NCBI GenBank assembly: GCA_947646585.1
Contig: CANSHD010000001.1
Span: forward strand, 62,001-126,000
DNA: 64,000 nucleotides
DNA from: an uncultured Alphaproteobacteria bacterium
Lineage (GTDB): Bacteria > Pseudomonadota > Alphaproteobacteria > Rs-D84
Direction: 5' to 3'
A program made the translations under genes and the position numbers. The notes beneath the pieces are model-generated. The model saw only the letters and a list, made by a program, of their open reading frames with translations, was not told where the DNA came from and did not search any database. Below are positions 1-64,000 of the stretch, in pieces (the first letter of the stretch is position 1; each line of letters starts with the position of its first letter).

Positions 1-454
1 CGTCCAAATCAATCACGGCCAGCCACTTTGTCTTGTCGCGCGCATGACAGACGGCGTAATAATTTACCTGATTTTGAATCCCCTCGCCCTCGACATATTG
101 ATATTCAACAATGCCGGCGTCGATATACGGCTTTAAAACCTCGTACGTGTTATCGGTGGACTGATTGTCATAAATAAAAAATTTTTCAACGCCGACCAGT
201 AAATGATAGTCAATCCATTCCTTGAAATAGCGCCCCTCGTCACGCGCGACGGCGGCGATACACAGATAATGCGGAAACCGTTCGCGACGTGCGCGCCATA
301 TCGCGCGCGCCGAACGCAGCGGACCAAATTTTATAATGTTGCGTACACGGTTCCGGGCCGTGCGGCCCGGAACCAGCGCAGACGTAGTCTGGGCTGCAAA
401 TTTACGCAGCTTTGATATTTTATGTGACGAACGCGTCAGGTCTATGTTGCTCAT
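1..454 (-). CDS. Glycosyltransferase, family 92-like (partial, 3' end outside window)
   Basis: The minus strand is open from the ATG at 454 to the window edge (151 codons), so only the N-terminal part is seen. After a basic N-terminus of about 65 residues come YLCIAAVARDEGRYFKEW, then FFIYDNQSTDNTYEVLKPYI and KWLAVIDLD. These are typical of the family 92 / Glyco_tranf_2_4 fold: a nucleotide-sugar binding start, the DNxSxD loop and a DxD-like acid motif. The gene starts 17 bp after the stop of the upstream family 2 glycosyltransferase, so the two are probably cotranscribed and act on the same surface glycan. Acceptor and sugar are unknown. Family assignment is fairly sure. Confidence 0.75.
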   Translation of the reverse strand, partial: MSNIDLTRSSHKISKLRKFAAQTTSALVPGRTARNRVRNIIKFGPLRSARAIWRARRERFPHYLCIAAVARDEGRYFKEWIDYHLLVGVEKFFIYDNQSTDNTYEVLKPYIDAGIVEYQYVEGEGIQNQVNYYAVCHARDKTKWLAVIDLD

Positions 455-471
455 ACCGTTACCGTCTTTAT

Positions 472-1371
472 TTAAATTGGTTTTCTAAAAGCACTGTAAT
501 TATGCACGGTTCGCATTATCAGAATTTTTCCGAACAAACGCCATTCCCGTTTGTTGTCCACGCACGACACCGTGAACAGACGCCCGCCTCCGAACAGGCG
601 GCAATCAAAAACATCGCGCGTCTTGACACACTTTTGCAAAGAATTTTCCGTTAAAAACTCTTTCATCTCCGCATTTGCACGACGCCCGTCGGCACCGTCT
701 TCGCGTTGCGCGCGACCGACCGATATCAATGAATTTTCACGCGAACGATACAGATACATTGCCGCCGGAACCAGCGCTATGTAGTTCGCCGCGAACACCA
801 TTTTGTTCGCCAGAACCCAGTCCTCGCAAATTTTCATATCTTCCGGAAAGACAAAACCGTTATGTTGCCAAAACTCGCGCCGCACCAGATAACGCCACAT
901 CATTCCATGCCGGTCAACACAGGTAAAGTCAATCTTCTCCTGCGGCTCGGACACAATCGTCGCGACATCAAATATCACGCTGCAGTTCGGGCGCCGCTGG
1001 TGCCGGTACGACGCAACCGCGACATCGGCGCCGGCGGCCGCGGCCGTGTCATACAGCGCACGGTAAAAATCGACGTTAATCAAATCGTCGGCATCCATAA
1101 AGTGAATGTATTCGCCGCGCGCATGCCCCATCGCCACATTGCGCGAATATGATACGCCGCGGTTCGACTTGTTAACGATTATATGCGTATGAATGCCGCG
1201 ATGCGTGCGCGCCCAGTCTTTGACAATCGCCGCCGTGCCGTCGGTCGGCGCATCCAGACACAGAATTATTTCCATGTCGCGGTGCGCCATGGTCTGGCAC
1301 CAAATGCAATTCAGTGTCTGTGCGATATATTTCTCGCAATTATATACGGGGATTATAATGGAAACCTTCAT
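472..1371 (-). CDS. Family 2 glycosyltransferase
   Basis: This 299-residue protein starts VSIIIPVYNCEKYI and has the GT-A elements of family 2 enzymes: a LCLDAPTDGT loop near residue 40, an SRNVAMGHARG segment and the metal/sugar-nucleotide motif FMDADD near residue 90. It probably transfers a sugar from a nucleotide donor to a surface polysaccharide or glycoconjugate at the cytoplasmic membrane face. I chose the ATG at 1371 because AAAGGA lies about 9 bases upstream; an ATG at 1380 and a TTG at 1392 are in frame but have no better-placed ribosome site. It leads a two-gene operon with the family 92-like enzyme and lies downstream of the dnaN terminator. The substrate cannot be read from sequence. 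Confidence 0.85.
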   Translation of the reverse strand: MKVSIIIPVYNCEKYIAQTLNCIWCQTMAHRDMEIILCLDAPTDGTAAIVKDWARTHRGIHTHIIVNKSNRGVSYSRNVAMGHARGEYIHFMDADDLINVDFYRALYDTAAAAGADVAVASYRHQRRPNCSVIFDVATIVSEPQEKIDFTCVDRHGMMWRYLVRREFWQHNGFVFPEDMKICEDWVLANKMVFAANYIALVPAAMYLYRSRENSLISVGRAQREDGADGRRANAEMKEFLTENSLQKCVKTRDVFDCRLFGGGRLFTVSCVDNKREWRLFGKILIMRTVHNYSAFRKPI

Positions 1372-1394
1372 TCGTGACATTCCTTTGAACAAAT

Positions 1395-1418
1395 AAATCC
1401 CGCCGCGCGGCGGGATTT
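1395..1418 (-). terminator. Palindromic terminator after dnaN
   Basis: A perfect 24-bp palindrome (12-bp half AAATCCCGCCGC) lies 16 bp beyond the dnaN stop. It is GC-rich in the centre with A/T ends, so it could end transcription, though the downstream T-run is short. Confidence 0.7.
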
Positions 1419-1433
1419 ATCAACCACTATGTC

Positions 1434-2552
1434 TTACATGCGCATCGGCATCAAAATGAACAGCGCATCCGTGTTCTTGTCCGTCGATTTGATAATCGTC
1501 GGCGACAGCGGGTCCTGCATTTCCATCTGGAATTTTTCGCCCTCTACCTGGCCGGCGACATCCAACAGGAACTTTACATTAAACGTAACCGTGAACGATG
1601 CGTCGCTGTTGTATTCGATATCCAATTCCTGGGTCGCCGTTCCGGCATCCGGGCTGGACGCATTGACAACCAGCTTGTTCATGGAATAAGTTAACTGAAC
1701 GGATTTTGTCTTGTCGACACTGGCGACCGAGACCAAGTCAACCGCATTCACAAACTGCTTTCTGTCCAGAATCGCAATCTTGTCGTTGCCCTTTGGTATT
1801 ACAACGCGATAGTTCGGATACTGGGCGTCAACCAGCTTGCTGGTTAATGTCGCGGCACCGACGGTAAAACGCGCCTTGGTGTCGGACAATTCAACCATGC
1901 AGTCGTCAACCGTCGCGTCTTCCAGCAATTTGGACAATTCGCCGATAACACGACGCGGCAGAATAACGGACGGCATTTCCGCACTGCCCTCCGGCGCCGG
2001 CATCGCACACAGCGCCATACGCTGGGCGTCGGTCGCAACCGCGGTCAGCATTTTCTCCTTGCCCTCGTCCGAGATATGGAAATAGATTCCCCCCAGATGA
2101 TAGCGAACGTCATCCGTCGGAATCGCAAACTTTGTCTGGTTAATCAGATGCGCCAGATCGCCCGTCGTCATCTGGAATTTCGTGGTTAAATTGCTGCCCG
2201 CCATGGCCGGGAAATTTTCCGCCGGCAAAGTCGGCAAACGGAACACTGCGCGCCCGCTGGATACGACCAACTGGTCGCCGGACTGCTTAAAATTAATCTC
2301 GGCATCGTCCGGCAGCTTGCGGACAATATCATACAGCATCTGAACAGGAACGGTTGTTTTACCGCCCAGCGTTATGTCGGCGGCCACATGTTCGACCAAT
2401 TCCAAATCAACGTTGGTCGCGGACAAAATCAGGTCGTCCGCCACCTCCAGCTTAACATTCATCAATATCGGCAGGGTCGCACGCTTTTCCACAATGGACT
2501 GCATATGCCCCAGCGCACGGATCAAAACCTGACGAAATACCGAAAATTCCAT
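1434..2552 (-). CDS. dnaN: DNA polymerase III beta subunit (sliding clamp)
   Basis: At 372 residues it has the usual length of bacterial beta clamps, made of three tandem clamp domains of about 120 residues. It forms the ring that tethers polymerase III to DNA and recruits repair and ligase partners through the cleft near the C-terminus. The start MEFSVFRQVLIRALGHMQSI, the SGRAVFRLPTLPAENFP segment near residue 100 and the end LFILMPMRM match the family. The ATG at 2552 is preceded by AGGAG at 8 bases. It stands apart from dnaA, which lies 14 kb away here, and has its own promoter after the cdaA terminator. Confidence 0.97.
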   Translation of the reverse strand: MEFSVFRQVLIRALGHMQSIVEKRATLPILMNVKLEVADDLILSATNVDLELVEHVAADITLGGKTTVPVQMLYDIVRKLPDDAEINFKQSGDQLVVSSGRAVFRLPTLPAENFPAMAGSNLTTKFQMTTGDLAHLINQTKFAIPTDDVRYHLGGIYFHISDEGKEKMLTAVATDAQRMALCAMPAPEGSAEMPSVILPRRVIGELSKLLEDATVDDCMVELSDTKARFTVGAATLTSKLVDAQYPNYRVVIPKGNDKIAILDRKQFVNAVDLVSVASVDKTKSVQLTYSMNKLVVNASSPDAGTATQELDIEYNSDASFTVTFNVKFLLDVAGQVEGEKFQMEMQDPLSPTIIKSTDKNTDALFILMPMRM

Positions 2553-2600
2553 ATTATGTGCTCCTGTATATTAAATAAGATGCCTACATTCTTAAGTGCT

Positions 2601-2630
2601 AGTTTACCAAAAAACACCGATTCGGTGCAA
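2601..2630 (-). promoter_or_regulatory. Candidate sigma-70 promoter of dnaN
   Basis: On the minus strand TTGCAC and TAAACT are spaced by 18 bases and lie about 50 bp before the dnaN start, just after the cdaA terminator. Position and spacing support it; the boxes are only partly consensus. Confidence 0.5.
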
Positions 2631-2659
2631 GGCCAAAAGCACGCGCCGCCGCCCCGATA

Positions 2660-2685
2660 AAAAAGCCCCGTTTGCGGGGCTTTTT
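2660..2685 (-). terminator. Terminator after cdaA
   Basis: The hairpin GCCCCG-TTTG-CGGGGC is flanked by A and T runs on both sides, so it can work in both directions. It immediately follows the cdaA stop and separates that operon from dnaN. Confidence 0.85.
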
Positions 2686-2686
2686 G

Positions 2687-3445
2687 TTACTTGTTTAACA
2701 CCTTTTCCAGTTTCGCACGCAACTTTTTCATGTCGTCGTATTTGGTAAACTTTCCTTTTTCGGCAATCGAGATGTCGCCCGATTCTTCGGAAACCACCAA
2801 AACGATTGCACTCGACACCTCGGACAGGCCCAGTGCCGCGCGGTGACGCGTGCCGTATTTCCAGTTCAGATTGTTCTGCGACAGCGGCAAAATTCCGCCG
2901 GCCGACGCAATACGACCATTTTCAATGATTACCGCACCGTCATGCAGCGGCGTCTTGTTAAAGAAAATCGTCAGCAGCAATTCGCTTGAAATAACCGCGT
3001 CGATTGTCACGCCCTTTTTATCAATCGCGCTTTCATCCAGCATCGACGGGAACACAATCAATGCACCGGTGTGCTTGGCCGACATGTATTCGACCGCGGA
3101 TACTATCGCATCCAGGCTGCGGGTATCCTTTTGAACGACGCCGCCGCGGCGCAGCAGACGGCTCCACCCCTGAACATTCCCCAGCAGCGCCATAAATTTG
3201 CGCAGTTCCGGCTGAAAAATAACAATCAACCCCAGCGACAGGAACAACGCCGTCCAGTGCAGGAACCCGCCCAGCAAATCCAAATGCGCCCAAGACAGTA
3301 TAAAGCTTGCAATCCACAGCACCGCCAGCCCCAGCAGTCCCCGCACCAGCTTTTCCGACTGCGTGTTCTGAATAAAGCTGCGATAAAACAGCAGTATCAT
3401 CGCCGCAATAATTATAATCTGAATAAAACCGACCCAGTTAAACAT
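2687..3445 (-). CDS. cdaA: Diadenylate cyclase CdaA (c-di-AMP synthase)
   Basis: The 252-residue protein has three N-terminal membrane helices (about 6-21, 36-53, 62-78) followed by a DAC domain. Both catalytic signatures are intact: PLHDGAVII (DGA at 169-171) and GTRHRAALGLSE (198-209). It should condense two ATP into cyclic di-AMP at the inner membrane. The ATG at 3445 has AAGGAAGG at a good distance. It is the last gene of a prepilin-rluC-asmA-cdaA operon, 24 bp after asmA. The usual CdaA partners, CdaR (YbbR domains) and GlmM, are not beside it. c-di-AMP synthesis is rarely reported in Alphaproteobacteria, so its receptors here are an open question. Confidence 0.93.
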   Translation of the reverse strand: MFNWVGFIQIIIIAAMILLFYRSFIQNTQSEKLVRGLLGLAVLWIASFILSWAHLDLLGGFLHWTALFLSLGLIVIFQPELRKFMALLGNVQGWSRLLRRGGVVQKDTRSLDAIVSAVEYMSAKHTGALIVFPSMLDESAIDKKGVTIDAVISSELLLTIFFNKTPLHDGAVIIENGRIASAGGILPLSQNNLNWKYGTRHRAALGLSEVSSAIVLVVSEESGDISIAEKGKFTKYDDMKKLRAKLEKVLNK

Positions 3446-3469
3446 TTACGCCTTCCTTTTGTTTTGTTG

Positions 3470-5560
3470 TTAATTTTCCATTACGGTGCCGATTAAATCC
3501 TCAATCGGCGCCCCCAACCATTCGGGGTCATCGCGTCTGTCCGGCGCCCCGCGTTGCAGCGCGGTCTTGCACGGCTGGTCGTCCGCCAGCCAGTTTTCCA
3601 GCAAGTCACCCGCCAACAATCCTATTCCGGCACCCGCCGCCAGGCTTATTCCGCCCGTAAACGGTGCCAGCAGCAGTCCGATTCCGGTGGCCGACGCCAC
3701 CTTGCCCGCAACCGCCGCGCCACTTATTTTTATATCAGGTTCGGCCAAATTTCCAGAAATTTCTATCGAATTCATAACATTTCCCGTCAGCGACAGTTTC
3801 AACCCGCGCACAGGCACCGTCGTCAACGCCAGACGCATGCTTTCCTGGCCGAAATCCATGTTCCCGGCCAGACGCAGGTTTATCGCATTCGTCTCGACCG
3901 CAACACCGTTTTCCGTTTCAATGCGCCCGTCGCGCACCTTGGCGGATATGGCCGCACACGATATCTTTATCTGGTTGTGCTTTTTTTCCGAACGGAACAG
4001 ATCCTGAATACTGTGGCGCAGACTGGTTAAAAAATCCGTTCCGTACATGTTCGCAACCAGCGCCGAGTGCGCATATCCCGACCCGTTTGAATAAATCTGA
4101 ACCGGCCCCGTCACCGTGCTCATCAACTCCGCCAGGTCCGCGCCCCGCCCGCGCAGATAAAAGCGCAGTCCCATCGGCAGCCCGGATATCAGGTCCGGTT
4201 CGCGCACCTGCTCCAGTATCTTGCCGACCTGAATATTTTCACCAAATCCCGCGGCAATCACGTCCAATGTACCGTCGCGCTCTATCACGACGTCGGCCGA
4301 GGCCTTTGCGACACCGTCGCCGATTCCGGTATATAAATCCAACCGTCCGGAGCCCCCCGCCAGCCGCAGGCGCAAATCGATGTCGTTCAGAGCCAGCTCC
4401 CGATACACGACCAATTTATCAATCTCGGCGCGCAGATTCACATCCATCGTCAAAAATTCTTTACCGAACAGCGGGATATCCTTAAAAACATTCAATTCGC
4501 GGTCGCCACGCGCGCGGCGTTTCGGCGCATACAGTTCCGGAAACAATTCCATCAAATTGATTTCCCGCGATTCCAAATTTAAGTTGAACGTCGTTCTTTT
4601 CTTGGTCCAATCATAATCGCCCGAGAAAAATATTTCATTCCCGCGCACCAGAACACTGGACCGGCGCAACGTGATTTTACCGCGCCCGACGCCGCCTGCC
4701 AGATTGACATGCATCGTCGGCATATACGCCAAATCCAGATTCAGCATCGCCCCCAGCGCTGCAATATCGGGAATATCGCCGGCGATTACAAAATCTATCG
4801 GCGCGCGGCTGGTCCCTTCCAGCGCAATATTCGCAATCAGTGCGTCGCCGCCGGTCGATATCGCGACGCGAACGGGGTAAACCTTGCGCTCCGGATTATA
4901 TTCCGAATAAGAAACGATAAAGGGATAAACCTTGTCCGCCGGTTTTATCCATCCCGCATACTCGCGCGCATCGTCGCGCGGCACATACCGGATATCCATC
5001 CCCGACAGCGAATACGTCGCATCCAGCAGATGCAGAACCGCGTTCTTGACCGTCACCCCGCCCAGTCCCGGGTCCGCAAACGGATACTTTGGCTGAACGG
5101 GCGCCGCCTCTGCGTCCGCCGCGCCCGCATCCGGCGCCGGGGCGGCATCCCGGCCGCGCGGCATGATGGAATATTCGCCGGCATCGTTTTTCTCTATGCA
5201 TATCGACGCATCATTGATTTGTACATTCTTAATCGTCGGCCGGTCGCGCATCAGCGACAGCAAATCCAGCGTCACGTCAACCGTTTCCGCGCTGAACGCA
5301 TATTCATGGCGCGCCCATTCGGCATTGCGGACGCGAACCTGGTGCAGCTCTATGCGCGGCCGCAGCGAGAATTTCCACGACACCGCCCCTTCTATTTCTA
5401 TATCCAGTCCGGTCGCCCCGCGCAAAATCCCCAGAACATCACTGCGCAGCGTTTCCAAATTAACCTGGCTAAGCGCGATAACAAACGCCACAATCAGTCC
5501 CATGAAAAATATCGAGACTATGCGCGCGATTGTAAAAAACAAATTCTTTCGAAACAGCAT
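3470..5560 (-). CDS. AsmA family protein
   Basis: The 696-residue protein has one N-terminal membrane helix (about 9-32) and then a long periplasmic region. The N-terminal part (GLDIEIEGAVSWKFSLRPRI, then VRNAEW) is the AsmA signature, and the C-terminal half (LRLAGNMDFGQESMRLALTT, then GNLAEPDIK) is the AsmA-like C-terminal repeat. Relatives form long beta-groove proteins thought to carry phospholipid between inner and outer membranes. A Gly/Ala-rich hydrophobic segment lies near 640-665, before a short polar tail, which is less usual. It sits 10 bp after rluC and 24 bp before cdaA, in the same operon. The transport role is family knowledge. Confidence 0.9.
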   Translation of the reverse strand: MLFRKNLFFTIARIVSIFFMGLIVAFVIALSQVNLETLRSDVLGILRGATGLDIEIEGAVSWKFSLRPRIELHQVRVRNAEWARHEYAFSAETVDVTLDLLSLMRDRPTIKNVQINDASICIEKNDAGEYSIMPRGRDAAPAPDAGAADAEAAPVQPKYPFADPGLGGVTVKNAVLHLLDATYSLSGMDIRYVPRDDAREYAGWIKPADKVYPFIVSYSEYNPERKVYPVRVAISTGGDALIANIALEGTSRAPIDFVIAGDIPDIAALGAMLNLDLAYMPTMHVNLAGGVGRGKITLRRSSVLVRGNEIFFSGDYDWTKKRTTFNLNLESREINLMELFPELYAPKRRARGDRELNVFKDIPLFGKEFLTMDVNLRAEIDKLVVYRELALNDIDLRLRLAGGSGRLDLYTGIGDGVAKASADVVIERDGTLDVIAAGFGENIQVGKILEQVREPDLISGLPMGLRFYLRGRGADLAELMSTVTGPVQIYSNGSGYAHSALVANMYGTDFLTSLRHSIQDLFRSEKKHNQIKISCAAISAKVRDGRIETENGVAVETNAINLRLAGNMDFGQESMRLALTTVPVRGLKLSLTGNVMNSIEISGNLAEPDIKISGAAVAGKVASATGIGLLLAPFTGGISLAAGAGIGLLAGDLLENWLADDQPCKTALQRGAPDRRDDPEWLGAPIEDLIGTVMEN

Positions 5561-5570
5561 CTTTATTTCT

Positions 5571-6539
5571 TTATGGCAATTTCAGCTCCAGCAATTCCAC
5601 AACGGGCCGCATAAATTCCGGCAGCTGGCCGCGCAGTGTCGTCATGCGCCCCGTCGCCGGGTGCTGAAACGTTATCTTGTGCGCAAACAGGAACAGATTG
5701 TTGGTTGCCAGAATGGATTGCAACGCCGGCTCCGAATCAAAATTACCGGTCCCGTACAGCGCGTCGCCGACAATCGGCGCGCCCAACGAAATCGCGCTAT
5801 GTACACGCAGCTGGTGCGTACGGCCCGTTTTGGGCGAGAACTGAATCCAGCATAACGTGCCCGCCTGTGTCAAAACGGTGTAATCGGTTATCGCGCGCTG
5901 GGGCCGCTGGCCGGCGCCGTTGTTTGTACGTGCGGGGGTGTCGAACACCTGCCCTTTTGTCATGTAATTGTCTATTGTTCCGTGGTCCGGCGACACACGG
6001 CCGTTCAACAGTGCCAGATATTGTTTCTGGGCGGTCTTGTTCTGAAACTGCGCCGCCAGTTTTTGCGCCGCCGCCTGATTTTTCGCCACGACCAGCACAC
6101 CGCTGGTCTCGCGGTCCAGACGATGAACCAGCGCAATCTTGTCATACGGGAACAGCGCCGCTGCCATTTTATCAACAGACTTGCGAATCCCTGTCCCGCC
6201 CTGCACGGCCAGACCGGCCGGCTTGTCAAAAACAACGATATCGTCGTCGTTATGAATAATGCACCGGCGCAGCGTTTCCAAATCCGCCAGCGAGAAAGCC
6301 TCGCCCGATTCGGATTTTTTCGGCGCAACCGCATATCCCGCCAATGTCGGCGGAATGCGCACCATGTCGCCCGCGCGCAGAATTTCATTTCCCGAAACGC
6401 GCGATGAATTTACGCGAATCTGGCCGCCCCGGCACAGCTTGTGAAACACCCGCTGGGGCAACGACGGATAGCGGCGCAGAAACCACCGGTGCAGCCGCGC
6501 GCCGTCCTCGACCTGTGAAACCGTTGCCATTTGTGCCAT
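5571..6539 (-). CDS. rluC: 23S rRNA pseudouridine synthase, RluC/RluD family
   Basis: This 322-residue enzyme has an N-terminal S4 RNA-binding domain (about 13-60) and the RluA-type catalytic domain. The catalytic motif HRLDRETSG is at 129-137, with Asp132 as nucleophile. FDKPAGLAVQGGTG and GRTHQLRVH are also family hallmarks. The VQGGTG form fits RluC better than RluD, so the likely sites are uridines of the 23S rRNA peptidyl-transferase region. I chose the ATG at 6539, just after the prepilin stop; an ATG at 6530 is possible and neither has a strong ribosome site. A longer reading from 6656 would overlap the prepilin gene and has non-homologous residues. Confidence 0.85.
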   Translation of the reverse strand: MAQMATVSQVEDGARLHRWFLRRYPSLPQRVFHKLCRGGQIRVNSSRVSGNEILRAGDMVRIPPTLAGYAVAPKKSESGEAFSLADLETLRRCIIHNDDDIVVFDKPAGLAVQGGTGIRKSVDKMAAALFPYDKIALVHRLDRETSGVLVVAKNQAAAQKLAAQFQNKTAQKQYLALLNGRVSPDHGTIDNYMTKGQVFDTPARTNNGAGQRPQRAITDYTVLTQAGTLCWIQFSPKTGRTHQLRVHSAISLGAPIVGDALYGTGNFDSEPALQSILATNNLFLFAHKITFQHPATGRMTTLRGQLPEFMRPVVELLELKLP

Positions 6540-6544
6540 ATGAA

Positions 6545-7009
6545 TTATTCGCCGTATGTTATGTAAACAGTATTTCTGCCATTCCCGTCGGTGCAGCTGC
6601 CGGTTGCGCCGCCGTCGGCGCCGTTCGACATCTGGTATCCAATCGAATCGGACCACGCCTTGGTCACAAAATACTTGCAGTCGCTTTCGGACAGGCCGTT
6701 AATGGACACGATAAACTGGCGCGAATTCGCCGGGTCCACATTTAACTCATACGTGCCACCGTACGGATTCTTGGCGTTCATGCCGATTGCGCCGAAAATC
6801 GTTGCGTTGTTAATGTGCGAATAATCGTCAAATTCGCCCAGCAGCTGGCGTACGCCGGTTACAATCTGAATAACATCGTCGTTCACGGCGCTGCGCTTTT
6901 GCGTGCGCATTGCGGTTGAAATCATGCCTATGGCACCAACCGTAATCACACCCATAATCGCCAGCACCCCCAGCATTTCTATCATGGAACGTCCGGATTC
7001 TTGTCTCAT
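6545..7009 (-). CDS. Type IV prepilin-like protein
   Basis: The 154-residue protein begins MRQESGRSMIEMLGVLAIMG, a class III (prepilin) signal: a short polar leader ending in Gly6, then a hydrophobic helix with Glu at +5 of the mature chain. The mature residue is Arg instead of the usual Phe or Met. The rest is a pseudopilin-like globular part with two Cys near 120-140. It would be processed by a prepilin peptidase and join a type IV pilus or type II secretion-like filament. AGGGGA lies 8 bases before the ATG. It heads the rluC-asmA-cdaA operon; pilus secretin genes lie about 17 kb away in this window. Confidence 0.8.
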   Translation of the reverse strand: MRQESGRSMIEMLGVLAIMGVITVGAIGMISTAMRTQKRSAVNDDVIQIVTGVRQLLGEFDDYSHINNATIFGAIGMNAKNPYGGTYELNVDPANSRQFIVSINGLSESDCKYFVTKAWSDSIGYQMSNGADGGATGSCTDGNGRNTVYITYGE

Positions 7010-7024
7010 GTCTAATTCCCCTAT

Positions 7025-7053
7025 TTGCTATTTGTTTTTTGATATTATATCAT
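7025..7053 (+). promoter_or_regulatory. Promoter of uvrC, giving a leaderless mRNA
   Basis: TTGCTA and TATCAT are spaced by 17 bases, and the -10 box ends 7 bases before the uvrC ATG at 7061. Transcription should start at or next to the start codon. No ribosome binding site is present, which agrees with a leaderless message. Confidence 0.6.
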
Positions 7054-7072
7054 ATTCGGCATGAGTATTCAA
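7044..7072 (-). promoter_or_regulatory. Promoter of the prepilin-rluC-asmA-cdaA operon
   Basis: On the minus strand TTGAAT and TATAAT are separated by 17 bases. The -10 box overlaps the uvrC -10 box, and the -35 box lies inside the first codons of uvrC. RNA polymerase probably cannot use both promoters at once. Confidence 0.6.
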
Positions 7073-8485
7073 TTTTCTGATTTGATAGAAAACAGTCCCG
7101 GCGCCCCCGGCGTGTACAAGATGTACGATGCCGACGGCACCCTGTTGTACGTGGGCAAGGCGAAAAATCTGTCAAACCGATTAAAGCAATATATCGACAT
7201 ACCGAAACTGGAACCGCACAAACAGGTCATGCGCAGCCTGGTTGCGCGCGTGGAATGGGAAACGGTTCCGACGGAATCGGACGCCCTGGTCCGGGAACAG
7301 GAATTAATAAAAACGCAAAAGCCGAAATACAACATAATGTTAACCGATGGGAAAATGTACCCCATGCTGGCATTAACGGCGGGCGAGTTTCCGCGCCTGT
7401 TGAAATTTCGCGGCAAATTATCCCAGCGGCGCGACATATACGGACCCTATCCGTCGGTATCCGCATTGAACGAAACGATTAAGACAATTCAAAAGGTATG
7501 CCAGATTCGCACCTGTAACGACACGTACATGCGCAACCGCGCCCGCCCCTGCCTGCTGCATCAAATCGGCCGCTGCAGTGCGCCGTGCGTGCGCCCGCAA
7601 AACGACTATGCCGCGCGGGTGTCTTTGGCGCGCCGAATCCTAACCGGCGACAGCGAACCGATTGTCAAAGATTTAGCCGAACAGATGCAAAAATATTCGG
7701 CGAATCTGGACTTTGAATCGGCCGCCGAATGCCGCGACAAAATCGCCGCGTTGACGCACACCTCAAATCGCGGTATGCGGCGGCCGGCTGCACATAGCGC
7801 GAATTTGGACTGGGCGAATACGGTCGCGGAATTGGAGAAATGGCTGGGGCTGAAAATCGAATGCGCGGGCGTGTTTGATAACTCGCACCTGTTCGGGAAA
7901 CAACCCGTCGGTGCAATGATTGCATTCGGCCATGACGGATTTATAAAATCGGCATACCGGCACTTTAAATTAAACGACATGTCGCGCGCCGGAAACGATA
8001 TCGCGATGATGTCGGAATTTGTCGGCCGCGCGGTCGAACGCGGACCGAAACTGGATTTGATAATCGTTGACGGCGGCCGGGCCCAATGGAACATTGCCCA
8101 CCGCCGCGCACCGAATATTCCGATTCTCGGCGTCACCAAGGGCGAGGTTCGCGACGGCGACGAACACTTTATCATGCCCGACGGAACAGAATGTTGGGAC
8201 CTGCCAAAGGATTCAAAACTGTTTTTATTACTGCGCGCCGTCCGTGACGAGGCGCACCGTTTCGTCATCACATACCACCGCACGGTACGCGCAAAAACGG
8301 TAACCGCGTCCGTCCTGGACGAGATAGAGGGTATCGGCCCGGCCCGCAAAAAGGCGCTGATGCTGCACTTTGGCTCGGCCCGGGCGGTGGGCGACGCGGA
8401 TTTGCCCGCTCTGTTAAAGGTGCCGGGGCTGGGAAAAAACGCCGCCGAAAAAATATATGCCTATTTCCATTCCAACGTGGTATAA
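7061..8485 (+). CDS. uvrC: Excinuclease ABC subunit C, shortened
   Basis: UvrC makes the two cuts beside a DNA lesion in the UvrABC complex. The N-terminal GIY-YIG nuclease (GVYKMYDADGTLLYVGKAKN near 17-36), the Cys cluster CLLHQIGRCSAPC (about 167-179), a UVR helix pair (about 200-225), the RNase H-like nuclease (FDNSH, LIIVDGG, then DEAHRF) and the C-terminal HhH pair are all present. At 474 residues it is about 130 shorter than usual. The missing part is mostly between the UVR motif and the RNase H fold. Catalytic acids and the His of the second nuclease remain, so it should be active. pgsA follows at 35 bp. Confidence 0.95.
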   Translation: MSIQFSDLIENSPGAPGVYKMYDADGTLLYVGKAKNLSNRLKQYIDIPKLEPHKQVMRSLVARVEWETVPTESDALVREQELIKTQKPKYNIMLTDGKMYPMLALTAGEFPRLLKFRGKLSQRRDIYGPYPSVSALNETIKTIQKVCQIRTCNDTYMRNRARPCLLHQIGRCSAPCVRPQNDYAARVSLARRILTGDSEPIVKDLAEQMQKYSANLDFESAAECRDKIAALTHTSNRGMRRPAAHSANLDWANTVAELEKWLGLKIECAGVFDNSHLFGKQPVGAMIAFGHDGFIKSAYRHFKLNDMSRAGNDIAMMSEFVGRAVERGPKLDLIIVDGGRAQWNIAHRRAPNIPILGVTKGEVRDGDEHFIMPDGTECWDLPKDSKLFLLLRAVRDEAHRFVITYHRTVRAKTVTASVLDEIEGIGPARKKALMLHFGSARAVGDADLPALLKVPGLGKNAAEKIYAYFHSNVV

Positions 8486-8520
8486 TATGACTATTCATAT
8501 ATTATAAAGGAGAAAAACAT

Positions 8521-9123
8521 ATGAAATTTTTTGTGAACTGTTTATCGGCGTTCCGTATTGCGGCGGCGTTTGCGATTATCCCGACACTGATGTTCCAAAT
8601 GTATTGGACGTCATTGATACTGTTCGTGCTGGGCGCGTTGTCAGACTGGTTCGACGGATACCTGGCGCGTAAATATAACGTATGCAGCAAAATCGGCGGC
8701 GTAATGGATCACATCGGCGACAAACTGCTGGTGGTGAACACATTGATTATGTTAACCGTCATGATGCCGGTTTGGTTTATCGTTGTGCCTGTAATTATTC
8801 TGATTGCGCGCGAATTGTACATCAGCGGCCTGCGCGAATTTTTGGGCACCCAGAAAATAGAAATGCCGGTGCCAAAGGCGCGCTTTTCCATGGGCAAGAT
8901 TAAAACCACGCTTCAGATGATAACGATTACTGCGTTCCTGGGTCTGTTTGCAATGACGACAACCGTATCGCCGGCCGGCATTACACGCGGCACGTTGGTC
9001 GCCATGAACGTAATATCCCAGATTGGCATATTCGGATTGTGGGCCTCTCTGTTGGCATCTGTTTGGAGTGCCACGCAGTACACGTTCACATTCGCGCAAA
9101 AGATAAAGCAAATCAAAAAGTAA
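8521..9123 (+). CDS. pgsA: CDP-diacylglycerol-glycerol-3-phosphate phosphatidyltransferase
   Basis: The 200-residue inner-membrane enzyme makes phosphatidylglycerophosphate from CDP-diacylglycerol and glycerol-3-phosphate, the committed step to phosphatidylglycerol. The full CDP-alcohol phosphotransferase signature is visible: Asp42, Asp45-Gly46, Ala49-Arg50, Gly59, Asp63, Asp67. Several hydrophobic helices span the remaining length. AAAGGAGA precedes the ATG. It follows uvrC closely, an arrangement common in Proteobacteria, and ends at a bidirectional terminator shared with dnaJ. Other members of the family (cardiolipin or serine enzymes) are possible but the length and neighbour favour PgsA. 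Confidence 0.92.
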   Translation: MKFFVNCLSAFRIAAAFAIIPTLMFQMYWTSLILFVLGALSDWFDGYLARKYNVCSKIGGVMDHIGDKLLVVNTLIMLTVMMPVWFIVVPVIILIARELYISGLREFLGTQKIEMPVPKARFSMGKIKTTLQMITITAFLGLFAMTTTVSPAGITRGTLVAMNVISQIGIFGLWASLLASVWSATQYTFTFAQKIKQIKK

Positions 9124-9141
9124 AAAACGTGCTATATACAT

Positions 9142-9168
9142 AAAATCCGCCATATAGGCGGATTTTTT
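9142..9168. terminator. Bidirectional terminator between pgsA and dnaJ
   Basis: The hairpin AAATCCGCC-ATATA-GGCGGATTT has A and T runs on either side and lies between two converging genes. Confidence 0.8.
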
Positions 9169-9197
9169 ATTTGGATAAAATTTGCATTTTGCGCTTA

Positions 9198-10328
9198 TTA
9201 AAACCAGCCCTTTTTGCCCGGCTTGGTTTCTGCAAATTCGGCCAATAATTTTTTCTGCTTGTCCGTTAACCGCGTCGGAATCTTGATTCCAATCTCTATA
9301 TACATGTCGCCATACGACCCGGCGCGACGTCCCGGCATGCCGTGGCCGCGCACGCGCAGACGTTCGCCGACCTGGGTGCCGGCGGGCACCTTTACCGACA
9401 GAGTCTTGTCATCGATTGTTTCCACGTCAATCTCGCCCCCCAGGGCCAGTGTCGTGAACGGAATATCCATGTGCATAATCAAATCGGACCCGGCGCGTTC
9501 AAACCGCTTGTCCGGGCGGACACGCACGTCCAGATAAAAGTCCCCGGCCGGGCCGCCGTTTGTTCCGGCCTCGCCCTGGCCGGCCAGGCGCAGGCGCGCA
9601 CCGTCTTCGATACCCGCTGGAATCTTTACCTCCAGCGTGCGCGATTTTGCCGTGGCGCCCGTACCGTCGCACGCATCGCATTTCTTGTCAATCTTGTGCC
9701 CGGTGCCGTGGCATTCGGGACACGGCGCCTCCATCGCAAAAAAGCCCTGCTGTACGCGTACATAGCCCGACCCGCCGCACTTTGAACATGTCGGCGCCGG
9801 CTTTCCGTCGGCGGTGCCGTACCCGTGGCATTTTTCACATGTGGCGTTGCTGGTAAATTTTACGGTGTGCGTTTTGCCAAAGTATGCGTCTTTCAGGTCA
9901 ATCACAACCTCGTCCAGCAAATCACGGCCGCGTCTGTCGGCCGTCGCGCCACGCGAAGCGCCCGCGCCGCCGCCAAAATCACCGAATCCGAAACCACGCA
10001 TCGCCTCGCGCAGGATGTCCTCCATCCCGGCGCCGCCGCCCATGTTGAAATTAAAGCCCCCGCCAAACGGATTGCCGCCGGCACCCGCCGACGCGCCGTT
10101 TCCCCCCGCAAACGCGGCGTTGCCGAAACGATCGTACGCCGCCCTCTTTTGCGGATCTTTTAAAATGTCAAAGGCGTTGTTGACTTCCTTAAACTTATCC
10201 TCGGCCGATTTGTCACCCGGATTACGGTCCGGATGGTATTTCATAACCAGCTTGTGATAGGCTTTTTTAATATCGGCGTCCGACGCATCGCGCGCGACAC
10301 CCAAAACTTCGTATGGATTGCTGTTCAT
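9198..10328 (-). CDS. dnaJ: Chaperone DnaJ
   Basis: DnaJ is the co-chaperone that delivers unfolded proteins to DnaK and stimulates its ATPase. The 376-residue protein has, in order, a J domain with HPD in YHPDRN near residue 33, a long Gly-rich linker (about 75-130), four zinc-binding CxxCxGxG repeats (CEKCHGYG, CSKCGGSG, CPECHGTG, CDACDGTG) and the C-terminal substrate-binding domains. Nothing is missing. dnaK is not in this window, so the usual dnaK-dnaJ linkage is absent. It is transcribed toward pgsA and preceded by an A/T-rich region with TATAAT-like boxes around 10370. Confidence 0.97.
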   Translation of the reverse strand: MNSNPYEVLGVARDASDADIKKAYHKLVMKYHPDRNPGDKSAEDKFKEVNNAFDILKDPQKRAAYDRFGNAAFAGGNGASAGAGGNPFGGGFNFNMGGGAGMEDILREAMRGFGFGDFGGGAGASRGATADRRGRDLLDEVVIDLKDAYFGKTHTVKFTSNATCEKCHGYGTADGKPAPTCSKCGGSGYVRVQQGFFAMEAPCPECHGTGHKIDKKCDACDGTGATAKSRTLEVKIPAGIEDGARLRLAGQGEAGTNGGPAGDFYLDVRVRPDKRFERAGSDLIMHMDIPFTTLALGGEIDVETIDDKTLSVKVPAGTQVGERLRVRGHGMPGRRAGSYGDMYIEIGIKIPTRLTDKQKKLLAEFAETKPGKKGWF

Positions 10329-10399
10329 TTTTATACGTCCGTATTTATTTTTCTCAGAATATATAAGCCTATTATACTAAAATTCAAGCCCAATGAAAA

Positions 10400-10429
10400 C
10401 CCAGACTGACAGAAAAAAGCCAGTCTGGG
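10400..10429 (-). terminator. Terminator after the HAD-like gene
   Basis: A perfect 9-bp stem CCCAGACTG/CAGTCTGGG with a 12-base loop is followed on the minus strand by TTTTCATT. It lies 28 bp past the stop of the gene at 10457. Confidence 0.7.
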
Positions 10430-10456
10430 AAATCATACCCGAAAAAATGGGATTGT

Positions 10457-11053
10457 TTACCGACGACGCGACAAAAAGTCCTGAAAGTCATGCAGACTTC
10501 TGAAAACACGCGGATGGCAATGACGCTGGATGTTCGCCTCGGCGGCACAGCCTTCTATCAATACCGGCAAGATGCGCCAGCGCGCCGGCCAATCCAAATC
10601 ACGTGCGCGCGTACCCAGAATAAAGTTCATCGCGTTTTCGTCCGCGGCGGTGGACGAACACAGATAACCGCGCTTTGACGCGAACGGACTGATTAGCTCG
10701 TAATGAGCGGCTGCATTCATGCACGGCGCAATCGCGCGATATTTCTGCTCCAGCTTATAGGCCTGGTGCGGGAACGCCATCTGGCCGCAAAATTCAATCG
10801 TTACCCCCGGCATGCGCGACAACGCGTCTAATGCCTCTATCGCGCCGGGACGAACCGTGGGATTTTTCGCGCATTTGTACAACACGTCGGCAATATCGGT
10901 CGCCATCAGACGACGCCCCAGCCCATACTTGTACGCCAGCGTCAATGCCGCGCCCTTTACCCGGCCGTAATCCGCACGGGCAACCTCAGAAAAATTCCGG
11001 TCAACGGGTTCGAACACAACCCCGTTCAAATCAATAATCACCTTCTTGTTCAT
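10457..11053 (-). CDS. HAD-like hydrolase family protein, atypical catalytic motif
   Basis: The 198-residue protein starts MNKKVIIDLNGVVFEPVDRN, which looks like HAD motif I (DxD with Gly-Val). The second Asp, the usual acid/base, is Asn here (D-L-N). A helical cap-like region follows (about 25-70), and then IEFCGQMAFPH at the place expected for motif II, where Ser or Thr would normally stand. The C-terminal third has no clear motif IV. It may be a degenerate phosphatase or a binding protein. It stands alone between dnaJ and parE with its own terminator. I see no family-specific signature, so the function is open. Confidence 0.55.
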   Translation of the reverse strand: MNKKVIIDLNGVVFEPVDRNFSEVARADYGRVKGAALTLAYKYGLGRRLMATDIADVLYKCAKNPTVRPGAIEALDALSRMPGVTIEFCGQMAFPHQAYKLEQKYRAIAPCMNAAAHYELISPFASKRGYLCSSTAADENAMNFILGTRARDLDWPARWRILPVLIEGCAAEANIQRHCHPRVFRSLHDFQDFLSRRR

Positions 11054-11178
11054 AGTACAACCTCGCTATTCTATTATAAGAATAAAAACTTATACCAAAA
11101 ATTATATTTTGTCAAGAGATTTTGTAAAGTTTCTATTCCTATCCGCATACAAAAAGCGCCGGAAAATATTCTTTGGAC

Positions 11179-11207
11179 TTGCACAAAATCGAATAATGTT
11201 CTAATAA
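11179..11207 (+). promoter_or_regulatory. Promoter of parE, near-leaderless
   Basis: TTGCAC and TAATAA are spaced by 17 bases. The -10 box ends 9 bases before the ATG at 11217, and no ribosome binding site lies between. The mRNA probably begins within a few bases of the start codon. Confidence 0.6.
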
Positions 11208-11216
11208 TTATATGCT

Positions 11217-13196
11217 ATGACAGAAACACCTACACACACATATGACGCATCGGATATTCAGGTACTGGAGGGGCTGGAGCCTGTCCGTCTGCGCCCCGGA
11301 ATGTATATCGGCGGCACGGATGAAAAGGCCTGGCACCATTTGCCGGTGGAAATCATGGACAACTCGATTGACGAGGCGGTTGCCGGCTTTGCCAAAAAGA
11401 TTTCTGTAAACCTAATCGATTCCAAAACGATTGAAATCACCGACGACGGACGCGGCATCCCCGTGGACGAGCATCCAAAGTATCCCGGCAAATCCGCGTT
11501 GGAGGTTATTTTAACCACCCTGCACTCGGGCGGAAAATTCAATAATAATGTATATAAGACCAGTGGCGGTCTGCACGGTGTCGGCAGCGCGGTTGTAAAC
11601 GCCCTGTCGGTGGAAATGATTGTGACAATATCGCGCGACGGCTATGAATGGCGCCAGACTTTTTCGCGCGGCAAACCGACCAGCCCGATGACCCGCGGCG
11701 ACGCCACAAAAAATCACGGCACAAAAATACGCTTTACAATCGACGATGAAATATTCGGCGAAAACGCCGTGTTTAAGCCGATAAAAATTTATCGCATGGC
11801 CCGCGCCAAGGCCTTTTTGTCACGTGGCGTAAAAATCGACTGGCACTGCAATCCGGAATTATTGACCGAGGATATGAATATACCGGCCGACACCACGTTT
11901 TACTACCCGGGCGGTCTGGCCGATTTCCTGGCGGAAAAGGCCGACAGCAAGCCGCGCATTCTGCCGAAAATTTTCAGCGGCAGTGTCGATTTCCCGGACG
12001 GCAGCGGCCGCGTGGAATGGGCGCTGACATTTTTAACGGATGAAAACGGTGCCGCATCCGACGACGGATTCTTTGCATCATACTGCAACACAATCGCAAC
12101 CATTGACGGCGGCACGCACGAAACCGGATTCAAGGGCGCGATTACCCGCGGGATAAAGACATACGGCGAAAAAGTCAACAACAAGGCCGCCGCAAACATC
12201 ATCGGCGACGACGTATTTGATTCCGTTGCGGCGATTGTGTCGGTATTTTATAAAACGCCGCAGTTCTTGGGCCAGACAAAAGAAAAATTATCCAATCCAG
12301 AGGTTGCCCGCTATACCGATGCCGCCCTGCGCGACCCGTGGGAAATATTTTTGGCGTCCGACCCGAAAACGGCGAACGCGGTACTGGATTTTGTAATCAA
12401 TTTGGCAAATGCCCGTATAAAGACCAAACAGGTCAAAGACGTTGCCCGCAAGACACCGACAAAGCGCATTCGCATGCCGGCGAAACTGGCCGACTGTTCC
12501 AAACACGGCATAGAGGGGACGGAACTGTTTATTGTTGAGGGGGAATCGGCGGGCGGTACGGCAAAACAGGCGCGCGACCGCGCAACCCAGGCCATCATGC
12601 CCCTGCGCGGCAAGGTATTAAACGTTATATCAAATTCGGACGAGCGTTTTGGCAACAACAAAGAACTTAACGAGTTAATTGATATCATCGGCGCTGGCAC
12701 AGCCAAAAATTGGGACGAGAACAAACTGCGCTATGAAAAAATCATCGTTATGACCGATGCCGACGTCGACGGCAGCCATATTGCATCCCTGCTGATGGCG
12801 TTTTTCTATTCGCACATGCCGCAACTGATATACGGCGGTCACCTGTATCTGTCATGCCCGCCGCTGTATAAGTTGACACACGGAACCGAATCGATTTATG
12901 TCGATACGGACGAACAGCTGGAGGAATTAAAAAACGGCAAGTACAAGAACAAGAAAGTTGAAATCTCTCGATTCAAAGGTCTTGGCGAAATGATGCCGAA
13001 CCAGTTAAAGGAAACGACAATGTCGCCCAAAACGCGCCGTTTGATTCGCGTTGATTTGCCGCCGCGCACGGACGACGGTCTGGAAGACACGGAAAAAACA
13101 CGCACAATTGTGTCGGAGTTAATGGGTAAAAAACCGGAATTCCGATTTAAGTTCATAACCGAACACGCCCAATTTGTAAAAGACCTGTTTGTTTAA
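11217..13196 (+). CDS. parE: DNA topoisomerase IV subunit B
   Basis: ParE is the ATPase subunit of topoisomerase IV, which separates linked daughter chromosomes with ParC. The 659-residue protein has the GHKL ATP site (NSIDEA near 50, DDGRGIP near 80, GGLHGVGSAVVNALS near 117-131), the transducer domain and a TOPRIM domain (EGESAGGTAKQ near 442, metal motif DADVDGSH near 520). GyrB proteins are usually longer, and the phrase MYIGGTDEKAWHHL is ParE-like where GyrB has MYIGDT. parC is not in the window. The gene ends at a strong hairpin terminator. Confidence 0.93.
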   Translation: MTETPTHTYDASDIQVLEGLEPVRLRPGMYIGGTDEKAWHHLPVEIMDNSIDEAVAGFAKKISVNLIDSKTIEITDDGRGIPVDEHPKYPGKSALEVILTTLHSGGKFNNNVYKTSGGLHGVGSAVVNALSVEMIVTISRDGYEWRQTFSRGKPTSPMTRGDATKNHGTKIRFTIDDEIFGENAVFKPIKIYRMARAKAFLSRGVKIDWHCNPELLTEDMNIPADTTFYYPGGLADFLAEKADSKPRILPKIFSGSVDFPDGSGRVEWALTFLTDENGAASDDGFFASYCNTIATIDGGTHETGFKGAITRGIKTYGEKVNNKAAANIIGDDVFDSVAAIVSVFYKTPQFLGQTKEKLSNPEVARYTDAALRDPWEIFLASDPKTANAVLDFVINLANARIKTKQVKDVARKTPTKRIRMPAKLADCSKHGIEGTELFIVEGESAGGTAKQARDRATQAIMPLRGKVLNVISNSDERFGNNKELNELIDIIGAGTAKNWDENKLRYEKIIVMTDADVDGSHIASLLMAFFYSHMPQLIYGGHLYLSCPPLYKLTHGTESIYVDTDEQLEELKNGKYKNKKVEISRFKGLGEMMPNQLKETTMSPKTRRLIRVDLPPRTDDGLEDTEKTRTIVSELMGKKPEFRFKFITEHAQFVKDLFV

Positions 13197-13198
13197 AA

Positions 13199-13219
13199 AA
13201 CGCCCCGACCTGGGGCGTT
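13199..13219 (+). terminator. Terminator after parE
   Basis: AACGCCCC-GACCT-GGGGCGTT begins 3 bp after the parE stop and is followed by an A/T-rich run. Confidence 0.75.
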
Positions 13220-13239
13220 AATATTTGCGCCAAATAATA

Positions 13240-13267
13240 TTGACGTATAAAATATTTGTACTATAAT
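13240..13267 (+). promoter_or_regulatory. Promoter upstream of the 136-residue unknown gene
   Basis: TTGACG and TATAAT with a 16-base spacer lie 30 bp before the ATG at 13297. Confidence 0.65.
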
Positions 13268-13296
13268 ATATACATAAAACAAGAGGGATTCAGAAA

Positions 13297-13707
13297 ATGT
13301 CCAAAAAGAAAAACACTTATTCCATAAAATTTGCCCACATGGTAAATTACGCCATGTTTGAACTATGCTCCGCCACACCGCTGGTTGTCGTAAAAAAGAA
13401 CGGCACGGTAATTAAGCAGACCGGATGGGACGTCACAACAGAATTTCCGAATCCCGGCGCTTTGGAAATGGGCATGCATTTCAAACCGTTAAAAGATCAT
13501 ATCGGTGAAAAAATGGCCACAACCATTATCGAGTATCTGGACAAGGAAACGAATCGTCCGGTCGTGACCCTGTTCCCGACATATCTGTATATCCACGACG
13601 GATACGACAAGAATTTTCACATGCATTTAAACCATGCGTCACGCAAAGACTTGCAGTATCAAATCACAATGCGCCGCAACGCCTTGGCACAATGCAAGCA
13701 ACGATAA
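13297..13707 (+). CDS. Unknown cytoplasmic protein
   Basis: I do not recognise this 136-residue protein. It has no signal peptide or membrane helix. Its composition is mixed, with a basic start (MSKKKNTYSIKFAHM) and an aromatic stretch LFPTYLYIHDGYDKNFHMHL near 95-115 that could be a small beta-rich fold. It has its own strong promoter, a GAGGGA ribosome site and a good terminator, so it is a genuine single-gene unit. It lies between parE and the Cys-rich divergent pair but does not resemble those proteins. Confidence 0.75.
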   Translation: MSKKKNTYSIKFAHMVNYAMFELCSATPLVVVKKNGTVIKQTGWDVTTEFPNPGALEMGMHFKPLKDHIGEKMATTIIEYLDKETNRPVVTLFPTYLYIHDGYDKNFHMHLNHASRKDLQYQITMRRNALAQCKQR

Positions 13708-13735
13708 AAAATCCCCCGAACGGGGGATTTTTTTA
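13706..13735. terminator. Bidirectional terminator
   Basis: ATCCCCC-GAA-CGGGGGAT with A-runs before and T-runs after sits between the converging unknown gene and the first Cys-rich gene. Confidence 0.85.
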
Positions 13736-13743
13736 TTATGGTA

Positions 13744-14332
13744 TTTTTTATTGAATGCCGACCTGGAAATCATCACCGTATCCGGCGACAACCTGGCCGC
13801 GGACGGTGCAGTTTATATCCTCAAACCCGCCCTTTATCTGATTCTTTTTTATCACGTTACTTGTTATCAAACCGCCCGCCGTTCCCAGTACGACACCCGC
13901 AACAGAGTCCGACACAAGGCGAGAGGTGTTGAAATTACCCTCCTTGTTCTTCCATACCGATGTGCCGAGTCCCGCCTTTAAGCTGTTCAGCTTGCCCGTT
14001 ATCGACGTTATGCGCGCCTTTGCGGCGTCTTGCTCCGCTTTTTTAAGGGCCTCTTCACGTCTTTTGCGCGCCTCTTCGGTTTCGACACACTCCGTACCGT
14101 CTTCATTCATCTCCTTATCTTCATCTTTACATTTGCATTCGCCGTTGGACCACTTTGCGCCGGGAATTGCCTCACAGTTTGCGATATTCGGATTGGCGAT
14201 ACACGTGCTGCCGTTCCATATCTTTTTAGCGTCACTGCAAGTGCACTTTGTCCCGTCCCAAACCGCGCCCGCGGAACCGGCCGCCTCGCATTTGCGCTGT
14301 AATGCCGCCGCATCCGTCAATTCACAACTTTT
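13744..14332 (-). repeat. Left arm of 589-bp inverted duplication
   Basis: This segment is the reverse complement of 16251-16839 with only three differences that I found (opposite 16256, 16280 and 16820). The 539 bp between the last two match at every base. It encodes the C-terminal 190 or so residues and stop codon of both Cys-rich proteins. Confidence 0.95.
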
Positions 14333-15127
14333 AGTGCTTTCATTCCATTTATAGTCTGTTGTGTTAAGACATACACACTTTTTACCTTCTACTTTTAGGT
14401 TCTTTGAGGCAGTACATTGACATGCACCGCTTTTCCAAGTGCCACCACTGTTTTGACATTCTGTTTTGCCACTGCTTGAACCACCACCACTGTTGGAGCC
14501 ACCACCACTGCTTGAACCACCACCGGAGGAGGGTTTCTTTTTACATTCTTGACAGCCAATGCCATCGCTATACTGAATACATTCATATGTGTCTTGACAT
14601 GTTTTTATTGCTTTTTTCCACTTTCCTTTAATACACTGCTCAAGACATGTTGCTGCATTTTGTTGTTTTTCTTCCTCATTACATTCTCTATCTTGTGTCG
14701 TTCCTTCTGTACAAGTGCTTGTGTCGGGTGTTTGGGGGGATTTTAAACAAGGATTTCTATAGATGAAGCCATTAACTTTACTATTGGCATATATTCCGTT
14801 GCCTCCAATCGAATATCCCGTATCCTCGTTGCCTGTACCAGATGAAGAACAACTTGGAAGGTCACCACAGCTAAATTCTCTCCAAACCCAATCACCAAAA
14901 AAATTGCCATTCTCTCTACATTTATAACACGTTGCCGTACTGTTTGTTTTGCCATCCCATCTATGAGCACCTGCTACAAATATCATTTCATACTTAGTAC
15001 TTCTCTGACATTGATAACAACTACCATCATCTGTATTACATAGATATTCATCGGCTTTTCCGTATGCAGAGTGATAGCTGCTAAAGATACATATTACCAT
15101 AACGGCTAATAAACACAGTTTTCTCAT
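13748..15127 (-). CDS. Cys-rich exported protein A, divergent paralogue pair
   Basis: The 459-residue protein has a Sec signal peptide (MRKLCLLAVMVICIFSS start, ending about AYG at 23). A Cys-rich N-terminal half follows with pairs such as CYQCQ and CYKCR, then a Gly/Ser linker (about 197-217) coded by tandem repeats, then EGF-like Cys modules (CQNSGGTWKSGACQC, CEAAGSAGAVWDGTKCTC). A Lys/Glu helix (about 350-375) and a C-terminal region with a Gly-rich hydrophobic stretch (SVAGVVLGTAGGLITSNVI) end it. It is identical to protein B over the last 190 residues. Ribosome site CGGAGGGAA precedes the ATG. The 5' half is clearly richer in A+T than the 3' half. It is probably an envelope or surface protein; function unknown. 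Confidence 0.85.
   Translation of the reverse strand: MRKLCLLAVMVICIFSSYHSAYGKADEYLCNTDDGSCYQCQRSTKYEMIFVAGAHRWDGKTNSTATCYKCRENGNFFGDWVWREFSCGDLPSCSSSGTGNEDTGYSIGGNGIYANSKVNGFIYRNPCLKSPQTPDTSTCTEGTTQDRECNEEEKQQNAATCLEQCIKGKWKKAIKTCQDTYECIQYSDGIGCQECKKKPSSGGGSSSGGGSNSGGGSSSGKTECQNSGGTWKSGACQCTASKNLKVEGKKCVCLNTTDYKWNESTKSCELTDAAALQRKCEAAGSAGAVWDGTKCTCSDAKKIWNGSTCIANPNIANCEAIPGAKWSNGECKCKDEDKEMNEDGTECVETEEARKRREEALKKAEQDAAKARITSITGKLNSLKAGLGTSVWKNKEGNFNTSRLVSDSVAGVVLGTAGGLITSNVIKKNQIKGGFEDINCTVRGQVVAGYGDDFQVGIQ
14464..14531 (-). repeat. Tandem repeat coding a Gly/Ser linker
   Basis: About three and a half copies of an 18-bp unit (GGTGGTGGTTCAAGCAGT and close variants) encode repeated SSGGG/NSGGG. 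In-frame length change by slippage is possible. Confidence 0.75.
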
Positions 15128-15296
15128 AAATTTTTCCCTCCGAGTCCACCGTCAGGAAAACGGTCCTTTTTTTTAGGCATAAATTAGGGTTTGGAAAAGG
15201 GATAAAAATATGCTAAAATGTCTAAAAACAATAGGTACTTAATGTGCCTAAATTAACCCACCGTTTTTTTAATGGTGGACGCGGAGGGAAGATTTT
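15128..15296. promoter_or_regulatory. Divergent promoter region with inverted leaders
   Basis: The region between the two Cys-rich genes is a roughly 52-bp imperfect inverted repeat (about 40 of 52 positions match) around a 60-bp A/T-rich centre. Each arm carries TGCCTAAA 52 bases before the ATG, a short hairpin around ACCG/GGTGG, and CGGAGGGAA. The centre holds TTGGAA-17-TAAAAT (15191-15219) with an extended TG, pointing right toward protein B. No equally good promoter points left. Confidence 0.65.
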
Positions 15297-16835
15297 ATGA
15301 GAAAACTGGCCTTTTTATCGGTTTTTATTCTGGGTGGATTGATAGCGGATGCTTCGTGGGCAAAATGTCAGCCAACTGTTTGTAATAATGATGGCGATAC
15401 CGGAAAGGGCTGGAGCGTCATAGATACAAACGGAAATCGAGGTAATAGTGCTTCGGGTCAATGTTATCGTTGCAATTGGGGTGATAACGCGTACGAATGC
15501 GACGAAAATACCACAATTGCTATTTTTGATCCCGATTATGCAACAAACAATAAAGTTAAAGGCATATACTATTGTTCTGATAGTGGTGATTACGATGATG
15601 ACTGGGTTGAATTTAGTCCATCGTCAACTTGTGCTGCGTCTGAAATTACAAAAGCCGGATATGATGCAGATCCAAGTAAAGCAGAAAAATTTTTCTCGGT
15701 CACAAACGGTCAGCCTACAAATGGTAATGCCGGTATTGTTTCAGGAACAGACGTCGGCTGTGTAATGTATAAGTGTAAGTCTCCGTACTCGCCAAAGCCG
15801 GATAAAAGCGGGTGCATTGATGCAAGTTTAAATGCAAATTGCAGAGCTCATAATGGCTCAACATATGCAAATGGTCATTCGTTGAACATAAGATGTACCG
15901 AATCCAGTTTGCCGATAAGCTCAGGCCTTTCGTCCACGGCGCACTTGGTAAATGATGCGGTGTGTACGGGAACATGCGAGACCAATGGTTGGAATATTAC
16001 ATTAAAAAATGATTCGTGTGATTCTACTTATGAGCCGGATTCAAATAAAAAGAAATGTGTAGAAAACGCGGCAACTAGACAACAGCGTCGTCAACGTCAG
16101 GAAAACGCATCCAAGCAAGAAAAGTGCGAGGAGTCCGGCGGTACATGGGCTTCGAACAGATGCACATGTGATGCGGCCAAGAACTTAAGATTGGAGGCCG
16201 GCGAATGCAAATGCCTGGACGAAGTGAACTATAAGCGCAGTGCGGACGGCAAAAGCTGTGAATTGACGGATGCGGCGGCGTTACAGCGCAAATGCGAGGC
16301 GGCCGGTTCCGCGGGCGCGGTTTGGGACGGGACAAAGTGCACTTGCAGTGACGCTAAAAAGATATGGAACGGCAGCACGTGTATCGCCAATCCGAATATC
16401 GCAAACTGTGAGGCAATTCCCGGCGCAAAGTGGTCCAACGGCGAATGCAAATGTAAAGATGAAGATAAGGAGATGAATGAAGACGGTACGGAGTGTGTCG
16501 AAACCGAAGAGGCGCGCAAAAGACGTGAAGAGGCCCTTAAAAAAGCGGAGCAAGACGCCGCAAAGGCGCGCATAACGTCGATAACGGGCAAGCTGAACAG
16601 CTTAAAGGCGGGACTCGGCACATCGGTATGGAAGAACAAGGAGGGTAATTTCAACACCTCTCGCCTTGTGTCGGACTCTGTTGCGGGTGTCGTACTGGGA
16701 ACGGCGGGCGGTTTGATAACAAGTAACGTGATAAAAAAGAATCAGATAAAGGGCGGGTTTGAGGATATAAACTGCACCGTCCGCGGCCAGGTTGTCGCCG
16801 GATACGGTGATGATTTCCAAGTCGGCATTCAATAA
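15297..16835 (+). CDS. Cys-rich exported protein B, divergent paralogue pair
   Basis: The 512-residue protein has a Sec signal peptide (MRKLAFLSVFILGGLIADASWA). The N-terminal region differs from protein A but also has paired cysteines (CYRCNWGDNAYEC) and a long Ser/Asp-rich part. From about residue 275 it carries EGF-like modules (CEESGGTWASNRCTC, CEAAGSAGAVWDGTKCTC). The final 190 residues are identical to protein A. Such a pattern (variable exposed front, fixed anchoring rear) suggests surface display with the Gly-rich hydrophobic segment near the C-terminus as membrane contact. The ribosome site is CGGAGGGAA. It is followed by a hairpin terminator and dnaA on the other strand. Confidence 0.85.
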   Translation: MRKLAFLSVFILGGLIADASWAKCQPTVCNNDGDTGKGWSVIDTNGNRGNSASGQCYRCNWGDNAYECDENTTIAIFDPDYATNNKVKGIYYCSDSGDYDDDWVEFSPSSTCAASEITKAGYDADPSKAEKFFSVTNGQPTNGNAGIVSGTDVGCVMYKCKSPYSPKPDKSGCIDASLNANCRAHNGSTYANGHSLNIRCTESSLPISSGLSSTAHLVNDAVCTGTCETNGWNITLKNDSCDSTYEPDSNKKKCVENAATRQQRRQRQENASKQEKCEESGGTWASNRCTCDAAKNLRLEAGECKCLDEVNYKRSADGKSCELTDAAALQRKCEAAGSAGAVWDGTKCTCSDAKKIWNGSTCIANPNIANCEAIPGAKWSNGECKCKDEDKEMNEDGTECVETEEARKRREEALKKAEQDAAKARITSITGKLNSLKAGLGTSVWKNKEGNFNTSRLVSDSVAGVVLGTAGGLITSNVIKKNQIKGGFEDINCTVRGQVVAGYGDDFQVGIQ

Positions 16836-16839
16836 AAAA
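16251..16839 (+). repeat. Right arm of 589-bp inverted duplication
   Basis: Partner of 13744-14332. Similarity continues beyond the stop codon (CCATAATAAAAA at 16842-16853), up to each gene's own terminator hairpin. Confidence 0.95.
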
Positions 16840-16850
16840 CGCCATAATAA

Positions 16851-16876
16851 AAAGCGCCCCACCCGGGGCGTTTTCT
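16851..16876. terminator. Terminator between Cys-rich B and dnaA
   Basis: CGCCCC-ACCC-GGGGCG with A-rich and T-rich flanks lies between two converging genes and can serve both. Confidence 0.8.
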
Positions 16877-18165
16877 TATTTGTATTCCGCAATCATCTGG
16901 CTTATCTGGGCGGCCAAGACCAAATCCGTCTGCTTTGCCTTTTCAACCTGGGCAATCGCGTACAGAACCGTCGCATGATTACGGTCGCCGACCAAGCGGC
17001 CGATTTCCGTCAAAGACATCGACGTCGCACCCTTTAACACCGCCATCATTGTCTGACGCGCCAGTACCAGACCGCGCGCACGGCTGGTCCCGCATACCGC
17101 CTCATATGAAACGCCCAGCTTTTCGCACATGGAACGCACCATTGCAATCGGTGTCTTGGATTTCTGCAAAGTATCCGCCAGCAAACGCTGTGCAACGTCC
17201 ATGTTGACCGGCGCGCCCATCAATTCGGCATATGTTTTGATTTTTGTAACCACGCCCGCGATGACGTGACCGTCGGCGGCCATGCGCGGCAGAATCGCAT
17301 CGATAACATCGGCGGCGACACCGGCGCGACGCAGCATTGTGCGCTTTACATGTGCATTCGGCGCCGCAATGTCCGCAACCAGGCCGGATGCCAGCACGGA
17401 CTGGGCACGGCGGTCGAAACCGGTCAGGCTGCTCGGCGCGCAGGACGCGGTCAGAACAACGTTTTTGCCGGCCGCGCGCAAATCCATAACCAGCTGCAGA
17501 AATTCGTTTGTGGACGCAACCGCGCGGGACAAAGCCTGAACATCGTCCAGAATAAATGTGTCACAGTTGCGGCAGAAATCTTTGAACGCAAAAACGCTTT
17601 TGTCGTGCAGGCTGCGTGTGAATTCGGAAACAAACTGGCCACCGCTCATCATGATTGTGCGGCCCGCGGACGCATCGCGAATGCACTGCGCCAACAAGGA
17701 TTTGCCCGCACCCGCCGGACCGTAAACAAACAGCGGCGAGAAAGAAACCGCACCCGCCGCAATCTTTTTGCACGCCGACAATACGAACGCATTTTCATCG
17801 GATGCAACGAACGCATCAAACGCCGCCGTATTTGCAGACGCCGCCGGCGCAACCTCGGATGCCGGCGCATAAGACGCCGCCGCATTGTCGTTTGCAATCG
17901 GCGCGGCAACAGTGGCCGCACTGCGTACACATACGCGCACAGCCAAACCGAAACCGGCCGCGACATCGGTTAAAACATTGCTGTATACACTGGCGATGAA
18001 ATCCGCCGAGAACTGGTTCTGTGCACCTAAAACCAAAACATTGTCAACAACATCGAAATTCAGCGGGGCAATCCAGGATGTAAACGCGGCAGAATCTATT
18101 TTCGCGGCAATGGCCCCCTTGATTACTTCCAAGTTTGTCATTTCTTTTTTTGCCGCTGTCTGCAT
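16876..18165 (-). CDS. dnaA: Chromosomal replication initiator DnaA, divergent
   Basis: DnaA binds ATP, opens the replication origin and loads the helicase. The 429-residue form has a short domain I, an Ala-rich linker (about 85-125), an AAA+ domain with Walker A GPAGAGKS near 150 and Walker B FILDDVQAL near 210, and a C-terminal DNA-binding domain with LTEIGRLVGDRNHATVLYAI near 395-414, matching the DnaA signature. The Walker A loop differs from the usual GGVGLGKT. A Hda-type protein would lack the C-terminal helix-turn-helix, so DnaA is preferred. I chose the ATG at 18165 because AGGAG lies 7 bases upstream; the frame stays open to 18231. Confidence 0.88.
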   Translation of the reverse strand: MQTAAKKEMTNLEVIKGAIAAKIDSAAFTSWIAPLNFDVVDNVLVLGAQNQFSADFIASVYSNVLTDVAAGFGLAVRVCVRSAATVAAPIANDNAAASYAPASEVAPAASANTAAFDAFVASDENAFVLSACKKIAAGAVSFSPLFVYGPAGAGKSLLAQCIRDASAGRTIMMSGGQFVSEFTRSLHDKSVFAFKDFCRNCDTFILDDVQALSRAVASTNEFLQLVMDLRAAGKNVVLTASCAPSSLTGFDRRAQSVLASGLVADIAAPNAHVKRTMLRRAGVAADVIDAILPRMAADGHVIAGVVTKIKTYAELMGAPVNMDVAQRLLADTLQKSKTPIAMVRSMCEKLGVSYEAVCGTSRARGLVLARQTMMAVLKGATSMSLTEIGRLVGDRNHATVLYAIAQVEKAKQTDLVLAAQISQMIAEYK

Positions 18166-18481
18166 GCCGTTTCTCCTTTCCTTCCCTAAAAGAGTTTCCT
18201 GCCCGCGCAAGAGTGTAAAAACCACCTGCACATAAACGCTAAATTTTACTCAACCCTGATTGGATTCATAAAAATTTAGTGTTTATGTCTGCCCTACTTT
18301 CTACTCTCTCGCATTTGTTTTTGATGTTCTCACATCGTTGGATACGTCAGATAAGTTATAAGATAAAATTCTATTTGCAACCGAATGTTGAACAATTTTT
18401 GAACATTTATTTTTTGACAACGATTCGTTTTTTTGCCAGATTTCCGCGCTTTGTATATACACTGTATATACAGGATTTGAT
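18166..18481. promoter_or_regulatory. dnaA upstream region with inverted repeats
   Basis: This A/T-rich gap carries a 17-bp inverted repeat with one mismatch: CATAAACGCTAAATTTT at 18231-18247 and its near-complement at 18271-18287, 23 bp apart and 65 bp before the dnaA start. Near the other end two TGTATATACA palindromes (18452-18461, 18463-18472) lie 11 bp apart. I find no TTATCCACA-type DnaA box, so an origin cannot be claimed. Operator or leader-hairpin roles are possible. Confidence 0.5.
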
Positions 18482-19495
18482 TCACGCGCGAACATATCCG
18501 CCGTCTGTTTTTTTGACTAAACCCTGCAATTCCAAGATAACCAATTCGCGTTTAATTTCCGAAATTGATTTTTTGACAATCTGCGTCAATACAGATTCGG
18601 ATACCGCAACCGTTCCGATTGCATCCAAAAGACTATTTTCCGTTTGCGATTTTTTTTCGCCGCGATTGCATGTTTGGTCCGGCGCAAAGAAATCGGACAC
18701 CCCGCTACATAATTTCGCGGTGCCAGACGCAATCAACGAATTCGGCCCGGCGGCGCGGGAATCCGCCGGATGCGACGGAATAGCCCAAACATCGCGCCCA
18801 TATTCGGCGGCGAATCGTGCGGTCGTCATACTGCCGGAATTTATATCGGCCTCGCCCAGGATAAGTTTTTCGCCCAACCCCGCAATCCAACGGTTTCTTT
18901 GTACAAAGTTTGTAGGATTCGGCACAAAACCGACCGGCATTTCACTGATTACGGCGCCCCGCTCTATTATTTTGCGATACAGCGATTCGTTTTCAATCGG
19001 CCACACATAATCGACCCCGCCGGCCAGAACCGCAATTGTCTGCGCGTCACCGTCGGCGCTCAGCGCCCCCGCGTGCGCCGCGGTATCTGTTCCCATCGCC
19101 ATGCCGGACGCGACGGCAATGCCGCGCGATGCAAACGCGCGGGCCATGTCGCGAACAAAACCCATGCCGGCGGCCGTCGCATGACGCGTGCCGACAATCG
19201 ACACCATGGGCCGGCGCAGCGTTTCCAAATTTCCGCGCACGGTTATAACGGGCGGATGATTTTTTACCCGCCCCAGGGCCTTGGGATAAATATCGTCATC
19301 ATCGGATATATAATGTATGCCCCGGGCCGCGGCGTCATCCATTTCACGGCGCACCATGTCAAAATGCGCGGCATCCAAATTTAACGACACCACCGCCGCC
19401 GCGGGCGAGCCAAATTCCGCGACCAGCCGTGCATAACGCACCGGTCCGATACGCGGCGCCCGCAAAAGGCATAATTTATCAAACAGTTCGTTCAT
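18482..19495 (-). CDS. dprA: DNA processing protein DprA/Smf
   Basis: DprA loads RecA on incoming single-stranded DNA during transformation. The 337-residue protein has an N-terminal helical (SAM-like) part, the Rossmann-fold DprA core with VSIVGTRHATAAG near 105 and SGMAMGTDTAAH near 140, then LILGEADINSGSMTTARFAAEYGRD with the GS-TA motif near 215-230, and a C-terminal winged helix (about 275-335). All core motifs are intact. No comEA, comEC or comM is in the window, but pilus-like genes are, so natural uptake of DNA is conceivable. The message may be leaderless, because TATACT or TACTAT boxes end 7-9 bases before the ATG. Confidence 0.93.
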   Translation of the reverse strand: MNELFDKLCLLRAPRIGPVRYARLVAEFGSPAAAVVSLNLDAAHFDMVRREMDDAAARGIHYISDDDDIYPKALGRVKNHPPVITVRGNLETLRRPMVSIVGTRHATAAGMGFVRDMARAFASRGIAVASGMAMGTDTAAHAGALSADGDAQTIAVLAGGVDYVWPIENESLYRKIIERGAVISEMPVGFVPNPTNFVQRNRWIAGLGEKLILGEADINSGSMTTARFAAEYGRDVWAIPSHPADSRAAGPNSLIASGTAKLCSGVSDFFAPDQTCNRGEKKSQTENSLLDAIGTVAVSESVLTQIVKKSISEIKRELVILELQGLVKKTDGGYVRA

Positions 19496-19552
19496 AATAT
19501 ATATAGTATAGGAAAATTAAACCCATGGGCGAAAGCAAAATATGCGGCCGTA

Positions 19553-19577
19553 AAAAAATCCCCGTACGGGGATTTTT
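19553..19577. terminator. Terminator after the exported protein at 19577
   Basis: AAAAATCCCCGTACGGGGATTTTT is a near-perfect palindrome with A and T runs; it may also end transcription coming from the other side. Confidence 0.8.
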
Positions 19578-20443
19578 TACAAAGCGGAATCCAGACCCAA
19601 TAAATAAGAGTAATTGATTTGGATACATTCCTCAGGCTGTTCGGCGCCCTGCCAAACGGTGCTTTCGCATTCTTTCTTCAGACTGCGCAGCTGTGCCATA
19701 ATCTGCTGATACTTTGCAGGTTCGTCTTTTTTCAGCACCGCCAGCTGAGAATACAGCAGTTCGTTATCCTTTAACGCCCTTTGTCCCTGAACAGAGCCGC
19801 CAATCAGCTTGTTCCCGAACAATTCCATCGCACCGACGCCGACCGCCGCGCTACCAACCGCGCCACCGACCGTGCCCCATGTACGCGCGGACTTTTTCGC
19901 GTCCAGAATGCGTTTTTCCAAAGTCTTTTCATCCGCCCACGAACCGCACGTTATCGTCTGACCCATTTCAAAGTATTTTGCCGGGATGTCGGCGACGCTT
20001 ATCTTCGAATCGTCGGACTTTACCTCCACACGCACAAAGCATGTGTTGTTGGCCGGCTCTTCCACGTCTTCAACCATGGATGCATAATTGTTTATATTGC
20101 TATAGCGGGACGCCCACACAAACGTGTTGCCGACACCTATATTATTATTGATACAGGCCGCCTTTTCTTTTTCCCGCATATCTTTCTTTTCTTCCTCCAC
20201 CGGTTCCTCTGTCACCGGCGGATCAACCTTTATGCTGGGCTTGCTGGGTGTTGTTGCAGCCTGGTTTGTCTGGCTGACCGTCATCGACGCCATTGCGTTC
20301 AACTGATTAACAGACGCCGTCGCACGCGGTGCCGCCGCCATCTGCGATGCGGTTGCACGCCGTCCCTGGCCCGCCGGGGTCAGCGCCAGCGCAGGCGTCG
20401 CCGCCGCGCATAATACAATGAAAGGCATGAATTTTTTCATCAT
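19577..20443 (-). CDS. Exported protein of unknown function
   Basis: The 288-residue protein starts MMKKFMPFIVLCAAATPALA, a clear Sec signal peptide, when the ATG at 20443 is used; GGGAAAAGAG lies just before it. A Pro/Glu-rich stretch (TEEPVEEEKKD near 80) leads to a folded part with few cysteines. TWGTVGGAVGSAAVGVGAMELFG (about 190-212) is a Gly/Ala-rich hydrophobic segment in the same relative place as in the Cys-rich proteins A and B, so a common anchoring design is possible. I do not recognise the family. It has its own terminator and no operon partner. Confidence 0.75.
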   Translation of the reverse strand: MMKKFMPFIVLCAAATPALALTPAGQGRRATASQMAAAPRATASVNQLNAMASMTVSQTNQAATTPSKPSIKVDPPVTEEPVEEEKKDMREKEKAACINNNIGVGNTFVWASRYSNINNYASMVEDVEEPANNTCFVRVEVKSDDSKISVADIPAKYFEMGQTITCGSWADEKTLEKRILDAKKSARTWGTVGGAVGSAAVGVGAMELFGNKLIGGSVQGQRALKDNELLYSQLAVLKKDEPAKYQQIMAQLRSLKKECESTVWQGAEQPEECIQINYSYLLGLDSAL

Positions 20444-20506
20444 TCTCTTTTCCCTACTTTGATACATACATTATATCACAAAATTACACACAAATAAAGC
20501 ATAAAT

Positions 20507-20537
20507 AAAAATACGCGTTTATATTACGCGTATTTTT
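20507..20537. terminator. Terminator after plsY
   Basis: AAAATACGCGT and ACGCGTATTTT form an 11-bp stem with loop TTATATT, flanked by A and T runs. Confidence 0.8.
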
Positions 20538-20546
20538 TATCCCTGC

Positions 20547-21134
20547 CTATTTCTTCCATTTCCATTGAATCTGCGACTCGGTCCCGCGCAACAACCGCAT
20601 TATGTTTTCGCGATGGCGCCACATGCAGAGCAGCCCGATTGCCAAAAACGCCCATCCGACCGACGTCGCGATACAGAACCCCAGCACGGGCATAAAGCAG
20701 AACACCACCACCGCCCCCAGCGACGAAAAACCGGACGACAGCGCCACCAGCAGCCACATTATGCCGCAAACACAGAAAGACACCGGGCTTATCGCCAGCA
20801 AAACGCCGAACAGCGACGATATGCCCTTGCCCCCCTTAAAACGCAGCCACACGGGATAACAGTGCCCCACAATCGCGGCAAAACCGCACCACGCCGCCAG
20901 CGCAACCCCGCCAAGAGCCCCGCCCAATAAAACCGCGGCAATCGCTTTTGCCATGTCCAAAATCCATACCAGCCCCGCCAGGCGCAGGCCGCCGACACGC
21001 ATCACATTGGTGGCGCCGATGTTCCCGCTGCCAACCTTGCGCAAATCACCCTTGCCCGCCAGGCGCGCCAGCAGCAGCCCCATCGGAATACTGCCCAGCA
21101 AATAAGAAACAATCAATGCAATTACAAATACCAT
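20547..21134 (-). CDS. plsY: Glycerol-3-phosphate acyltransferase PlsY
   Basis: PlsY moves an acyl group from acyl-phosphate to glycerol-3-phosphate, the first step of phospholipid synthesis, in the inner membrane. The 195-residue protein has several hydrophobic helices and the three family motifs: GSGNIGATNVMR near 38-49, RFKGGKGISS near 99-108 and the later polar loop. I chose the ATG at 21134, since AAGGA lies 8 bases upstream and the protein then starts MVFVIALIVSYLLGSIPMG as relatives do. It is divergent from rpsT. plsX is not in the window. Confidence 0.93.
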   Translation of the reverse strand: MVFVIALIVSYLLGSIPMGLLLARLAGKGDLRKVGSGNIGATNVMRVGGLRLAGLVWILDMAKAIAAVLLGGALGGVALAAWCGFAAIVGHCYPVWLRFKGGKGISSLFGVLLAISPVSFCVCGIMWLLVALSSGFSSLGAVVVFCFMPVLGFCIATSVGWAFLAIGLLCMWRHRENIMRLLRGTESQIQWKWKK

Positions 21135-21207
21135 TTTATTTTTCCTTGATTTTGTGTTTGTTTTATATAAAATAGCAAAAAACATGACTAAATAAAAGGA
21201 AAATAAA

Positions 21208-21468
21208 GTGGCAAATCACAAGTCATCTGAAAAAAGAATTTTGGTTACGGCGAAAAAGAACGCTGTAAACACCGCACGTCGCAGCGCTGTTAAGACCGCG
21301 ACAAAAAAAGCGATTGTTGCAATTGAATCCGGGGACAAGGCCGCGGCGGTTGCCGCAACCCGCGCCGCGGAAAGCAAAATCATGAAGGCCGCCGGCAAGG
21401 TTATGCCGAAAAAGCGCGCCGCACGCAAAATTTCCCGCCTGACAAAAAAGGCCGCGAAAATCGCGTAA
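21208..21468 (+). CDS. rpsT: 30S ribosomal protein S20
   Basis: S20 binds 16S rRNA early in small-subunit assembly. The 86-residue protein is strongly basic and helical: MANHKSSEKRILVTAKKNAV at the start, then KKRAARKISRLTKKAAKIA at the end, and it has the family length. The start is GTG at 21208, preceded by AAAAGGAAAA. It is a single-gene unit with its own terminator. Confidence 0.96.
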   Translation: MANHKSSEKRILVTAKKNAVNTARRSAVKTATKKAIVAIESGDKAAAVAATRAAESKIMKAAGKVMPKKRAARKISRLTKKAAKIA

Positions 21469-21486
21469 GTGGTTATGTAAAATAAT

Positions 21487-21513
21487 TGGCGCGCATTCTA
21501 TGCGCGCTTTTTT
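21487..21513 (+). terminator. Terminator after rpsT
   Basis: GCGCGCA-TTCTA-TGCGCGC is followed by six T, 20 bp past the rpsT stop. Confidence 0.85.
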
Positions 21514-21524
21514 ATGCGTTCATA

Positions 21525-21550
21525 AAAAAATCCCCGTTTGGGGATTTTTT
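21525..21550. terminator. Terminator after the giant Cys-rich gene
   Basis: ATCCCC-GTTT-GGGGAT with A and T runs ends just before the stop of the minus-strand gene at 21553. Confidence 0.8.
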
Positions 21551-21552
21551 CA

Positions 21553-24237
21553 TCAGTGTACGGCATGATACTTATTTCCGTCAATATTCACATTCAAGGC
21601 CCCCGTCGCCGCACCGGCCGCCAGATTACCATAACACACCTTGCCGCCCACATTTACATGTATTGCCGGCGCGGTCTGTTTTGACGCATACAGCGGTATT
21701 ATCAAATCCCCCGTTCTTATCTTTGTCACACCCGCCGCACACATCGCCGCGCATACGTTGTCGGCCGTCAGATTATATCCGGAATCACAAACCGTGTTCG
21801 CAGAGTTATAGCCGCACGCCGTCGGATAATAAACAGTTGTCGCATTCGGCGGTATGTATCCGTTCGAAACGGCGCTGTTCCCGCATGATTTATAACAGAC
21901 ACCGCTGCCGGCTGAATTGGCGTTCGCACTGTTCCCATACGTCTTGTCCCCCAGCGCGCCGCACGCCGCACAAGCGTTCCCGTTTTTATAGTATCCCGAC
22001 GCACAGTTTGTAACCGTCTGGGCGCAGTTGGACGCGGCCGCGTTGCATGTGCCCTGATAATGCTGGGTGCCGCTTGTGGCGGTATTTGCATGCGTGCACG
22101 CATTTACCCCCGTCGCACAGGCCACCTGTGTGCATGCCTTGGAGCATGACTGATAACAGTTTTTGTTCGCACTGCGTGCGCCGTCGGATTTCGTGTACGC
22201 CGCCCCCAGTGTCGTGCACGCCGTGCGCACATTGTTCCCGGGACAGAAATATCCGTCCTCGCATGCGGTGCACGTGCCGTTGCTGTTCTTATAATATCCC
22301 GGATTGCATGTCACCGTCATCGTACAGGCGGATGCCGCGGCGCTGCAGCTGCCGCCGTAATATTCCGTGCCGGATGTTGATTCCGTCCCGTACGAACACG
22401 TCGCATTCGCGGGACACGCCGGCCGGTCGCATGCACGCGTGCATGATTTCCAACATGCACCCGCCCCGCCCGTCGTACCGTTTGCGCTGTTGGGGTGCGA
22501 CGACGGACAACCCGCGCAAGAATTCCCGTCCTTATAGTATCCGTTTTTACAACTGTTCACCGTCAGGGTGCATGTCGATGCGGCGGCGTTGCATCCAACG
22601 CCCTGGGCATCGGTTCCGGTCGTATATGTCGAACCGTGCGAGCAGCTGTAGGCGGCGGCGGGACACGACTGTTGCGTACAGGCCCGCGTGCACGATTTTG
22701 TGCACTGCGACGCCGCGGTGGACCCGGCCGGCGACGAATATCCCGAATTACACGCCGCACACGAACCGGAGCTTAAATAATAATTCGCATTACACTGCCA
22801 CGGACAGTTGTCCTCGACCGCGTACATTGTCGACGGCGTGCCGCGTCCTGTGTATGTGGAATTGGCGGGCTTGTTCGTACAGGCCTTGCAACTGGTATAC
22901 CAGTTTCCCCAATTTAACGGATCCGCCGCATAATACCCGGTACGACAATAATCATACTGAGTGTAATTATTACCGCCCGGCCCTGCATAACACGCCCCCT
23001 CATTTAAGTACTGTGTGCGCGTCTCGTCACTGAACCACCAGTCACAGATACAGTCGCCCACTCCCGTCGCATGATTTGGATCGCTCCAGTTTCCGCTGGA
23101 AATACTTCTTATACTGGGCGTGACGGAACTGGCCTTGACCGTGCTGGCGCATGTCGCGCGATGCGTGCCGCCGGTACAGTAATTCCCACTGCCACAATCG
23201 GCGCACGACGTGTTTCCGTTGGCGCTGCTGCCGTAATATCCGGCATTGCACGACCACGGACACGCGTTGGATGTCGAACTGCCCGTATAATTTGAATTTG
23301 CCGGCGCATTGCTGCAGCTGTTCAGACCATATCCGGATGACGGACTGTTTACGTTTGAAAATCCGGGACAGTAATGGCCCGTTGTACACGCGGCGCATCC
23401 AGATCCGTTCCAGTAATACCCCGCATCGCAGCTGTATCCGTATCCGGCGCCGCTGTTGGACCAAGCGCCATAAGAACAACTGCCCCATGACCAGGCGCCA
23501 TAATTTCCCCAAGCGCCGCAGTTTTGCCCCGTACAGGCGGACGAACCGTTCGTACCGCCCGCCCCGCCCGTGCGATAGCATGTGCGCGACATACTGCGCG
23601 TACCACTTCGCGAGCCGCTGCGCGTCTGATTTTGTTTATACGACCCGTGCGCAATGGAAACGGTTACGGTCTGCGATGTCGCGGTGCAGCCGCTGGTATC
23701 CGTGCCCGTGTCTGTGCCGGACTCTGACCAGGACACCCCGGTACACGCATAACAGGCGCTGCCGCTTAAATAATACCCGCTGTTACAGCTGTAACCGCAA
23801 CTGTACAGGCCGCCGCTGTTTGACCAGGCACCGTACGAACACGCGCCATAGGACCAGCTGCCATACGAATATACGCCACAGTTTGCCGCCCCCGTACACG
23901 CGGACGCACCGTTCGTGCCGCCCGCCCCGCCCGTACGATAACATGTGCGCGACTTGCTGCGCGAGCCGCTACGTGACCCGCTGCGCGTTTGATTTTGCTT
24001 GCACGAACCGGAACCATTGCTGACCGACTGGGCCACGTTCACCGTCTGCGATGTCGCCGTACAGGCGCTGGTGTCGGTCGTATAATCCGTACCGCTGTCC
24101 GTAAATGAAACGGTCGAACACGCCACACATGAGTTACCAGCGCCGCTTCCGTTCATATAATATCCGGACGAGCATGACGTATATTTTTTAAGTGTGGGAC
24201 AGCTATAACCGGCGGCATCGGCCGCAGTTGCAAACAC
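21553..24237 (-). CDS. Giant Cys-rich repeat protein, apparently switched off (no valid start)
   Basis: This 894-codon frame encodes a protein rich in Cys, Gly, Ser and Tyr with two repeat families. Two copies of a 130-residue module contain QNQTRSGSRSG and RTCYRTGGAGGTNG. At least three copies of an 80-residue module start SCTRAC or similar and end in a CxxGYYKNG motif. CxxGYY-CxxC patterns recall growth-factor-like domains of surface proteins, including eukaryotic ones. The only start codon is a GTG at 24237 with no ribosome site. The frame stays open upstream to 24273 and codes IVHFFSLLLFCCVFA, the core of a signal peptide, without its N-terminus. The missing start lies inverted next to it (see 24261-24361). 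It is most likely a phase-variable surface protein, now in the off state. Confidence 0.8.
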   Translation of the reverse strand: MFATAADAAGYSCPTLKKYTSCSSGYYMNGSGAGNSCVACSTVSFTDSGTDYTTDTSACTATSQTVNVAQSVSNGSGSCKQNQTRSGSRSGSRSKSRTCYRTGGAGGTNGASACTGAANCGVYSYGSWSYGACSYGAWSNSGGLYSCGYSCNSGYYLSGSACYACTGVSWSESGTDTGTDTSGCTATSQTVTVSIAHGSYKQNQTRSGSRSGTRSMSRTCYRTGGAGGTNGSSACTGQNCGAWGNYGAWSWGSCSYGAWSNSGAGYGYSCDAGYYWNGSGCAACTTGHYCPGFSNVNSPSSGYGLNSCSNAPANSNYTGSSTSNACPWSCNAGYYGSSANGNTSCADCGSGNYCTGGTHRATCASTVKASSVTPSIRSISSGNWSDPNHATGVGDCICDWWFSDETRTQYLNEGACYAGPGGNNYTQYDYCRTGYYAADPLNWGNWYTSCKACTNKPANSTYTGRGTPSTMYAVEDNCPWQCNANYYLSSGSCAACNSGYSSPAGSTAASQCTKSCTRACTQQSCPAAAYSCSHGSTYTTGTDAQGVGCNAAASTCTLTVNSCKNGYYKDGNSCAGCPSSHPNSANGTTGGAGACWKSCTRACDRPACPANATCSYGTESTSGTEYYGGSCSAAASACTMTVTCNPGYYKNSNGTCTACEDGYFCPGNNVRTACTTLGAAYTKSDGARSANKNCYQSCSKACTQVACATGVNACTHANTATSGTQHYQGTCNAAASNCAQTVTNCASGYYKNGNACAACGALGDKTYGNSANANSAGSGVCYKSCGNSAVSNGYIPPNATTVYYPTACGYNSANTVCDSGYNLTADNVCAAMCAAGVTKIRTGDLIIPLYASKQTAPAIHVNVGGKVCYGNLAAGAATGALNVNIDGNKYHAVH

Positions 24238-24260
24238 GCAGCAGAATAATAATAGAGAAA

Positions 24261-24361
24261 AAAAGTGGACGATTTAATTCGACAAAAACAGGAGATGCAA
24301 ATGTGGCGGAATTCGGTGATTTTTAAGCGTTCTTTTATCGCTAAGAAAATCGTCCCATTTT
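24261..24361. repeat. Putative invertible segment carrying the missing start codon
   Basis: GGACGATTT at 24267-24275 and its exact complement AAATCGTCC at 24347-24355 flank 71 bp; with outer AAAA and inner TT the arms extend to about 19 bp with mismatches. On the plus strand the inside carries AGGAG (24290-24294), ATG at 24301 and codons for MWRNSVIFKRSFIAKK. If the segment is flipped, this reading joins IVHFF of the giant protein in the same frame and makes a full signal peptide. In the present orientation it codes only a 21-residue plus-strand ORF. Confidence 0.8.
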
Positions 24362-24395
24362 ATTAGGCAGTATATCTCAGCCCCACACGCCACAC

Positions 24396-24424
24396 ATTAT
24401 ATGGCATTGCGCGTTTTTTTACAA
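24396..24424 (-). promoter_or_regulatory. Fixed promoter reading into the invertible segment
   Basis: On the minus strand TTGTAA and TATAAT have a 17-base spacer. The promoter lies outside the inverted repeats and reads toward the giant Cys-rich gene, so flipping the segment would change translation rather than transcription. Confidence 0.7.
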
Positions 24425-24440
24425 GATTAAAAATATAAAA

Positions 24441-24468
24441 AAACAGCCCGGGGAACCCCGGACTGTTT
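24441..24468. terminator. Terminator after the secretin gene
   Basis: ACAGCCCGGGG-AAC-CCCCGGACTGT hairpin with a long A/T run on the low-coordinate side. It ends minus-strand transcripts of the pilus secretin. Confidence 0.8.
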
Positions 24469-24483
24469 TACAAACGCACTTTT

Positions 24484-26112
24484 TTAGTTCAGCGGCGCGC
24501 CCCAATGCTGTTGTATTGCGCGCTCGGAATCCATGGGGCTGACCAATACCTGCGGCGTCAGGATTACAACCAGCACATCACGCTGAGCCGATGTTTCACG
24601 TGAACCGGACAACGCCATAAAGTCGGGGTCACCCAGGCCATATCTGGTGTCGGACCCGGTCTGCTTTTCAAATCCCGACACAACCAGCATCTGACCGGAT
24701 TCCATAATGATTTCCTGCATAAAGCTGCGCTCTTCAACCTCCGGCAACTGCAGTGTCACCTCGCCGATTGTCTGGGTGGACATACGCAGCAGTTCACGGA
24801 CGGAAATCTTGAACAGCAGCAGTATCTTGCCATTTTCCAGAACATTCGGCAGCAACTGCATAGAAAATCCTGTTTCCAAATCGTCCTGGTCAACGGTACT
24901 GGATTCAACCGTAGTAAAGTTACGTGATTCAAATCTCTTTATATATCCCGTCGTGCGGGTGTTCGTTACCGGCGCCACACGGTTGTTTCGTGTCGTCACG
25001 CCGACATTCGTCACCAGCGACACCTTGCCCTGCTTTGCCAACGCCTGAATCAGCGCGTTACTGCCGGCGACACTGGACAGACTGCCGTTTGCAATCTGGT
25101 CGGCCGTGTACGCGCCGTCAACAGCAACGCCGTTTTCCATATGCGTCGCCCCGGTCAGTGCGGAAACGGTATTTGACAGAACCGCAATGTTCATGGAGCT
25201 GGCGTCCTGGGTCGCCAAATTGTTCTTTGGATTCGCAACAATATTCAGCCCCGATGTCGAGTTAATGGCCGCGGCCAGGTTCAGACCGAACGCAGAATCA
25301 TTCGACAGCGACACCTGCAGCACCTTGACGTCAATCGTCACCAGCTGCGACAGGCGCTTGTTCTGGCGGGCGATGTATTCGCCGACGCGGCTCTGCACCG
25401 ACGGCGGCGCGGTCACGGTGATTGTACCCAAACTGCGCGACACTGTAAAATCGGCGTTTTCCGTCTTGCCAATGATTGCGGCAATCGCCTGTTCTACCTC
25501 GTCCCATTCTTTCAATGTGGATTCCAAAGACACCTGGTTTCCGTCGTCGGTCTGAACGGACGACTGATAGGAAACATCCGTCCCCAGCGCATATAATGTA
25601 AATGTCTTGGTCTCCGTTTCATAAAATACGATGGCATCCTTGTCGTAATACCACAGCAAGTCCAGGTCTGTCGCAATCTGGCTAAGCAACCCCGACAGCT
25701 TTCCGGTATAGGCGATGTTCATCGTCTTTTTTAATTTTTCCGCGTTCACCTGGCTGTCAATTTTAACAGGGATTCCGGTGATGGAGTTGATATCGTTCGC
25801 CACAACCTGCAGGCCGACCGGCTCGTTTAACAAAATGGTGACACCCGTGTCCGTTTCAAACTTGCTCGGCAAATTGTTTCTATGTTCCAGAACCGTCGAT
25901 TTGTTCCCCAGCCATACCCCCTCTGACATGGATACGGTGTCACTGCCGGCAACCTTGGCGCGCGGCGTCTTGGACATTTCAAACGCATCATATGCATTGA
26001 TAAAATCCTGATCAACCGCCGCGGACATCTTGGCAGATTCACGCGTCGCGCACCCGGCCGCCAACGCGCATACTATGCCGCCCGCGATAAAAAGTTTTAT
26101 TGGATTTCTCAT
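24484..26112 (-). CDS. Type IVb pilus secretin, PilN-like lipoprotein
   Basis: The 542-residue outer-membrane protein has a lipoprotein signal peptide with lipobox LAAGC at 17-21. Its middle part holds secretin N-domains (about 95-260, with ITVTAPPSVQSRVGEYI near 230). The C-terminal secretin domain has LVTNVGVTTRNNRVAPV, VDQDDLETGFSMQLLPNV and the final VILTPQVLVSPMDSE. The lipid anchor and domain order match PilN/BfpB secretins of type IVb pili and conjugative pili. It is cotranscribed with the TcpQ/PilL-like gene upstream. The assembly ATPase and platform protein are not in the window. Confidence 0.85.
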   Translation of the reverse strand: MRNPIKLFIAGGIVCALAAGCATRESAKMSAAVDQDFINAYDAFEMSKTPRAKVAGSDTVSMSEGVWLGNKSTVLEHRNNLPSKFETDTGVTILLNEPVGLQVVANDINSITGIPVKIDSQVNAEKLKKTMNIAYTGKLSGLLSQIATDLDLLWYYDKDAIVFYETETKTFTLYALGTDVSYQSSVQTDDGNQVSLESTLKEWDEVEQAIAAIIGKTENADFTVSRSLGTITVTAPPSVQSRVGEYIARQNKRLSQLVTIDVKVLQVSLSNDSAFGLNLAAAINSTSGLNIVANPKNNLATQDASSMNIAVLSNTVSALTGATHMENGVAVDGAYTADQIANGSLSSVAGSNALIQALAKQGKVSLVTNVGVTTRNNRVAPVTNTRTTGYIKRFESRNFTTVESSTVDQDDLETGFSMQLLPNVLENGKILLLFKISVRELLRMSTQTIGEVTLQLPEVEERSFMQEIIMESGQMLVVSGFEKQTGSDTRYGLGDPDFMALSGSRETSAQRDVLVVILTPQVLVSPMDSERAIQQHWGAPLN

Positions 26113-26139
26113 CTGTCTCTCCTACGTCGCGCCATGCGC

Positions 26140-27069
26140 TTATTCTTCGTTGGTCGATATTACCAAAACGCGGTTGCCTTTGTAAAATTTCGCATACGGC
26201 ACCGGTGTCGCGCGGCCGAAATTACGCACCAAGGCGGACGCCACGTCAACAAAGCGTCCCTTGAAGACGGCGCTGGCCTCAATCGGATATTCACGCGGCG
26301 TGGTCCATACCAGGTCCCAGCCCTCTTTGTCACACCATGTCTGCAGCACTTCGCGCAGCGTCTGTCCGTTTGCAACAACCCAGGAGCGCACCTGGTCCTG
26401 CAGGGTTACCGGCGCCTCCGCATCGGCGGACGTATCAACCGCAATCTCGTTACCGGTGCCGTCGCCCGATGCATCGGACGAACCGTCGCCACTGGTCGGC
26501 GCAAAACCCATCTTTGCCGCATACGCCGCATAACCGTCGGCATATCCGCCGCAATTCTTGCGACTGCTGCGCGACACGGCCAGAACATTGCCGCCGTCGT
26601 CTTCCAAAACCTCGCGGTGCAGCAACGGCATCTCGGACCCTGAATTGCATTCGTCGTCAAACCCGACCGGAATCTGCGTCCCGTGCAGCATGTTCGCCCC
26701 GCCGGACCATCCGCCGAAATCACCGCGCGTGCCCATGTTGAAATTATTTTCCACAACCAAATCCGCGCCTATCTTGGAAACAATGCGAATGTTGTCAGAC
26801 TGCTTGTCCTTGGCGCACAAACCGGATTCGCACGCAACCTCTACGTCCGCGTCAGACCCCGCCAGCGGCCACGCCGGAACAACCGCGGGCGCCTGATAAT
26901 ACTCCTGCACCTCCGTCTGGGTGACGTCTTCGTATTCACCGCCCTGCTCTACCGCGCGGTCTTCGGAATAAAACACCTCTGACGTGACGACCTGGGGCAA
27001 ACCCTGGGCCGCAAAGCAATAGCCGGCCGCCGTTGCAAACATGGCAAAAATCAAAACCTTGCGGAACAT
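26140..27069 (-). CDS. TcpQ/PilL-like type IVb pilus protein
   Basis: The 309-residue protein has a Sec signal peptide (MFRKVLIFAMFATAAGYCFA). A low-complexity middle part with scattered Cys follows. The C-terminal 90 residues (VRSWVVANGQTLREVLQTWC, then VWTTPREYPIEASAVFKGRF) match the TcpQ domain, found in TcpQ, PilL and related proteins that stabilise the secretin. It ends 27 bp before the secretin start, so the two work together. AGGAAAGGAAAA precedes the ATG. The assignment rests on the C-terminal domain only; the rest is unlike characterised relatives. Confidence 0.75.
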   Translation of the reverse strand: MFRKVLIFAMFATAAGYCFAAQGLPQVVTSEVFYSEDRAVEQGGEYEDVTQTEVQEYYQAPAVVPAWPLAGSDADVEVACESGLCAKDKQSDNIRIVSKIGADLVVENNFNMGTRGDFGGWSGGANMLHGTQIPVGFDDECNSGSEMPLLHREVLEDDGGNVLAVSRSSRKNCGGYADGYAAYAAKMGFAPTSGDGSSDASGDGTGNEIAVDTSADAEAPVTLQDQVRSWVVANGQTLREVLQTWCDKEGWDLVWTTPREYPIEASAVFKGRFVDVASALVRNFGRATPVPYAKFYKGNRVLVISTNEE

Positions 27070-27242
27070 GTTTATTTTCCTTTCCTGTATTTTACATATA
27101 TTTTATGCTTATTATAACAAGTTGACCGAATCTGTGCAAGACCTAAAAACAGGCCTCAAAGATAAAATCGCACGAATCGGCAAAAGATGCTATACTGCAC
27201 TGCAACGGAAGCAAATTATTTAATTTACAGGGACTTGTACAA

Positions 27243-27782
27243 ATGCAAAACAACATGATTTTGGTCGGAATTATCATCACATGCATCGTATCGTGCGCCA
27301 CGGCGGCAATCACCGTGATGATGGGCATGCACATGCGCGAAATAAAAAAGACTCTGGTCCTGCAGTACAATCTTATCGTCAAGATGCAGGCCATCCTCAA
27401 AAACAAGTCCGCCACAAACGCGGTCGCCGAAAATGCGGAAATGATATACCAGGACCTGCTGCAGAATTTAATCCCCGTCATGGCGGCAATCGACATCATG
27501 CCCCGCAACACGACCGAGCATCCGCTGTGGCGCGCCCTGGGCGGGATAATGGACGAATACGCAAAAAATCCGTTTGCACTGGAAAAACTGCGCCGCTGCA
27601 TAAAACTGGACAGTGAAATCAGTCGCCACATAGACAACTATATACGCCGCGCCGACAGCTTTCTGCAGCATCTGGCCGCGACAGAGCCTGACGGAATTCT
27701 GGCGGCGACGTTCACCGACGGCCTGCTGGGCCAGTCCTTGACATTCTTTACCCAGGCGAAACAGCTGGCCACACAGGGATAA
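27243..27782 (+). CDS. Membrane-anchored unknown protein upstream of sufB
   Basis: The 179-residue protein has one N-terminal membrane helix (about 5-27) and then mostly helical, Met-rich sequence (LVLQYNLIVKMQAILKNKS near 37-55). I do not recognise the family. AGGGA lies before the ATG and an extended -10 box TGCTATACT ends at 27196. Its stop is separated from the sufB ATG by one base, so the two share a message. Whether it helps iron-sulfur assembly is unknown. Confidence 0.7.
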   Translation: MQNNMILVGIIITCIVSCATAAITVMMGMHMREIKKTLVLQYNLIVKMQAILKNKSATNAVAENAEMIYQDLLQNLIPVMAAIDIMPRNTTEHPLWRALGGIMDEYAKNPFALEKLRRCIKLDSEISRHIDNYIRRADSFLQHLAATEPDGILAATFTDGLLGQSLTFFTQAKQLATQG

Positions 27783-27783
27783 G

Positions 27784-29109
27784 ATGCCGAAATTATCCGA
27801 AAATCTTGTACGCGAAATATCCGCCGCCCGGGGCGAACCGGAATGGATGCTGCAATGGCGGCTGCACGCTTTGACCGCATGGCAAAAGATGCGCGAACCG
27901 CACTGGGCCGACTTTGATTACGCACCCATCGATTACGACAGCTTGAACTATTACAACGAGCCGTCCCCAATAGACAACTCGGACCTGGCCGAAACATATG
28001 AAAAAATGGGTCTGCCGGAATCGGAACGCCGCGCCCTGCTGGGGATGGCGACGGACACGGTAATCGACAGCCGCTCCGTCCACACATCATACACGGACGA
28101 ATTAAACAAACTCGGCATAATATTCATGCCGATGTCCGACGCGGTGCGCGAATATCCGGACCTGGTGCGCACGCATCTGGGCTCCGTCGTGCCGGCGGGC
28201 GACAATTTCTTTGCCGCGTTAAATGCGGCGGTGTTTTCCGACGGCACGTTCGTGTATATTCCGCCGAACACCAAATGCCCGATTGACCTGGCCAGCTATT
28301 TCAGAATCGAGACCGCCAAAATCGGCCAGTTCGAGCGGACCCTTATCATCGCTGACACCGGCGCCGAACTGTCGTACATGGAGGGCTGCAGCGCACCGCG
28401 CCGACCGGGCCACCAACTGCACAGCGGTGTTGTGGAAATCGTCGCGATGGCGGGCGCGCGGGTAAAATACGCAACCGTTCAAAACTGGTACGCCGGCGAA
28501 TATAAAAACGGAAAAAACACGGGCGGGATATTGAACTTTGTCACAAAGCGCGGCCGCGCAGAAACAGGCGCCGAAATACTGTGGACCCAGGTGGAAATCG
28601 GCTCCGCATTGACATGGAAATATCCGTCAACCATTCTGGCGGGCGACGGTGCACACAGTGATTTTTATTCCCTGTCCATAACACGCGGCGCCCAGTGCGC
28701 GGACACCGGCACAAAAATGATTCACATCGGCGACAACACGGTGTCAAACATTGTCTCGTACGGCGTTGCATTGGACAATTCGCGCCAAACGTTTCGTTCT
28801 TTGGTCTCGTTCACGGGCCGCGGCGGCAAAAACGCATCCAAATGCGACACACGCATAATCGGCACGGACGCGACGGCGAGCACCCTGCCGACAATTATTC
28901 ATGCGAACCCGGACAACGAACAAAGTCACGAGGCAACCACCGGCGCGATAAACGCGGACGCGCTGCGCTATCTGGAAATGGGCGGCATTGCCACCGACAC
29001 GGCGACGGCCTTGATTATAGGTGCCACCGCCGCGCCCGTTATTTCACGCCTGCCGATGGAATTTTTGGTTGAATCAAAACAGTTGATACAAATGGCGCTG
29101 GCGTCATGA
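27784..29109 (+). CDS. sufB: Fe-S cluster assembly protein SufB
   Basis: SufB is the scaffold on which iron-sulfur clusters form in the SufBCD complex. The 441-residue protein has the typical segment LSYMEGCSAP near 195-205, RVKYATVQNWYAG near 225 and NASKCDTRIIGTDA near 352-365, where the Cys is the cluster/persulfide residue. The C-terminus LPMEFLVESKQLIQM fits the family. SufD lacks the EGCSAP motif, so SufB is preferred. No SufD is present in the window. The sufC gene lies 0.8 kb further on the same strand, separated by an opposed Cys-rich gene that overlaps the sufB end by 6 bp. Confidence 0.95.
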   Translation: MPKLSENLVREISAARGEPEWMLQWRLHALTAWQKMREPHWADFDYAPIDYDSLNYYNEPSPIDNSDLAETYEKMGLPESERRALLGMATDTVIDSRSVHTSYTDELNKLGIIFMPMSDAVREYPDLVRTHLGSVVPAGDNFFAALNAAVFSDGTFVYIPPNTKCPIDLASYFRIETAKIGQFERTLIIADTGAELSYMEGCSAPRRPGHQLHSGVVEIVAMAGARVKYATVQNWYAGEYKNGKNTGGILNFVTKRGRAETGAEILWTQVEIGSALTWKYPSTILAGDGAHSDFYSLSITRGAQCADTGTKMIHIGDNTVSNIVSYGVALDNSRQTFRSLVSFTGRGGKNASKCDTRIIGTDATASTLPTIIHANPDNEQSHEATTGAINADALRYLEMGGIATDTATALIIGATAAPVISRLPMEFLVESKQLIQMALAS

Positions 29110-29700
29110 GCACCATGACGCACTATCGTCTGGACCTGTCGGTGTCGGTTCTTCCTCCGAATGACAACACTTAGAACCAAACTGGAACACACCAGCATCA
29201 TCAATAAATTGCATTCTTGGATCTATATCGGTACAACATGAAGTTATACCATTAAAATGATGCGTAGCATCAACCATTGATTTAACCTCAGGTCCCTTTT
29301 CGCCCATAAGATCTAAAAAAATACCAGTATCAGGACACTTTATACAAGTATACAATTCACTATGGTAATATTCTGTTGACCTGCAGGACGGATCTAAACG
29401 CTGCTTAACCCAGCCGCCAGACCCGCATCTATATCCATAGAAGCCATCTGAATCCGGAGCATACAACATATCACTCCCACCCGGCGCAACAGCATACCCA
29501 GCAGAAACACACCCCGCATACCCCTTTCTACAATTTCCCGCGGGATTACTGCCGCACCAATAGCAAACGTCATCACTTATAATACACTCTTGCATGCCAT
29601 TGGTCATACAAGTCTCAGACAGCGTCACACTTAATGCAGCATAGGCCTTACTTGCCACAAACAATGCACTAAAAACACAAAAAATTATGATTCTTTTCAT
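29104..29700 (-). CDS. Small Cys-rich exported protein between sufB and sufC
   Basis: The 198-residue protein has a Sec signal peptide (MKRIIIFCVFSALFVASKAYA) and 15 or so Cys in pairs such as CYWCG and CCHSEEE. It has no recognised domain. It is richer in A+T than its neighbours and breaks the sufB-sufC pair, which suggests later insertion. Its stop lies inside the end of sufB on the opposite strand. GCGGGGGAAAAA precedes the ATG. No good promoter points at it in the present sequence; a strong one points away inside an inverted repeat (29713-29808). It belongs by style and leader sequence with the other Cys-rich proteins here. Confidence 0.8.
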   Translation of the reverse strand: MKRIIIFCVFSALFVASKAYAALSVTLSETCMTNGMQECIISDDVCYWCGSNPAGNCRKGYAGCVSAGYAVAPGGSDMLYAPDSDGFYGYRCGSGGWVKQRLDPSCRSTEYYHSELYTCIKCPDTGIFLDLMGEKGPEVKSMVDATHHFNGITSCCTDIDPRMQFIDDAGVFQFGSKCCHSEEEPTPTGPDDSASWCS

Positions 29701-29712
29701 TTTTTCCCCCGC

Positions 29713-29808
29713 AAAAAAATGTTCGTTTTTTTTAGGCGATTTTTGACATTGACAAAGCTTGGAAATACGGTCTATATTTTATGCCGATAGGAAACGAACC
29801 CTTTTTTT
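29713..29808. repeat. Putative invertible promoter segment
   Basis: GTTCGTTT at 29721-29728 and AAACGAAC at 29792-29799 are exact inverted repeats, each with a run of seven A or T just outside. The 63 bp between them contain TTGACA at 29749-29754 and TATATT at 29773-29778, spaced by 18, reading right and so away from the Cys-rich gene. Inversion would aim this promoter at that gene. Confidence 0.65.
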
Positions 29809-29852
29809 AGGCAATGATTCCGGGCCTATTTTCCTCTATAAACAATATGGTA

Positions 29853-29880
29853 TTTACATAACGGCTAATTGTGATATAAT
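29853..29880 (+). promoter_or_regulatory. Promoter of sufC
   Basis: TTTACA and TATAAT are spaced by 16 bases, 24 bp before the preferred sufC start. This gives sufC its own promoter, independent of the upstream inverted-repeat segment. Confidence 0.65.
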
Positions 29881-29904
29881 CCCCTGGACATAATGGAATT
29901 CAAC

Positions 29905-30579
29905 ATGCTGGAAATTAAAAATCTCTCCGTTTCAATGGACGGAAAAACATTGCTGTCGGACATAAACATGACCGTCGCGCCAAACGCGCGCCACCTGTTG
30001 GCGGGACACAACGGCAGCGGCAAGTCAACCCTGGCCGCAACAATCGCGGGCGACGAACGGTACCGGATAGAGGCCGGCAAAATCATTTTCGACGGGCGCG
30101 ACATCACGAATGAAAACGCAACGACGCGCGCATTGCTGGGAATATTTTTAGGTGCCCAGAACGTGCCGGAAATACCGGGCCTGACCTGGCTTAGCTTTTT
30201 AAAGCACTCCGCCGCCGCACATGCACATTTTCAAACCGGGCGCGATTTGTCCATGGGGGAATTTTTAACGAAACTGGAATCCGCGCGCACGGCTTTAAAC
30301 ATTCCGAAAGAATGGCTTAACCGCAGTGTGAACGTCGGTTTTTCCGGGGGCGAGCGCAAGCGCATGATGCTGCTGCGCCTTGTGATGACGGCACCGCGCC
30401 TGGCGATTTTGGACGAACCGGATTCCGGCGCCGACGCCGACACCCAGCGTTTAATCGCCCGGACGATGCACGAAATGAAAGACACGGCGTTCCTGTTCAT
30501 CAGCCATCAGCCGAATTTTACCGACCAGGTATGCCCCACCGCCCGAACCATAATCGGCGGCGGGAAAATAGCCGGATAA
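29905..30579 (+). CDS. sufC: Fe-S assembly ATPase SufC
   Basis: SufC is the ABC-type ATPase that drives the SufB scaffold. The 224-residue protein has Walker A GHNGSGKST near 34-42, the Q-loop region FLGAQ, signature FSGGERKRMM near 147-156 and Walker B LAILDEPDSGAD near 165-176, then a His switch in FISHQ. The ATG at 29905 gives the family start MLEIKNLSV; an ATG at 29893 is in frame and possible. It has its own promoter and ends near 30580 with an A-rich stretch. It is separated from sufB by the opposed Cys-rich gene. Confidence 0.94.
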   Translation: MLEIKNLSVSMDGKTLLSDINMTVAPNARHLLAGHNGSGKSTLAATIAGDERYRIEAGKIIFDGRDITNENATTRALLGIFLGAQNVPEIPGLTWLSFLKHSAAAHAHFQTGRDLSMGEFLTKLESARTALNIPKEWLNRSVNVGFSGGERKRMMLLRLVMTAPRLAILDEPDSGADADTQRLIARTMHEMKDTAFLFISHQPNFTDQVCPTARTIIGGGKIAG

Positions 30580-30664
30580 TCACACGGGGGCGACGCCCCC
30601 GTTTTCATTTTGTCATGCGAAAAAGTTGTGATAAAATATATGGGATAAAAACAAAGGAAAGAAA

Positions 30665-31573
30665 ATGCCCAAACAACAAAACAACGGACTTTTATCATGG
30701 CTGGTCACACGCCCGATTATGTTTGCCATAATCGCGTTTGTTGCGATGACCGCTGCAACACTAATCGCCGGTCAGTTGGCGCGCAGTGCCGGGCCGCTTG
30801 CGAGCATATTGGTGGTTGTCGCGTTCCTTGGGGCGGCCGCATGGCTGGTGCGGAAACTGCCCGGCGAAAACATAAACCGACGCGGCTTTATTGAAATAAA
30901 CAACGCCCAGATGTTTATAACATCCGTCGCATTTATCATTTCAACGCTTGTCATCATATATAACGCCCAGACGCTTATGATGCGGTCGCTGCTGCTGGAA
31001 TCACAATCCACGCCGGCATTTATCGCACTGATTGTCGCACTGATTGTCGCACTGGCGATGTTCTATCTGTACCTGTGCGGAATATTTGTCGCAAACCTGT
31101 ACGCGAAATACCGCCGCATCCGCGCAATGGGCGTTGGAATGTGGAAAACATTGGCGACCGCGCCGTTCGGCTTTGCCATGCTGTGGATTCCGGGTTACCT
31201 GATGCCCGACGCATCCGAAAAAGACACCGGCCGGAAAAGCGACCGCGGCTGGTACGGTCGGCTAACCGACTGGATTATGTCGCGCAATTACCGCACGGCC
31301 GGCGTGCTGGTTTTACTAATAACAATGTCCGGATTTACATTCGGATATCCGGCGTTGTTGTTAACCCTGGGGCTGGGGCTGATATTTGCAATATGGACGT
31401 CCGTCGTCGGCACGGACCGCATGCGCAAAAACATCGGCGGCGCATATGCGACAACCGCGATTGTTATAAACGTTCTGACGATTGTCGGCGTGGTGACCTA
31501 TGCATCGCTTGTCAAACACGCGCCAAAGCAACCGGTTGAAACACCGGAAATCACGCAGACACAACCGCTGTAA
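30665..31573 (+). CDS. Polytopic membrane protein of unknown function
   Basis: The 302-residue protein has about seven or eight hydrophobic helices (for example near 19-36, 43-60, 81-98, 118-140, 162-178, 213-250, 262-280) and a polar loop around DASEKDTGRKSDRGWYGRL. No transporter signature is recognised. AAAGGAAAG precedes the ATG. It ends 47 bp before an AI-2E-family transporter gene with which it is probably cotranscribed. Function unknown. Confidence 0.7.
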   Translation: MPKQQNNGLLSWLVTRPIMFAIIAFVAMTAATLIAGQLARSAGPLASILVVVAFLGAAAWLVRKLPGENINRRGFIEINNAQMFITSVAFIISTLVIIYNAQTLMMRSLLLESQSTPAFIALIVALIVALAMFYLYLCGIFVANLYAKYRRIRAMGVGMWKTLATAPFGFAMLWIPGYLMPDASEKDTGRKSDRGWYGRLTDWIMSRNYRTAGVLVLLITMSGFTFGYPALLLTLGLGLIFAIWTSVVGTDRMRKNIGGAYATTAIVINVLTIVGVVTYASLVKHAPKQPVETPEITQTQPL

Positions 31574-31620
31574 AAACGCGCTATGTGCACGATTTCAAAG
31601 GCTACAAGGATTTTACGATT

Positions 31621-32667
31621 ATGTTGAACGGTCTTATTTTGTTTGTCGGAATAGTATTCATACTGTGGCTGGGACGCTCTATATTCATACCCCTGCTGGT
31701 CGCAACATTCATGTGGTATTTAATAAATGCAATCAGCGCGTATTACCGCAAGGTTTTCCCGTTCAAAAAATCACGCGACAGCCGCTATCCGGTGCCCGCA
31801 CGCGTGTTTGACTGGACGTCGAACATACTGGCCGCGGCGACAATCGCCGGTGTTATATACCTGTTCATAACCCAGATTCGCCCCATGTCGTCAGAGCTGA
31901 TTGCGGCCCTGCCGGCGATGCAGACGCGAATAATAGACTTGGCGGAATACCTGTCCGCACAGATGGGCGTAAAACTGGACGCATCGTTAATACCGAACAT
32001 CAGCAAAATCGCGACAAACGTCGGCATGTCCGCCGCATCCATCGCGACAACAATCGGGATGATTGTCGTATATATGATATTCATGTTTGTTGAACAAAGC
32101 ACGTTCAACCGCAAGTTTGCCGCAATGTTCCCGAACAAGCGCCAGTCAAAAAAGATGCGCTATATAATATCCAGCATCGACACCAACATGAAGAAATACC
32201 TGTTCGTAAAAACATTCATATCAGCCGTGACAGGCATCCTGTCGTATGTATGGCTGCGCTCGCTTGGGCTGGAATTTGCGGGCGTCTGGGCGTTCATCGT
32301 ATTTATCACCAGCTATATCCCGACCATCGGCGCCATTGTCGCGTGCGGCCTGCCGATACTGTATTCATTGATTAACGCCCCGACATTGCAGCAGCCTGTG
32401 CTGGTCGCATGCGGCCTTATCGGATTGCAGATAATATTCGGCAACATACTTGAACCGAAACTGACCGGAAAAACACTGAACCTGTCAACGCTGGCCATAC
32501 TTATAAACCTGGTATTCTGGGGAATGATTTGGGGCGTCGCCGGAATGTTCTTCAGCGTGCCGCTGCTGGTGGCGACATTTATAATCACGGCGCAGTTTGA
32601 CTCAACGCGATGGCTGGCGGTACTGCTGTCCGCGGACGGTAAAATTCCGGACAAAAAAGAAGAATAA
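31621..32667 (+). CDS. AI-2E family transporter (PerM-like)
   Basis: The 348-residue inner-membrane protein has the AI-2E family layout of about eight helices: two N-terminal, a periplasmic stretch with few hydrophobic residues, then the conserved VYMIFMFVEQ, FVITSYIPTIGAIVAC and LVFWGMIWGVAGMFFSVPLL regions. Family members move small solutes or ions; only some act on autoinducer-2, so the substrate is unknown. I chose the ATG at 31621 because AAGGA lies 10 bases before it; a GTG at 31585 is the longest option. It follows the unknown membrane protein and converges on ruvX. Confidence 0.85.
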   Translation: MLNGLILFVGIVFILWLGRSIFIPLLVATFMWYLINAISAYYRKVFPFKKSRDSRYPVPARVFDWTSNILAAATIAGVIYLFITQIRPMSSELIAALPAMQTRIIDLAEYLSAQMGVKLDASLIPNISKIATNVGMSAASIATTIGMIVVYMIFMFVEQSTFNRKFAAMFPNKRQSKKMRYIISSIDTNMKKYLFVKTFISAVTGILSYVWLRSLGLEFAGVWAFIVFITSYIPTIGAIVACGLPILYSLINAPTLQQPVLVACGLIGLQIIFGNILEPKLTGKTLNLSTLAILINLVFWGMIWGVAGMFFSVPLLVATFIITAQFDSTRWLAVLLSADGKIPDKKEE

Positions 32668-32707
32668 AAAACGCGCTATATGCATTGAATCCGGGACTTT
32701 TTAAGAA

Positions 32708-33157
32708 TCAGCCCCGTCGCATTACCGCAATCGCGTTTTCCAAAATCACACGCGCCGCCTCTGAATCCAGACGCTGTTTTATATCCGCGCGGCGCACCTT
32801 GCCCATCGATTCCTGGGCGGCAACACTGGTCAAATTTTCCTCTATAAAACAAACGGGCAAATCGACGTATGTGCACACCTGCGCGGCATTCGCGCGAATA
32901 TCATCACAAATTTCGGACGGCGTTCCGTCCGCGTGGACCGGCATGCCGATTACGATTCCGACCGCGTTTTCCGCAACCGCCAATTCCGCCACGCGACGCG
33001 CCCACGACGTGTCGCCGCGCGGCGTCAAAATTGCGGGCCGCGTAAAAACAAATTCCCGCGACGCATCGGATACGGCGACCCCGGTGCGACGCGCGCCCCA
33101 GTCAAGTCCAATTATGCGCCCGACGCGCGGAAAAGCCTTGAAATCTGGCAGAATCAT
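32708..33157 (-). CDS. ruvX: Holliday junction resolvase-like protein RuvX (YqgF)
   Basis: RuvX/YqgF is an RNase H-fold nuclease involved in maturing the 16S rRNA and possibly in recombination. The 149-residue protein has GLDWGARRTGVAVSD near 19-33 with the first catalytic Asp, IVIGMPVHADG near 71-81 and the LTSVAAQESM segment near 111-120. The ATG at 33157 is preceded by AAAGGA at 7 bases. The longer frame to 33436 overlaps gatC and has no related sequence. It is divergent from the gatC operon, with only 37 bp between the starts. Confidence 0.88.
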   Translation of the reverse strand: MILPDFKAFPRVGRIIGLDWGARRTGVAVSDASREFVFTRPAILTPRGDTSWARRVAELAVAENAVGIVIGMPVHADGTPSEICDDIRANAAQVCTYVDLPVCFIEENLTSVAAQESMGKVRRADIKQRLDSEAARVILENAIAVMRRG

Positions 33158-33194
33158 TATATAATCCTTTGGTAATTTTAACATAGGATAAAAC

Positions 33195-33488
33195 ATGGCG
33201 TTTAGCAAGCAGCAATTGCGTAAATTTGCAGACCTGATACGAATTGAAATCCCGGACGACAAGCTGGAGGAAATGAACATCGACTCTGTCGTGGAATGGC
33301 TGGATAAATTACAGAAAATCGACACCACCGGCGTAGAGCCCATGATATCCCCGGCGGAGCATGCGATGCCGCGCCGCACGGATGCGGTCACCGACGGAAA
33401 TATCCGTGACGCGGTTCTGGCGAACGCCCCGGACAAGTCGGGCGTCAGCCGCGGTTATTTTGCCGTGCCAAAGGTTATGGAGGAATAA
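33195..33488 (+). CDS. gatC: Asp/Glu-tRNA amidotransferase subunit C
   Basis: GatC wraps around GatA and helps assemble the GatCAB complex, which converts Glu-tRNA(Gln) or Asp-tRNA(Asn) to the amide form. The 97-residue protein has FADLIRIEIPDDKLEEM in its first third, a VVEWLDKLQKIDTTGVEPM segment and the C-terminal GVSRGYFAVPKVMEE, as relatives do. AGGATAAAAC precedes the ATG. It opens an operon gatC-unknown-gatA-gatB-miaB. Confidence 0.92.
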   Translation: MAFSKQQLRKFADLIRIEIPDDKLEEMNIDSVVEWLDKLQKIDTTGVEPMISPAEHAMPRRTDAVTDGNIRDAVLANAPDKSGVSRGYFAVPKVMEE

Positions 33489-33492
33489 TCGC

Positions 33493-33930
33493 ATGCCCGA
33501 TAAAAAAAATGATATTAGCGTTTGCCTTGCCAATTATGATGCATACGAAGAGTTGCCAACACATACGGAATTATTGGGAAAAATATCGGCGGACGCGGCG
33601 AACGAGTTTTTATCAGTGTTGTCCGCGGAACATCCCGCCGACAATGCATGTATAAAAACGCTAAGCGCGGAATACACAGATTCTGTTACATTTGGCCACA
33701 TGCCCGGCCAATGCCGTTATCGCAAACTGGAACTGCGCGACATGTGGTGGCTAAACGATAATTGTATATTGCCATGCGCCCCAAACAAACGCCCGGACAT
33801 AAGCTATGAACAAAGGATGCGCATATGTGCCCGCAATTTGCGTAAAGGAAAATGTTGCGATACATTTATACGCCAAGCGCTTGGCGCCGCATTGTTTCCA
33901 AAACTTTATAAAAACGAAAAACAAAGATAG
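33493..33930 (+). CDS. Unknown protein inside the gat operon
   Basis: The 145-residue protein starts MPDKKNDISVCLANYDAYEE. GGAGG lies just before the ATG at 33493, overlapping the gatC stop. Its C-terminal half has several Cys (DNCILPCAPNKRPD, GKCCDTF) and a basic tail. It has no signal peptide or membrane helix. I do not recognise it; the position between gatC and gatA suggests coexpression with translation genes, not a proven role. The frame upstream of 33493 overlaps gatC and is not counted. Confidence 0.65.
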   Translation: MPDKKNDISVCLANYDAYEELPTHTELLGKISADAANEFLSVLSAEHPADNACIKTLSAEYTDSVTFGHMPGQCRYRKLELRDMWWLNDNCILPCAPNKRPDISYEQRMRICARNLRKGKCCDTFIRQALGAALFPKLYKNEKQR

Positions 33931-33944
33931 GAAGTGGTATAACA

Positions 33945-35411
33945 ATGATTGATTTAACGATTACCCAGGCTTTGGAAAAATTGAAATCGCGCGAGATAAG
34001 CGCGACCGAATTAACACGCGCATATCTGGACCGCATTGAAAAATACGGCGCCGATTTGAACTGCTATATCACCGTCACGCCAGAGCGCGCGGTTGCCGAC
34101 GCGGCGGCGTCCGACGCACGCTATGCGGCGAACGGCGCCCTGCCCCTGGACGGGATTCCGATTGGAATGAAGGACTTGTTCGCCACGCGCGGCATACGCA
34201 CAACGGCGGCGTCACGCATGCTGGAAAACTTTATCCCGGAATACGAATCCACCGTGTCCCAGAAATTTATCGACGCCGGAACGGTGTTGCTGGGTAAAAC
34301 AAATCTGGACGAATTCGCCATGGGCACGTTCAGCAAGACCAGCTATTTCGGCGCGCCCGTCAATCCGTGGCAGATGGAAAAGCGTTTAACTGCCGGCGGC
34401 TCGTCCGGCGGTGCAACATCCGCAATCGCGTCCGGCCTGGCCATTGGCGGCACGGGAACGGACACCGGCGGTTCAATCCGTTTTCCGGCGGCGATAACAG
34501 GCCTGGTCGGGATGAAGCCGACTTACGGTCTGTGCTCGCGCTGGGGATGCGTTGCGTTCGCATCCAGTCTGGATACGCCGGGCCCAATTGCACGCACGGT
34601 GGACGACGCCGCATTGCTGCTGTCGGCGATGGCCGGTCACGACCCAAAAGAATCAACCAGCGCGAACGCCGAATTTCATGCACATAGCGCCGTTTCGCCA
34701 ATTCTGGGCGACAACAGGAAATTACGCGTCGGCGTGATAAAGGAGTTTGCGAATGTGGAAATATCCGCGGACATGAAACGCATATTTGAGACCCGCATCG
34801 CCGACTTAAAATCAATGGGCGCCGAAATAGTCGAAGTCTCCATTCCGAATATCTTGGACGCACTGGCGGCGTATTACATCATCGCCCCGGCCGAGGCATC
34901 GTCAAACCTGGCGCGGTATGACGGAATGAAATACGGTCTGCGCGTTGACGGCGTCGATTTGATAGACACGTACAAGAAAACGCGCGCCGCGGGATTCGGC
35001 GACGAGGTAAAGCGCCGCATGATTATCGGCACCGCCGTGCTTAGCAGCGAATCGTACGACGTATATTTCATGCAGGCCGCGCGCGTTCGCAGAATGATAG
35101 CGGACAGCTTTGCCACCGCATTCGGGCAGTGCGACCTGATTGTATGCCCGTCATCCGCTGGAACGGCGATGCCGCTGGCGTCCGACCTGTCGCCGCTGGA
35201 ATACTATGCGTTGGATTTGTTCACCGTTGCAATGAACCTGGCCGGTGTGCCGGCGTGCAGCGTACCGGCGGAACTTGCCGAAAACGGCCTGCCGCTGGGT
35301 CTGCAGGTTGTTGGTCCGCGCTTTGCCGACATGCGCGTTCTGCAGCTGGCAAAGCATATAGAGACCGCCGCAGGCATTGACAATCGTCCGACAAAGATAA
35401 TGGGGAAATAA
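33945..35411 (+). CDS. gatA: Asp/Glu-tRNA amidotransferase subunit A
   Basis: GatA is the amidase that frees ammonia from glutamine and feeds it to GatB. The 488-residue protein shows the amidase signature with the Ser-cisSer-Lys triad: Lys in GIPIGMKDLF near 75, the first Ser in GGSSGGATSA near 152 and the second in GTDTGGSIRFPAA near 176. Length and order fit. ATAGGAAG precedes the ATG. It follows the unknown gene by 14 bp; gatB comes 159 bp later with a tRNA gene on the opposite strand in between. Confidence 0.96.
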   Translation: MIDLTITQALEKLKSREISATELTRAYLDRIEKYGADLNCYITVTPERAVADAAASDARYAANGALPLDGIPIGMKDLFATRGIRTTAASRMLENFIPEYESTVSQKFIDAGTVLLGKTNLDEFAMGTFSKTSYFGAPVNPWQMEKRLTAGGSSGGATSAIASGLAIGGTGTDTGGSIRFPAAITGLVGMKPTYGLCSRWGCVAFASSLDTPGPIARTVDDAALLLSAMAGHDPKESTSANAEFHAHSAVSPILGDNRKLRVGVIKEFANVEISADMKRIFETRIADLKSMGAEIVEVSIPNILDALAAYYIIAPAEASSNLARYDGMKYGLRVDGVDLIDTYKKTRAAGFGDEVKRRMIIGTAVLSSESYDVYFMQAARVRRMIADSFATAFGQCDLIVCPSSAGTAMPLASDLSPLEYYALDLFTVAMNLAGVPACSVPAELAENGLPLGLQVVGPRFADMRVLQLAKHIETAAGIDNRPTKIMGK

Positions 35412-35440
35412 AAAAATGACCGCAGCCATTAAAAATAATC

Positions 35441-35516
35441 TGGTGGCTAGGGACGGAATCGAACCGCCGACACAGGGATTTTCAGTCCCTTGCTCTACCA
35501 ACTGAGCTACCTAGCC
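35441..35516 (-). tRNA. tRNA-Phe (GAA)
   Basis: The minus strand folds into a complete cloverleaf with acceptor GGCTAGG/CCTAGCC, D-arm GCTCAGTTGGTAGAGC, anticodon arm GGGACTGAAAATCCC (GAA at 35481-35483), T-arm with GGTTCGATTCC and an encoded CCA. It lies antisense between gatA and gatB. Confidence 0.98.
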
Positions 35517-35528
35517 AACGCGAGACGC

Positions 35529-35557
35529 ATAATAAGATACCTAATACAAAAAAGCAA
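35529..35557 (-). promoter_or_regulatory. Promoter of tRNA-Phe
   Basis: On the minus strand TTGCTT and TATTAT have a 17-base spacer, 12 bp before the tRNA. The -35 box overlaps the ribosome site of gatB on the other strand. Confidence 0.65.
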
Positions 35558-35570
35558 GGAAAAAGAAAAA

Positions 35571-37094
35571 ATGTTTACAATAAAGGGCAAAACGACTGAC
35601 TGGGAACTGGTTATCGGCTTGGAAACACATATAGAAGTACTGTCCAATTCCAAATTGTTCAGCGGGGCTTCCGCCGATTATAATCCGACGATTGCCCCCA
35701 ACACCCAGGTATCGATGGTTGACTGCGCTATGCCGGGAATGCTGCCGGTGCTGAACGAATACTGCGTGGAACAGGCGATAAAAATGGGCCTGGGGCTGAA
35801 TGCCGAAATCTCAAGACACAGCACCTTTGCGCGTAAACAGTATTTCTATCCCGACCTGCCCCAGGGATACCAGATATCACAGCCGGCGGACCGCCCGCCC
35901 GTTGTCGGCCGTGGATGGGTTGAAATTATGTCGGACGACGGCAAACCCAAAAAAATATTTATAGAGCGCGCGCATCTGGAACAGGACGCGGGAAAATTAA
36001 AACACGACGTCCATCCGACAAAATCCTTTGCAGACTATAACCGCACGGGTGTCGCACTGCTGGAAATCGTAACGTTTTTGGACGTCAAGAATCCGGAAAA
36101 CAATTCATATATATCGTCGCCCGACGAGGCTGAGCGCTATCTGCGCGAAATACGCGAAATAGCGCGCGCACTGGGCGTGTCCAAGGCCAACATGGAGGAA
36201 GGCTCCATGCGCGCCGACGTGAACGTATCGGTGCGCCCCGTGGGTTCCACAGAATTCCGCACGCGCACGGAAACCAAAAACATGGTTTCGTTCAAATTCA
36301 TCAAATCGGCCATTGAATACGAGGCGCGCCGCCAGATAGAACTGTACGAATCGGGCGCCACCGTGTCCCAGGACACGATGCGCTATTCCCAAAGCGACGG
36401 CACTACATCCGTAATGCGCAGCAAGGAAGACGCGCTGGATTATCGTTATTTCCCGGACCCGGATTTGCTGGAACTGGTAATTGACGACGAAACGATTGAA
36501 CGCGTGCGCCGTACAATGCCGGAATTGCCGGCGGCGACCCGCGCCCGCTATACCGGCGAACTGGGGCTGGCGGAATACGACGCCGCAAGACTTACCGAAA
36601 GCACCGACATATCACGCTGGTTCGACGCGGCCGTGGGCGACAAAAAATCACGCGCAAAATCGATTGCAAACTGGATGATATCCGAACTGTTTGCGCACCC
36701 GGAAAACTGGGATGTCAAAAACGCCGTGGATACAGCTGAGAGCGGAGCACCGCGGATTATCACACCGGCGAATCTGGCCGAATTGGTCGATATGATTTCT
36801 GAAAAGTCAATCAATGGGAAACAGGCAAAAGAAATATTTATAAAAATGCTGGACGGGGAAACCGGCACCCCGCGCGAGATTGCCAAAAAGTTCGGCATGG
36901 AGCAAATCACCGACACGTCCGCCATCGAAAAGGCTGTTGACGACGTAATCGCCGCCAACCCGGCCCAGGTGGAACAGTACCGCAGCGGCAAAACGGGTTT
37001 GCTCGGATTCTTTGTCGGCAATGTCATGAAGGCGACCGGCGGCAAGGCGAATCCGGCGGTTGTAAACGAACTGCTGCGCGCGAAACTGGCGTAA
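35571..37094 (+). CDS. gatB: Asp/Glu-tRNA amidotransferase subunit B
   Basis: GatB binds the mischarged tRNA and activates its acyl group with ATP. The 507-residue protein has the family start (WELVIGLETHIEVLSNSKLF near 10-30), QIT-like ARKQYFYPDLPQGYQIS near 85-100, the ERAHLEQDAGKL motif near 135 and the C-terminal YqeY-like domain ending GLLGFFVGNVMKATGGKANP. I chose the ATG at 35571, with AAGGA upstream; the frame to 35490 runs through the antisense tRNA. miaB follows 25 bp later. Confidence 0.96.
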   Translation: MFTIKGKTTDWELVIGLETHIEVLSNSKLFSGASADYNPTIAPNTQVSMVDCAMPGMLPVLNEYCVEQAIKMGLGLNAEISRHSTFARKQYFYPDLPQGYQISQPADRPPVVGRGWVEIMSDDGKPKKIFIERAHLEQDAGKLKHDVHPTKSFADYNRTGVALLEIVTFLDVKNPENNSYISSPDEAERYLREIREIARALGVSKANMEEGSMRADVNVSVRPVGSTEFRTRTETKNMVSFKFIKSAIEYEARRQIELYESGATVSQDTMRYSQSDGTTSVMRSKEDALDYRYFPDPDLLELVIDDETIERVRRTMPELPAATRARYTGELGLAEYDAARLTESTDISRWFDAAVGDKKSRAKSIANWMISELFAHPENWDVKNAVDTAESGAPRIITPANLAELVDMISEKSINGKQAKEIFIKMLDGETGTPREIAKKFGMEQITDTSAIEKAVDDVIAANPAQVEQYRSGKTGLLGFFVGNVMKATGGKANPAVVNELLRAKLA

Positions 37095-37119
37095 CAAAAC
37101 ACAACCGGGCGAACGGGAT

Positions 37120-38418
37120 ATGAAAAAGTTTTTTATAAAAACATTCGGATGCCAGATGAACGTCTATGACGGCCAGCGTATTGCGGCGATGCTGGCCGCG
37201 CGCGAAATGACGGAAACAGACGACGTATCTGATGCGGACATAATAATTTTAAACACATGCGCCGTCCGCGCCAAGGCCACCGACAAGGTGTTTTCCGCCC
37301 TGGGGCGCATTCGTCGCGCAAAAAAGCCCGACGCGCTGTTCGGAATTGTCGGCTGCGTCGCACGCGAGGCCGGTGCCGACGCCTTTCGCAGGATACCGGA
37401 ATTGAATTTTGTTTTGGGCCCGCAGAGCTATCACAAACTGCCGGCGCTGTTGGAAAATCCCGACAGCAAATTATTAAACATAGATTTGGGCGGCCTGGAA
37501 AAATTCGATGAAATGCCGCGCATGTCAGTATCCCCCGCCGTCGCGTATATTCCCATACAGGAAGGCTGCAACCACTGTTGCACTTACTGCATCGTTCCGT
37601 ACACGCGCGGCCGTGAAATATCGCGCCCATATGCGGACGTGGTTCGCGACTGTGTGCACGCCGCAGAGACCGGCGCCATAGAGATATGTTTTCTTGGGCA
37701 AAACGTTAACGGATACCAATATACGGACGACGAGGGCCACGCTTTCAGACTGTCCGATTTAATCCGCGCGGCCGCCCCCCTGCCCGGCGTGCGCCGCATA
37801 CGGTTTACATCCAGCTATCCGACGGAAATGACGGACGACCTGATAGACATGTTCCGGACAGAACCGAAACTGCTCCCCTTTCTAAACATGCCTATACAAA
37901 GCGGCAGCCCGAATGTATTGACAAGAATGAACCGGCCGTACGAGCTAAATCTATATATAGATATAATTGACAAATTACGACGCGCCCGCCCCGACATACA
38001 AATCTCCAGCGACTTTATCGTCGGCTTCCCCGGCGAAACGGACGCGGACTTTGAACAAACGATGGAAATCGCAAAGCGGATAAAATACATAAATTCTTAT
38101 TCGTTCAAATATTCGCCGCGCCCGCATACCGCCGCCGCCGTAATGCCGGACCAGATTCAGGAAACCGTCAAGGCCACACGCCTGGCAAAACTGGACGCGG
38201 CATTGAATGAGATTCAGCGCGAATTTAACGAAAGCTGTATCAATCGCGAAATGGACTGTCTGTGCGAGGGGCCCGACAAGACCGGCCGCCATCTGGTATA
38301 CCGCACACCGTACATGCAGCAGTGCATCGTCGCCGCTGCACCGCACGCGCCCGCAATCGCGCGCATACGCATAACCGCGGCAAACAAGGCGTCGCTGCGC
38401 GGCGAATTTGTCGGTTAA
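37120..38418 (+). CDS. miaB: tRNA methylthiotransferase MiaB
   Basis: MiaB is a radical-SAM enzyme that adds a methylthio group to N6-isopentenyladenosine 37 of tRNAs. The 432-residue protein has the N-terminal MTTase domain with three cluster Cys (FGCQMN near 11, NTCAVR near 46, GCVAREAG near 80), the radical-SAM loop CNHCCTYC near 149-156 and a C-terminal TRAM domain. RimO and MtaB relatives are possible, but QMNVYDG and CNHCCTYCIVPYTRGRE are MiaB-like. It ends the gat operon and overlaps the next, opposed gene by 4 bp. Confidence 0.94.
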   Translation: MKKFFIKTFGCQMNVYDGQRIAAMLAAREMTETDDVSDADIIILNTCAVRAKATDKVFSALGRIRRAKKPDALFGIVGCVAREAGADAFRRIPELNFVLGPQSYHKLPALLENPDSKLLNIDLGGLEKFDEMPRMSVSPAVAYIPIQEGCNHCCTYCIVPYTRGREISRPYADVVRDCVHAAETGAIEICFLGQNVNGYQYTDDEGHAFRLSDLIRAAAPLPGVRRIRFTSSYPTEMTDDLIDMFRTEPKLLPFLNMPIQSGSPNVLTRMNRPYELNLYIDIIDKLRRARPDIQISSDFIVGFPGETDADFEQTMEIAKRIKYINSYSFKYSPRPHTAAAVMPDQIQETVKATRLAKLDAALNEIQREFNESCINREMDCLCEGPDKTGRHLVYRTPYMQQCIVAAAPHAPAIARIRITAANKASLRGEFVG

Positions 38419-39980
38419 AATTCTATCTTAACGGAAAAAGAAAACATGCCGGCACAACCGTTGTCGGCATGAATTATATCCACCGCCACGTCGCCGCCAA
38501 TCATGTCATCGGGCGAATAAAAACCGACGGACGCGCCGGCCCTGGTATCTTGGCGCGAATTTAATCCGCCGCCCATTTTGAATTTATACGTTCCCGTTTC
38601 ACCCCGCCATGACAGAACCGCATCAACACCCGCACGAATAGAGGTCCGGTCCCGGCGTGCATCCAATATATGCGTCCCGTGATATTCCGCCCCGGCATAT
38701 GGCGTAAAAATCCCCAGCACAAATCCGATATCCGCCACACCATACACGGACACGACGCGCACATTATCACGAATGCGCCCCGCATCAAAAACATACGGAA
38801 CATTGAAATCGCCATACGTCGCACCAACCACACCGCGCGCCCACATCCGGTCGGCGTCATAGACGGCATGAATTTTACCGCCGAACATCTGCGCGCTGAA
38901 CGCGTTTATTTCATCATCCGATTCCGCCATGGCCCCGTACAGTGAAGCCCCGAATGAAAATCCGGAGCGCGACGGCGCGCCAATATCAATCGACAGACCA
39001 TATATGTCATAATCGGAATCGGCGATATAAAACGGCCGGCCGGCGACAGTCCATGCGGACGACGCCATATCGTTGACCGCAACACCGTCGGTCATAAAAC
39101 GGTCCATAATACGAATAGGCCGCCCCAGTATTCCGGGATTAAAAACAACACTGCGCAACATTATGGAGTGCAGTTCCGACAAACTTGCGGCCGCATCCAG
39201 GCGACGCAACAGCGCATCATCCGGCCTCTCTTCGCGGACAATATTCAAAAACACTCCGCGCCGGTCGCCCAGAATTTTATAGTAATCAGTTTCGCGCACG
39301 GTTGTTATATACAGGTCGTTGTTTTCAACTTTCGCGGCATACGCGTACAGCTCGCCCGGCGACGGCGCATCGACAACAATATCGGCGTCACCCGACACAT
39401 TGTGCATCAGGGCCATGCCATCTTGCATTGCATACTGTTCCGACAGGCGCAGCGTGACGACACCGTCCAAAACAATTTGTGACGCGGCGCCCGCCGCATA
39501 CGGCATCGCCGAATCGGAAAACACGACGTCGCTGTCACGCAGCACCAATGTTCCGGCACCCATGCCAAGCGCGAACAAATCGCCCCACCGCGCATCCCGT
39601 ACGCCGTCGGCCAGAACGACATACGGCGCATCCGCGTCAAGAAACGTTATATCCGCGGCGCTGCGGACAACCTGCGTCATTTCGGCCCCGTCGCCCAAAT
39701 GTATGCGCCCGTAAACCTCGCCGGAATTTTGTATATGAAAATCACAGTCGTCACACACGTAAATATCGCCGAACACGGTCGCCATGTTTTGCATTTTAAT
39801 AGACGCATCGACATGCACGCCGTCCGATTGCACCGTGACACCGGGCGCCAGAAAAGTGTCCCGGATTAAATGCAGTTCACCGCCATACACGTCCGCGCCG
39901 ACATAATCGGCCAATGACGCCGAATGCGGTTGCATTACAGCGCATATAAAAACGAACAAAGCGATTGCTTTTTCTCTCAT
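38415..39980 (-). CDS. Autotransporter-like outer-membrane protein
   Basis: The 521-residue protein has a signal peptide (MREKAIALFVFICAVMQPHS start) when the ATG at 39980 is used; an ATG at 39986 is close by. The middle part (about 25-270) has repeated short beta-strand patterns of the passenger type. The last 230 residues alternate hydrophobic and polar residues and end in FSVKIEF, with the final Phe of beta-barrel proteins. This fits a small autotransporter or surface barrel. It overlaps the end of miaB by 4 bp on the other strand. Passenger function is not evident. Confidence 0.7.
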   Translation of the reverse strand: MREKAIALFVFICAVMQPHSASLADYVGADVYGGELHLIRDTFLAPGVTVQSDGVHVDASIKMQNMATVFGDIYVCDDCDFHIQNSGEVYGRIHLGDGAEMTQVVRSAADITFLDADAPYVVLADGVRDARWGDLFALGMGAGTLVLRDSDVVFSDSAMPYAAGAASQIVLDGVVTLRLSEQYAMQDGMALMHNVSGDADIVVDAPSPGELYAYAAKVENNDLYITTVRETDYYKILGDRRGVFLNIVREERPDDALLRRLDAAASLSELHSIMLRSVVFNPGILGRPIRIMDRFMTDGVAVNDMASSAWTVAGRPFYIADSDYDIYGLSIDIGAPSRSGFSFGASLYGAMAESDDEINAFSAQMFGGKIHAVYDADRMWARGVVGATYGDFNVPYVFDAGRIRDNVRVVSVYGVADIGFVLGIFTPYAGAEYHGTHILDARRDRTSIRAGVDAVLSWRGETGTYKFKMGGGLNSRQDTRAGASVGFYSPDDMIGGDVAVDIIHADNGCAGMFSFSVKIEF

Positions 39981-40042
39981 CCCCATCAAGATTACAAGGT
40001 TATCAGATAGGATTGTATTCACAAAGAAAAAATATAAAAACA

Positions 40043-40065
40043 CGTCCCGGAAGAATCCGGGACGC
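40043..40065 (-). terminator. Terminator after the Cu/Zn-SOD-like lipoprotein gene
   Basis: CGTCCCGG-ATTCTT-CCGGGACG on the minus strand is followed by GTTTTTATATTTTTT. Confidence 0.8.
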
Positions 40066-40101
40066 ACAGACTATGAACTTAATTTACATACCGAACAGAT
40101 A

Positions 40102-40647
40102 TTACAGCATCATGCCGCGTTCAAACGTGCCCCATGCCGCCTTGTATCCGCCGTCACGTTCCAGATAAATTTTTGCGTTGTTCAGCTGGTTCGCCGTCAA
40201 TCCGCGGATGATAAAGGATTCTTCCAGGCGGCCGCGCTGTTCAACCTTCAGTTTCGGCAGGCTTATCGGCATGCTGGATTTGTCACAGCACATGCTGTCG
40301 TTGTTGCAGCTGCCGCACTGATAAATCTTTACGGTATAAGACACGCCCGGGCGCAGGTCTTTCAAATCGACATTCATTTTCAAGCCGCCGTCTGTTTCAA
40401 CAAACTTGATATAGCCCATTTTGGATTCGCCGCCGGCGCTGCTGCGGGTGTACATCTTGGCGGCAACGCGGTCGATGTCGCCGGTCGTTTCATAGCTCTG
40501 ATATACCACGACAGTCTCCTGCGCCGCAGCCGGCTTCATGTGACGGCGCGCTTTCTTCTGGCCGCACATTGTGCTGCAGCCGCTAAGCACGGCCGCCGCA
40601 CACAGCACTGACGTGAACATGAACATTTTTTTGATAAGTTTTTGCAT
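40102..40647 (-). CDS. Lipoprotein with a degenerate Cu/Zn superoxide dismutase-like domain
   Basis: The 181-residue protein has a lipoprotein signal with lipobox VLSGC at 20-24. The region KMGYIKFVETDGGLKMNVDL followed by LRPGVSYTVKIYQCGSC resembles the start of Cu/Zn SODs, where GLPPGxHGFHIHExGSC is normal. The copper-binding His residues are replaced by Tyr, Val and Lys, so no dismutase activity is expected. The later CNNDSMCCDKSS holds extra Cys. It is likely an outer-membrane or periplasm-facing lipoprotein. AGGAG lies 7 bases before the ATG. The SOD relation is by eye and needs a profile search. Confidence 0.6.
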   Translation of the reverse strand: MQKLIKKMFMFTSVLCAAAVLSGCSTMCGQKKARRHMKPAAAQETVVVYQSYETTGDIDRVAAKMYTRSSAGGESKMGYIKFVETDGGLKMNVDLKDLRPGVSYTVKIYQCGSCNNDSMCCDKSSMPISLPKLKVEQRGRLEESFIIRGLTANQLNNAKIYLERDGGYKAAWGTFERGMML

Positions 40648-40822
40648 ATAAGGTCTCCTTTTTCCTTGTGGTTACGAAAATCATTGTACAATATTTTTTT
40701 TACATTTTCGCCAGGTTTGAATTCCCAAAAAATCCCGGATTTCATGCACATAGCGCTCGCATATTATCCTATAACTATAATGCGTCCTTATTGGTAAAAT
40801 CCAGACACGGAGGAAATGAAAA

Positions 40823-41179
40823 ATGTATGAGCTAATACAAAATCTAATCGCGTTCAAATACGCATGCAAAATAAACCACTGGTCCACCAACAACTATTCT
40901 CAGCACCTGCTGTTCGACCGATTAACCGAGGACGTGGACACATGGGCGGACAGCCTTGCCGAAAGTTATTTCATGGCGCGCGACGAAAAGAAAGTGTTCA
41001 AGGCCGACATACTGGCGCCGAAAATGATAAGCCGCGATTTGGTAAAAATGTGCGAGCAGATAATATCACGCACCGAGGAACTGCAAGAAGACGACGATTT
41101 GGACGAAGGCACGAAATCCCTGCTGGGCGATATAGAGGCGGCGTTCCTTGGCAAAATCGCGTTGGCGCAACTGTCTTAA
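40823..41179 (+). CDS. Small helical ferritin-like protein (DUF5856-like)
   Basis: The 118-residue protein is almost all helical. IAFKYACKINHWSTNNYSQH (9-28) has the His-Trp-Ser/Thr and later His pattern seen in ferritin-like DUF5856 proteins, which share the HWxT-H spacing with Dps. Acidic residues follow (DRLTEDVDTWADSLAE). It could bind iron or act as a small scaffold; the relatives are poorly characterised and often phage-linked, though no other phage gene is near. GGAGG precedes the ATG and a terminator follows. Confidence 0.55.
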   Translation: MYELIQNLIAFKYACKINHWSTNNYSQHLLFDRLTEDVDTWADSLAESYFMARDEKKVFKADILAPKMISRDLVKMCEQIISRTEELQEDDDLDEGTKSLLGDIEAAFLGKIALAQLS

Positions 41180-41207
41180 AAAAAATCCCGCAACGCGGGA
41201 TTTTTTA
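41180..41207. terminator. Bidirectional terminator
   Basis: AAATCCCGC-AAC-GCGGGATTT with flanking A and T runs lies between two converging genes. Confidence 0.8.
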
Positions 41208-41639
41208 TTTCACATTCAGACGCCGCGCGCGGTCCAAAACAAACAGCCCCGGCGGCAAGGCAAAAAACAGCTGCAATATTAAGGCCGCCGCATAATTGCG
41301 CGGCGCGGCCATTATGTACTGGTGCGCGGTAATAACCGTACCCGATTCGATAATCGGCGCCACGAACGTCAGCGTGCCCGCCATTATCGCAACGCGTATA
41401 AACGGCATCGCGCGGCCGATATTGTGTTTTCTGACAAAGCGCGTAACCATCGGCCCCACGACAAAAAAGTCATACGTAAACGCGACGGCAAACATCAGCG
41501 GCACCACAACGGCAAAATGCCCCCATGTCAGCGCACCGTAAATCCACAGGTTCAGCGTCACCATACCGACAACCATCAAAGCCGCGTTCGGCACGGATGC
41601 AATCACCGCCTCTTTCAAATTTTGTGGAAACTTGTTCAT
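41205..41639 (-). CDS. Small integral membrane protein, unknown
   Basis: The 144-residue protein has four hydrophobic helices (about 13-33, 39-60, 78-96, 112-132) and a basic C-terminus. The general look resembles DUF2798-type proteins, but I cannot confirm it. AAGGGG precedes the ATG. A 12-bp stem hairpin followed by a T-run (41654-41701) lies directly before the ribosome site, which suggests attenuation of this gene. Function unknown. Confidence 0.65.
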   Translation of the reverse strand: MNKFPQNLKEAVIASVPNAALMVVGMVTLNLWIYGALTWGHFAVVVPLMFAVAFTYDFFVVGPMVTRFVRKHNIGRAMPFIRVAIMAGTLTFVAPIIESGTVITAHQYIMAAPRNYAAALILQLFFALPPGLFVLDRARRLNVK

Positions 41640-41653
41640 TTTTTATACCCCTT

Positions 41654-41701
41654 AAAAAAACACGCGCGGTGCAACTGGACTTATGTGCATGCACCGCGCG
41701 T
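41654..41701 (-). terminator. Attenuator-like hairpin before the small membrane protein gene
   Basis: ACGCGCGGTGCA and TGCACCGCGCGT form a perfect 12-bp stem with a 16-base loop, followed on the minus strand by GTTTTTTT. It ends only 14 bp before the ATG at 41639, so it lies inside the leader of that gene. Confidence 0.7.
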
Positions 41702-41766
41702 TGTATTTGTTTTCGTTAAAAATCCGGCGGGCATTATAATTTTTTTGCCGCCGCGCCGCAAGAGAA

Positions 41767-41800
41767 AAAACAAACCGCGGCCATCGCGCGGTTTGTTTTG
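41767..41800 (-). terminator. Terminator after the outer-membrane barrel gene
   Basis: AAACCGCG-CGATGGC-CGCGGTTT followed by GTTTTTTCTC on the minus strand. A perfect palindrome TGCCGCGGGG/CCCCGCGGCA (41818-41837) lies just before it. Confidence 0.7.
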
Positions 41801-41845
41801 GAAACACCGACAACCCTGCCGCGGGGCCCCGCGGCAAGACCGTCG

Positions 41846-42448
41846 TTAGAACATAAAGCGAATACCCAAATCGCCGCCAAAGTTGTGCAGGCCGGACGCG
41901 ATGTCAACATAGGTATAGCGCGCGGCCAAATCAACGGCCAGGCGCTGCCAGTCGAATGTTACACCCAGTGTACCCATGGCTGCAACGCGGGTTTTGTCAT
42001 CGCTGGATTTGCCGTAACCCTCGATATGCTTGTCCAGTTTGGTGAACGCGGCACCAACGCCGGCACCGACGAACGGGCGAACGATTTCATATGAACCGAA
42101 TTCCATATAAGAATTCCACAGCAACGTCTGCATCTTGGTTTCAACCTTTACTCTCTGGTCGCCGTAATGCTTGGTATCCTTTACTTTGCTGAATATGGAC
42201 CATTCGATTTCGCTGCGGACAGTGTCACAAATTTCCAAACCCAACGCTGCACGCCCCTGAAATTCATGATCCTGGATGGACTTTTTGTGGCCGTTGTGCT
42301 TTACGTTAACATTTGTATAGCCCATACCGCCGCGCAGGCCGATATACGGGTCCAGCCCGAACAATTGCCAGCTACTGTTCTGATTCGGCCCCGCAAATGC
42401 CGGGCATGCAATCAGCACCGCCAATGTCGAGATAACTATTTTTTTCAT
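41846..42448 (-). CDS. Outer-membrane beta-barrel protein
   Basis: The 200-residue protein starts MKKIVISTLAVLIACPAFAG, a Sec signal peptide, from the ATG at 42448 with AGGAG upstream. GLDPYIGLRGGMGYTNV near the start, then amphipathic strands with YMEFGSYEIVRPFVGAGVGA, and a final GIRFMF with terminal Phe describe a small eight-stranded barrel of the OmpA/porin-like type. It likely sits in the outer membrane as a structural or adhesion protein. It has its own terminator. Confidence 0.85.
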   Translation of the reverse strand: MKKIVISTLAVLIACPAFAGPNQNSSWQLFGLDPYIGLRGGMGYTNVNVKHNGHKKSIQDHEFQGRAALGLEICDTVRSEIEWSIFSKVKDTKHYGDQRVKVETKMQTLLWNSYMEFGSYEIVRPFVGAGVGAAFTKLDKHIEGYGKSSDDKTRVAAMGTLGVTFDWQRLAVDLAARYTYVDIASGLHNFGGDLGIRFMF

Positions 42449-42631
42449 TTTTTCTCCTTTTTTAGTTGTGGTTGTGTTCTTTGTGTTTTTCATGTCAACG
42501 ATATAATTCTAGCAAAGCATTTTAAAACTTTGCATAGGTAAGGATTCCCGTGCCCGGTGCATATGCGGGGGTTTCATGCCTATGGCGACGCTGTGCGCGC
42601 AAATATAAAATAAGCACAGCAGGAGGACGCC

Positions 42632-43525
42632 ATGAAAACAAACACAACAAACAAAAATCCGCAGACAAAATATTATCACGAAAAATACCCGCGCCAGCGC
42701 CAGGCATATCCGGGTCTGGAATCAAAAATGCACCCCCTGCCCGATTGTGGTGAAGACACATATACCGGCACGGGCAGACTGGCGGGACGGCGCGCACTTA
42801 TCACAGGCGGCGATTCGGGTATCGGACGCGCGGTGGCAATCGCATACGCCCGCGAGGGGGCGGACGTTGCAATATCATACCTGCCGGCCGAGGAAAGCGA
42901 CGCACGTCAAACCGCGCAATATATAAAAGATGCGGGCCGGCGCGCGGTACTGATACCGGGCGACATCGGGGACGAAAAATTTTGCGAGCGCCTGGTCGCC
43001 CGCGCGCACAAGGCGCTGGGGGGACTGGACATAATAGTAATGAACGCGGGCATGCAGCAATACAGCAAGGACATCACAAAACTTGGCACGCCCCAGCTGG
43101 TAAAAACATTTGCGGTAAACGTATTTTCAATGTTTTGGATGGCGCGTTCGGCGCTGCCGCTGCTGCGGCCCGGCGCCACGATTATAACAACGTCATCTAT
43201 TCAGGCGTACCAGCCCGGCAAGGACCTGCTTGACTATGCAGCTACAAAAGGCGCAATCGTTGCATTCACACGCGCCCTGGCCAAACAGGTGGCGCACCGC
43301 GGAATACGCGTAAATTCCGTGGCGCCCGGCCCCATCTGGACCGCCCTGCAGGTGGCCGGCGGACGCGCCCAGGATACGATACCCCAATTCGGCATGGATA
43401 CGCCGATGAGCCGCGCCGGCCAGCCGGCCGAACTTGCCGGCGTCTATGTGCACCTGGCATCGGACGAATCGTCATATACGACCGCCGAAGTCTATGGTGT
43501 CACAGGCGGAAATCATACGATGTAA
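42632..43525 (+). CDS. Short-chain dehydrogenase/reductase (YdaD/GSP39-like)
   Basis: The 297-residue enzyme has the classical SDR Rossmann fold after a 45-residue N-terminal extension: cofactor motif TGGDSGIGR near 58-66, NAG in IVMNAGMQQ near 135, the Ser-Tyr-Lys catalytic set (Ser in [10 protein letters not shown], then YAATKGA near 205) and [12 protein letters not shown]. The extension [21 protein letters not shown] is typical of the YhdF/YdaD general stress subgroup. GGAGG precedes the ATG. Substrate unknown; the group reduces small sugars or aldehydes. Confidence 0.9.
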
Positions 43526-43542
43526 AAAGACACAATAATTTC

Positions 43543-43570
43543 TTGCAAATATGATAAAAAGATATATAAT
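43543..43570 (+). promoter_or_regulatory. Promoter of tRNA-Lys
   Basis: TTGCAA and TATAAT are spaced by 16 bases, 29 bp before the tRNA. Confidence 0.75.
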
Positions 43571-43599
43571 TCGCGGGTATTCGGAATGAATGACCCATC

Positions 43600-43675
43600 G
43601 GGTGCGTAGCTCAGTTGGTAGAGCAACTGACTCTTAATCAGTGGGTCCAGGGTTCGAGTCCCTGCGCGCCCACCA
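43600..43675 (+). tRNA. tRNA-Lys (CTT)
   Basis: Complete cloverleaf with acceptor GGGTGCG/CGCGCCC, D-arm GCTCAGTTGGTAGAGC, anticodon arm ACTGACTCTTAATCAGT (CTT at 43633-43635), T-arm GGGTTCGAGTCCC and encoded CCA. Confidence 0.97.
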
Positions 43676-43681
43676 ATAAAT

Positions 43682-43709
43682 TAAACGACCTTTGTGGTCG
43701 TTTTATTTC
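43682..43709 (+). terminator. Terminator after tRNA-Lys
   Basis: AAACGACC-TTTG-TGGTCGTTT followed by TATTTC; a modest hairpin terminator. Confidence 0.7.
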
Positions 43710-43716
43710 TTGCATA

Positions 43717-43884
43717 CGGCAAGCCGGACGAGAACCCCAAAAGGTTTCGTCTGCGGAGTTGGCATGAACGAACCTCGTGAAGTTCATGCCTTACGAGCGG
43801 AAAGGGGCCCGCCGCCACACGGCGGCGGGAATTACAGTCCCTGCCACCAAAATATAAACCGTCATTGCGACGGTTTTTGTTTTG
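43717..43884 (+). other. Structured non-coding stretch after tRNA-Lys
   Basis: The stretch holds successive hairpins: GACGAGAACC/GGTTTCGTC, GGCATGAAC/GTTCATGCC, CCCGCCGCC/GGCGGCGGG, and a terminator AACCGTC/GACGGTT with a T-run at about 43857-43882. Before the last hairpin CAGTCCCTGCCACCAAAAT resembles the 3' end of the nearby tRNA. It could be a small RNA or a remnant of a tRNA duplication. No open reading frame here looks real. Confidence 0.4.
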
Positions 43885-43900
43885 CCGTTGTTACCAAAAT

Positions 43901-43925
43901 AAAATCGCCGCAGAACGGCGATTTT
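43901..43925. terminator. Terminator after the NlpD-like gene
   Basis: AAAATCGCCG-CAGAA-CGGCGATTTTAT, flanked by A/T runs. Confidence 0.8.
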
Positions 43926-45402
43926 ATTTCTTCAAATACTGCGACGGGTTGTATGCCTTGGTCCCCTTGCGGATTTCAAAGTGCAGTTGTGGCCGGTCAA
44001 CCTTGCCGCTGGCGCCGACGGTGCCGATTTTCTGGCCGACATTCACGCGCGCCCCGCGCCGCAGCGCCATTGAATCCAGGTGCGCATAAACCGTCATCCA
44101 ACCGCCGGAGTGCTGAATTATTATAAGGTTGCCCATGCCCTTGACCTCGTTCCCGGCATATGCGACGACGCCGTTTTCCGCCGCCTTGACCGTGGTGCCG
44201 CGCGATGCGGCGATATTGATTCCGTCGTTAACCAAACCATTGGGCTTGGCACCGAATGCGGACAAAATCTTGCCGCGAACCGGCCACGAGAATTTCGAGG
44301 ACGAGCGCGCCGCAATCACCGGCAATTTCTGCTTCGGGTTGGACGATATCTTTGCCTTTGGCGCGGCGGCGGTCTTTTGCGACTGCGCCGGCGCCTGCTT
44401 TTGCGGCTCCTTTTTCAGATTGTTTTTTGCCGCCGCATCGGATTTTACCGGTGTCGCGTTGCGGGCGGGCTCCGCCTTTTTGGGAGTGCCGTATTCGGAC
44501 GCCGCCGACGACGCGGATGCGGGCGCCGCCTGCGCCTTGGCCGCGGCCGCCGCCTGCAGATTCGGCACACGCAGTTTCTGTCCCACCGTCAGACGGAACG
44601 GCGCCACCAAATCGTTCATTACCGCCAAGTCGTTAACCGGAACGGAATACTTTCGCGAAATGGAATACAATGTATCCCCCGCCCCGACTGTCACCGTCTG
44701 CAACTGAACGCGCGCCGGCGTCGGCGGTGTCGCACTGCGGGCGGGCGCGGGCGTTTCCGTTTTGGGCGCCGCGGCCGACGGCTGACGTGCGGCCGCGTCA
44801 ACAGATGCCGCGGACGCCACGATATCACCGTTGCCCGGCACACGCAGGGTCTGTCCCACACGCAATGAATACGGCGCCGACATGTTGTTCATTTTGGCGA
44901 CCTCTTCAACCGTGGCGCCATAACGCCGCGCGATGGTGTACAAGGTATCGCCGGCCACAACCTTTATCTGATGCGAATCCCGGGCACCGCCATACATCGG
45001 CACAACCAGATATTCATCCGGCGTCTCGGCCACCTCTGGCGTCGGCCCATCATCCGGTGCGGAATACCGGGCGACAATCCGGGCCTCTTCCGGCGCCGCG
45101 GTTGCGGCGGGCGCATCGGCGGCCTGGGCCGGGAACATATAGTCGTTTATGTCGGCATACATAATATAATCGTCGCTTTCCACGGAACCGTACAATTCGG
45201 GCGACGCATAAACACCATAGTCCGACGCGGCCGAGTTATAAATTTCAGGCTGCGTTTCAGGGTCGGCCAACAATGCGGGATATCGGTCTGAAATAAAATC
45301 GCCCACCGAATCCGGCAACGACACGATTCTGGGCTGCAAATCACATGCGGCGACCAATGCGACGCATGCGCTTAGCATCAAAAATCCACAGATTTTTTTC
45401 AC
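43924..45402 (-). CDS. LysM/M23 lipoprotein, NlpD-like amidase activator
   Basis: The 492-residue lipoprotein (lipobox LVAAC at 16-20) has two LysM domains (VVAGDTLYTIARRYGATVEE near 145-165 and VGAGDTLYSISRKYSVPVND near 238-258), a long Ala/Lys/Pro linker and a C-terminal M23 fold (about 370-490). The first zinc motif, normally HxxxD, is NDGINIA, so key ligands are lost, while YAHLD and LHFEI remain. NlpD and EnvC are degenerate in the same way and activate cell-wall amidases at division. It likely guides septal splitting from the outer membrane. Confidence 0.88.
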   Translation of the reverse strand: MKKICGFLMLSACVALVAACDLQPRIVSLPDSVGDFISDRYPALLADPETQPEIYNSAASDYGVYASPELYGSVESDDYIMYADINDYMFPAQAADAPAATAAPEEARIVARYSAPDDGPTPEVAETPDEYLVVPMYGGARDSHQIKVVAGDTLYTIARRYGATVEEVAKMNNMSAPYSLRVGQTLRVPGNGDIVASAASVDAAARQPSAAAPKTETPAPARSATPPTPARVQLQTVTVGAGDTLYSISRKYSVPVNDLAVMNDLVAPFRLTVGQKLRVPNLQAAAAAKAQAAPASASSAASEYGTPKKAEPARNATPVKSDAAAKNNLKKEPQKQAPAQSQKTAAAPKAKISSNPKQKLPVIAARSSSKFSWPVRGKILSAFGAKPNGLVNDGINIAASRGTTVKAAENGVVAYAGNEVKGMGNLIIIQHSGGWMTVYAHLDSMALRRGARVNVGQKIGTVGASGKVDRPQLHFEIRKGTKAYNPSQYLKK

Positions 45403-45443
45403 ACCGAAATTATATCACAAAAATAACTGTAAACAAAATCTAA

Positions 45444-46148
45444 TCAGTCGCGGCGCATAAACAAAAGACTTATTTCAAACAACGCCCACATCGGAACGGC
45501 CAAAACGACCTGGGACACGATATCGGGCGGCGTTAAAACCGCGGCGGTGGCGACGATGATGACAATGGCATACCGGCGCATGCGCACGGCCACACTGCAG
45601 CGCAGCACACCGACACGGTTCAGCAGCACCAGCACCAGCGGCAGCTGAAACGCAACGCCGAACACCTTTAACAACCCGATTGCAAACGCCAGATATTCGC
45701 GCGCCGCCGGCATCAGCACACTGGGCACCGGCGCCGCCTGGTTCAAATCGACAAAGAATTTAAACGCAATCGGAAACAGGATATAAAAAGCAAACGCGGC
45801 GCCCCCCAAAAACAAAACCGGCGACAGGACCATTATCGGCCAAATAATTTTTTTTTCATTCGCCCGCAGTCCCGGCGCCACAAACGCCCACAAATGCCAC
45901 AGCGCCGCCGGCGCCGCCACCATCAGCGCCACGCCCGTCGCCAAAGAAAACTGTATCATCAATCCGTCTGCCAACCCCGTGTACAGCATGGTTCCGTTCG
46001 GCCAGACGGCCATTAAAGGCCGCGTCAAAAAAGCCTGCAGCGTGGGCGCGCAAAACCAGCCCAGCGCGAACCCGGCGACAAAAATCAACGCAACCCACAA
46101 AATGCGCCGACGCAGCTCAGCAAAATGTTGAACCAGTGTCATTTTCAT
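45444..46148 (-). CDS. tatC: Sec-independent translocase TatC
   Basis: TatC is the receptor for twin-arginine signal peptides in the Tat system that exports folded proteins. The 234-residue protein has six hydrophobic helices and the family signatures LVQHFAELRRRILWV at 4-18 (with the conserved acid and Arg), FVAPGLRANEKK near 90 and later FAIGLLKVFGVAFQLPLV. Its ATG overlaps the tatB stop by 4 bp. It ends a recJ-nrnA-lolA-tatB-tatC operon; tatA stands apart at 55.5 kb. Confidence 0.94.
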   Translation of the reverse strand: MKMTLVQHFAELRRRILWVALIFVAGFALGWFCAPTLQAFLTRPLMAVWPNGTMLYTGLADGLMIQFSLATGVALMVAAPAALWHLWAFVAPGLRANEKKIIWPIMVLSPVLFLGGAAFAFYILFPIAFKFFVDLNQAAPVPSVLMPAAREYLAFAIGLLKVFGVAFQLPLVLVLLNRVGVLRCSVAVRMRRYAIVIIVATAAVLTPPDIVSQVVLAVPMWALFEISLLFMRRD

Positions 46149-46441
46149 TTTTTGCGTTTCCCCGCCCCCGTCTTTTTCTTCTGCGCTTTTTTCCTTATCG
46201 GCACGGAAAATTCATTCAGAACGTCGCGCGCCGTATCGCCGACAATGTCGTTAATCGGCGCCTCCAGGTCCAGGCGGTCTTTTATCTGTTCCGACGCGTC
46301 CGTTATTTTCCATATGACCGAGCGAATCATTTTAACCGCGCGCGCCAGCGCACGCGCCACATCCGGCCAGCTGCGCGCTGGAATAACCACGACGGCCACC
46401 AATAAAATTACTGTAAATTCGGCCCAGCTTATCCCGAACAT
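46145..46441 (-). CDS. tatB: Sec-independent translocase TatB
   Basis: TatB pairs with TatC in binding Tat substrates. The 98-residue protein starts MFGISWAEFTVILLVAVVVI with the single membrane helix and conserved Glu, and then has the amphipathic helix WPDVARALARAVKMI; the usual Gly-Pro hinge is replaced by Ala-Arg. The basic tail KKAQKKKTGAGKRKK ends it. It lies between lolA and tatC, overlapping tatC by 4 bp, so the assignment as TatB rather than TatA is well supported. Confidence 0.88.
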   Translation of the reverse strand: MFGISWAEFTVILLVAVVVIPARSWPDVARALARAVKMIRSVIWKITDASEQIKDRLDLEAPINDIVGDTARDVLNEFSVPIRKKAQKKKTGAGKRKK

Positions 46442-46450
46442 CGCACGCCC

Positions 46451-47065
46451 TTAATCGTAAAACGCGTCACCGCCGCCGGTACCGACCGTCTTGTGGCGCT
46501 GAATCTGAAAATAATCCTTGCCGAAATTGGTCTTGGTTTTCATATTTTGAAACGCAACCTCTGTCTTGGCGCCGGTCGCATCGACAACCGTCCATGAATT
46601 TAAGGCAACCGGGCTGTTATCAAACACAACCGTCATATGCCCCAGCCCTTCCTGGCCGCGCATGTTCATCTTTAAAGAAAACGTATCCTTGCCCTGGGCG
46701 GTTTCCGTCACAACAATGTCGGCATTGTGCAGGTCTATGTTCTTGCGCACCAAAATGCCGGCCGGCGTACTGGTCAGCGGCACCGTCGTAATCTGGTCCA
46801 AAGACTTGTCAAAAAAATACAGGTCCTTGCCGTCGGCAATCATCTGAACGGGCATGCTGTCATAGTCCAGGCGCACGCGCCCGGGGCGCAGCATTGAAAA
46901 CGTGCCCTTGTCCCTGCGGCCGGCGGCCGTCTGGACAAAACCGCCCGACAATCCCGTCACGGAATTGAGATATTTTTCCGCACGCTGAACCAGCGCCTTG
47001 TCCGGCGCGCCGTATGCCGCGCCGCAGACCATGCACACCGCAAAAACAAAAATTTTTTTAAACAT
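46451..47065 (-). CDS. lolA: Outer-membrane lipoprotein carrier LolA
   Basis: LolA carries lipoproteins across the periplasm from the inner membrane to LolB or the outer membrane. The 204-residue protein starts MFKKIFVFAVCMVCGAAYGA, a Sec signal peptide, at the ATG at 47065 with GGGGG before it. TGLSGGFVQTAAGRRDKGTF, LRPGRVRLDYD and YFFDKSLDQITTVPL are LolA-family features. The frame can be extended to 47176 but would overlap nrnA. It lies between nrnA and tatB. No lolB is seen, as usual in Alphaproteobacteria. Confidence 0.9.
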   Translation of the reverse strand: MFKKIFVFAVCMVCGAAYGAPDKALVQRAEKYLNSVTGLSGGFVQTAAGRRDKGTFSMLRPGRVRLDYDSMPVQMIADGKDLYFFDKSLDQITTVPLTSTPAGILVRKNIDLHNADIVVTETAQGKDTFSLKMNMRGQEGLGHMTVVFDNSPVALNSWTVVDATGAKTEVAFQNMKTKTNFGKDYFQIQRHKTVGTGGGDAFYD

Positions 47066-47066
47066 T

Positions 47067-48017
47067 TCACGCCCCCCTGAACAGTTCGACAACCCTGTCA
47101 TGAACATTTTCCAGCGAATCGCGCAGCACCGCGCCCGCCGCGAACATATGACCGCCGCCGCCCAGCGCCTCTGCAATATGATTCACCGGCTTTGTGCGCC
47201 CGCGCAGCGACACGCCTATCTGATTTTCCTTTTGCTGTTTCAGCAATGCAATGTATTCCACGCCCTTTATGCGCGCCAATATGTCCAGCACGTTTTCACC
47301 GCGCCCGTCCATATTGCGGTAATCGCGATTCGAAATCGTCGCCACCGCCAAACGGTCGCGATAGAAAAATTCCGCATTTGCCGCCGCGCGCGTTTCCACC
47401 AGTATCGCTTTTTTGGGCTGGTTGTTCAACATGTCGTAAACACTGCGTATGCGCACGCCGGCGTCAATCATTTCCGCCATTATCCGCATCACGCGCCCGT
47501 TGCGCGTAAACTTAAAATATCCCGTGTCCGTCACAATCCCCAGCGCCAGCAGATTCAATATGTCCAAATCATATTTCCATCCCATCGCGCGCATCATCTC
47601 AAAAATAATTACCGCGGTGGCGTCCGCAGCCTCGTCGTCAATGCACAGCGACGCAATCGGCGCATCGTTTTTATGATGGTCTATCTCTATCAAAAATCCG
47701 GCGCTTTGTATAATCGACGTGGCGAATTCCAAATGACGAGCGGTGCCGTAATCGACCAAAATAACAACATCAAACGGCGCCGTCACGTTCAAGTGCCCGA
47801 AATACCGCATGCGCGGCCGCAACGGCACGTCGGACAACGTTTCGGGAATATTTCCGTCATACGTGCACACCGGCGATATTCCAAAGTTCAGCTCAATTAA
47901 CCGCGCCAGCGCCAGCGCACTGCCCAGTGCGTCGCCGTCGGGATTTTTGTGCCCGATAATCGCGACCGATTTCGCCGCCTTTATCTTTTCTATAAAAATC
48001 TGTGCTTTTTCATTCAT
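47067..48017 (-). CDS. nrnA: DHH family phosphoesterase (NrnA-like)
   Basis: NrnA degrades short oligoribonucleotides and 3'-phosphoadenosine 5'-phosphate. The 316-residue protein has the DHH signature set: HKNPDGDALGSALAL near 23-37, VILVDYG near 85, IEIDHHKND near 108 and the DHHA1 domain with GGGGHMFAAGA near 285. The ATG at 48017 lies 4 bp past the recJ stop. A role against linear dinucleotides from c-di-AMP turnover is possible since cdaA is present, but that is inference. Confidence 0.87.
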   Translation of the reverse strand: MNEKAQIFIEKIKAAKSVAIIGHKNPDGDALGSALALARLIELNFGISPVCTYDGNIPETLSDVPLRPRMRYFGHLNVTAPFDVVILVDYGTARHLEFATSIIQSAGFLIEIDHHKNDAPIASLCIDDEAADATAVIIFEMMRAMGWKYDLDILNLLALGIVTDTGYFKFTRNGRVMRIMAEMIDAGVRIRSVYDMLNNQPKKAILVETRAAANAEFFYRDRLAVATISNRDYRNMDGRGENVLDILARIKGVEYIALLKQQKENQIGVSLRGRTKPVNHIAEALGGGGHMFAAGAVLRDSLENVHDRVVELFRGA

Positions 48018-48021
48018 CTTG

Positions 48022-49752
48022 TTAAACCGCGATATCTTCCAAAAAGAACTGCGCGCTGACACGGCCGTTGTATTCATTTTCTTTCAGTCGCCCAAGTACG
48101 GTTATTGTAGTGTTTGTATTCGCATCGTCCAGCAAAAAATCACCGACCGGCGTACCGACCAGATTAAATCCGACAAACGCAAGCGTTGTTCCCGCACTGG
48201 TCGCGAGCACACCGCGCAGATGCGCGCCGCCGCCCATTACAACCGCACTTTTCAGACGTCCCCCGCGCAGCACCAGCGTCGGTTCCGGATTCCCCTGGCC
48301 GAACGGTTCCAGCGCGCCCATTAAATTTACCAGCCGCATGTTTGCGCCCCCCGCGTCCAGTTCCGCGTCAACCATAACCTCGCGCGCGGGCGGATGCCCG
48401 TCCAGCTGGGCGCGTGCCGAACGTTCCAGGAAATCTCTAAACGCCTCCTCTTTGTCCGCCTCCAGCGTGAATCCGGCCGCCGCCGCATGGCCGCCGCCCT
48501 CTTTTGCAATTCCCGCCGCCAGCGCCTCATGAATAATCCGGCCCAAATCGACGCCCGCAACACTGCGCCCCGAACCGTTTATAACACCGTCCGACTTGGT
48601 CGCGACGCATGCAGGCAAATTGTATTTGTCCTTCAGCCGGCCCGCAATGATTCCCATCACGCCGCCATGCCAGTTTTCACCGCACACAAACAGACTGCAG
48701 CTTCCCGGCGCCGCGGCCGCCGCCATTTCATTCGCCCGCAACATTATCGCGTTTTGAATGTCGATTCTGTCCTGGTTCATTTTATGCAGCCGGCCCGCCA
48801 AATCATACGCAATCAGCGTATTGTCCGTCAGCAGCAGTTCCAGCGCGGGCGCTGCGGAATCCAGACGTCCCGCCGCATTCAGGCGCGGGCCCAATGCGAA
48901 TCCGGCCGCATAAACAGAAGGCTTTTTTATTCCCGCAACATCCATCAATACGCGCAGGCCCAGATTCTGGCGCAGGCCCAAAACCTTTAACCCCGTCGCC
49001 ACAAACGCGCGGTTCAGCCCGACCAACGGCATCGTGTCGCATATCGTGCCCAGCGCCACAAAATCCAAATAATTCAACAGATTGACCGCGGCTATCTTTT
49101 CCTGCATCGGCGCCGGCGCGCGCTTCTTCAATTCGCGGTTCAGCGCGACCAAGGTTAAAAACGCGACCCCTACGCCCGCCAGATACTGCATTCCGGACGT
49201 ATCGTCCGCGCGCTTTGGATTCACAACCGCGTCCGCCGCGGGCAGTTCGCTGTCGGGGGAATGATGGTCCGTCACGACAACGCGCATTCCGTGCGATTTG
49301 GCGCGCGCAACCTCTGCCGCGCCGCTGATGCCGCAATCCACGGTTATCAGCAGCCGAGCGCCCGCCGCCGCAATTTCATCCACAGCCGCCGTATTCAGGC
49401 CGTACCCCTCGCCCTCGCGCGTGGGCAGGTGCCACATCACGTCACAACCAATCGCACGCAGATACTTTACGAATATCGCCGTCGATGTCACACCGTCAAC
49501 GTCATAATCGCCGTATATCGCGATTTTGTCCCCGGCGATGACACAGTCGGCAATCGTCCGCGCGGCGGCGTCCATGTCGCGCAAAACCGACGGGTCCGGC
49601 ATATATTCCTTGATTGAGGGGTTTAAAAATTTTTCCTGTGCGGCCGCATCCGCTATGCCGCGACAGCGCAATATTTTTCCGATTAAATCATCGGGGTTAA
49701 CAAAAACTTCGTCCTGCTCTGCGTATGCTGACACCCATGCCCGCCCAAGCAT
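48022..49752 (-). CDS. recJ: Single-stranded-DNA exonuclease RecJ
   Basis: RecJ digests single-stranded DNA 5' to 3' in recombination and mismatch repair. The 576-residue protein has the DHH motifs (YGDYDVDGVTSTAIF near 81-95, TVDCGISG near 139, VVVTDHHSP near 157) and then the DHHA1 domain with AKEGGGHAAAAGFTLEAD near 415 and an OB-like end. I prefer the ATG at 49752; a TTG at 49776 is in frame. TATAAT lies 30-40 bp upstream. It heads the nrnA-lolA-tatB-tatC operon. Confidence 0.93.
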   Translation of the reverse strand: MLGRAWVSAYAEQDEVFVNPDDLIGKILRCRGIADAAAQEKFLNPSIKEYMPDPSVLRDMDAAARTIADCVIAGDKIAIYGDYDVDGVTSTAIFVKYLRAIGCDVMWHLPTREGEGYGLNTAAVDEIAAAGARLLITVDCGISGAAEVARAKSHGMRVVVTDHHSPDSELPAADAVVNPKRADDTSGMQYLAGVGVAFLTLVALNRELKKRAPAPMQEKIAAVNLLNYLDFVALGTICDTMPLVGLNRAFVATGLKVLGLRQNLGLRVLMDVAGIKKPSVYAAGFALGPRLNAAGRLDSAAPALELLLTDNTLIAYDLAGRLHKMNQDRIDIQNAIMLRANEMAAAAAPGSCSLFVCGENWHGGVMGIIAGRLKDKYNLPACVATKSDGVINGSGRSVAGVDLGRIIHEALAAGIAKEGGGHAAAAGFTLEADKEEAFRDFLERSARAQLDGHPPAREVMVDAELDAGGANMRLVNLMGALEPFGQGNPEPTLVLRGGRLKSAVVMGGGAHLRGVLATSAGTTLAFVGFNLVGTPVGDFLLDDANTNTTITVLGRLKENEYNGRVSAQFFLEDIAV

Positions 49753-49817
49753 GGATTTTTCCACTATCTTTCTCAACTTCTACTCTTTCTTATTATCAGG
49801 GCTATTATAATCGAAAA

Positions 49818-51470
49818 TTATTCAAATAGCAACGGCAGTATGCTGTCAAGAATCTTTCCCGTGGTCGGAACCGCATTCCACGCGGCCGTGCGCAGGCCGA
49901 ACGTTTCCGCAATCCCCTTCGGCTCGTCCAAAACGACCAATATCGTGTACTGCGGCGCCGCGGCCGGAAATATTCCCACAAACGCGGTCAAATTCTTTTT
50001 ATGGTCAATCTTGCCGTTCACGCGCTTTTCCGCGGTTGCGGTTTTACCGCCGATTTGAATGCCCGCAACGCGCGCCTGTTTACCGCTGGTCTCCTCGGAC
50101 ACGCGCAGCATTAACTCGCGCAGTTTTGCAGATTTTTCTGCGGCCAGAACACGCTCGCCACGAACGGCGCCGACCGTTCTTTTCTGTATCGTCGGATATA
50201 TGTATATCCCGCCGTTTGTCATCGCATTGACCGCCAGCAACAGATGCATCGGCGTGACCGATATACCGTGCCCGAACGACACCGTCGCCTTTTCCACCGG
50301 CCCCCATTTCAACGGCATCAGCGTTCTTTCCGTGCGTCCGAATTCCAAATCCAGCGCCCGGTCCATATGCAGTCTCTGGAAAAATTCCTTTTGCGTACCG
50401 TCCGGCAGGTCCAGCGCAATCTGCGCACTGCCGCGGTTACAGGAATGAACCATTATCTCCTCTATCCCCAGATATGGCCGCGGCGGCTTAAAGCTGCGCA
50501 CGTCGTCAATCGGCTTGCACGCCAGACGGCCGTTTTTATCGTATATCTTGAACGGCTCCGCAACATAATATTCTTTTGTAATATTGTTCTCCAGCGCCAT
50601 CGCCGTATTGAAAATCTTGAATATGGAACCCATTTCAAACACGCCGCGCATCGGCATGAACGTGCGGTTTCCGACCGGGTCGGCGCCGCGGTTTTCCGGG
50701 TCAAAGTCCGGCAAGGAGACCATCGCCACCATTTCGCCGGTACGCGAATTCATCAACAGTCCCATCGCCCCTTTGGCCTGATACTTGCCGATTGCAGCGG
50801 ACAGCTGGTCGTAAAACACGCTTTGCACGCGCGAATCCAGCGACAGACGCAGCGGGTCCGAATTTTCGCGCAGGTATTCGTCAAATATGCGCTCCGCCCC
50901 GTCCATGCCGCGCCCGTCGACATTTACATAACCGACAACGTGCGAAAACAGCCGACGTTTCGGATAACGGCGCGTTTGAATATCCTCCACCTCCAACCCT
51001 TCCAGCTTTGCACGGCGCACCTGATCGCGGACCGAATCAGAGGCGTATTTTTTTACATAAACGAATCGGCGCGATGAATTTACCAGCTTTAACGCATCGG
51101 CCAGCGAGTATTCATACGGCAGCATTTCATGAATCAGCGACGCCACCGCGTCATGTTCGCGCACCTGGCCGGGGCGCAGCGTTATGTGGCCCGACATAAT
51201 GTTCTTTGCCAGTATGTCGCCGTGCCGGTCGACAATGTCGGCGCGGCTTACCGTCCATGCGCCGTCCGCCGGACCGCGGCGCGAACGGTCCGTCCCCTGA
51301 ATCCCCAGCTGCAGCGTGCGCGCAATAAACAGCGCGAACGCCAAAATAAACAGAAAATGAATAAAGCGCAACCGTCCCCGGCCGGCGACATTCGATGTCC
51401 CGCCGCGAAACCCGTGTTTAAAAATGTCGCGCCCAACCTCAAACATCTGATGCCTTTCGCGGTAATTCAT
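49818..51470 (-). CDS. ftsI: Penicillin-binding protein FtsI (division transpeptidase)
   Basis: FtsI cross-links peptidoglycan at the septum. The 550-residue protein has an N-terminal membrane helix (about 36-52), the dimerisation domain (about 75-190) and a transpeptidase domain with the nucleophile in EMGSIFK near 278, SCN in VHSCNRG near 342 and the third motif GGKTATAEK near 480, where KTG is KTA. That change is unusual and could alter beta-lactam binding. Length and domain order fit a class B enzyme. The gene overlaps ftsL and ends 65 bp before recJ. Confidence 0.9.
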   Translation of the reverse strand: MNYRERHQMFEVGRDIFKHGFRGGTSNVAGRGRLRFIHFLFILAFALFIARTLQLGIQGTDRSRRGPADGAWTVSRADIVDRHGDILAKNIMSGHITLRPGQVREHDAVASLIHEMLPYEYSLADALKLVNSSRRFVYVKKYASDSVRDQVRRAKLEGLEVEDIQTRRYPKRRLFSHVVGYVNVDGRGMDGAERIFDEYLRENSDPLRLSLDSRVQSVFYDQLSAAIGKYQAKGAMGLLMNSRTGEMVAMVSLPDFDPENRGADPVGNRTFMPMRGVFEMGSIFKIFNTAMALENNITKEYYVAEPFKIYDKNGRLACKPIDDVRSFKPPRPYLGIEEIMVHSCNRGSAQIALDLPDGTQKEFFQRLHMDRALDLEFGRTERTLMPLKWGPVEKATVSFGHGISVTPMHLLLAVNAMTNGGIYIYPTIQKRTVGAVRGERVLAAEKSAKLRELMLRVSEETSGKQARVAGIQIGGKTATAEKRVNGKIDHKKNLTAFVGIFPAAAPQYTILVVLDEPKGIAETFGLRTAAWNAVPTTGKILDSILPLLFE

Positions 51471-51735
51471 CTATCCCGACGGATTTGTGAAAACTAATTA
51501 CCTCGGACTTGGGATATATGCTGACAACAACATTGCGCAGAATCTCGGGCCGGACATATGACGCAAAATTCGCCGCCATCTGGGCCGTTTTCTGCTGGGT
51601 CGCAACGATTTCCCGGCGCACGCGGTCGCGGGCCTTGTTCTGGGTGCGGTAACACACCTGCAACACAATCGTCAGCGCCAAGACCGACCCAAACGCCCAC
51701 ATGCCGATATGAAACATTTTCTCGTCTTCCGTCAT
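51439..51735 (-). CDS. ftsL: Cell division protein FtsL-like
   Basis: The 98-residue bitopic protein has a short cytoplasmic start, one membrane helix (about 9-27), a coiled-coil-prone stretch (ARDRVRREIVATQQKTAQMA) and a short periplasmic end with YPKSEVISFHKSVGIDEL. This is the FtsL plan of the FtsQLB-FtsI complex. It overlaps ftsI by 32 bp, as in many division clusters. mraZ, rsmH and murE, usual neighbours, are absent; suf genes lie upstream. Sequence alone is weak evidence, and context decides. Confidence 0.75.
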   Translation of the reverse strand: MTEDEKMFHIGMWAFGSVLALTIVLQVCYRTQNKARDRVRREIVATQQKTAQMAANFASYVRPEILRNVVVSIYPKSEVISFHKSVGIDELPRKASDV

Positions 51736-51779
51736 ACGCGCCCCGTCCTGTTATATGGTAGATATTCCCATATACTTTA

Positions 51780-52142
51780 TCACAAATTTTCCAAAAAACT
51801 AATCATAGAATTAACACCGCCCAGTCTGCCCGTCCCGAGTTGCAGGTGCAGCGATGCAAACTTTTCCCGCAGGTTCATTTCACGGATCTGGTCCGGCGTC
51901 TTCCCGTCAACCATCGCCGTCAGAATCGCCACAATTCCGCGCACCAGCGCCGAATCGGCCGCACCGTAAAAATGGTCGCCATCGCGGCATATCGCCGCCC
52001 ATGACGCGCACCCGGCAATGTCGTGGCAAACGGCCGCGTCCGGCGGCGGCGGCATATGCGCGCCGAAATCCATAACCAGCTCCAGCTTGTCCGCCGCATC
52101 CGGCGTCATATCCAGCAGCCTTTTCATTTCCGCATATGTCAT
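51780..52142 (-). CDS. sufE: Sulfur acceptor SufE
   Basis: SufE takes the persulfide sulfur from SufS and passes it to SufB. The 120-residue protein has the fold-typical YAEMKRLLDMTPDAADKLEL start and IAGCASWAAICRDGDHFY with the acceptor Cys near 45, where relatives have GCQSQVW. ILTAMVDGKTPDQI fits the C-terminal part. It lies 3 bp after sufT, at the end of sufS-sufT-sufE. Confidence 0.9.
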   Translation of the reverse strand: MTYAEMKRLLDMTPDAADKLELVMDFGAHMPPPPDAAVCHDIAGCASWAAICRDGDHFYGAADSALVRGIVAILTAMVDGKTPDQIREMNLREKFASLHLQLGTGRLGGVNSMISFLENL

Positions 52143-52145
52143 GTG

Positions 52146-52457
52146 TTACCACCCCTGCTCTGTCAAATCCAGTTCCAGACGCGCCGTCTCGGACATGCGT
52201 GACAAATTCCACGGCGGGTCCCACACCAAATCCACGCGCACAGGCACGTCGCCGGCCACCGCCTGGACGGCGTTGCGCACCATCTCCAGCAATTCCTCCA
52301 TCATCGGGCACGTCGGACTGGTAAAAGTCATTGTTATAACGACGCCATCATCTTTTATAGATATGTCATATACCAGACCCAAATCCCAAATGTTTACCGG
52401 AATTTCCGGGTCATAAACCGTCTTTAATGCGTCTATTATCGCCTGCCTGTCCGTCAT
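52146..52457 (-). CDS. sufT: Iron-sulfur assembly protein SufT (MIP18 family)
   Basis: SufT is a DUF59/MIP18-type factor for cluster delivery. The 103-residue protein has VYDPEIPVNIWDLGLVYDI near 14-32, FTSPTCPMMEELLEMV near 45-60 with the conserved Cys, and VWDPPWNLSRMSETAR near 78-93. All are hallmarks of the family. Its ATG lies one base past the sufS stop and its own stop lies 3 bp before sufE. Confidence 0.93.
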   Translation of the reverse strand: MTDRQAIIDALKTVYDPEIPVNIWDLGLVYDISIKDDGVVITMTFTSPTCPMMEELLEMVRNAVQAVAGDVPVRVDLVWDPPWNLSRMSETARLELDLTEQGW

Positions 52458-52458
52458 G

Positions 52459-53550
52459 TTATTTTACAATCCCGTTTATAATATCCGCCGCGGCCGCCGC
52501 ATCGTCCGCCGTATTCCAGGCCCCCGCCGACAACCGCGCCACGCCGCCCGCCGGTGCATTGATTAAACGCATCGCCCACGTCGCGCACATGTTCCCCACG
52601 CGCAGACACAGCCCCCGCGCCCCGCACAGCGCCCCGAAATCCAGCGCATGCATTCCGTCCACCGAAAAAGTCAGCACCGACGCCCCGGGCGTGGTATAAA
52701 TTTTTATCCGCGGATTTTTCGCCAGCGCGTCATACATCGCACGCATAACCCCGGCGCCCGCATCCGGCCGCCACGCATCCAGCGCCGGGCGCAATCCCGC
52801 AATCTGGGTCAGCGGCAGCGTTCCCGCCTCAAACCGTTCCGGCGCATCGTTGAAAATCCATTCTTTGTTGGTTATTTTATTTACCATCCCGCCGCCAAAT
52901 TTGTCGGGCGCCCAGCGCAGCGGCTCCTTTACATACATAATGCCCAGCCCCGTGTCGCCCCCGATTTTATGTGCGGAAAAACAAACAAAGTCCGCATCCC
53001 ACGCGGCCGCATCCATTCGCATATGCGCCGCATACTGGGCCGCGTCAACCACCGCGATTACGTTCGGATTTTTTTCACGCGCCGCCGCAACCACCGCCGC
53101 CACATTCTGGGGCCGTCCAAAAACATTCGACATGGCGGTTATGACGATAATGTCGCATTCGGGAACACACGACAAATCATAATCATGATTTTCATCCAGC
53201 CCGATGGTCAAGATACCCGCACCAGAGGCCACCATCGGCATGCGTGCGCTGTGATGGTCCAAATCGGACACCGCAACGCGAATACCGCGCCCCGCCCCGG
53301 CCATGCGCGCCGCACGGTTCAGCCCGTCGGTCGCACCGGCGGTGAACACAATCTGCGCCGCATGCGCGCCCATAAATTCCGCCACCGCCGCACGCGCGGC
53401 CGCCACCATTTCATCCACCGTCGCCGCACGCGCGCATATGCCGCGACCGGCATTGGCGTATTTATTGCGTAAAAAATCAACCTCAGCCTCTATTACCGCC
53501 TCCGGCTTCAATGCGGACGCGGCGGCATCTAAGTATATGATTTTATTCAT
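52459..53550 (-). CDS. sufS: Cysteine desulfurase SufS-like
   Basis: SufS is a PLP enzyme that takes sulfur from cysteine for cluster assembly. The 363-residue protein starts IIYLDAAASALKPEAVIEAE, has GATDGLNRAA near 75, DAAQYAAHMRMD near 165, the PLP-Lys in FSAHKIGGDTGLGIMYV near 188-204 and the active Cys in LRVGNMCATWAMRLI near 325. It is about 40 residues shorter than typical SufS. The lead position in sufS-sufT-sufE supports the role. SufB and SufC lie 23 kb away. Confidence 0.9.
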   Translation of the reverse strand: MNKIIYLDAAASALKPEAVIEAEVDFLRNKYANAGRGICARAATVDEMVAAARAAVAEFMGAHAAQIVFTAGATDGLNRAARMAGAGRGIRVAVSDLDHHSARMPMVASGAGILTIGLDENHDYDLSCVPECDIIVITAMSNVFGRPQNVAAVVAAAREKNPNVIAVVDAAQYAAHMRMDAAAWDADFVCFSAHKIGGDTGLGIMYVKEPLRWAPDKFGGGMVNKITNKEWIFNDAPERFEAGTLPLTQIAGLRPALDAWRPDAGAGVMRAMYDALAKNPRIKIYTTPGASVLTFSVDGMHALDFGALCGARGLCLRVGNMCATWAMRLINAPAGGVARLSAGAWNTADDAAAAADIINGIVK

Positions 53551-53623
53551 TTTCCGATTTCTCTTGCTTTTTATCTCGATTATAATACACTCGCTTAAAA
53601 TATCAACAAGGAAGGAGAAAAAG

Positions 53624-53944
53624 ATGGCTTTGAATCATGCGAACGATGCAAATTTTGCTGACTTGGTATCGGGTGGAATAACCTTGGTGGATTTTTGGGC
53701 GTCTTGGTGCGGTCCGTGCCGCATGTTCGGTCCAATTTTTGAACAGGTATCAAACCAGATTCCGGATGTAAATTTTGTAAAATTTGAAATAGACGAATCA
53801 AACCGACGCACACCGGCCAAATACGGAATCCGCAGCATTCCGTCAATCATGGCGTTTAAAAACGGCGAATTGGTTGAGGCGCGCACCGGCGTAATGGATC
53901 CGGAAACGTTGACAGATTGGATAATGGAATTAAAAGGAGCCTAA
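53624..53944 (+). CDS. trxA: Thioredoxin
   Basis: The 106-residue protein has the thioredoxin fold with active site WASWCGPCRMFGP near 26-38 and a cis-Pro in IRSIPSIMAFKNG near 71. It reduces disulfides of cytoplasmic enzymes, with NADPH-thioredoxin reductase. AAGGAGAAAA is before the ATG at 53624. The longer frame to 53303 overlaps sufS. The DksA-like gene follows 3 bp later, so both are on one message. Confidence 0.94.
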   Translation: MALNHANDANFADLVSGGITLVDFWASWCGPCRMFGPIFEQVSNQIPDVNFVKFEIDESNRRTPAKYGIRSIPSIMAFKNGELVEARTGVMDPETLTDWIMELKGA

Positions 53945-53947
53945 AAA

Positions 53948-54379
53948 GTGGCCGCAAAAAATTACAAGACTATAGAACTGCCGCCAAAATATGTTCCGAA
54001 AAAATCGGAACCGTATATGTGTGAAAATCAGCTGGCGTATTTTTATCAGCTGTTGTCGGCCCAGAAAGAAGAACTGGTCCAGGACAGCGACAGCGTGTTA
54101 AGCGCGGTTCGCATGGCTGAAAAAGCGGAAAGCGCCGGCGTCGGCGACGATTCGGACAACGCCACGTTTGAACAGGAAATCACCATGAACCTGCGCATGG
54201 CGGGCCGCGACAACAACCTGTTGCGGAAAATAAACGCCGCGCTGGACCGCCTGGAAAACGGCACGTTCGGATACAGTGTCGTGTCGGGCGAAGAAATCGG
54301 CCTGTCCCGCATGCTGGCGCGCCCACTGGCGACCATGACGGTTGAGGAACAGGAAGTATACGAAAGCCGCAAGAATTAA
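53948..54379 (+). CDS. DksA/TraR family protein without zinc cysteines
   Basis: DksA binds the secondary channel of RNA polymerase and modifies responses to ppGpp. The 143-residue protein has the coiled-coil region (about 35-105) with DDSDNATFEQE in place of the acidic tip region, and the globular end with RLENGTFGYSVVSGEEIGLSRMLARP where GYCE.TGEPI is normal. The zinc-finger cysteines are absent, as in Cys-poor DksA paralogues. Start is GTG at 53948 after AGGAGCC. It follows trxA and ends at a hairpin. Confidence 0.85.
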   Translation: MAAKNYKTIELPPKYVPKKSEPYMCENQLAYFYQLLSAQKEELVQDSDSVLSAVRMAEKAESAGVGDDSDNATFEQEITMNLRMAGRDNNLLRKINAALDRLENGTFGYSVVSGEEIGLSRMLARPLATMTVEEQEVYESRKN

Positions 54380-54383
54380 AAAC

Positions 54384-54407
54384 ACCCGCCAAACGGCGGG
54401 TCTTTTT
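54384..54407 (+). terminator. Terminator after the DksA-like gene
   Basis: ACCCGCC-AAAC-GGCGGGT followed by CTTTTT, 5 bp past the stop. Confidence 0.8.
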
Positions 54408-55179
54408 AATTCGAATAATAACAATCCTGGGTATATTGATATGTACCGACGCTGTCTTTAATCGACAAGCCTGCCGGAAAATAACAATTTGTAATTTGCG
54501 TATTGCCCTTGCCGTTGGTTGTTCCGTACGTACCGCCGGACGCCGGACACCGCGTACAACCAGTGGTCGTTGTTCCATAGTATCCGACATCACAAACACA
54601 TGACGTTTTCGCATCGGATGCTACCATCCCCGTCTTGCACGCTATAACATAACAGCCTGTCGCCACTCCAACCGCCTTTCCATCAGAATCGCAACACGGC
54701 GACATGGTATATGCAACATTCGCCCCGGCAGATGATGCCGAGCACGTTTTCACCCCGTTGGTATCGGCCCACATTCCGCAATATATTTGACCGTTTATTG
54801 TAACATTCGGCCCCTTGCACATTGTGCACAATGAACCCTTGCGGCACGTTTTGGTTGTGGTGCCACCACCGCCTTCGGTGGAATCATTCTTTACGCATGT
54901 ATTCGCACGATGAAAATAATACAGACCGTAATACTTGTAAATTCCCCCGCTACCTATATGATAGCCGTCCGCACACGTCGTACATGTGCATATATATATT
55001 TTATCATCATCGGTTGTGGACATAGTTGCCGTGCTTAAATCATAAGTCGTGCACTGCGACGGATTGTTTGCAAAAACTTCTTTGCACATATCCGCCGTGG
55101 GTGTCGGCGCGGCATTACATACGCCCGCCAACACCATGCCGGCCGCCGCCACACATATTTGTTTATGCTTTCTTTTCAT
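54406..55179 (-). CDS. Cys-rich exported protein (single module)
   Basis: The 257-residue protein has a Sec signal peptide (MKRKHKQICVAAAGMVLAGV then CNA) at the ATG at 55179, with AAGGAG 7 bases before it. The mature part has about 22 Cys in CTCTTCADGYH, CRKGSLCTMC and CDVGYYGTTTTGCTRC patterns, like one repeat of the giant protein. C-terminal GLSIKDSVGTYQYTQDCYY fits neither. It is likely surface or periplasmic. Unlike the other Cys-rich genes its leader has no TGCCTAA motif; a structured RNA region lies upstream. Confidence 0.8.
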   Translation of the reverse strand: MKRKHKQICVAAAGMVLAGVCNAAPTPTADMCKEVFANNPSQCTTYDLSTATMSTTDDDKIYICTCTTCADGYHIGSGGIYKYYGLYYFHRANTCVKNDSTEGGGGTTTKTCRKGSLCTMCKGPNVTINGQIYCGMWADTNGVKTCSASSAGANVAYTMSPCCDSDGKAVGVATGCYVIACKTGMVASDAKTSCVCDVGYYGTTTTGCTRCPASGGTYGTTNGKGNTQITNCYFPAGLSIKDSVGTYQYTQDCYYSN

Positions 55180-55200
55180 CTGCCCGCTCCTTTTTCGGTT

Positions 55201-55229
55201 AAAAAGAAATACCGCCAAAGAAATGGCGG
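55201..55229 (-). terminator. Terminator of the putative structured RNA
   Basis: On the minus strand CCGCC-ATTTCTTT-GGCGG is followed by TATTTCTTTTT. It lies between the structured RNA region and the Cys-rich gene, 22 bp before its ATG. Confidence 0.65.
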
Positions 55230-55432
55230 CCGGGGATTTGAAAAATCATAAGCAAAAATGACCCTGTGACCTTCGGGCGCACACGCGCCCTTATAATCAC
55301 AGATCCCCGGCCAACAGCCGGGCACAAAACATGCAACGTAAAACACGCCGCATTTTCATGTCGGATTACGACGCATTGCGCCGTTTGCTTATGGGATTTT
55401 CAAGTCCCAGAACCAACATCCCTGTTGAATTC
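55211..55432 (-). ncRNA. Putative structured non-coding RNA, class unknown
   Basis: A roughly 220-base transcript is predicted between a good promoter and a terminator. Its ends pair in a long interrupted stem (55387-55408 with 55232-55253, including TTGAAAA and ATAAGC). Inside are four hairpins: CGGCGC/GCGTCG, ATGCGGCG/CGTTGCAT, CCCGGC/GCCGGG, and CTGTGA/TCACAG enclosing GGGCGC/GCGCCC. It lacks the marks I know for 6S, SRP, RNase P or tmRNA. A leader or riboswitch of the next gene is the main alternative. Confidence 0.5.
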
Positions 55433-55438
55433 ACGTTC

Positions 55439-55467
55439 AGTATAATTTAAGCGGATAAAAAAAACAA
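55439..55467 (-). promoter_or_regulatory. Promoter of the putative structured RNA
   Basis: On the minus strand TTGTTT and TATACT have a 17-base spacer, just after the tatA terminator; transcription would start near 55432. Confidence 0.65.
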
Positions 55468-55495
55468 GTGCGACCGATACCGGTCGCACTTTTAA
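55466..55495. terminator. Terminator after tatA
   Basis: AGTGCGACCG-GTAT-CGGTCGCACT on the minus strand, followed by TGTTTTTTTT. Confidence 0.85.
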
Positions 55496-55510
55496 TAACA
55501 GTGTTATCAA

Positions 55511-55798
55511 TTATTTTTTCTTTTTGGCCACAGGCTTTTTCACGGGCGCCTTTTTCTCGGACGCCTTTTTGGCAGGGGCTTTTTTCACCGCGTTCTTTAC
55601 AGCCGCGGGCTTCTTTGCCGCCGGTTTGGCCGCCGGCGCTTTCTTTGGCGCCTCTTGCGATTTGTCGTCTTTTAATTCTTTCTTAAAGACGTTTATTCCA
55701 CCCGCCAGATTTTTCATCATGTCCGGAATCTTGCTGCTGCCGAACAAAATGAAAATCAAAACGATAACCAATACAATTTGCCACAACCCGGGTCTCAT
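55511..55798 (-). CDS. tatA: Sec-independent translocase TatA
   Basis: TatA forms the pore-like assembly through which folded Tat substrates pass. The 95-residue protein has the N-terminal helix LWQIVLVIVLIFILFG, the FGSSKIPDMMKNLAGGINVF hinge and amphipathic helix at 18-37, and a long Lys/Ala/Pro-rich tail. It is separated by 9 kb from tatB-tatC and follows the SPOR gene by 12 bp. Confidence 0.93.
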   Translation of the reverse strand: MRPGLWQIVLVIVLIFILFGSSKIPDMMKNLAGGINVFKKELKDDKSQEAPKKAPAAKPAAKKPAAVKNAVKKAPAKKASEKKAPVKKPVAKKKK

Positions 55799-55810
55799 TT
55801 CGCCATCTCC

Positions 55811-56593
55811 TTATTTTGCGACATAGCAGTCAACACCGTCGGATTTCGCATTCCGACAGAAACTGTTTGCATCCGCCGACGTTGCAAACGGAACGCGCAG
55901 ACGATACAGAGTGTTGCCGTCCTTCATCACCGCGGCCAGAACAACAAACTGGCGACCGCTGAACAGACTGCTGTGACCGGCGCGCAGTTTTTTACCGGCG
56001 TTTTCCGCCAGCGCGCGCGTACTATATGAACCGAACTGTACGTACCAGGAACCGTTGGCCGCCGCAACCTGCTTTTTCGGTGCGGGCTTTGCCGCCGGTT
56101 TCTTTGCGGCCGGCTTCGGGACCGGTTTTGCCGCAGGCTTTGCCGCCGGTGCCGGCTTGTCCGGATTAAATGTCACGGGCTTTCTATCTTCTATCACGCG
56201 AACAGGCGCACCAACATTTTCAGGGGCCGGCGCAGGCTTTGCCACCGGGGCCGGTGTCGGCACAGGCGCTGGCGCGACCTGAACGGGCGCAGGCGCCGCC
56301 GGGGCCGGCATATCCGCAGGCAACGGGGGCACATCTATCGTATCACCGGGGGCGTCGGCGACAGGCTCGGTCGTTACCATCGGCGCATCCAAATCCACCT
56401 CTATCGAAGAAGACGAATCGCCACCGATTGTACGTACAATTATATATGTGGCCAGAATGATAACCAGCACACCCACCCCCAGTAACAGCCAAGGCTTTTT
56501 CGGACGCGGTGTCGCAAAAGGCGCCGCCTCCGGCAGTGTGTCAACAGACGTGGAATCATCCAAATCCAATAAATCCAAATTGTCGTCGTTCAT
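55811..56593 (-). CDS. SPOR domain membrane protein
   Basis: The 260-residue protein has a cytoplasmic acidic start, one membrane helix (about 39-57), a Pro/Ala-rich periplasmic linker (about 85-180) and a C-terminal SPOR domain (about 185-258, WYVQFGSYSTRALAENAGKK then RVPFATSADANSFC), which binds denuded glycan strands at the septum. It is thus like FtsN or DedD in plan. I chose the ATG at 56593, with GGGGGA 8 bases before it. tatA follows 12 bp later. Confidence 0.87.
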   Translation of the reverse strand: MNDDNLDLLDLDDSTSVDTLPEAAPFATPRPKKPWLLLGVGVLVIILATYIIVRTIGGDSSSSIEVDLDAPMVTTEPVADAPGDTIDVPPLPADMPAPAAPAPVQVAPAPVPTPAPVAKPAPAPENVGAPVRVIEDRKPVTFNPDKPAPAAKPAAKPVPKPAAKKPAAKPAPKKQVAAANGSWYVQFGSYSTRALAENAGKKLRAGHSSLFSGRQFVVLAAVMKDGNTLYRLRVPFATSADANSFCRNAKSDGVDCYVAK

Positions 56594-56696
56594 GAATATT
56601 TCCCCCATACAGTTATGAACATTATATCATAAAAATATTCCCATAACAAAGACTATCTGCAACAAAAGCCGGGGTCGTCCCCTGAATCTTTTCCGA

Positions 56697-56834
56697 TTAT
56701 TTCGGCATCTGGCCAAAGTTCGGCGGCACAATCAACTTATGGTTTTCGGCGACAATCGGCTCCGTCTCGCACTTGTTCGCGCATGCCGCCAACAGCGGCG
56801 CCGCAACAATCATCAGCAAAATGATTTTTTTCAT
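56697..56834 (-). CDS. Small lipoprotein, 45 residues
   Basis: The start MKKIILLMIVAAPLLAACA is a lipoprotein signal with lipobox LLAAC at 14-18. Only about 28 residues remain after lipidation, ending KLIVPPNFGQMPK. AAGGAGAAACAT precedes the ATG. It lies 55 bp past thrS, probably on the same message. It resembles other tiny envelope lipoproteins such as entericidins in size only. Function unknown. Confidence 0.7.
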   Translation of the reverse strand: MKKIILLMIVAAPLLAACANKCETEPIVAENHKLIVPPNFGQMPK

Positions 56835-56889
56835 ATGTTTCTCCTTGTTCTTTGCATTCGGGCGGCCGCAACAGGCCGCCCAGAAATAT

Positions 56890-58623
56890 TTACAGAGGCA
56901 TCTTGACCGCCGCCGCCATGTCGGCAACAAACGCATCCAGCGGCATCGATGTCTGCTTTTCCTCGCCCAAACGCCGCAGGGTCACGGATTTGTCCGCGGC
57001 CTCTTTTTCACCGACAACCGCGATAATCGGTGTTTTCGCCAGCGACAGTTCACGAATCTTGTAATTGACCTTTTCGTCCCGCAAATCAGCGCGCGCATAA
57101 ACGCCCACGCCGCGCAAGGCACCGACCACCTCTTCCGCGTATTCTTTGTGTTTTTCGGAAATCGGTGTTACAACAACCGGCTCCGGACTTAACCACAGCG
57201 GCAGATTTCCACCCGTTGATTCCAACAGCACGCCCATAAAGCGCTCAATGGAACCGAGCAGCGCGCGATGCAACATAATCGGACGATGCTTTTCGCCGTC
57301 TTCGCCGACATACGACAAATCGAAACGCTCCGGCAGGTTCATATCCAATTGCACCGTGCCGCACTGCCATGTACGACCGATTGAATCCTTCAGATAAATG
57401 TCGATTTTGGGTCCGTAAAACGCGGCGTCACCCTCGGCGACCTCGTATTCAATATTGTTTGCATCCAGCGCATGGCGCAGACCACCCTCGGCCTTGTCCC
57501 AGATTTCATCCGAACCGATACGGAATTCGGACTCTTTGCGTGTCGCCAGTTTCATCCATACGCGCTCGAACCCGAACTTGCTGTAAATATCTTTTACAAA
57601 GCGCAGTATTTTTACGATTTCCGTTTCAAACTGCTCCTCTGTGCAGAAAATGTGCGCATCGTCCTGGGTAAATTCGCGAACGCGCATCAGGCCCGCCAGG
57701 CCGCCCGCCGCCTCATAGCGGTTAACCTTGCCAAACTCCGCCAGATACATCGGCAAATCTTTATAAGACTTAATCCCCTGGCCGAACACCAGCATGCCGC
57801 CCGGACATGACATCGGCTTTACACAAAAGGTCTTGCCGTCCTGGGTCTTGCCGGAATAGTTATGCTCGCCGTATTTCGCCCAGTGGCCGCTGCGTTCCCA
57901 CAAGGAACGATCCATAACGGACGGCGTTGATATTTCCAGATATCCGGCCTTTTCCTGACGTGCGCGGATATATTCAATCAAGCGACGATAAATCTTGTAC
58001 CCCTTGTCATGCCAGAAAACGGCGCCCGGTGCAAACTCCGGTTCAAAATGGAACAGGTCCATGTCACGCCCCAGCTTGCGGTTGTCGCGCGCGGCGGCCT
58101 CTTCCATCATTTTCAGATGCGCGTCCAAGTCCTCTTTTGTCGCAAACGCGTCCACATAAATACGCTGCAGCATTTTGTTTTTTGCATCACCCTTCCAGTA
58201 TGCGCCGGCAACAGTGCGGATTTTAAACGCATCGCGCGGCAGGTCCTTGCTGCTTTCCACATGCGGCCCGCGGCACAAATCGGTAAAGTCGCGGAAAGTA
58301 TAAATCGACAGCGCCTCGCCCGCAGCGTCGTATTCGTTCAGCCATTCCATTTTATACGGCTGGTCCGCAAAGATTTCCTTTGCCTCGGCCAGCTCTATAT
58401 TGCGCTGTTCGAAACGTCCGTTCGACTTGATTAAATCACGCATTTCCTTTTCAATTTTTGCAAAGTCTTCTTCGGAAAATCTGTGTTCCGTATCAAAGTC
58501 GTAATAGAATCCGTTTTCAATCGCGGGACCGCCGGCAAATTTCACATCCCCGTACAGTTTTTTAACAGCCGCCGCCATAACATGCGCCAACGAATGACGA
58601 ATTGTTTCAATAGGATAAGACAT
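56890..58623 (-). CDS. thrS: Threonine-tRNA ligase without TGS domain
   Basis: ThrRS charges tRNA-Thr. The 577-residue protein starts directly at the editing region (MSYPIETIRHSLAHVMAAAV), so the N-terminal TGS domain of about 60 residues is missing. The editing motif HSLAHVM near 10-16, TDLCRGPHV near 114-122, class II core with KPMSCPGGML near 268, RVREFTQDDAHIF near 311-323 and the anticodon domain are complete. AGGGGTT lies about 9 bases before the ATG. A Thr-codon-rich leader ORF lies upstream, so attenuation by threonine supply is likely. Confidence 0.94.
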   Translation of the reverse strand: MSYPIETIRHSLAHVMAAAVKKLYGDVKFAGGPAIENGFYYDFDTEHRFSEEDFAKIEKEMRDLIKSNGRFEQRNIELAEAKEIFADQPYKMEWLNEYDAAGEALSIYTFRDFTDLCRGPHVESSKDLPRDAFKIRTVAGAYWKGDAKNKMLQRIYVDAFATKEDLDAHLKMMEEAAARDNRKLGRDMDLFHFEPEFAPGAVFWHDKGYKIYRRLIEYIRARQEKAGYLEISTPSVMDRSLWERSGHWAKYGEHNYSGKTQDGKTFCVKPMSCPGGMLVFGQGIKSYKDLPMYLAEFGKVNRYEAAGGLAGLMRVREFTQDDAHIFCTEEQFETEIVKILRFVKDIYSKFGFERVWMKLATRKESEFRIGSDEIWDKAEGGLRHALDANNIEYEVAEGDAAFYGPKIDIYLKDSIGRTWQCGTVQLDMNLPERFDLSYVGEDGEKHRPIMLHRALLGSIERFMGVLLESTGGNLPLWLSPEPVVVTPISEKHKEYAEEVVGALRGVGVYARADLRDEKVNYKIRELSLAKTPIIAVVGEKEAADKSVTLRRLGEEKQTSMPLDAFVADMAAAVKMPL

Positions 58624-58672
58624 AATATATAACCCCTGATGATATGTGTTTTATTTTAATTAAGTTGTTTTG

Positions 58673-58700
58673 ATTATATCGCGCGCGAAGAAATCCGCAA
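58673..58700 (-). promoter_or_regulatory. Possible inner promoter of thrS
   Basis: On the minus strand TTGCGG and TATAAT have a 16-base spacer between the leader ORF and thrS. If used, such transcripts would skip the leader peptide. Confidence 0.45.
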
Positions 58701-58707
58701 ATAGAAA

Positions 58708-58761
58708 TTACACCCCCAAAGGGGTCGTCGTAGTGATGGTAAAGAACACGATTTTTTTCAT
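58708..58761 (-). CDS. Threonine-rich leader peptide of thrS
   Basis: An ATG at 58761 opens a 17-codon frame MKKIVFFTITTTTPLGV ending in TAA. Five of the residues are Thr, four in a row, reminiscent of the E. coli thr leader peptide. A promoter lies 10 bases upstream, so the message may be leaderless. Inside it ACCCCT can pair with the following GGGGGT or with AGGGGT at the thrS ribosome site (58632-58637). Ribosome stalling at Thr codons could choose between them. Confidence 0.6.
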   Translation of the reverse strand: MKKIVFFTITTTTPLGV

Positions 58762-58771
58762 AACGATGAAA

Positions 58772-58800
58772 ATTTTAATACTTTTTTCCATAAAAATCAA
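58772..58800 (-). promoter_or_regulatory. Promoter of the thrS leader
   Basis: On the minus strand TTGATT and TAAAAT have a 17-base spacer, directly after the trhA terminator and 10 bp before the leader-peptide ATG. Confidence 0.65.
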
Positions 58801-58820
58801 GGGGCGCTTTTTCACGCCCC
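58795..58820 (-). terminator. Terminator after trhA
   Basis: GGGGCG-TGAAAAAG-CGCCCC on the minus strand is followed by TTGATTTTT, overlapping the -35 box of the thrS leader promoter. Confidence 0.7.
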
Positions 58821-58830
58821 CACATTTGCA

Positions 58831-59577
58831 TTAGAAATCGATTATGCAGCCGAACAGCACAGCGAAAAAGAAGCACACGCTGCCGCCGATAACGAACAGA
58901 TGCCATACGGCGTGCGAATATTTCATTTTGCGCCACAGATAGAATATCACACCCAGGCTGTACGACAACCCACCCGCCAGAATAAACCACATTCCGCGCG
59001 CCGAAATATGACGCAGCATCGCCGGCAGAATAAATATCAGCGTCCAGCCCATGACCAGATACAGTGCGACCATCCATTTCGGCTGCTGCTTTGGGCGCGC
59101 GATTTTCATTATCGCACCGAATATCGTTATCGCCCACAGAATTCCAAACACGGTCCAGCCCAGCCCCCCGCGCAGGTTCACCAGACAAAACGGCGTGTAC
59201 GTTCCGGCAATCAGCGCATAAATCGCGACACTGTCCCACACCTCAAAAAAGCATTCCGATTTCTGCCCTATCGTCGCGTGGCACATGGTCGAACCGAAAT
59301 ACAGCGTGAACATGGTCAACCCGAATATCGCGCACGACACAATCGCCCATGTATTGTGCGCCAGAACCGCAAACACCACCAACAGCGTCAGCCCCGCCAT
59401 CGCCAGACCAATGCCGATGCCGTGCGTCAATATATTCAAAACCTCTTCGGATTTGGTGCTGGGCCGTTCCCAACGGAACAGTCCCGTCGCACGCAGCGCG
59501 CGCAACATACGCGACGCATGCGAATCGCTTTTTACCTCTTTTAATTTCTTGCGGACAACACTTTTGTTCTTTGTCAT
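58831..59577 (-). CDS. trhA: PAQR family membrane protein, hemolysin III-like
   Basis: The 248-residue protein has seven membrane helices after a basic N-terminus of about 45 residues, and the PAQR motifs: EEVLNILTHGIGIGLAMAG near 44-62, the Ser-His region FGSTMCHA near 95-102, WDSVAIYALIAGTYTPFCL near 114-132 and the final His pair in SHAVWHLFVI near 228. Such proteins are zinc-dependent hydrolase-like and influence membrane fluidity; older hemolysin naming is not proof of toxicity. Its ATG overlaps the gltX stop. Confidence 0.87.
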   Translation of the reverse strand: MTKNKSVVRKKLKEVKSDSHASRMLRALRATGLFRWERPSTKSEEVLNILTHGIGIGLAMAGLTLLVVFAVLAHNTWAIVSCAIFGLTMFTLYFGSTMCHATIGQKSECFFEVWDSVAIYALIAGTYTPFCLVNLRGGLGWTVFGILWAITIFGAIMKIARPKQQPKWMVALYLVMGWTLIFILPAMLRHISARGMWFILAGGLSYSLGVIFYLWRKMKYSHAVWHLFVIGGSVCFFFAVLFGCIIDF

Positions 59578-61151
59578 TTAAGTACCCTCTCTATTCTGCC
59601 GCGCACACGCGCCGGCCCCATGACATTTATTATCGAATACAAATCGGGCGTGTTTGTGCGTCCCGCCAGCGCCACGCGCAGCGTCATCGCCACATCGCCG
59701 TTTTTAATCCCCAGCGCCTCGGCAATCGCGACCATCTTTGCCCACCATGCGTCCTTGTTGTCGGCCGGGTCATATACGTTTAAAAATTCGCGCAACACGT
59801 CGCGGTTGTATTCAAATTCCGTATTCGGCACGAACAAATCGTCCCAGAAAAACGCAACCGTATCCAGCGTCTGGCGCCATGTAATGAAATCCTTGCGAAT
59901 GCGTTTCGGATTGTCACGCTCTATCCCCAGAACCGCCGCCAGATAATCCGTATCCGCCACCTGGCCCTTGTGCGGGGCGTCACCATATTCGGCCGCCCAC
60001 GTCGCCGCGCGCGACGTCAAATCCGGCACGGCCAATGTCGCAATAAACTCTTTCGCCCACCATTCCAGTTTTTTCATGTCGAACAGCGCACCCGACATCG
60101 GAATCTTTTTCGGGCGCATTTCATAATCCCATATGGATTTTACCTGGCCTTTGGCCTTGGCCTCCTCGTAACCAGACGCCGCAATATTGCCCAGGTATTC
60201 CAGCACAGCCTCCACCGGCCAGCCATCGCGCAAAAAGAACTCTACGTTCGCCTCCGGGTCCTTGCGCTTTGACAGTTTTCTCTGCTTGCCTGTCTCGGCG
60301 TCAATCTTGTCGATTGTGGACGTGTGAATGTACATCGGCGGCGTCCATTCCATCATGCGGAACAGCGCCACATGCAGCGGAAACGACGGCAGCCACTCTT
60401 CCCCGCGCACAACATGCGTCGTGCGCATAAAGTGGTCGTCGCACAGATGCGCGAAATGATACGTCGGCAGCCCGTCGTTAGACTTGATTAAGACAATGTC
60501 CTCGTTGCTTTCGGGGAATCCGATACTGCCGCGGACAACGTCCTTGCAGAAAATGCGACGCTCCGGATTTCCGTCGGAATACAGACGCACGGACGGTTTC
60601 TCGCCAGCAGCCAGACGTGCCTCTATCTCCGCGGTCGTCAAATCACGGTCGCGCGCAAATTCGCCGTAAATGCCGGTTGCGAAACCCGCCGCCTTTTGGT
60701 TTTCACGAATTTTTTCCATATCCGCCGCACTTAAGAAACACGGATAGGCGCGCCCCGTCGCCATTAAATGCGCCGCGACGGAATGATAAATATCACGGCG
60801 CTGGGACTGATAGTACGGACCGTATTTCGAATCGTTATTGTACCGCAAGCCGAATCGGCGCATCGATTCAACGATTATATCGACGGCGCTGGCCACCTCA
60901 CGCTTGGTGTCCGTATCCTCGATACGCAGCATGAAAACCCCGCCGGACTGCGTCGCCAGTTTACAGTCAATCAGCGCGCCGTACAGCCCGCCCAGATGCA
61001 TAAACCCTGTGGGACTGGGGGCAAAACGCGTGACAAACGCGCCGTCCGGCAAATCGCGCGGACCAAACTTTTCCTCCAATTCCGCAATCGTGTATTTCGG
61101 GGCCGCACCCAGTATCTTGGCAATCAAATCGGCCGGTAATCCTTGTCTCAT
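59574..61151 (-). CDS. gltX: Glutamate-tRNA ligase
   Basis: GluRS charges tRNA-Glu, and in cells with GatCAB often tRNA-Gln too. The 525-residue protein has a 38-residue N-terminal extension, then FAPSPTGFMHLGGLYGALID (the HIGH-type motif) near 43-62, IEDTDTKREV near 75, the region GLPTYHFAHLCDDHFM near 228 and KLSKR near 296. Both class I motifs are intact. With no glutamine-tRNA ligase in the window, a non-discriminating role is a reasonable inference. The ATG at 61151 has no strong ribosome site. trhA follows with a 4-bp overlap. Confidence 0.94.
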   Translation of the reverse strand: MRQGLPADLIAKILGAAPKYTIAELEEKFGPRDLPDGAFVTRFAPSPTGFMHLGGLYGALIDCKLATQSGGVFMLRIEDTDTKREVASAVDIIVESMRRFGLRYNNDSKYGPYYQSQRRDIYHSVAAHLMATGRAYPCFLSAADMEKIRENQKAAGFATGIYGEFARDRDLTTAEIEARLAAGEKPSVRLYSDGNPERRIFCKDVVRGSIGFPESNEDIVLIKSNDGLPTYHFAHLCDDHFMRTTHVVRGEEWLPSFPLHVALFRMMEWTPPMYIHTSTIDKIDAETGKQRKLSKRKDPEANVEFFLRDGWPVEAVLEYLGNIAASGYEEAKAKGQVKSIWDYEMRPKKIPMSGALFDMKKLEWWAKEFIATLAVPDLTSRAATWAAEYGDAPHKGQVADTDYLAAVLGIERDNPKRIRKDFITWRQTLDTVAFFWDDLFVPNTEFEYNRDVLREFLNVYDPADNKDAWWAKMVAIAEALGIKNGDVAMTLRVALAGRTNTPDLYSIINVMGPARVRGRIERVLK

Positions 61152-61163
61152 GTCTAAATAACC

Positions 61164-61192
61164 TTGTTTTCTTGATTTTGGAATTTTATACT
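61164..61192 (+). promoter_or_regulatory. Promoter of trmB, giving a leaderless mRNA
   Basis: TTGTTT and TATACT are spaced by 17 bases; the -10 box ends 7 bases before the trmB ATG at 61200. No ribosome binding site is visible. Confidence 0.65.
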
Positions 61193-61199
61193 AGCTTTC

Positions 61200-61826
61200 A
61201 TGGAAAAACAAGAAATAAGAACTTTCGGACGCCGTCACGGCAAAAGGCTGTCGATGCGCAAACAATGGCTGATGGAAAACGTTTTGCCACGCATCGCGCC
61301 GGCGGGCGACGCGCAAATACTGGAAATCGGGTTCGGCGCTGGCGAACACGTGCGTGCGCTGGCACTGCGCCATCCGGACAAGACGATTGTCGGCGCCGAA
61401 CCGTTTGCAAACGGTGTTGCGGCCTTGCTGGGGGCGATATGCGACGCGACAACGAATGAAATTCTGCCGGAATACAAAAACATACGCATATTTCCGGACG
61501 ACGTGCGCGACCTGTTGCGCGACACCGACGCAAAATTTGAACAAATATGGGTTCTGCATCCGGACCCGTGGCCAAAGGCGCGGCATGAAAAACGCCGCCT
61601 GTTGCAGACGGAATTTATCAAGACTCTCGCACGTCACCTGGCGCCAAACGGCGAAATAATTATCGGAACGGACCACTGGGAATATTTTGACTGGATATGC
61701 GGGCGTGCGGCCGAAACAAATCTGGCGTTTGAAACACCGGAAATCGACATAATAAAAACACGCTATCAGGCGAAAAACATGGCCGAAACCGTCGCGCCAA
61801 AATACATTGTCATAAAAAACAAATAA
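61200..61826 (+). CDS. trmB: tRNA (guanine-N7-)-methyltransferase
   Basis: TrmB methylates G46 of tRNAs with SAM. The 208-residue protein has MEKQEIRTFGRRHGKRLS at the start, the SAM-binding LEIGFGAGEHV near 41-51, ILPEYKNIRIFPDDVRDLL and the conserved WVLHPDPWPKARHEKRR near 118-134 ending with the catalytic acid. It is divergent from gltX and ends one base before the next, opposed gene. Confidence 0.95.
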   Translation: MEKQEIRTFGRRHGKRLSMRKQWLMENVLPRIAPAGDAQILEIGFGAGEHVRALALRHPDKTIVGAEPFANGVAALLGAICDATTNEILPEYKNIRIFPDDVRDLLRDTDAKFEQIWVLHPDPWPKARHEKRRLLQTEFIKTLARHLAPNGEIIIGTDHWEYFDWICGRAAETNLAFETPEIDIIKTRYQAKNMAETVAPKYIVIKNK

Positions 61827-62378
61827 CTATTTGTCGCTGCAGCTCATCAAATCGGGACGGCCCGGCATCAATATCAACCCGCTGTCGCCCGCATCCTTTT
61901 GCAGCGTGCCGCGCCGCGTGCAAAACGATTCGATGCTCGGCGCGTCGGGCGTCGCCGCCGCACCCGCAATCGCCAGCGCCTCTGCCGACGGGGTCGGCGC
62001 CTTCTTTTCCGGCAGCGGTTCCTTTACCACATCCGCCGGCGCCGGTTCGGGAACAGCGCGCGGCGGAACAACGATAACCTCCGGCTCGCGTTTTGGCGCT
62101 TCGGCTTCTTTCGCAATTTTTTTCACCTTGGCCGCACCGCGCGCCTTTTTCTTTTTCACCGATTTCTTTGAAATTACCTTTTTCGGTTTTACCGGCATCT
62201 TTTCCGCCGCGTTTTTCGGCACCATGCCGTACATTGCGGCCGCACGGCGTGCGTCGCCGGCACTGATTTCATATTCGCCGTACAATGTCGGACGGCCGTA
62301 CACGGGCGCACTTGTGTCGGCCATCGCCAACGCGCCGGTCGGTAACAAACATACGATTACGGATATTGCTTTTTTCAT
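61827..62378 (-). CDS. Exported basic/Pro-rich protein, unknown
   Basis: The 183-residue protein has a Sec signal peptide (MKKAISVIVCLLPTGALAMA). It has a strongly basic middle (KPKKVISKKSVKKKKARGAAK near 65-85) and a Pro/Ala-rich part, then a short conserved-looking end with SIESFCTRRGTL and GLILMPGRPDLMSCS. It overlaps the gene before it (62375) by 4 bp and abuts the trmB end. It may be a periplasmic linker or cell-wall binding protein; I do not recognise it. Confidence 0.7.
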   Translation of the reverse strand: MKKAISVIVCLLPTGALAMADTSAPVYGRPTLYGEYEISAGDARRAAAMYGMVPKNAAEKMPVKPKKVISKKSVKKKKARGAAKVKKIAKEAEAPKREPEVIVVPPRAVPEPAPADVVKEPLPEKKAPTPSAEALAIAGAAATPDAPSIESFCTRRGTLQKDAGDSGLILMPGRPDLMSCSDK

Positions 62379-63061
62379 GCCTCGCCCCCGGTATGTAGAA
62401 AAATACGGACACCGCCGGCCTTTTCCGGCCGCACCGCGCGAACCATTCGCAGCGCCTGCTCTATACGGACGGGATTGTTTCCCAAAACAAAGTGCAAATC
62501 ACACTTTGCATTCGCCGCCGCGCCGACCGCCGCATACAGCCTCCCGACAAAATCGGACGCGTCGCCGTTGTCGCGCGTCAGCACCAACACCAGCGCCCCC
62601 GCCCGCAGCGCGCGCACCGCATCGAACACCGCGGTCCAGTCAAACGGTCCGACCTCTGCGATATCAATGCCAATGGCCAGTTCACGGTTAAAGAACAAAT
62701 CGTCGCGCACCGCGCCCATTTCATTTGCAAAATCGGTCAAATCCGCCGCACGCATAAAAATCTGGGCCCCGTGCGCCCCCTGTTTAAAGGCGGCGTTCAC
62801 CCGCGCGGTCAAATCGGATATCGCCTTTTCGTCACGCGCACCGCGCGCCGGCAGATAAAAACGGGAATAAATTCTGACCGTCGTCTTTTCCAGCCACGTC
62901 CACAGCATCGGCACATCGGCCGGCAGCGCGGATATCACGGGCATGGTCTGGGCTGCCGCCGCAGACGCCACACGCGCCAGTTCGCCCGGCTCAAAACCAC
63001 CCTCGCACCACAGGGCCGTATTCGCTGATATCTCGTCAAAAAAAGCGTCCGTTGCCATCAT
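62375..63061 (-). CDS. Unknown cytoplasmic protein
   Basis: The 228-residue protein starts MMATDAFFDEISANTALWCE. It has no signal peptide. Repeated short helices and strands (AKCDLHFVLGN, GVRIFLHTGGEA, LVLVLTRDNGD) suggest an alpha/beta fold, and IGIDIAEVGPFDWTAVFDAV has the look of a TIM-barrel or NTPase-like piece, but no motif is decisive. It overlaps the exported gene downstream by 4 bp. The frame extends to 63094; I use the ATG at 63061. The ribosome site is weak. Confidence 0.6.
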   Translation of the reverse strand: MMATDAFFDEISANTALWCEGGFEPGELARVASAAAAQTMPVISALPADVPMLWTWLEKTTVRIYSRFYLPARGARDEKAISDLTARVNAAFKQGAHGAQIFMRAADLTDFANEMGAVRDDLFFNRELAIGIDIAEVGPFDWTAVFDAVRALRAGALVLVLTRDNGDASDFVGRLYAAVGAAANAKCDLHFVLGNNPVRIEQALRMVRAVRPEKAGGVRIFLHTGGEA

Positions 63062-63104
63062 TATACTTTTTACTTTACCACAAATATGATACAATCAAAG
63101 ACAA

Positions 63105-64000
63105 ATGAACAAACAAATAGAACGTATTTTAATTTGCCTGCTGTGGCTGCTGGCGGCGACTCTGGGAACCAGTTTCTGGTTGAACACCGTATTCGGATTC
63201 AACATTTTTTCAGCCCAGCATTGGCAGTATCTGGCATATCTGCAAGCGGCCCAGACACCGGTTCGCCCGGCATTCTATATATCGCTGACCGGCGCAATCG
63301 TGATTGCGATTGTCGTCCTTTACATACTTATCCGTCCAAAGGGGATTTTACGCCGTCGCATCGGCATCGGACGCGCCCGGACCGCGGCCGCCGCCGAGAT
63401 AACGCCGCCAATCACCCCTGAACCGAAACCGGAACCGGACACGCCGATTGCACCGGCAGCACGGCGACCCGCCGCGCCACAAATGCGGCGCCCGCCACGC
63501 ATCACGCCGCCCGCGGTCCAATCGTTCCAACCCGCAGCCGCCACCACCACACCGACCGTAACGCCGGCACTGGCACCTGCGCCCGCCGCGGCAAACACGA
63601 TAAATTTTGACACCCTGCGCGATATTTTTGACCGCGCCGGATACAGCGTAAAGCGCAGTCCGCAAATCGGAAACTTTAAGCCGGCGGTATTTGCCATCGG
63701 CACATCCGAAACACTGTGGATGGGCGGCGTCGGCATCGACCAGGCGCCATTGGCCGCGGCGATGGAACGATTGGCCACCGTGTTTTCTGACACCCTTGAC
63801 GACATACAGATAAACATTTACGGATTTATAATCGCCCCCGTCGGCGCGGTATCCGATAAAAATATTTTAACATTCCCGGACACCGACGCACTGGCCGAAT
63901 ACATGGCGGCGCATAAAAACACACCGCCCGAAGATGCGGACGGCCGGGAAAACTTTGACGCATATTCGGAATATATCGACACCGTCATAAACTATATGGA
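63105..64000 (+). CDS. Membrane protein with Pro-rich linker, partial at window end
   Basis: The plus strand is open from the ATG at 63105 to the edge (298 codons). Two membrane helices (about 5-22 and 62-82) enclose a short periplasmic loop, then come a basic patch (RRRIGIGR), a Pro/Ala-rich linker (about 95-165) and a folded cytoplasmic part with FDTLRDIFDRAGYSVKRSPQ and VFAIGTSETLWMGGVGID. The latter has the rhythm of restriction-endonuclease-like or Mrr-type domains but I cannot confirm it. A TACAAT box lies about 10 bases upstream, so the message could be leaderless. Confidence 0.65.
   Translation, partial: MNKQIERILICLLWLLAATLGTSFWLNTVFGFNIFSAQHWQYLAYLQAAQTPVRPAFYISLTGAIVIAIVVLYILIRPKGILRRRIGIGRARTAAAAEITPPITPEPKPEPDTPIAPAARRPAAPQMRRPPRITPPAVQSFQPAAATTTPTVTPALAPAPAAANTINFDTLRDIFDRAGYSVKRSPQIGNFKPAVFAIGTSETLWMGGVGIDQAPLAAAMERLATVFSDTLDDIQINIYGFIIAPVGAVSDKNILTFPDTDALAEYMAAHKNTPPEDADGRENFDAYSEYIDTVINYM

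Follow-up and report, generated by a model that had tools for sequence, protein, structure and literature searches.

The 87 bp at positions 24268-24354 of the window are very likely an invertible start cassette that a serine invertase of the Mpi family would flip, and production and export of the giant Cys-rich protein encoded beside it would be restricted to the flipped orientation. The window is the whole stretch of DNA analysed here, i.e., 64,000 nucleotides from an uncultured alphaproteobacterium. The gene for this invertase lies at another place in the genome, and the cassette would be turned around between a fixed promoter and the gene body. In the flipped orientation, ribosome site, ATG and n-region would join the hydrophobic core of the signal peptide, and the protein is predicted to be produced and exported. 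In the OFF orientation the promoter would still fire, yielding an mRNA on which the gene has neither ribosome site nor start.

The giant gene runs leftwards, i.e., on the minus strand. Read along this strand, a promoter motif (24424-24396) is followed by a first repeat (24355-24347), 71 bp, and a second repeat (24275-24267), which already lies inside the signal-peptide codons for IVHFF. The two repeats, GGACGATTT at 24267-24275 and AAATCGTCC at 24347-24355, were confirmed letter by letter. A search for the two with their gap gives a single match in the window and none in 100 shuffles, and matching spacing was found at 79 of 110 loci of the same kind (see below); a chance repeat was rejected on these grounds. 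An earlier note on this DNA had taken the repeats to bound 71 bp. While their sequences and distance are exact, the comparison of 106 loci puts the exchange in one dinucleotide (GA here) per repeat, and the moving unit is therefore 24268-24354. The features of the locus are as follows:

24396-24424, minus strand: promoter-like motif TTGTAA-17-TATAAT, fixed and outside the segment (motif; conserved in 11 aligned leaders)
24336-24371, minus strand: promoter-side recombination site of about 36 bp, containing the repeat 24347-24355, with the exchange dinucleotide at 24353-24354 (repeats and 106 loci; putative extent)
24268-24354, no strand: putative invertible start cassette, now OFF (87 bp; dinucleotide-to-dinucleotide spacing 85 bp)
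24290-24294, plus strand: ribosome-binding site AGGAG of the flipped state (anti-SD energy of -7.4 kcal/mol when flipped; L074)
24301-24354, plus strand: ATG and 18 codons, a signal-peptide n-region that would join the gene upon the flip (frame reading)
24251-24286, minus strand: gene-side recombination site, containing the repeat 24267-24275, with the exchange dinucleotide at 24268-24269 (repeats and 106 loci; putative extent)
24274-24276, minus strand: TAA stop, which the gene's frame meets as the segment now stands (sequence)
21553-24267, minus strand: fixed part of the gene, 904 codons plus stop, comprising the Cys-rich body and, of the signal peptide, hydrophobic core and cleavage region (frame; listed from GTG 24237)
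24440-24469, minus strand: terminator-like hairpin of the upstream secretin gene, separating the switch unit (sequence)

The minus-strand frame encodes IVHFFSLLLFCCVFA and opens directly past the in-frame TAA at 24276-24274. Its first listed start, GTG 24237 (894 amino acids), sits behind the hydrophobic core of the signal peptide, so that the 894-codon frame indeed lacks a usable start. AGGAG and ATG 24301 lie on the plus strand, with the reading MWRNSVIFKRSFIAKK-IV. Exchange at the repeats turns this reading into MWRNSVIFKRSFIAKKIVHFFSLLLFCCVFATAADAAGY, in frame with the giant gene, as verified by letters, and the predicted flipped product has 922 residues. The present orientation was rightly called OFF and the flipped one complete, since a start with a ribosome site is present only after the flip. 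The gene-side repeat lies within signal-peptide codons and the inversion alters the product, as in coding-sequence invertons, in which at least one repeat is inside the coding sequence. As for the fixed promoter that had been proposed, TTGTAA-17-TATAAT is present outside the segment and 11 aligned homologous leaders show little or no variation at its -10, but the motif alone is no better than chance (one found versus a shuffle mean of 1.0). A classical invertible promoter was rejected because the promoter motif lies outside the segment. The neighbours of the switched gene, at 24484-27069, are a secretin gene (PF00263) and a gene with a TcpQ domain (PF10671), parts of a machine of the pilus or type II-like kind.

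Two more places were revealed when the host genome (968 kb on two contigs) was searched at the DNA level. The first (L003/L102, C2:269676) is an intact paralogue that begins with MYQKCRIFLPLKSAKKILHFFSLILF and stands ON. Its leader matches the flipped window locus with 68% identity over 318 bp (E 1e-37) versus 65% over 320 bp (E 2e-26) for the window locus as it stands. The second (L002/L103, C1:674934) is OFF and reads MRKTGFYKKITGAMKIVGFLS in frame once flipped. A profile of promoter and left site, R1, was built from 11 loci; these match at their left flanks by construction, while right sites, frames and orientation were unused in building it. R1 adds C2:214615 (ON) and a doubtful fifth place, C1:150901, giving four credible loci and one doubtful locus in the host genome. 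In the doubtful locus (L105), two sites of the GT type are spaced by 85 bp; hairpins lie at the ends of this pair, and a start cassette cannot be read from it.

Across the genus, R1 matches 147 of 156 genomes at E<=0.1, many of them weakly, and 37 of 156 at E<=1e-4. The order-wide search at the latter threshold yields 38 of 201 genomes, i.e., the same 37 and one from another genus of the family. At least 30 scored matches were obtained in each of G020, G106 and G194; many segments with a shared inverted site are dispersed over single genomes, as in an Mpi-type multi-locus system. The genus comprises relatives of Candidatus Enterousia (G018 is Candidatus Enterousia excrementavium), and the relatives of the host bacterium come from animal guts. 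NCBI lists Candidatus Enterousia in Alphaproteobacteria incertae sedis, and a paper on Enterousia places it in the order Rs-D84 with genomes of 0.75-1.02 Mb (PMC12306168). Of the 80 sites on the contigs of G020, G106, G194 and G141, 12 are no more than 200 bp away from a contig end, where 1.3 are expected. Assemblies tend to break at cassettes, an excess that is also expected from repeats alone.

The orientation census comprised 110 loci with at least 330 bp downstream each, drawn from 26 genomes plus three further loci (L099 from G038). They remained from 115 records, five of which were too short (L079, L127, L135, L168, L028). Left out were L121, L141, L161, L002, L005, L011 and L029 as repeats of places already included, the weak matches L106-L108, and secondary part-hits inside L128, L130, L133 and L149. 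An orientation passed if it had a ribosome site of -5.5 kcal/mol or better, a start within the segment and an open frame of at least 45 codons beyond. By this rule, 76 of the 110 loci pass only flipped (OFF), 18 only as standing (ON) and two in both orientations, with 14 fitting neither state. Removal of L139 and L198, which are ON by rule and have no credible right site, leaves 16 ON; L098 was scored ON despite a centre misplaced by the model. Shuffled segments pass in 107 of 4400 cases (2.4%), and upon deletion of one or two bases 12 and 14 of the 110 loci pass, respectively. At the OFF loci the median anti-SD energy is -8.6 kcal/mol flipped versus +1.6 for the best in-frame start at present, and 11 of these 76 have no in-frame start at all as they stand. 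The idea of a start-codon switch with the promoter left outside is thus borne out by the 76 of 110 loci that need the flip for an in-frame start with a ribosome site. The codon boundary falls at an identical position relative to the exchange point at 90 of the 92 classified loci. This constancy bears on the possibility that the backward frame is a separate small protein, MWRNSVIFKRSFIAKKIVPFY, encoded at 24301-24366 on the plus strand with no switch involved. A good ribosome site and an ATG would suit such a protein. However, its codons run in frame into the signal peptide after inversion and resemble those of the intact paralogue L003, and together with the constant boundary this makes a separate protein highly improbable.

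Further signs of inversion come from comparisons between and within genomes. The ON locus L102 of the host genome and the OFF locus L076 of G039 share identical left flanks (40 bp) and right flanks of 97% identity (40 bp), while their segments are 95% identical when one is reversed and 53% otherwise. In G032, the segments of L189 and L190 (OFF) equal that of L193 (ON) in reverse, with 100% identity and before different genes. As a single genome thus has one segment both ways round without any mismatch, inversion should be recent and repeated, and the different genes behind these segments suggest copying or exchange of cassettes between loci. Overall, 122 segment pairs are at least 90% identical, and 29 of them stand in opposite orientation, 21 within one genome. 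With such pairs as proxies, we infer that cells of one population may differ in state. The earlier note had proposed, as a check, to look for the same locus in the opposite orientation in relatives. The homologous loci L102 and L076 provide such a case, but the window locus itself is ON in no record searched, database proteins included, and the locus closest to it among those found, in G023 (78% DNA identity), is OFF as well. The closest protein, P0001 (89% identity), begins at an internal Met. The starts of P0002, P0008, P0009, P0012 and P0019 fit the OFF reading, and these proteins are 98-100% identical to products of OFF loci over the shared part; like the start of P0001, these starts speak against the switch. 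The first 41 residues of P0020 equal the predicted flipped product of L090 (OFF in G120) before the sequences diverge, and P0020 may come from a different locus, either in that species or in one related to it.

A single rare event at short repeats, e.g. by template switching, could have left a frozen inversion, with the window gene as a decaying pseudogene. The OFF state of both the window locus and its G023 relative, the lack of an ON record and the mere 9 bp of the window repeats are compatible with such an event. Nevertheless, we regard it as improbable: no damage is seen in the 904-codon frame or in the backward cassette, the 92 classified loci (16 ON, 76 OFF) all keep frame after the flip they need, and the G032 segment occurs in both orientations, without a single difference, in one genome.

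Comparison of the two sites at each locus supports the start cassette and locates the probable point of exchange. In a free search over 45-189 bp, the partner repeat lies 83-86 bp away at the 79 loci mentioned above, and the central dinucleotide is common to both repeats in 77 of them. With the partner sought at 81-88 bp, dinucleotides could be counted at 106 loci, and both sites have the same one at 95 of these (GA 74, GT 9, AC 7, AA 5; unlike in 11). Each of the two central bases agrees within loci in 92% of cases, versus 70% and 62% between loci, and the bases just outside agree within loci in only 21% and 20%. The outer arms thus differ and stay put, and the common dinucleotide would mark the exchange. 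The left site forms a dyad, TATGCCTAA...TTAGGCATA, with at least seven of ten outer positions paired in 37 of 106 loci versus none of 106 shuffles. This dyad, present at related left sites, suggests that recognition probably involves more than the 9 bp of the repeat, namely about 36 bp around each exchange point. Serine recombinases require a shared core of 2 bp, and tyrosine recombinases a 6-8 bp overlap. The core found here is of the former type, and exchange would occur by cuts at the common central dinucleotide. Like cores should permit exchange between loci and unlike cores prevent it, and the matched site pairs with GA, GT or AA cores provide a ready test set for partner choice by Mpi-type invertases. 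Separately, L101 is a cassette with differing arms (GTGCACC.../...GGTGCAC) and a core of CC/AC by the rule; variants of the site may exist.

The candidate enzyme is encoded at G000:C2:71813-72424 of the host genome. This small serine recombinase (PF00239) matches NF009949 ('master DNA invertase Mpi family', NCBIfam) with 309.7 bits against a cut-off of 272, which places it in the Mpi family, and it would be the enzyme that flips the cassette. The host genome also contains six matches to tyrosine recombinases (PF00589), five of them over the cut-off, including XerC- and XerD-like ones, and four matches to serine recombinases in total. A second Mpi-like serine recombinase, L039 (G000:C1:572255), scores 233 against the 272 bits of the family cut-off, i.e., below it, and is 46% identical to the first. 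Homologues of the Mpi-like gene were found in 54 of 156 genomes at E<=1e-70. They are present in 30 of the 32 genomes whose best R1 match is <=1e-5, versus 24 of the 124 others (Fisher p 4e-15, kinship ignored). The two exceptions, G023 and G026, combine strong sites with no invertase homologue at E<=1e-70. These exceptions, like the six tyrosine recombinase matches, would be in line with a tyrosine recombinase (XerC/XerD or an integrase) as the flipping enzyme instead of an Mpi-like serine one. Since the two sites have no more than a dinucleotide as common core and differ in the bases next to it, and the Mpi-like gene tracks the sites across genomes, we consider a tyrosine recombinase unlikely, and Xer-type exchange was rejected as first choice.

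The 92 ON and OFF frames encode N-termini of the signal-peptide type as judged by eye, with a median Cys content of 6.8%; the fetched stretch contains 70 of the frames in full (57-559 residues) and truncates the other 22. The window product shows one sub-threshold Pfam match and has at least 38 relatives in a protein search in which the best 7992 candidates were scored; with the giant protein as query over the genome contigs, no relative was found. The window product is likely exposed at the surface. Of the 13 loci tested among those that fit neither state, seven combine a spacing of 84-86 bp with a hairpin and T-run in one orientation only (four as standing, three flipped), namely L128, L130, L133, L138, the second site of L149 (L149:958), L181 and L097. 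In comparison, 8 of 94 start-type loci also have a terminator match in one orientation. The terminator-type loci that were read have their ribosome site and start outside the segment. These seven appear to flip a terminator instead, in the manner of CwpV, on the same type of site.

Many genes of the genus are preceded by such a piece, in some cases forwards and in others backwards, and it likely flips to turn exported proteins on or off. These products would fit a role in surface variation, e.g. in immune or phage escape or bet-hedging. A wider picture, whose chances we see as evenly balanced, is a genome-wide switchboard in this genus of reduced genomes: one Mpi-like invertase would serve dozens of uniform 85-bp start cassettes and a sister class of terminators, cassettes could be copied or exchanged via common sites, and cells would export different subsets of surface proteins. 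The best-known inversion switches turn promoters. Inversion phase variation with the translation start and the signal-peptide n-region as the moving part is, as far as the loci can be read, a new form. Among the titles and abstract openings of the literature searched, which lacks most subscription papers, none described a comparable cassette with start codon or signal peptide, or inversion in Enterousia; a term search within the Enterousia paper (PMC12306168) gives neither 'invert' nor 'phase variation'. Transcription would be left alone, and the switch would act at translation start and export, as a standard part before dozens of genes in an uncultured gut genus with genomes of ~1 Mb. Such a switch would explain why these proteins are truncated in gene predictions. 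It also points to a large device for variation from cell to cell that is retained even where genomes are strongly reduced.

Among known systems, Mpi segments carry promoters. In Bacteroides fragilis, one serine master invertase, Mpi, acts on at least thirteen dispersed invertible regions (PMC5903667), and invertible segments of Bacteroides carry promoters (PMC2268961). The system described here shares with it the NCBIfam invertase family and the many dispersed short segments with a common site type. It differs in its alphaproteobacterial host and in that the promoter-like motif lies outside a segment that holds ribosome site, start codon and n-region. For CwpV of Clostridioides difficile, a fixed promoter precedes 195 bp that invert and contain no reading frame, with a proposed terminator action (PMC2784873), and the flip is due to the tyrosine recombinase RecV (PMC5903667). 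The likeness, as far as these sources describe CwpV, lies in the fixed upstream promoter and in a leader inversion between promoter and surface-protein gene. In contrast, the window cassette has 85 bp and contains coding sequence, with a start and 18 codons, and it is the seven terminator-type loci (of the 13 tested) that resemble CwpV. In the Mycoplasma vsa/vpma and Ureaplasma MBA/UU172 systems, inversion connects different gene bodies in turn with a single expression site or N-terminus (PMC2268961, PMC3047005). According to the same accounts, inversion there picks the surface-protein body to be joined to a promoter or signal-sequence N-terminus, while here every gene has its own promoter and an 85-bp cassette that would switch it individually. 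Intragenic and partly intragenic invertons were reportedly described by Chanin et al. in 2024, a study cited in PMC11868660; they have a repeat within the coding sequence, so that start and N-terminus are altered by inversion. Unlike these, a uniform cassette stands here before dozens of genes of one genus and would switch translation start and export signal together.
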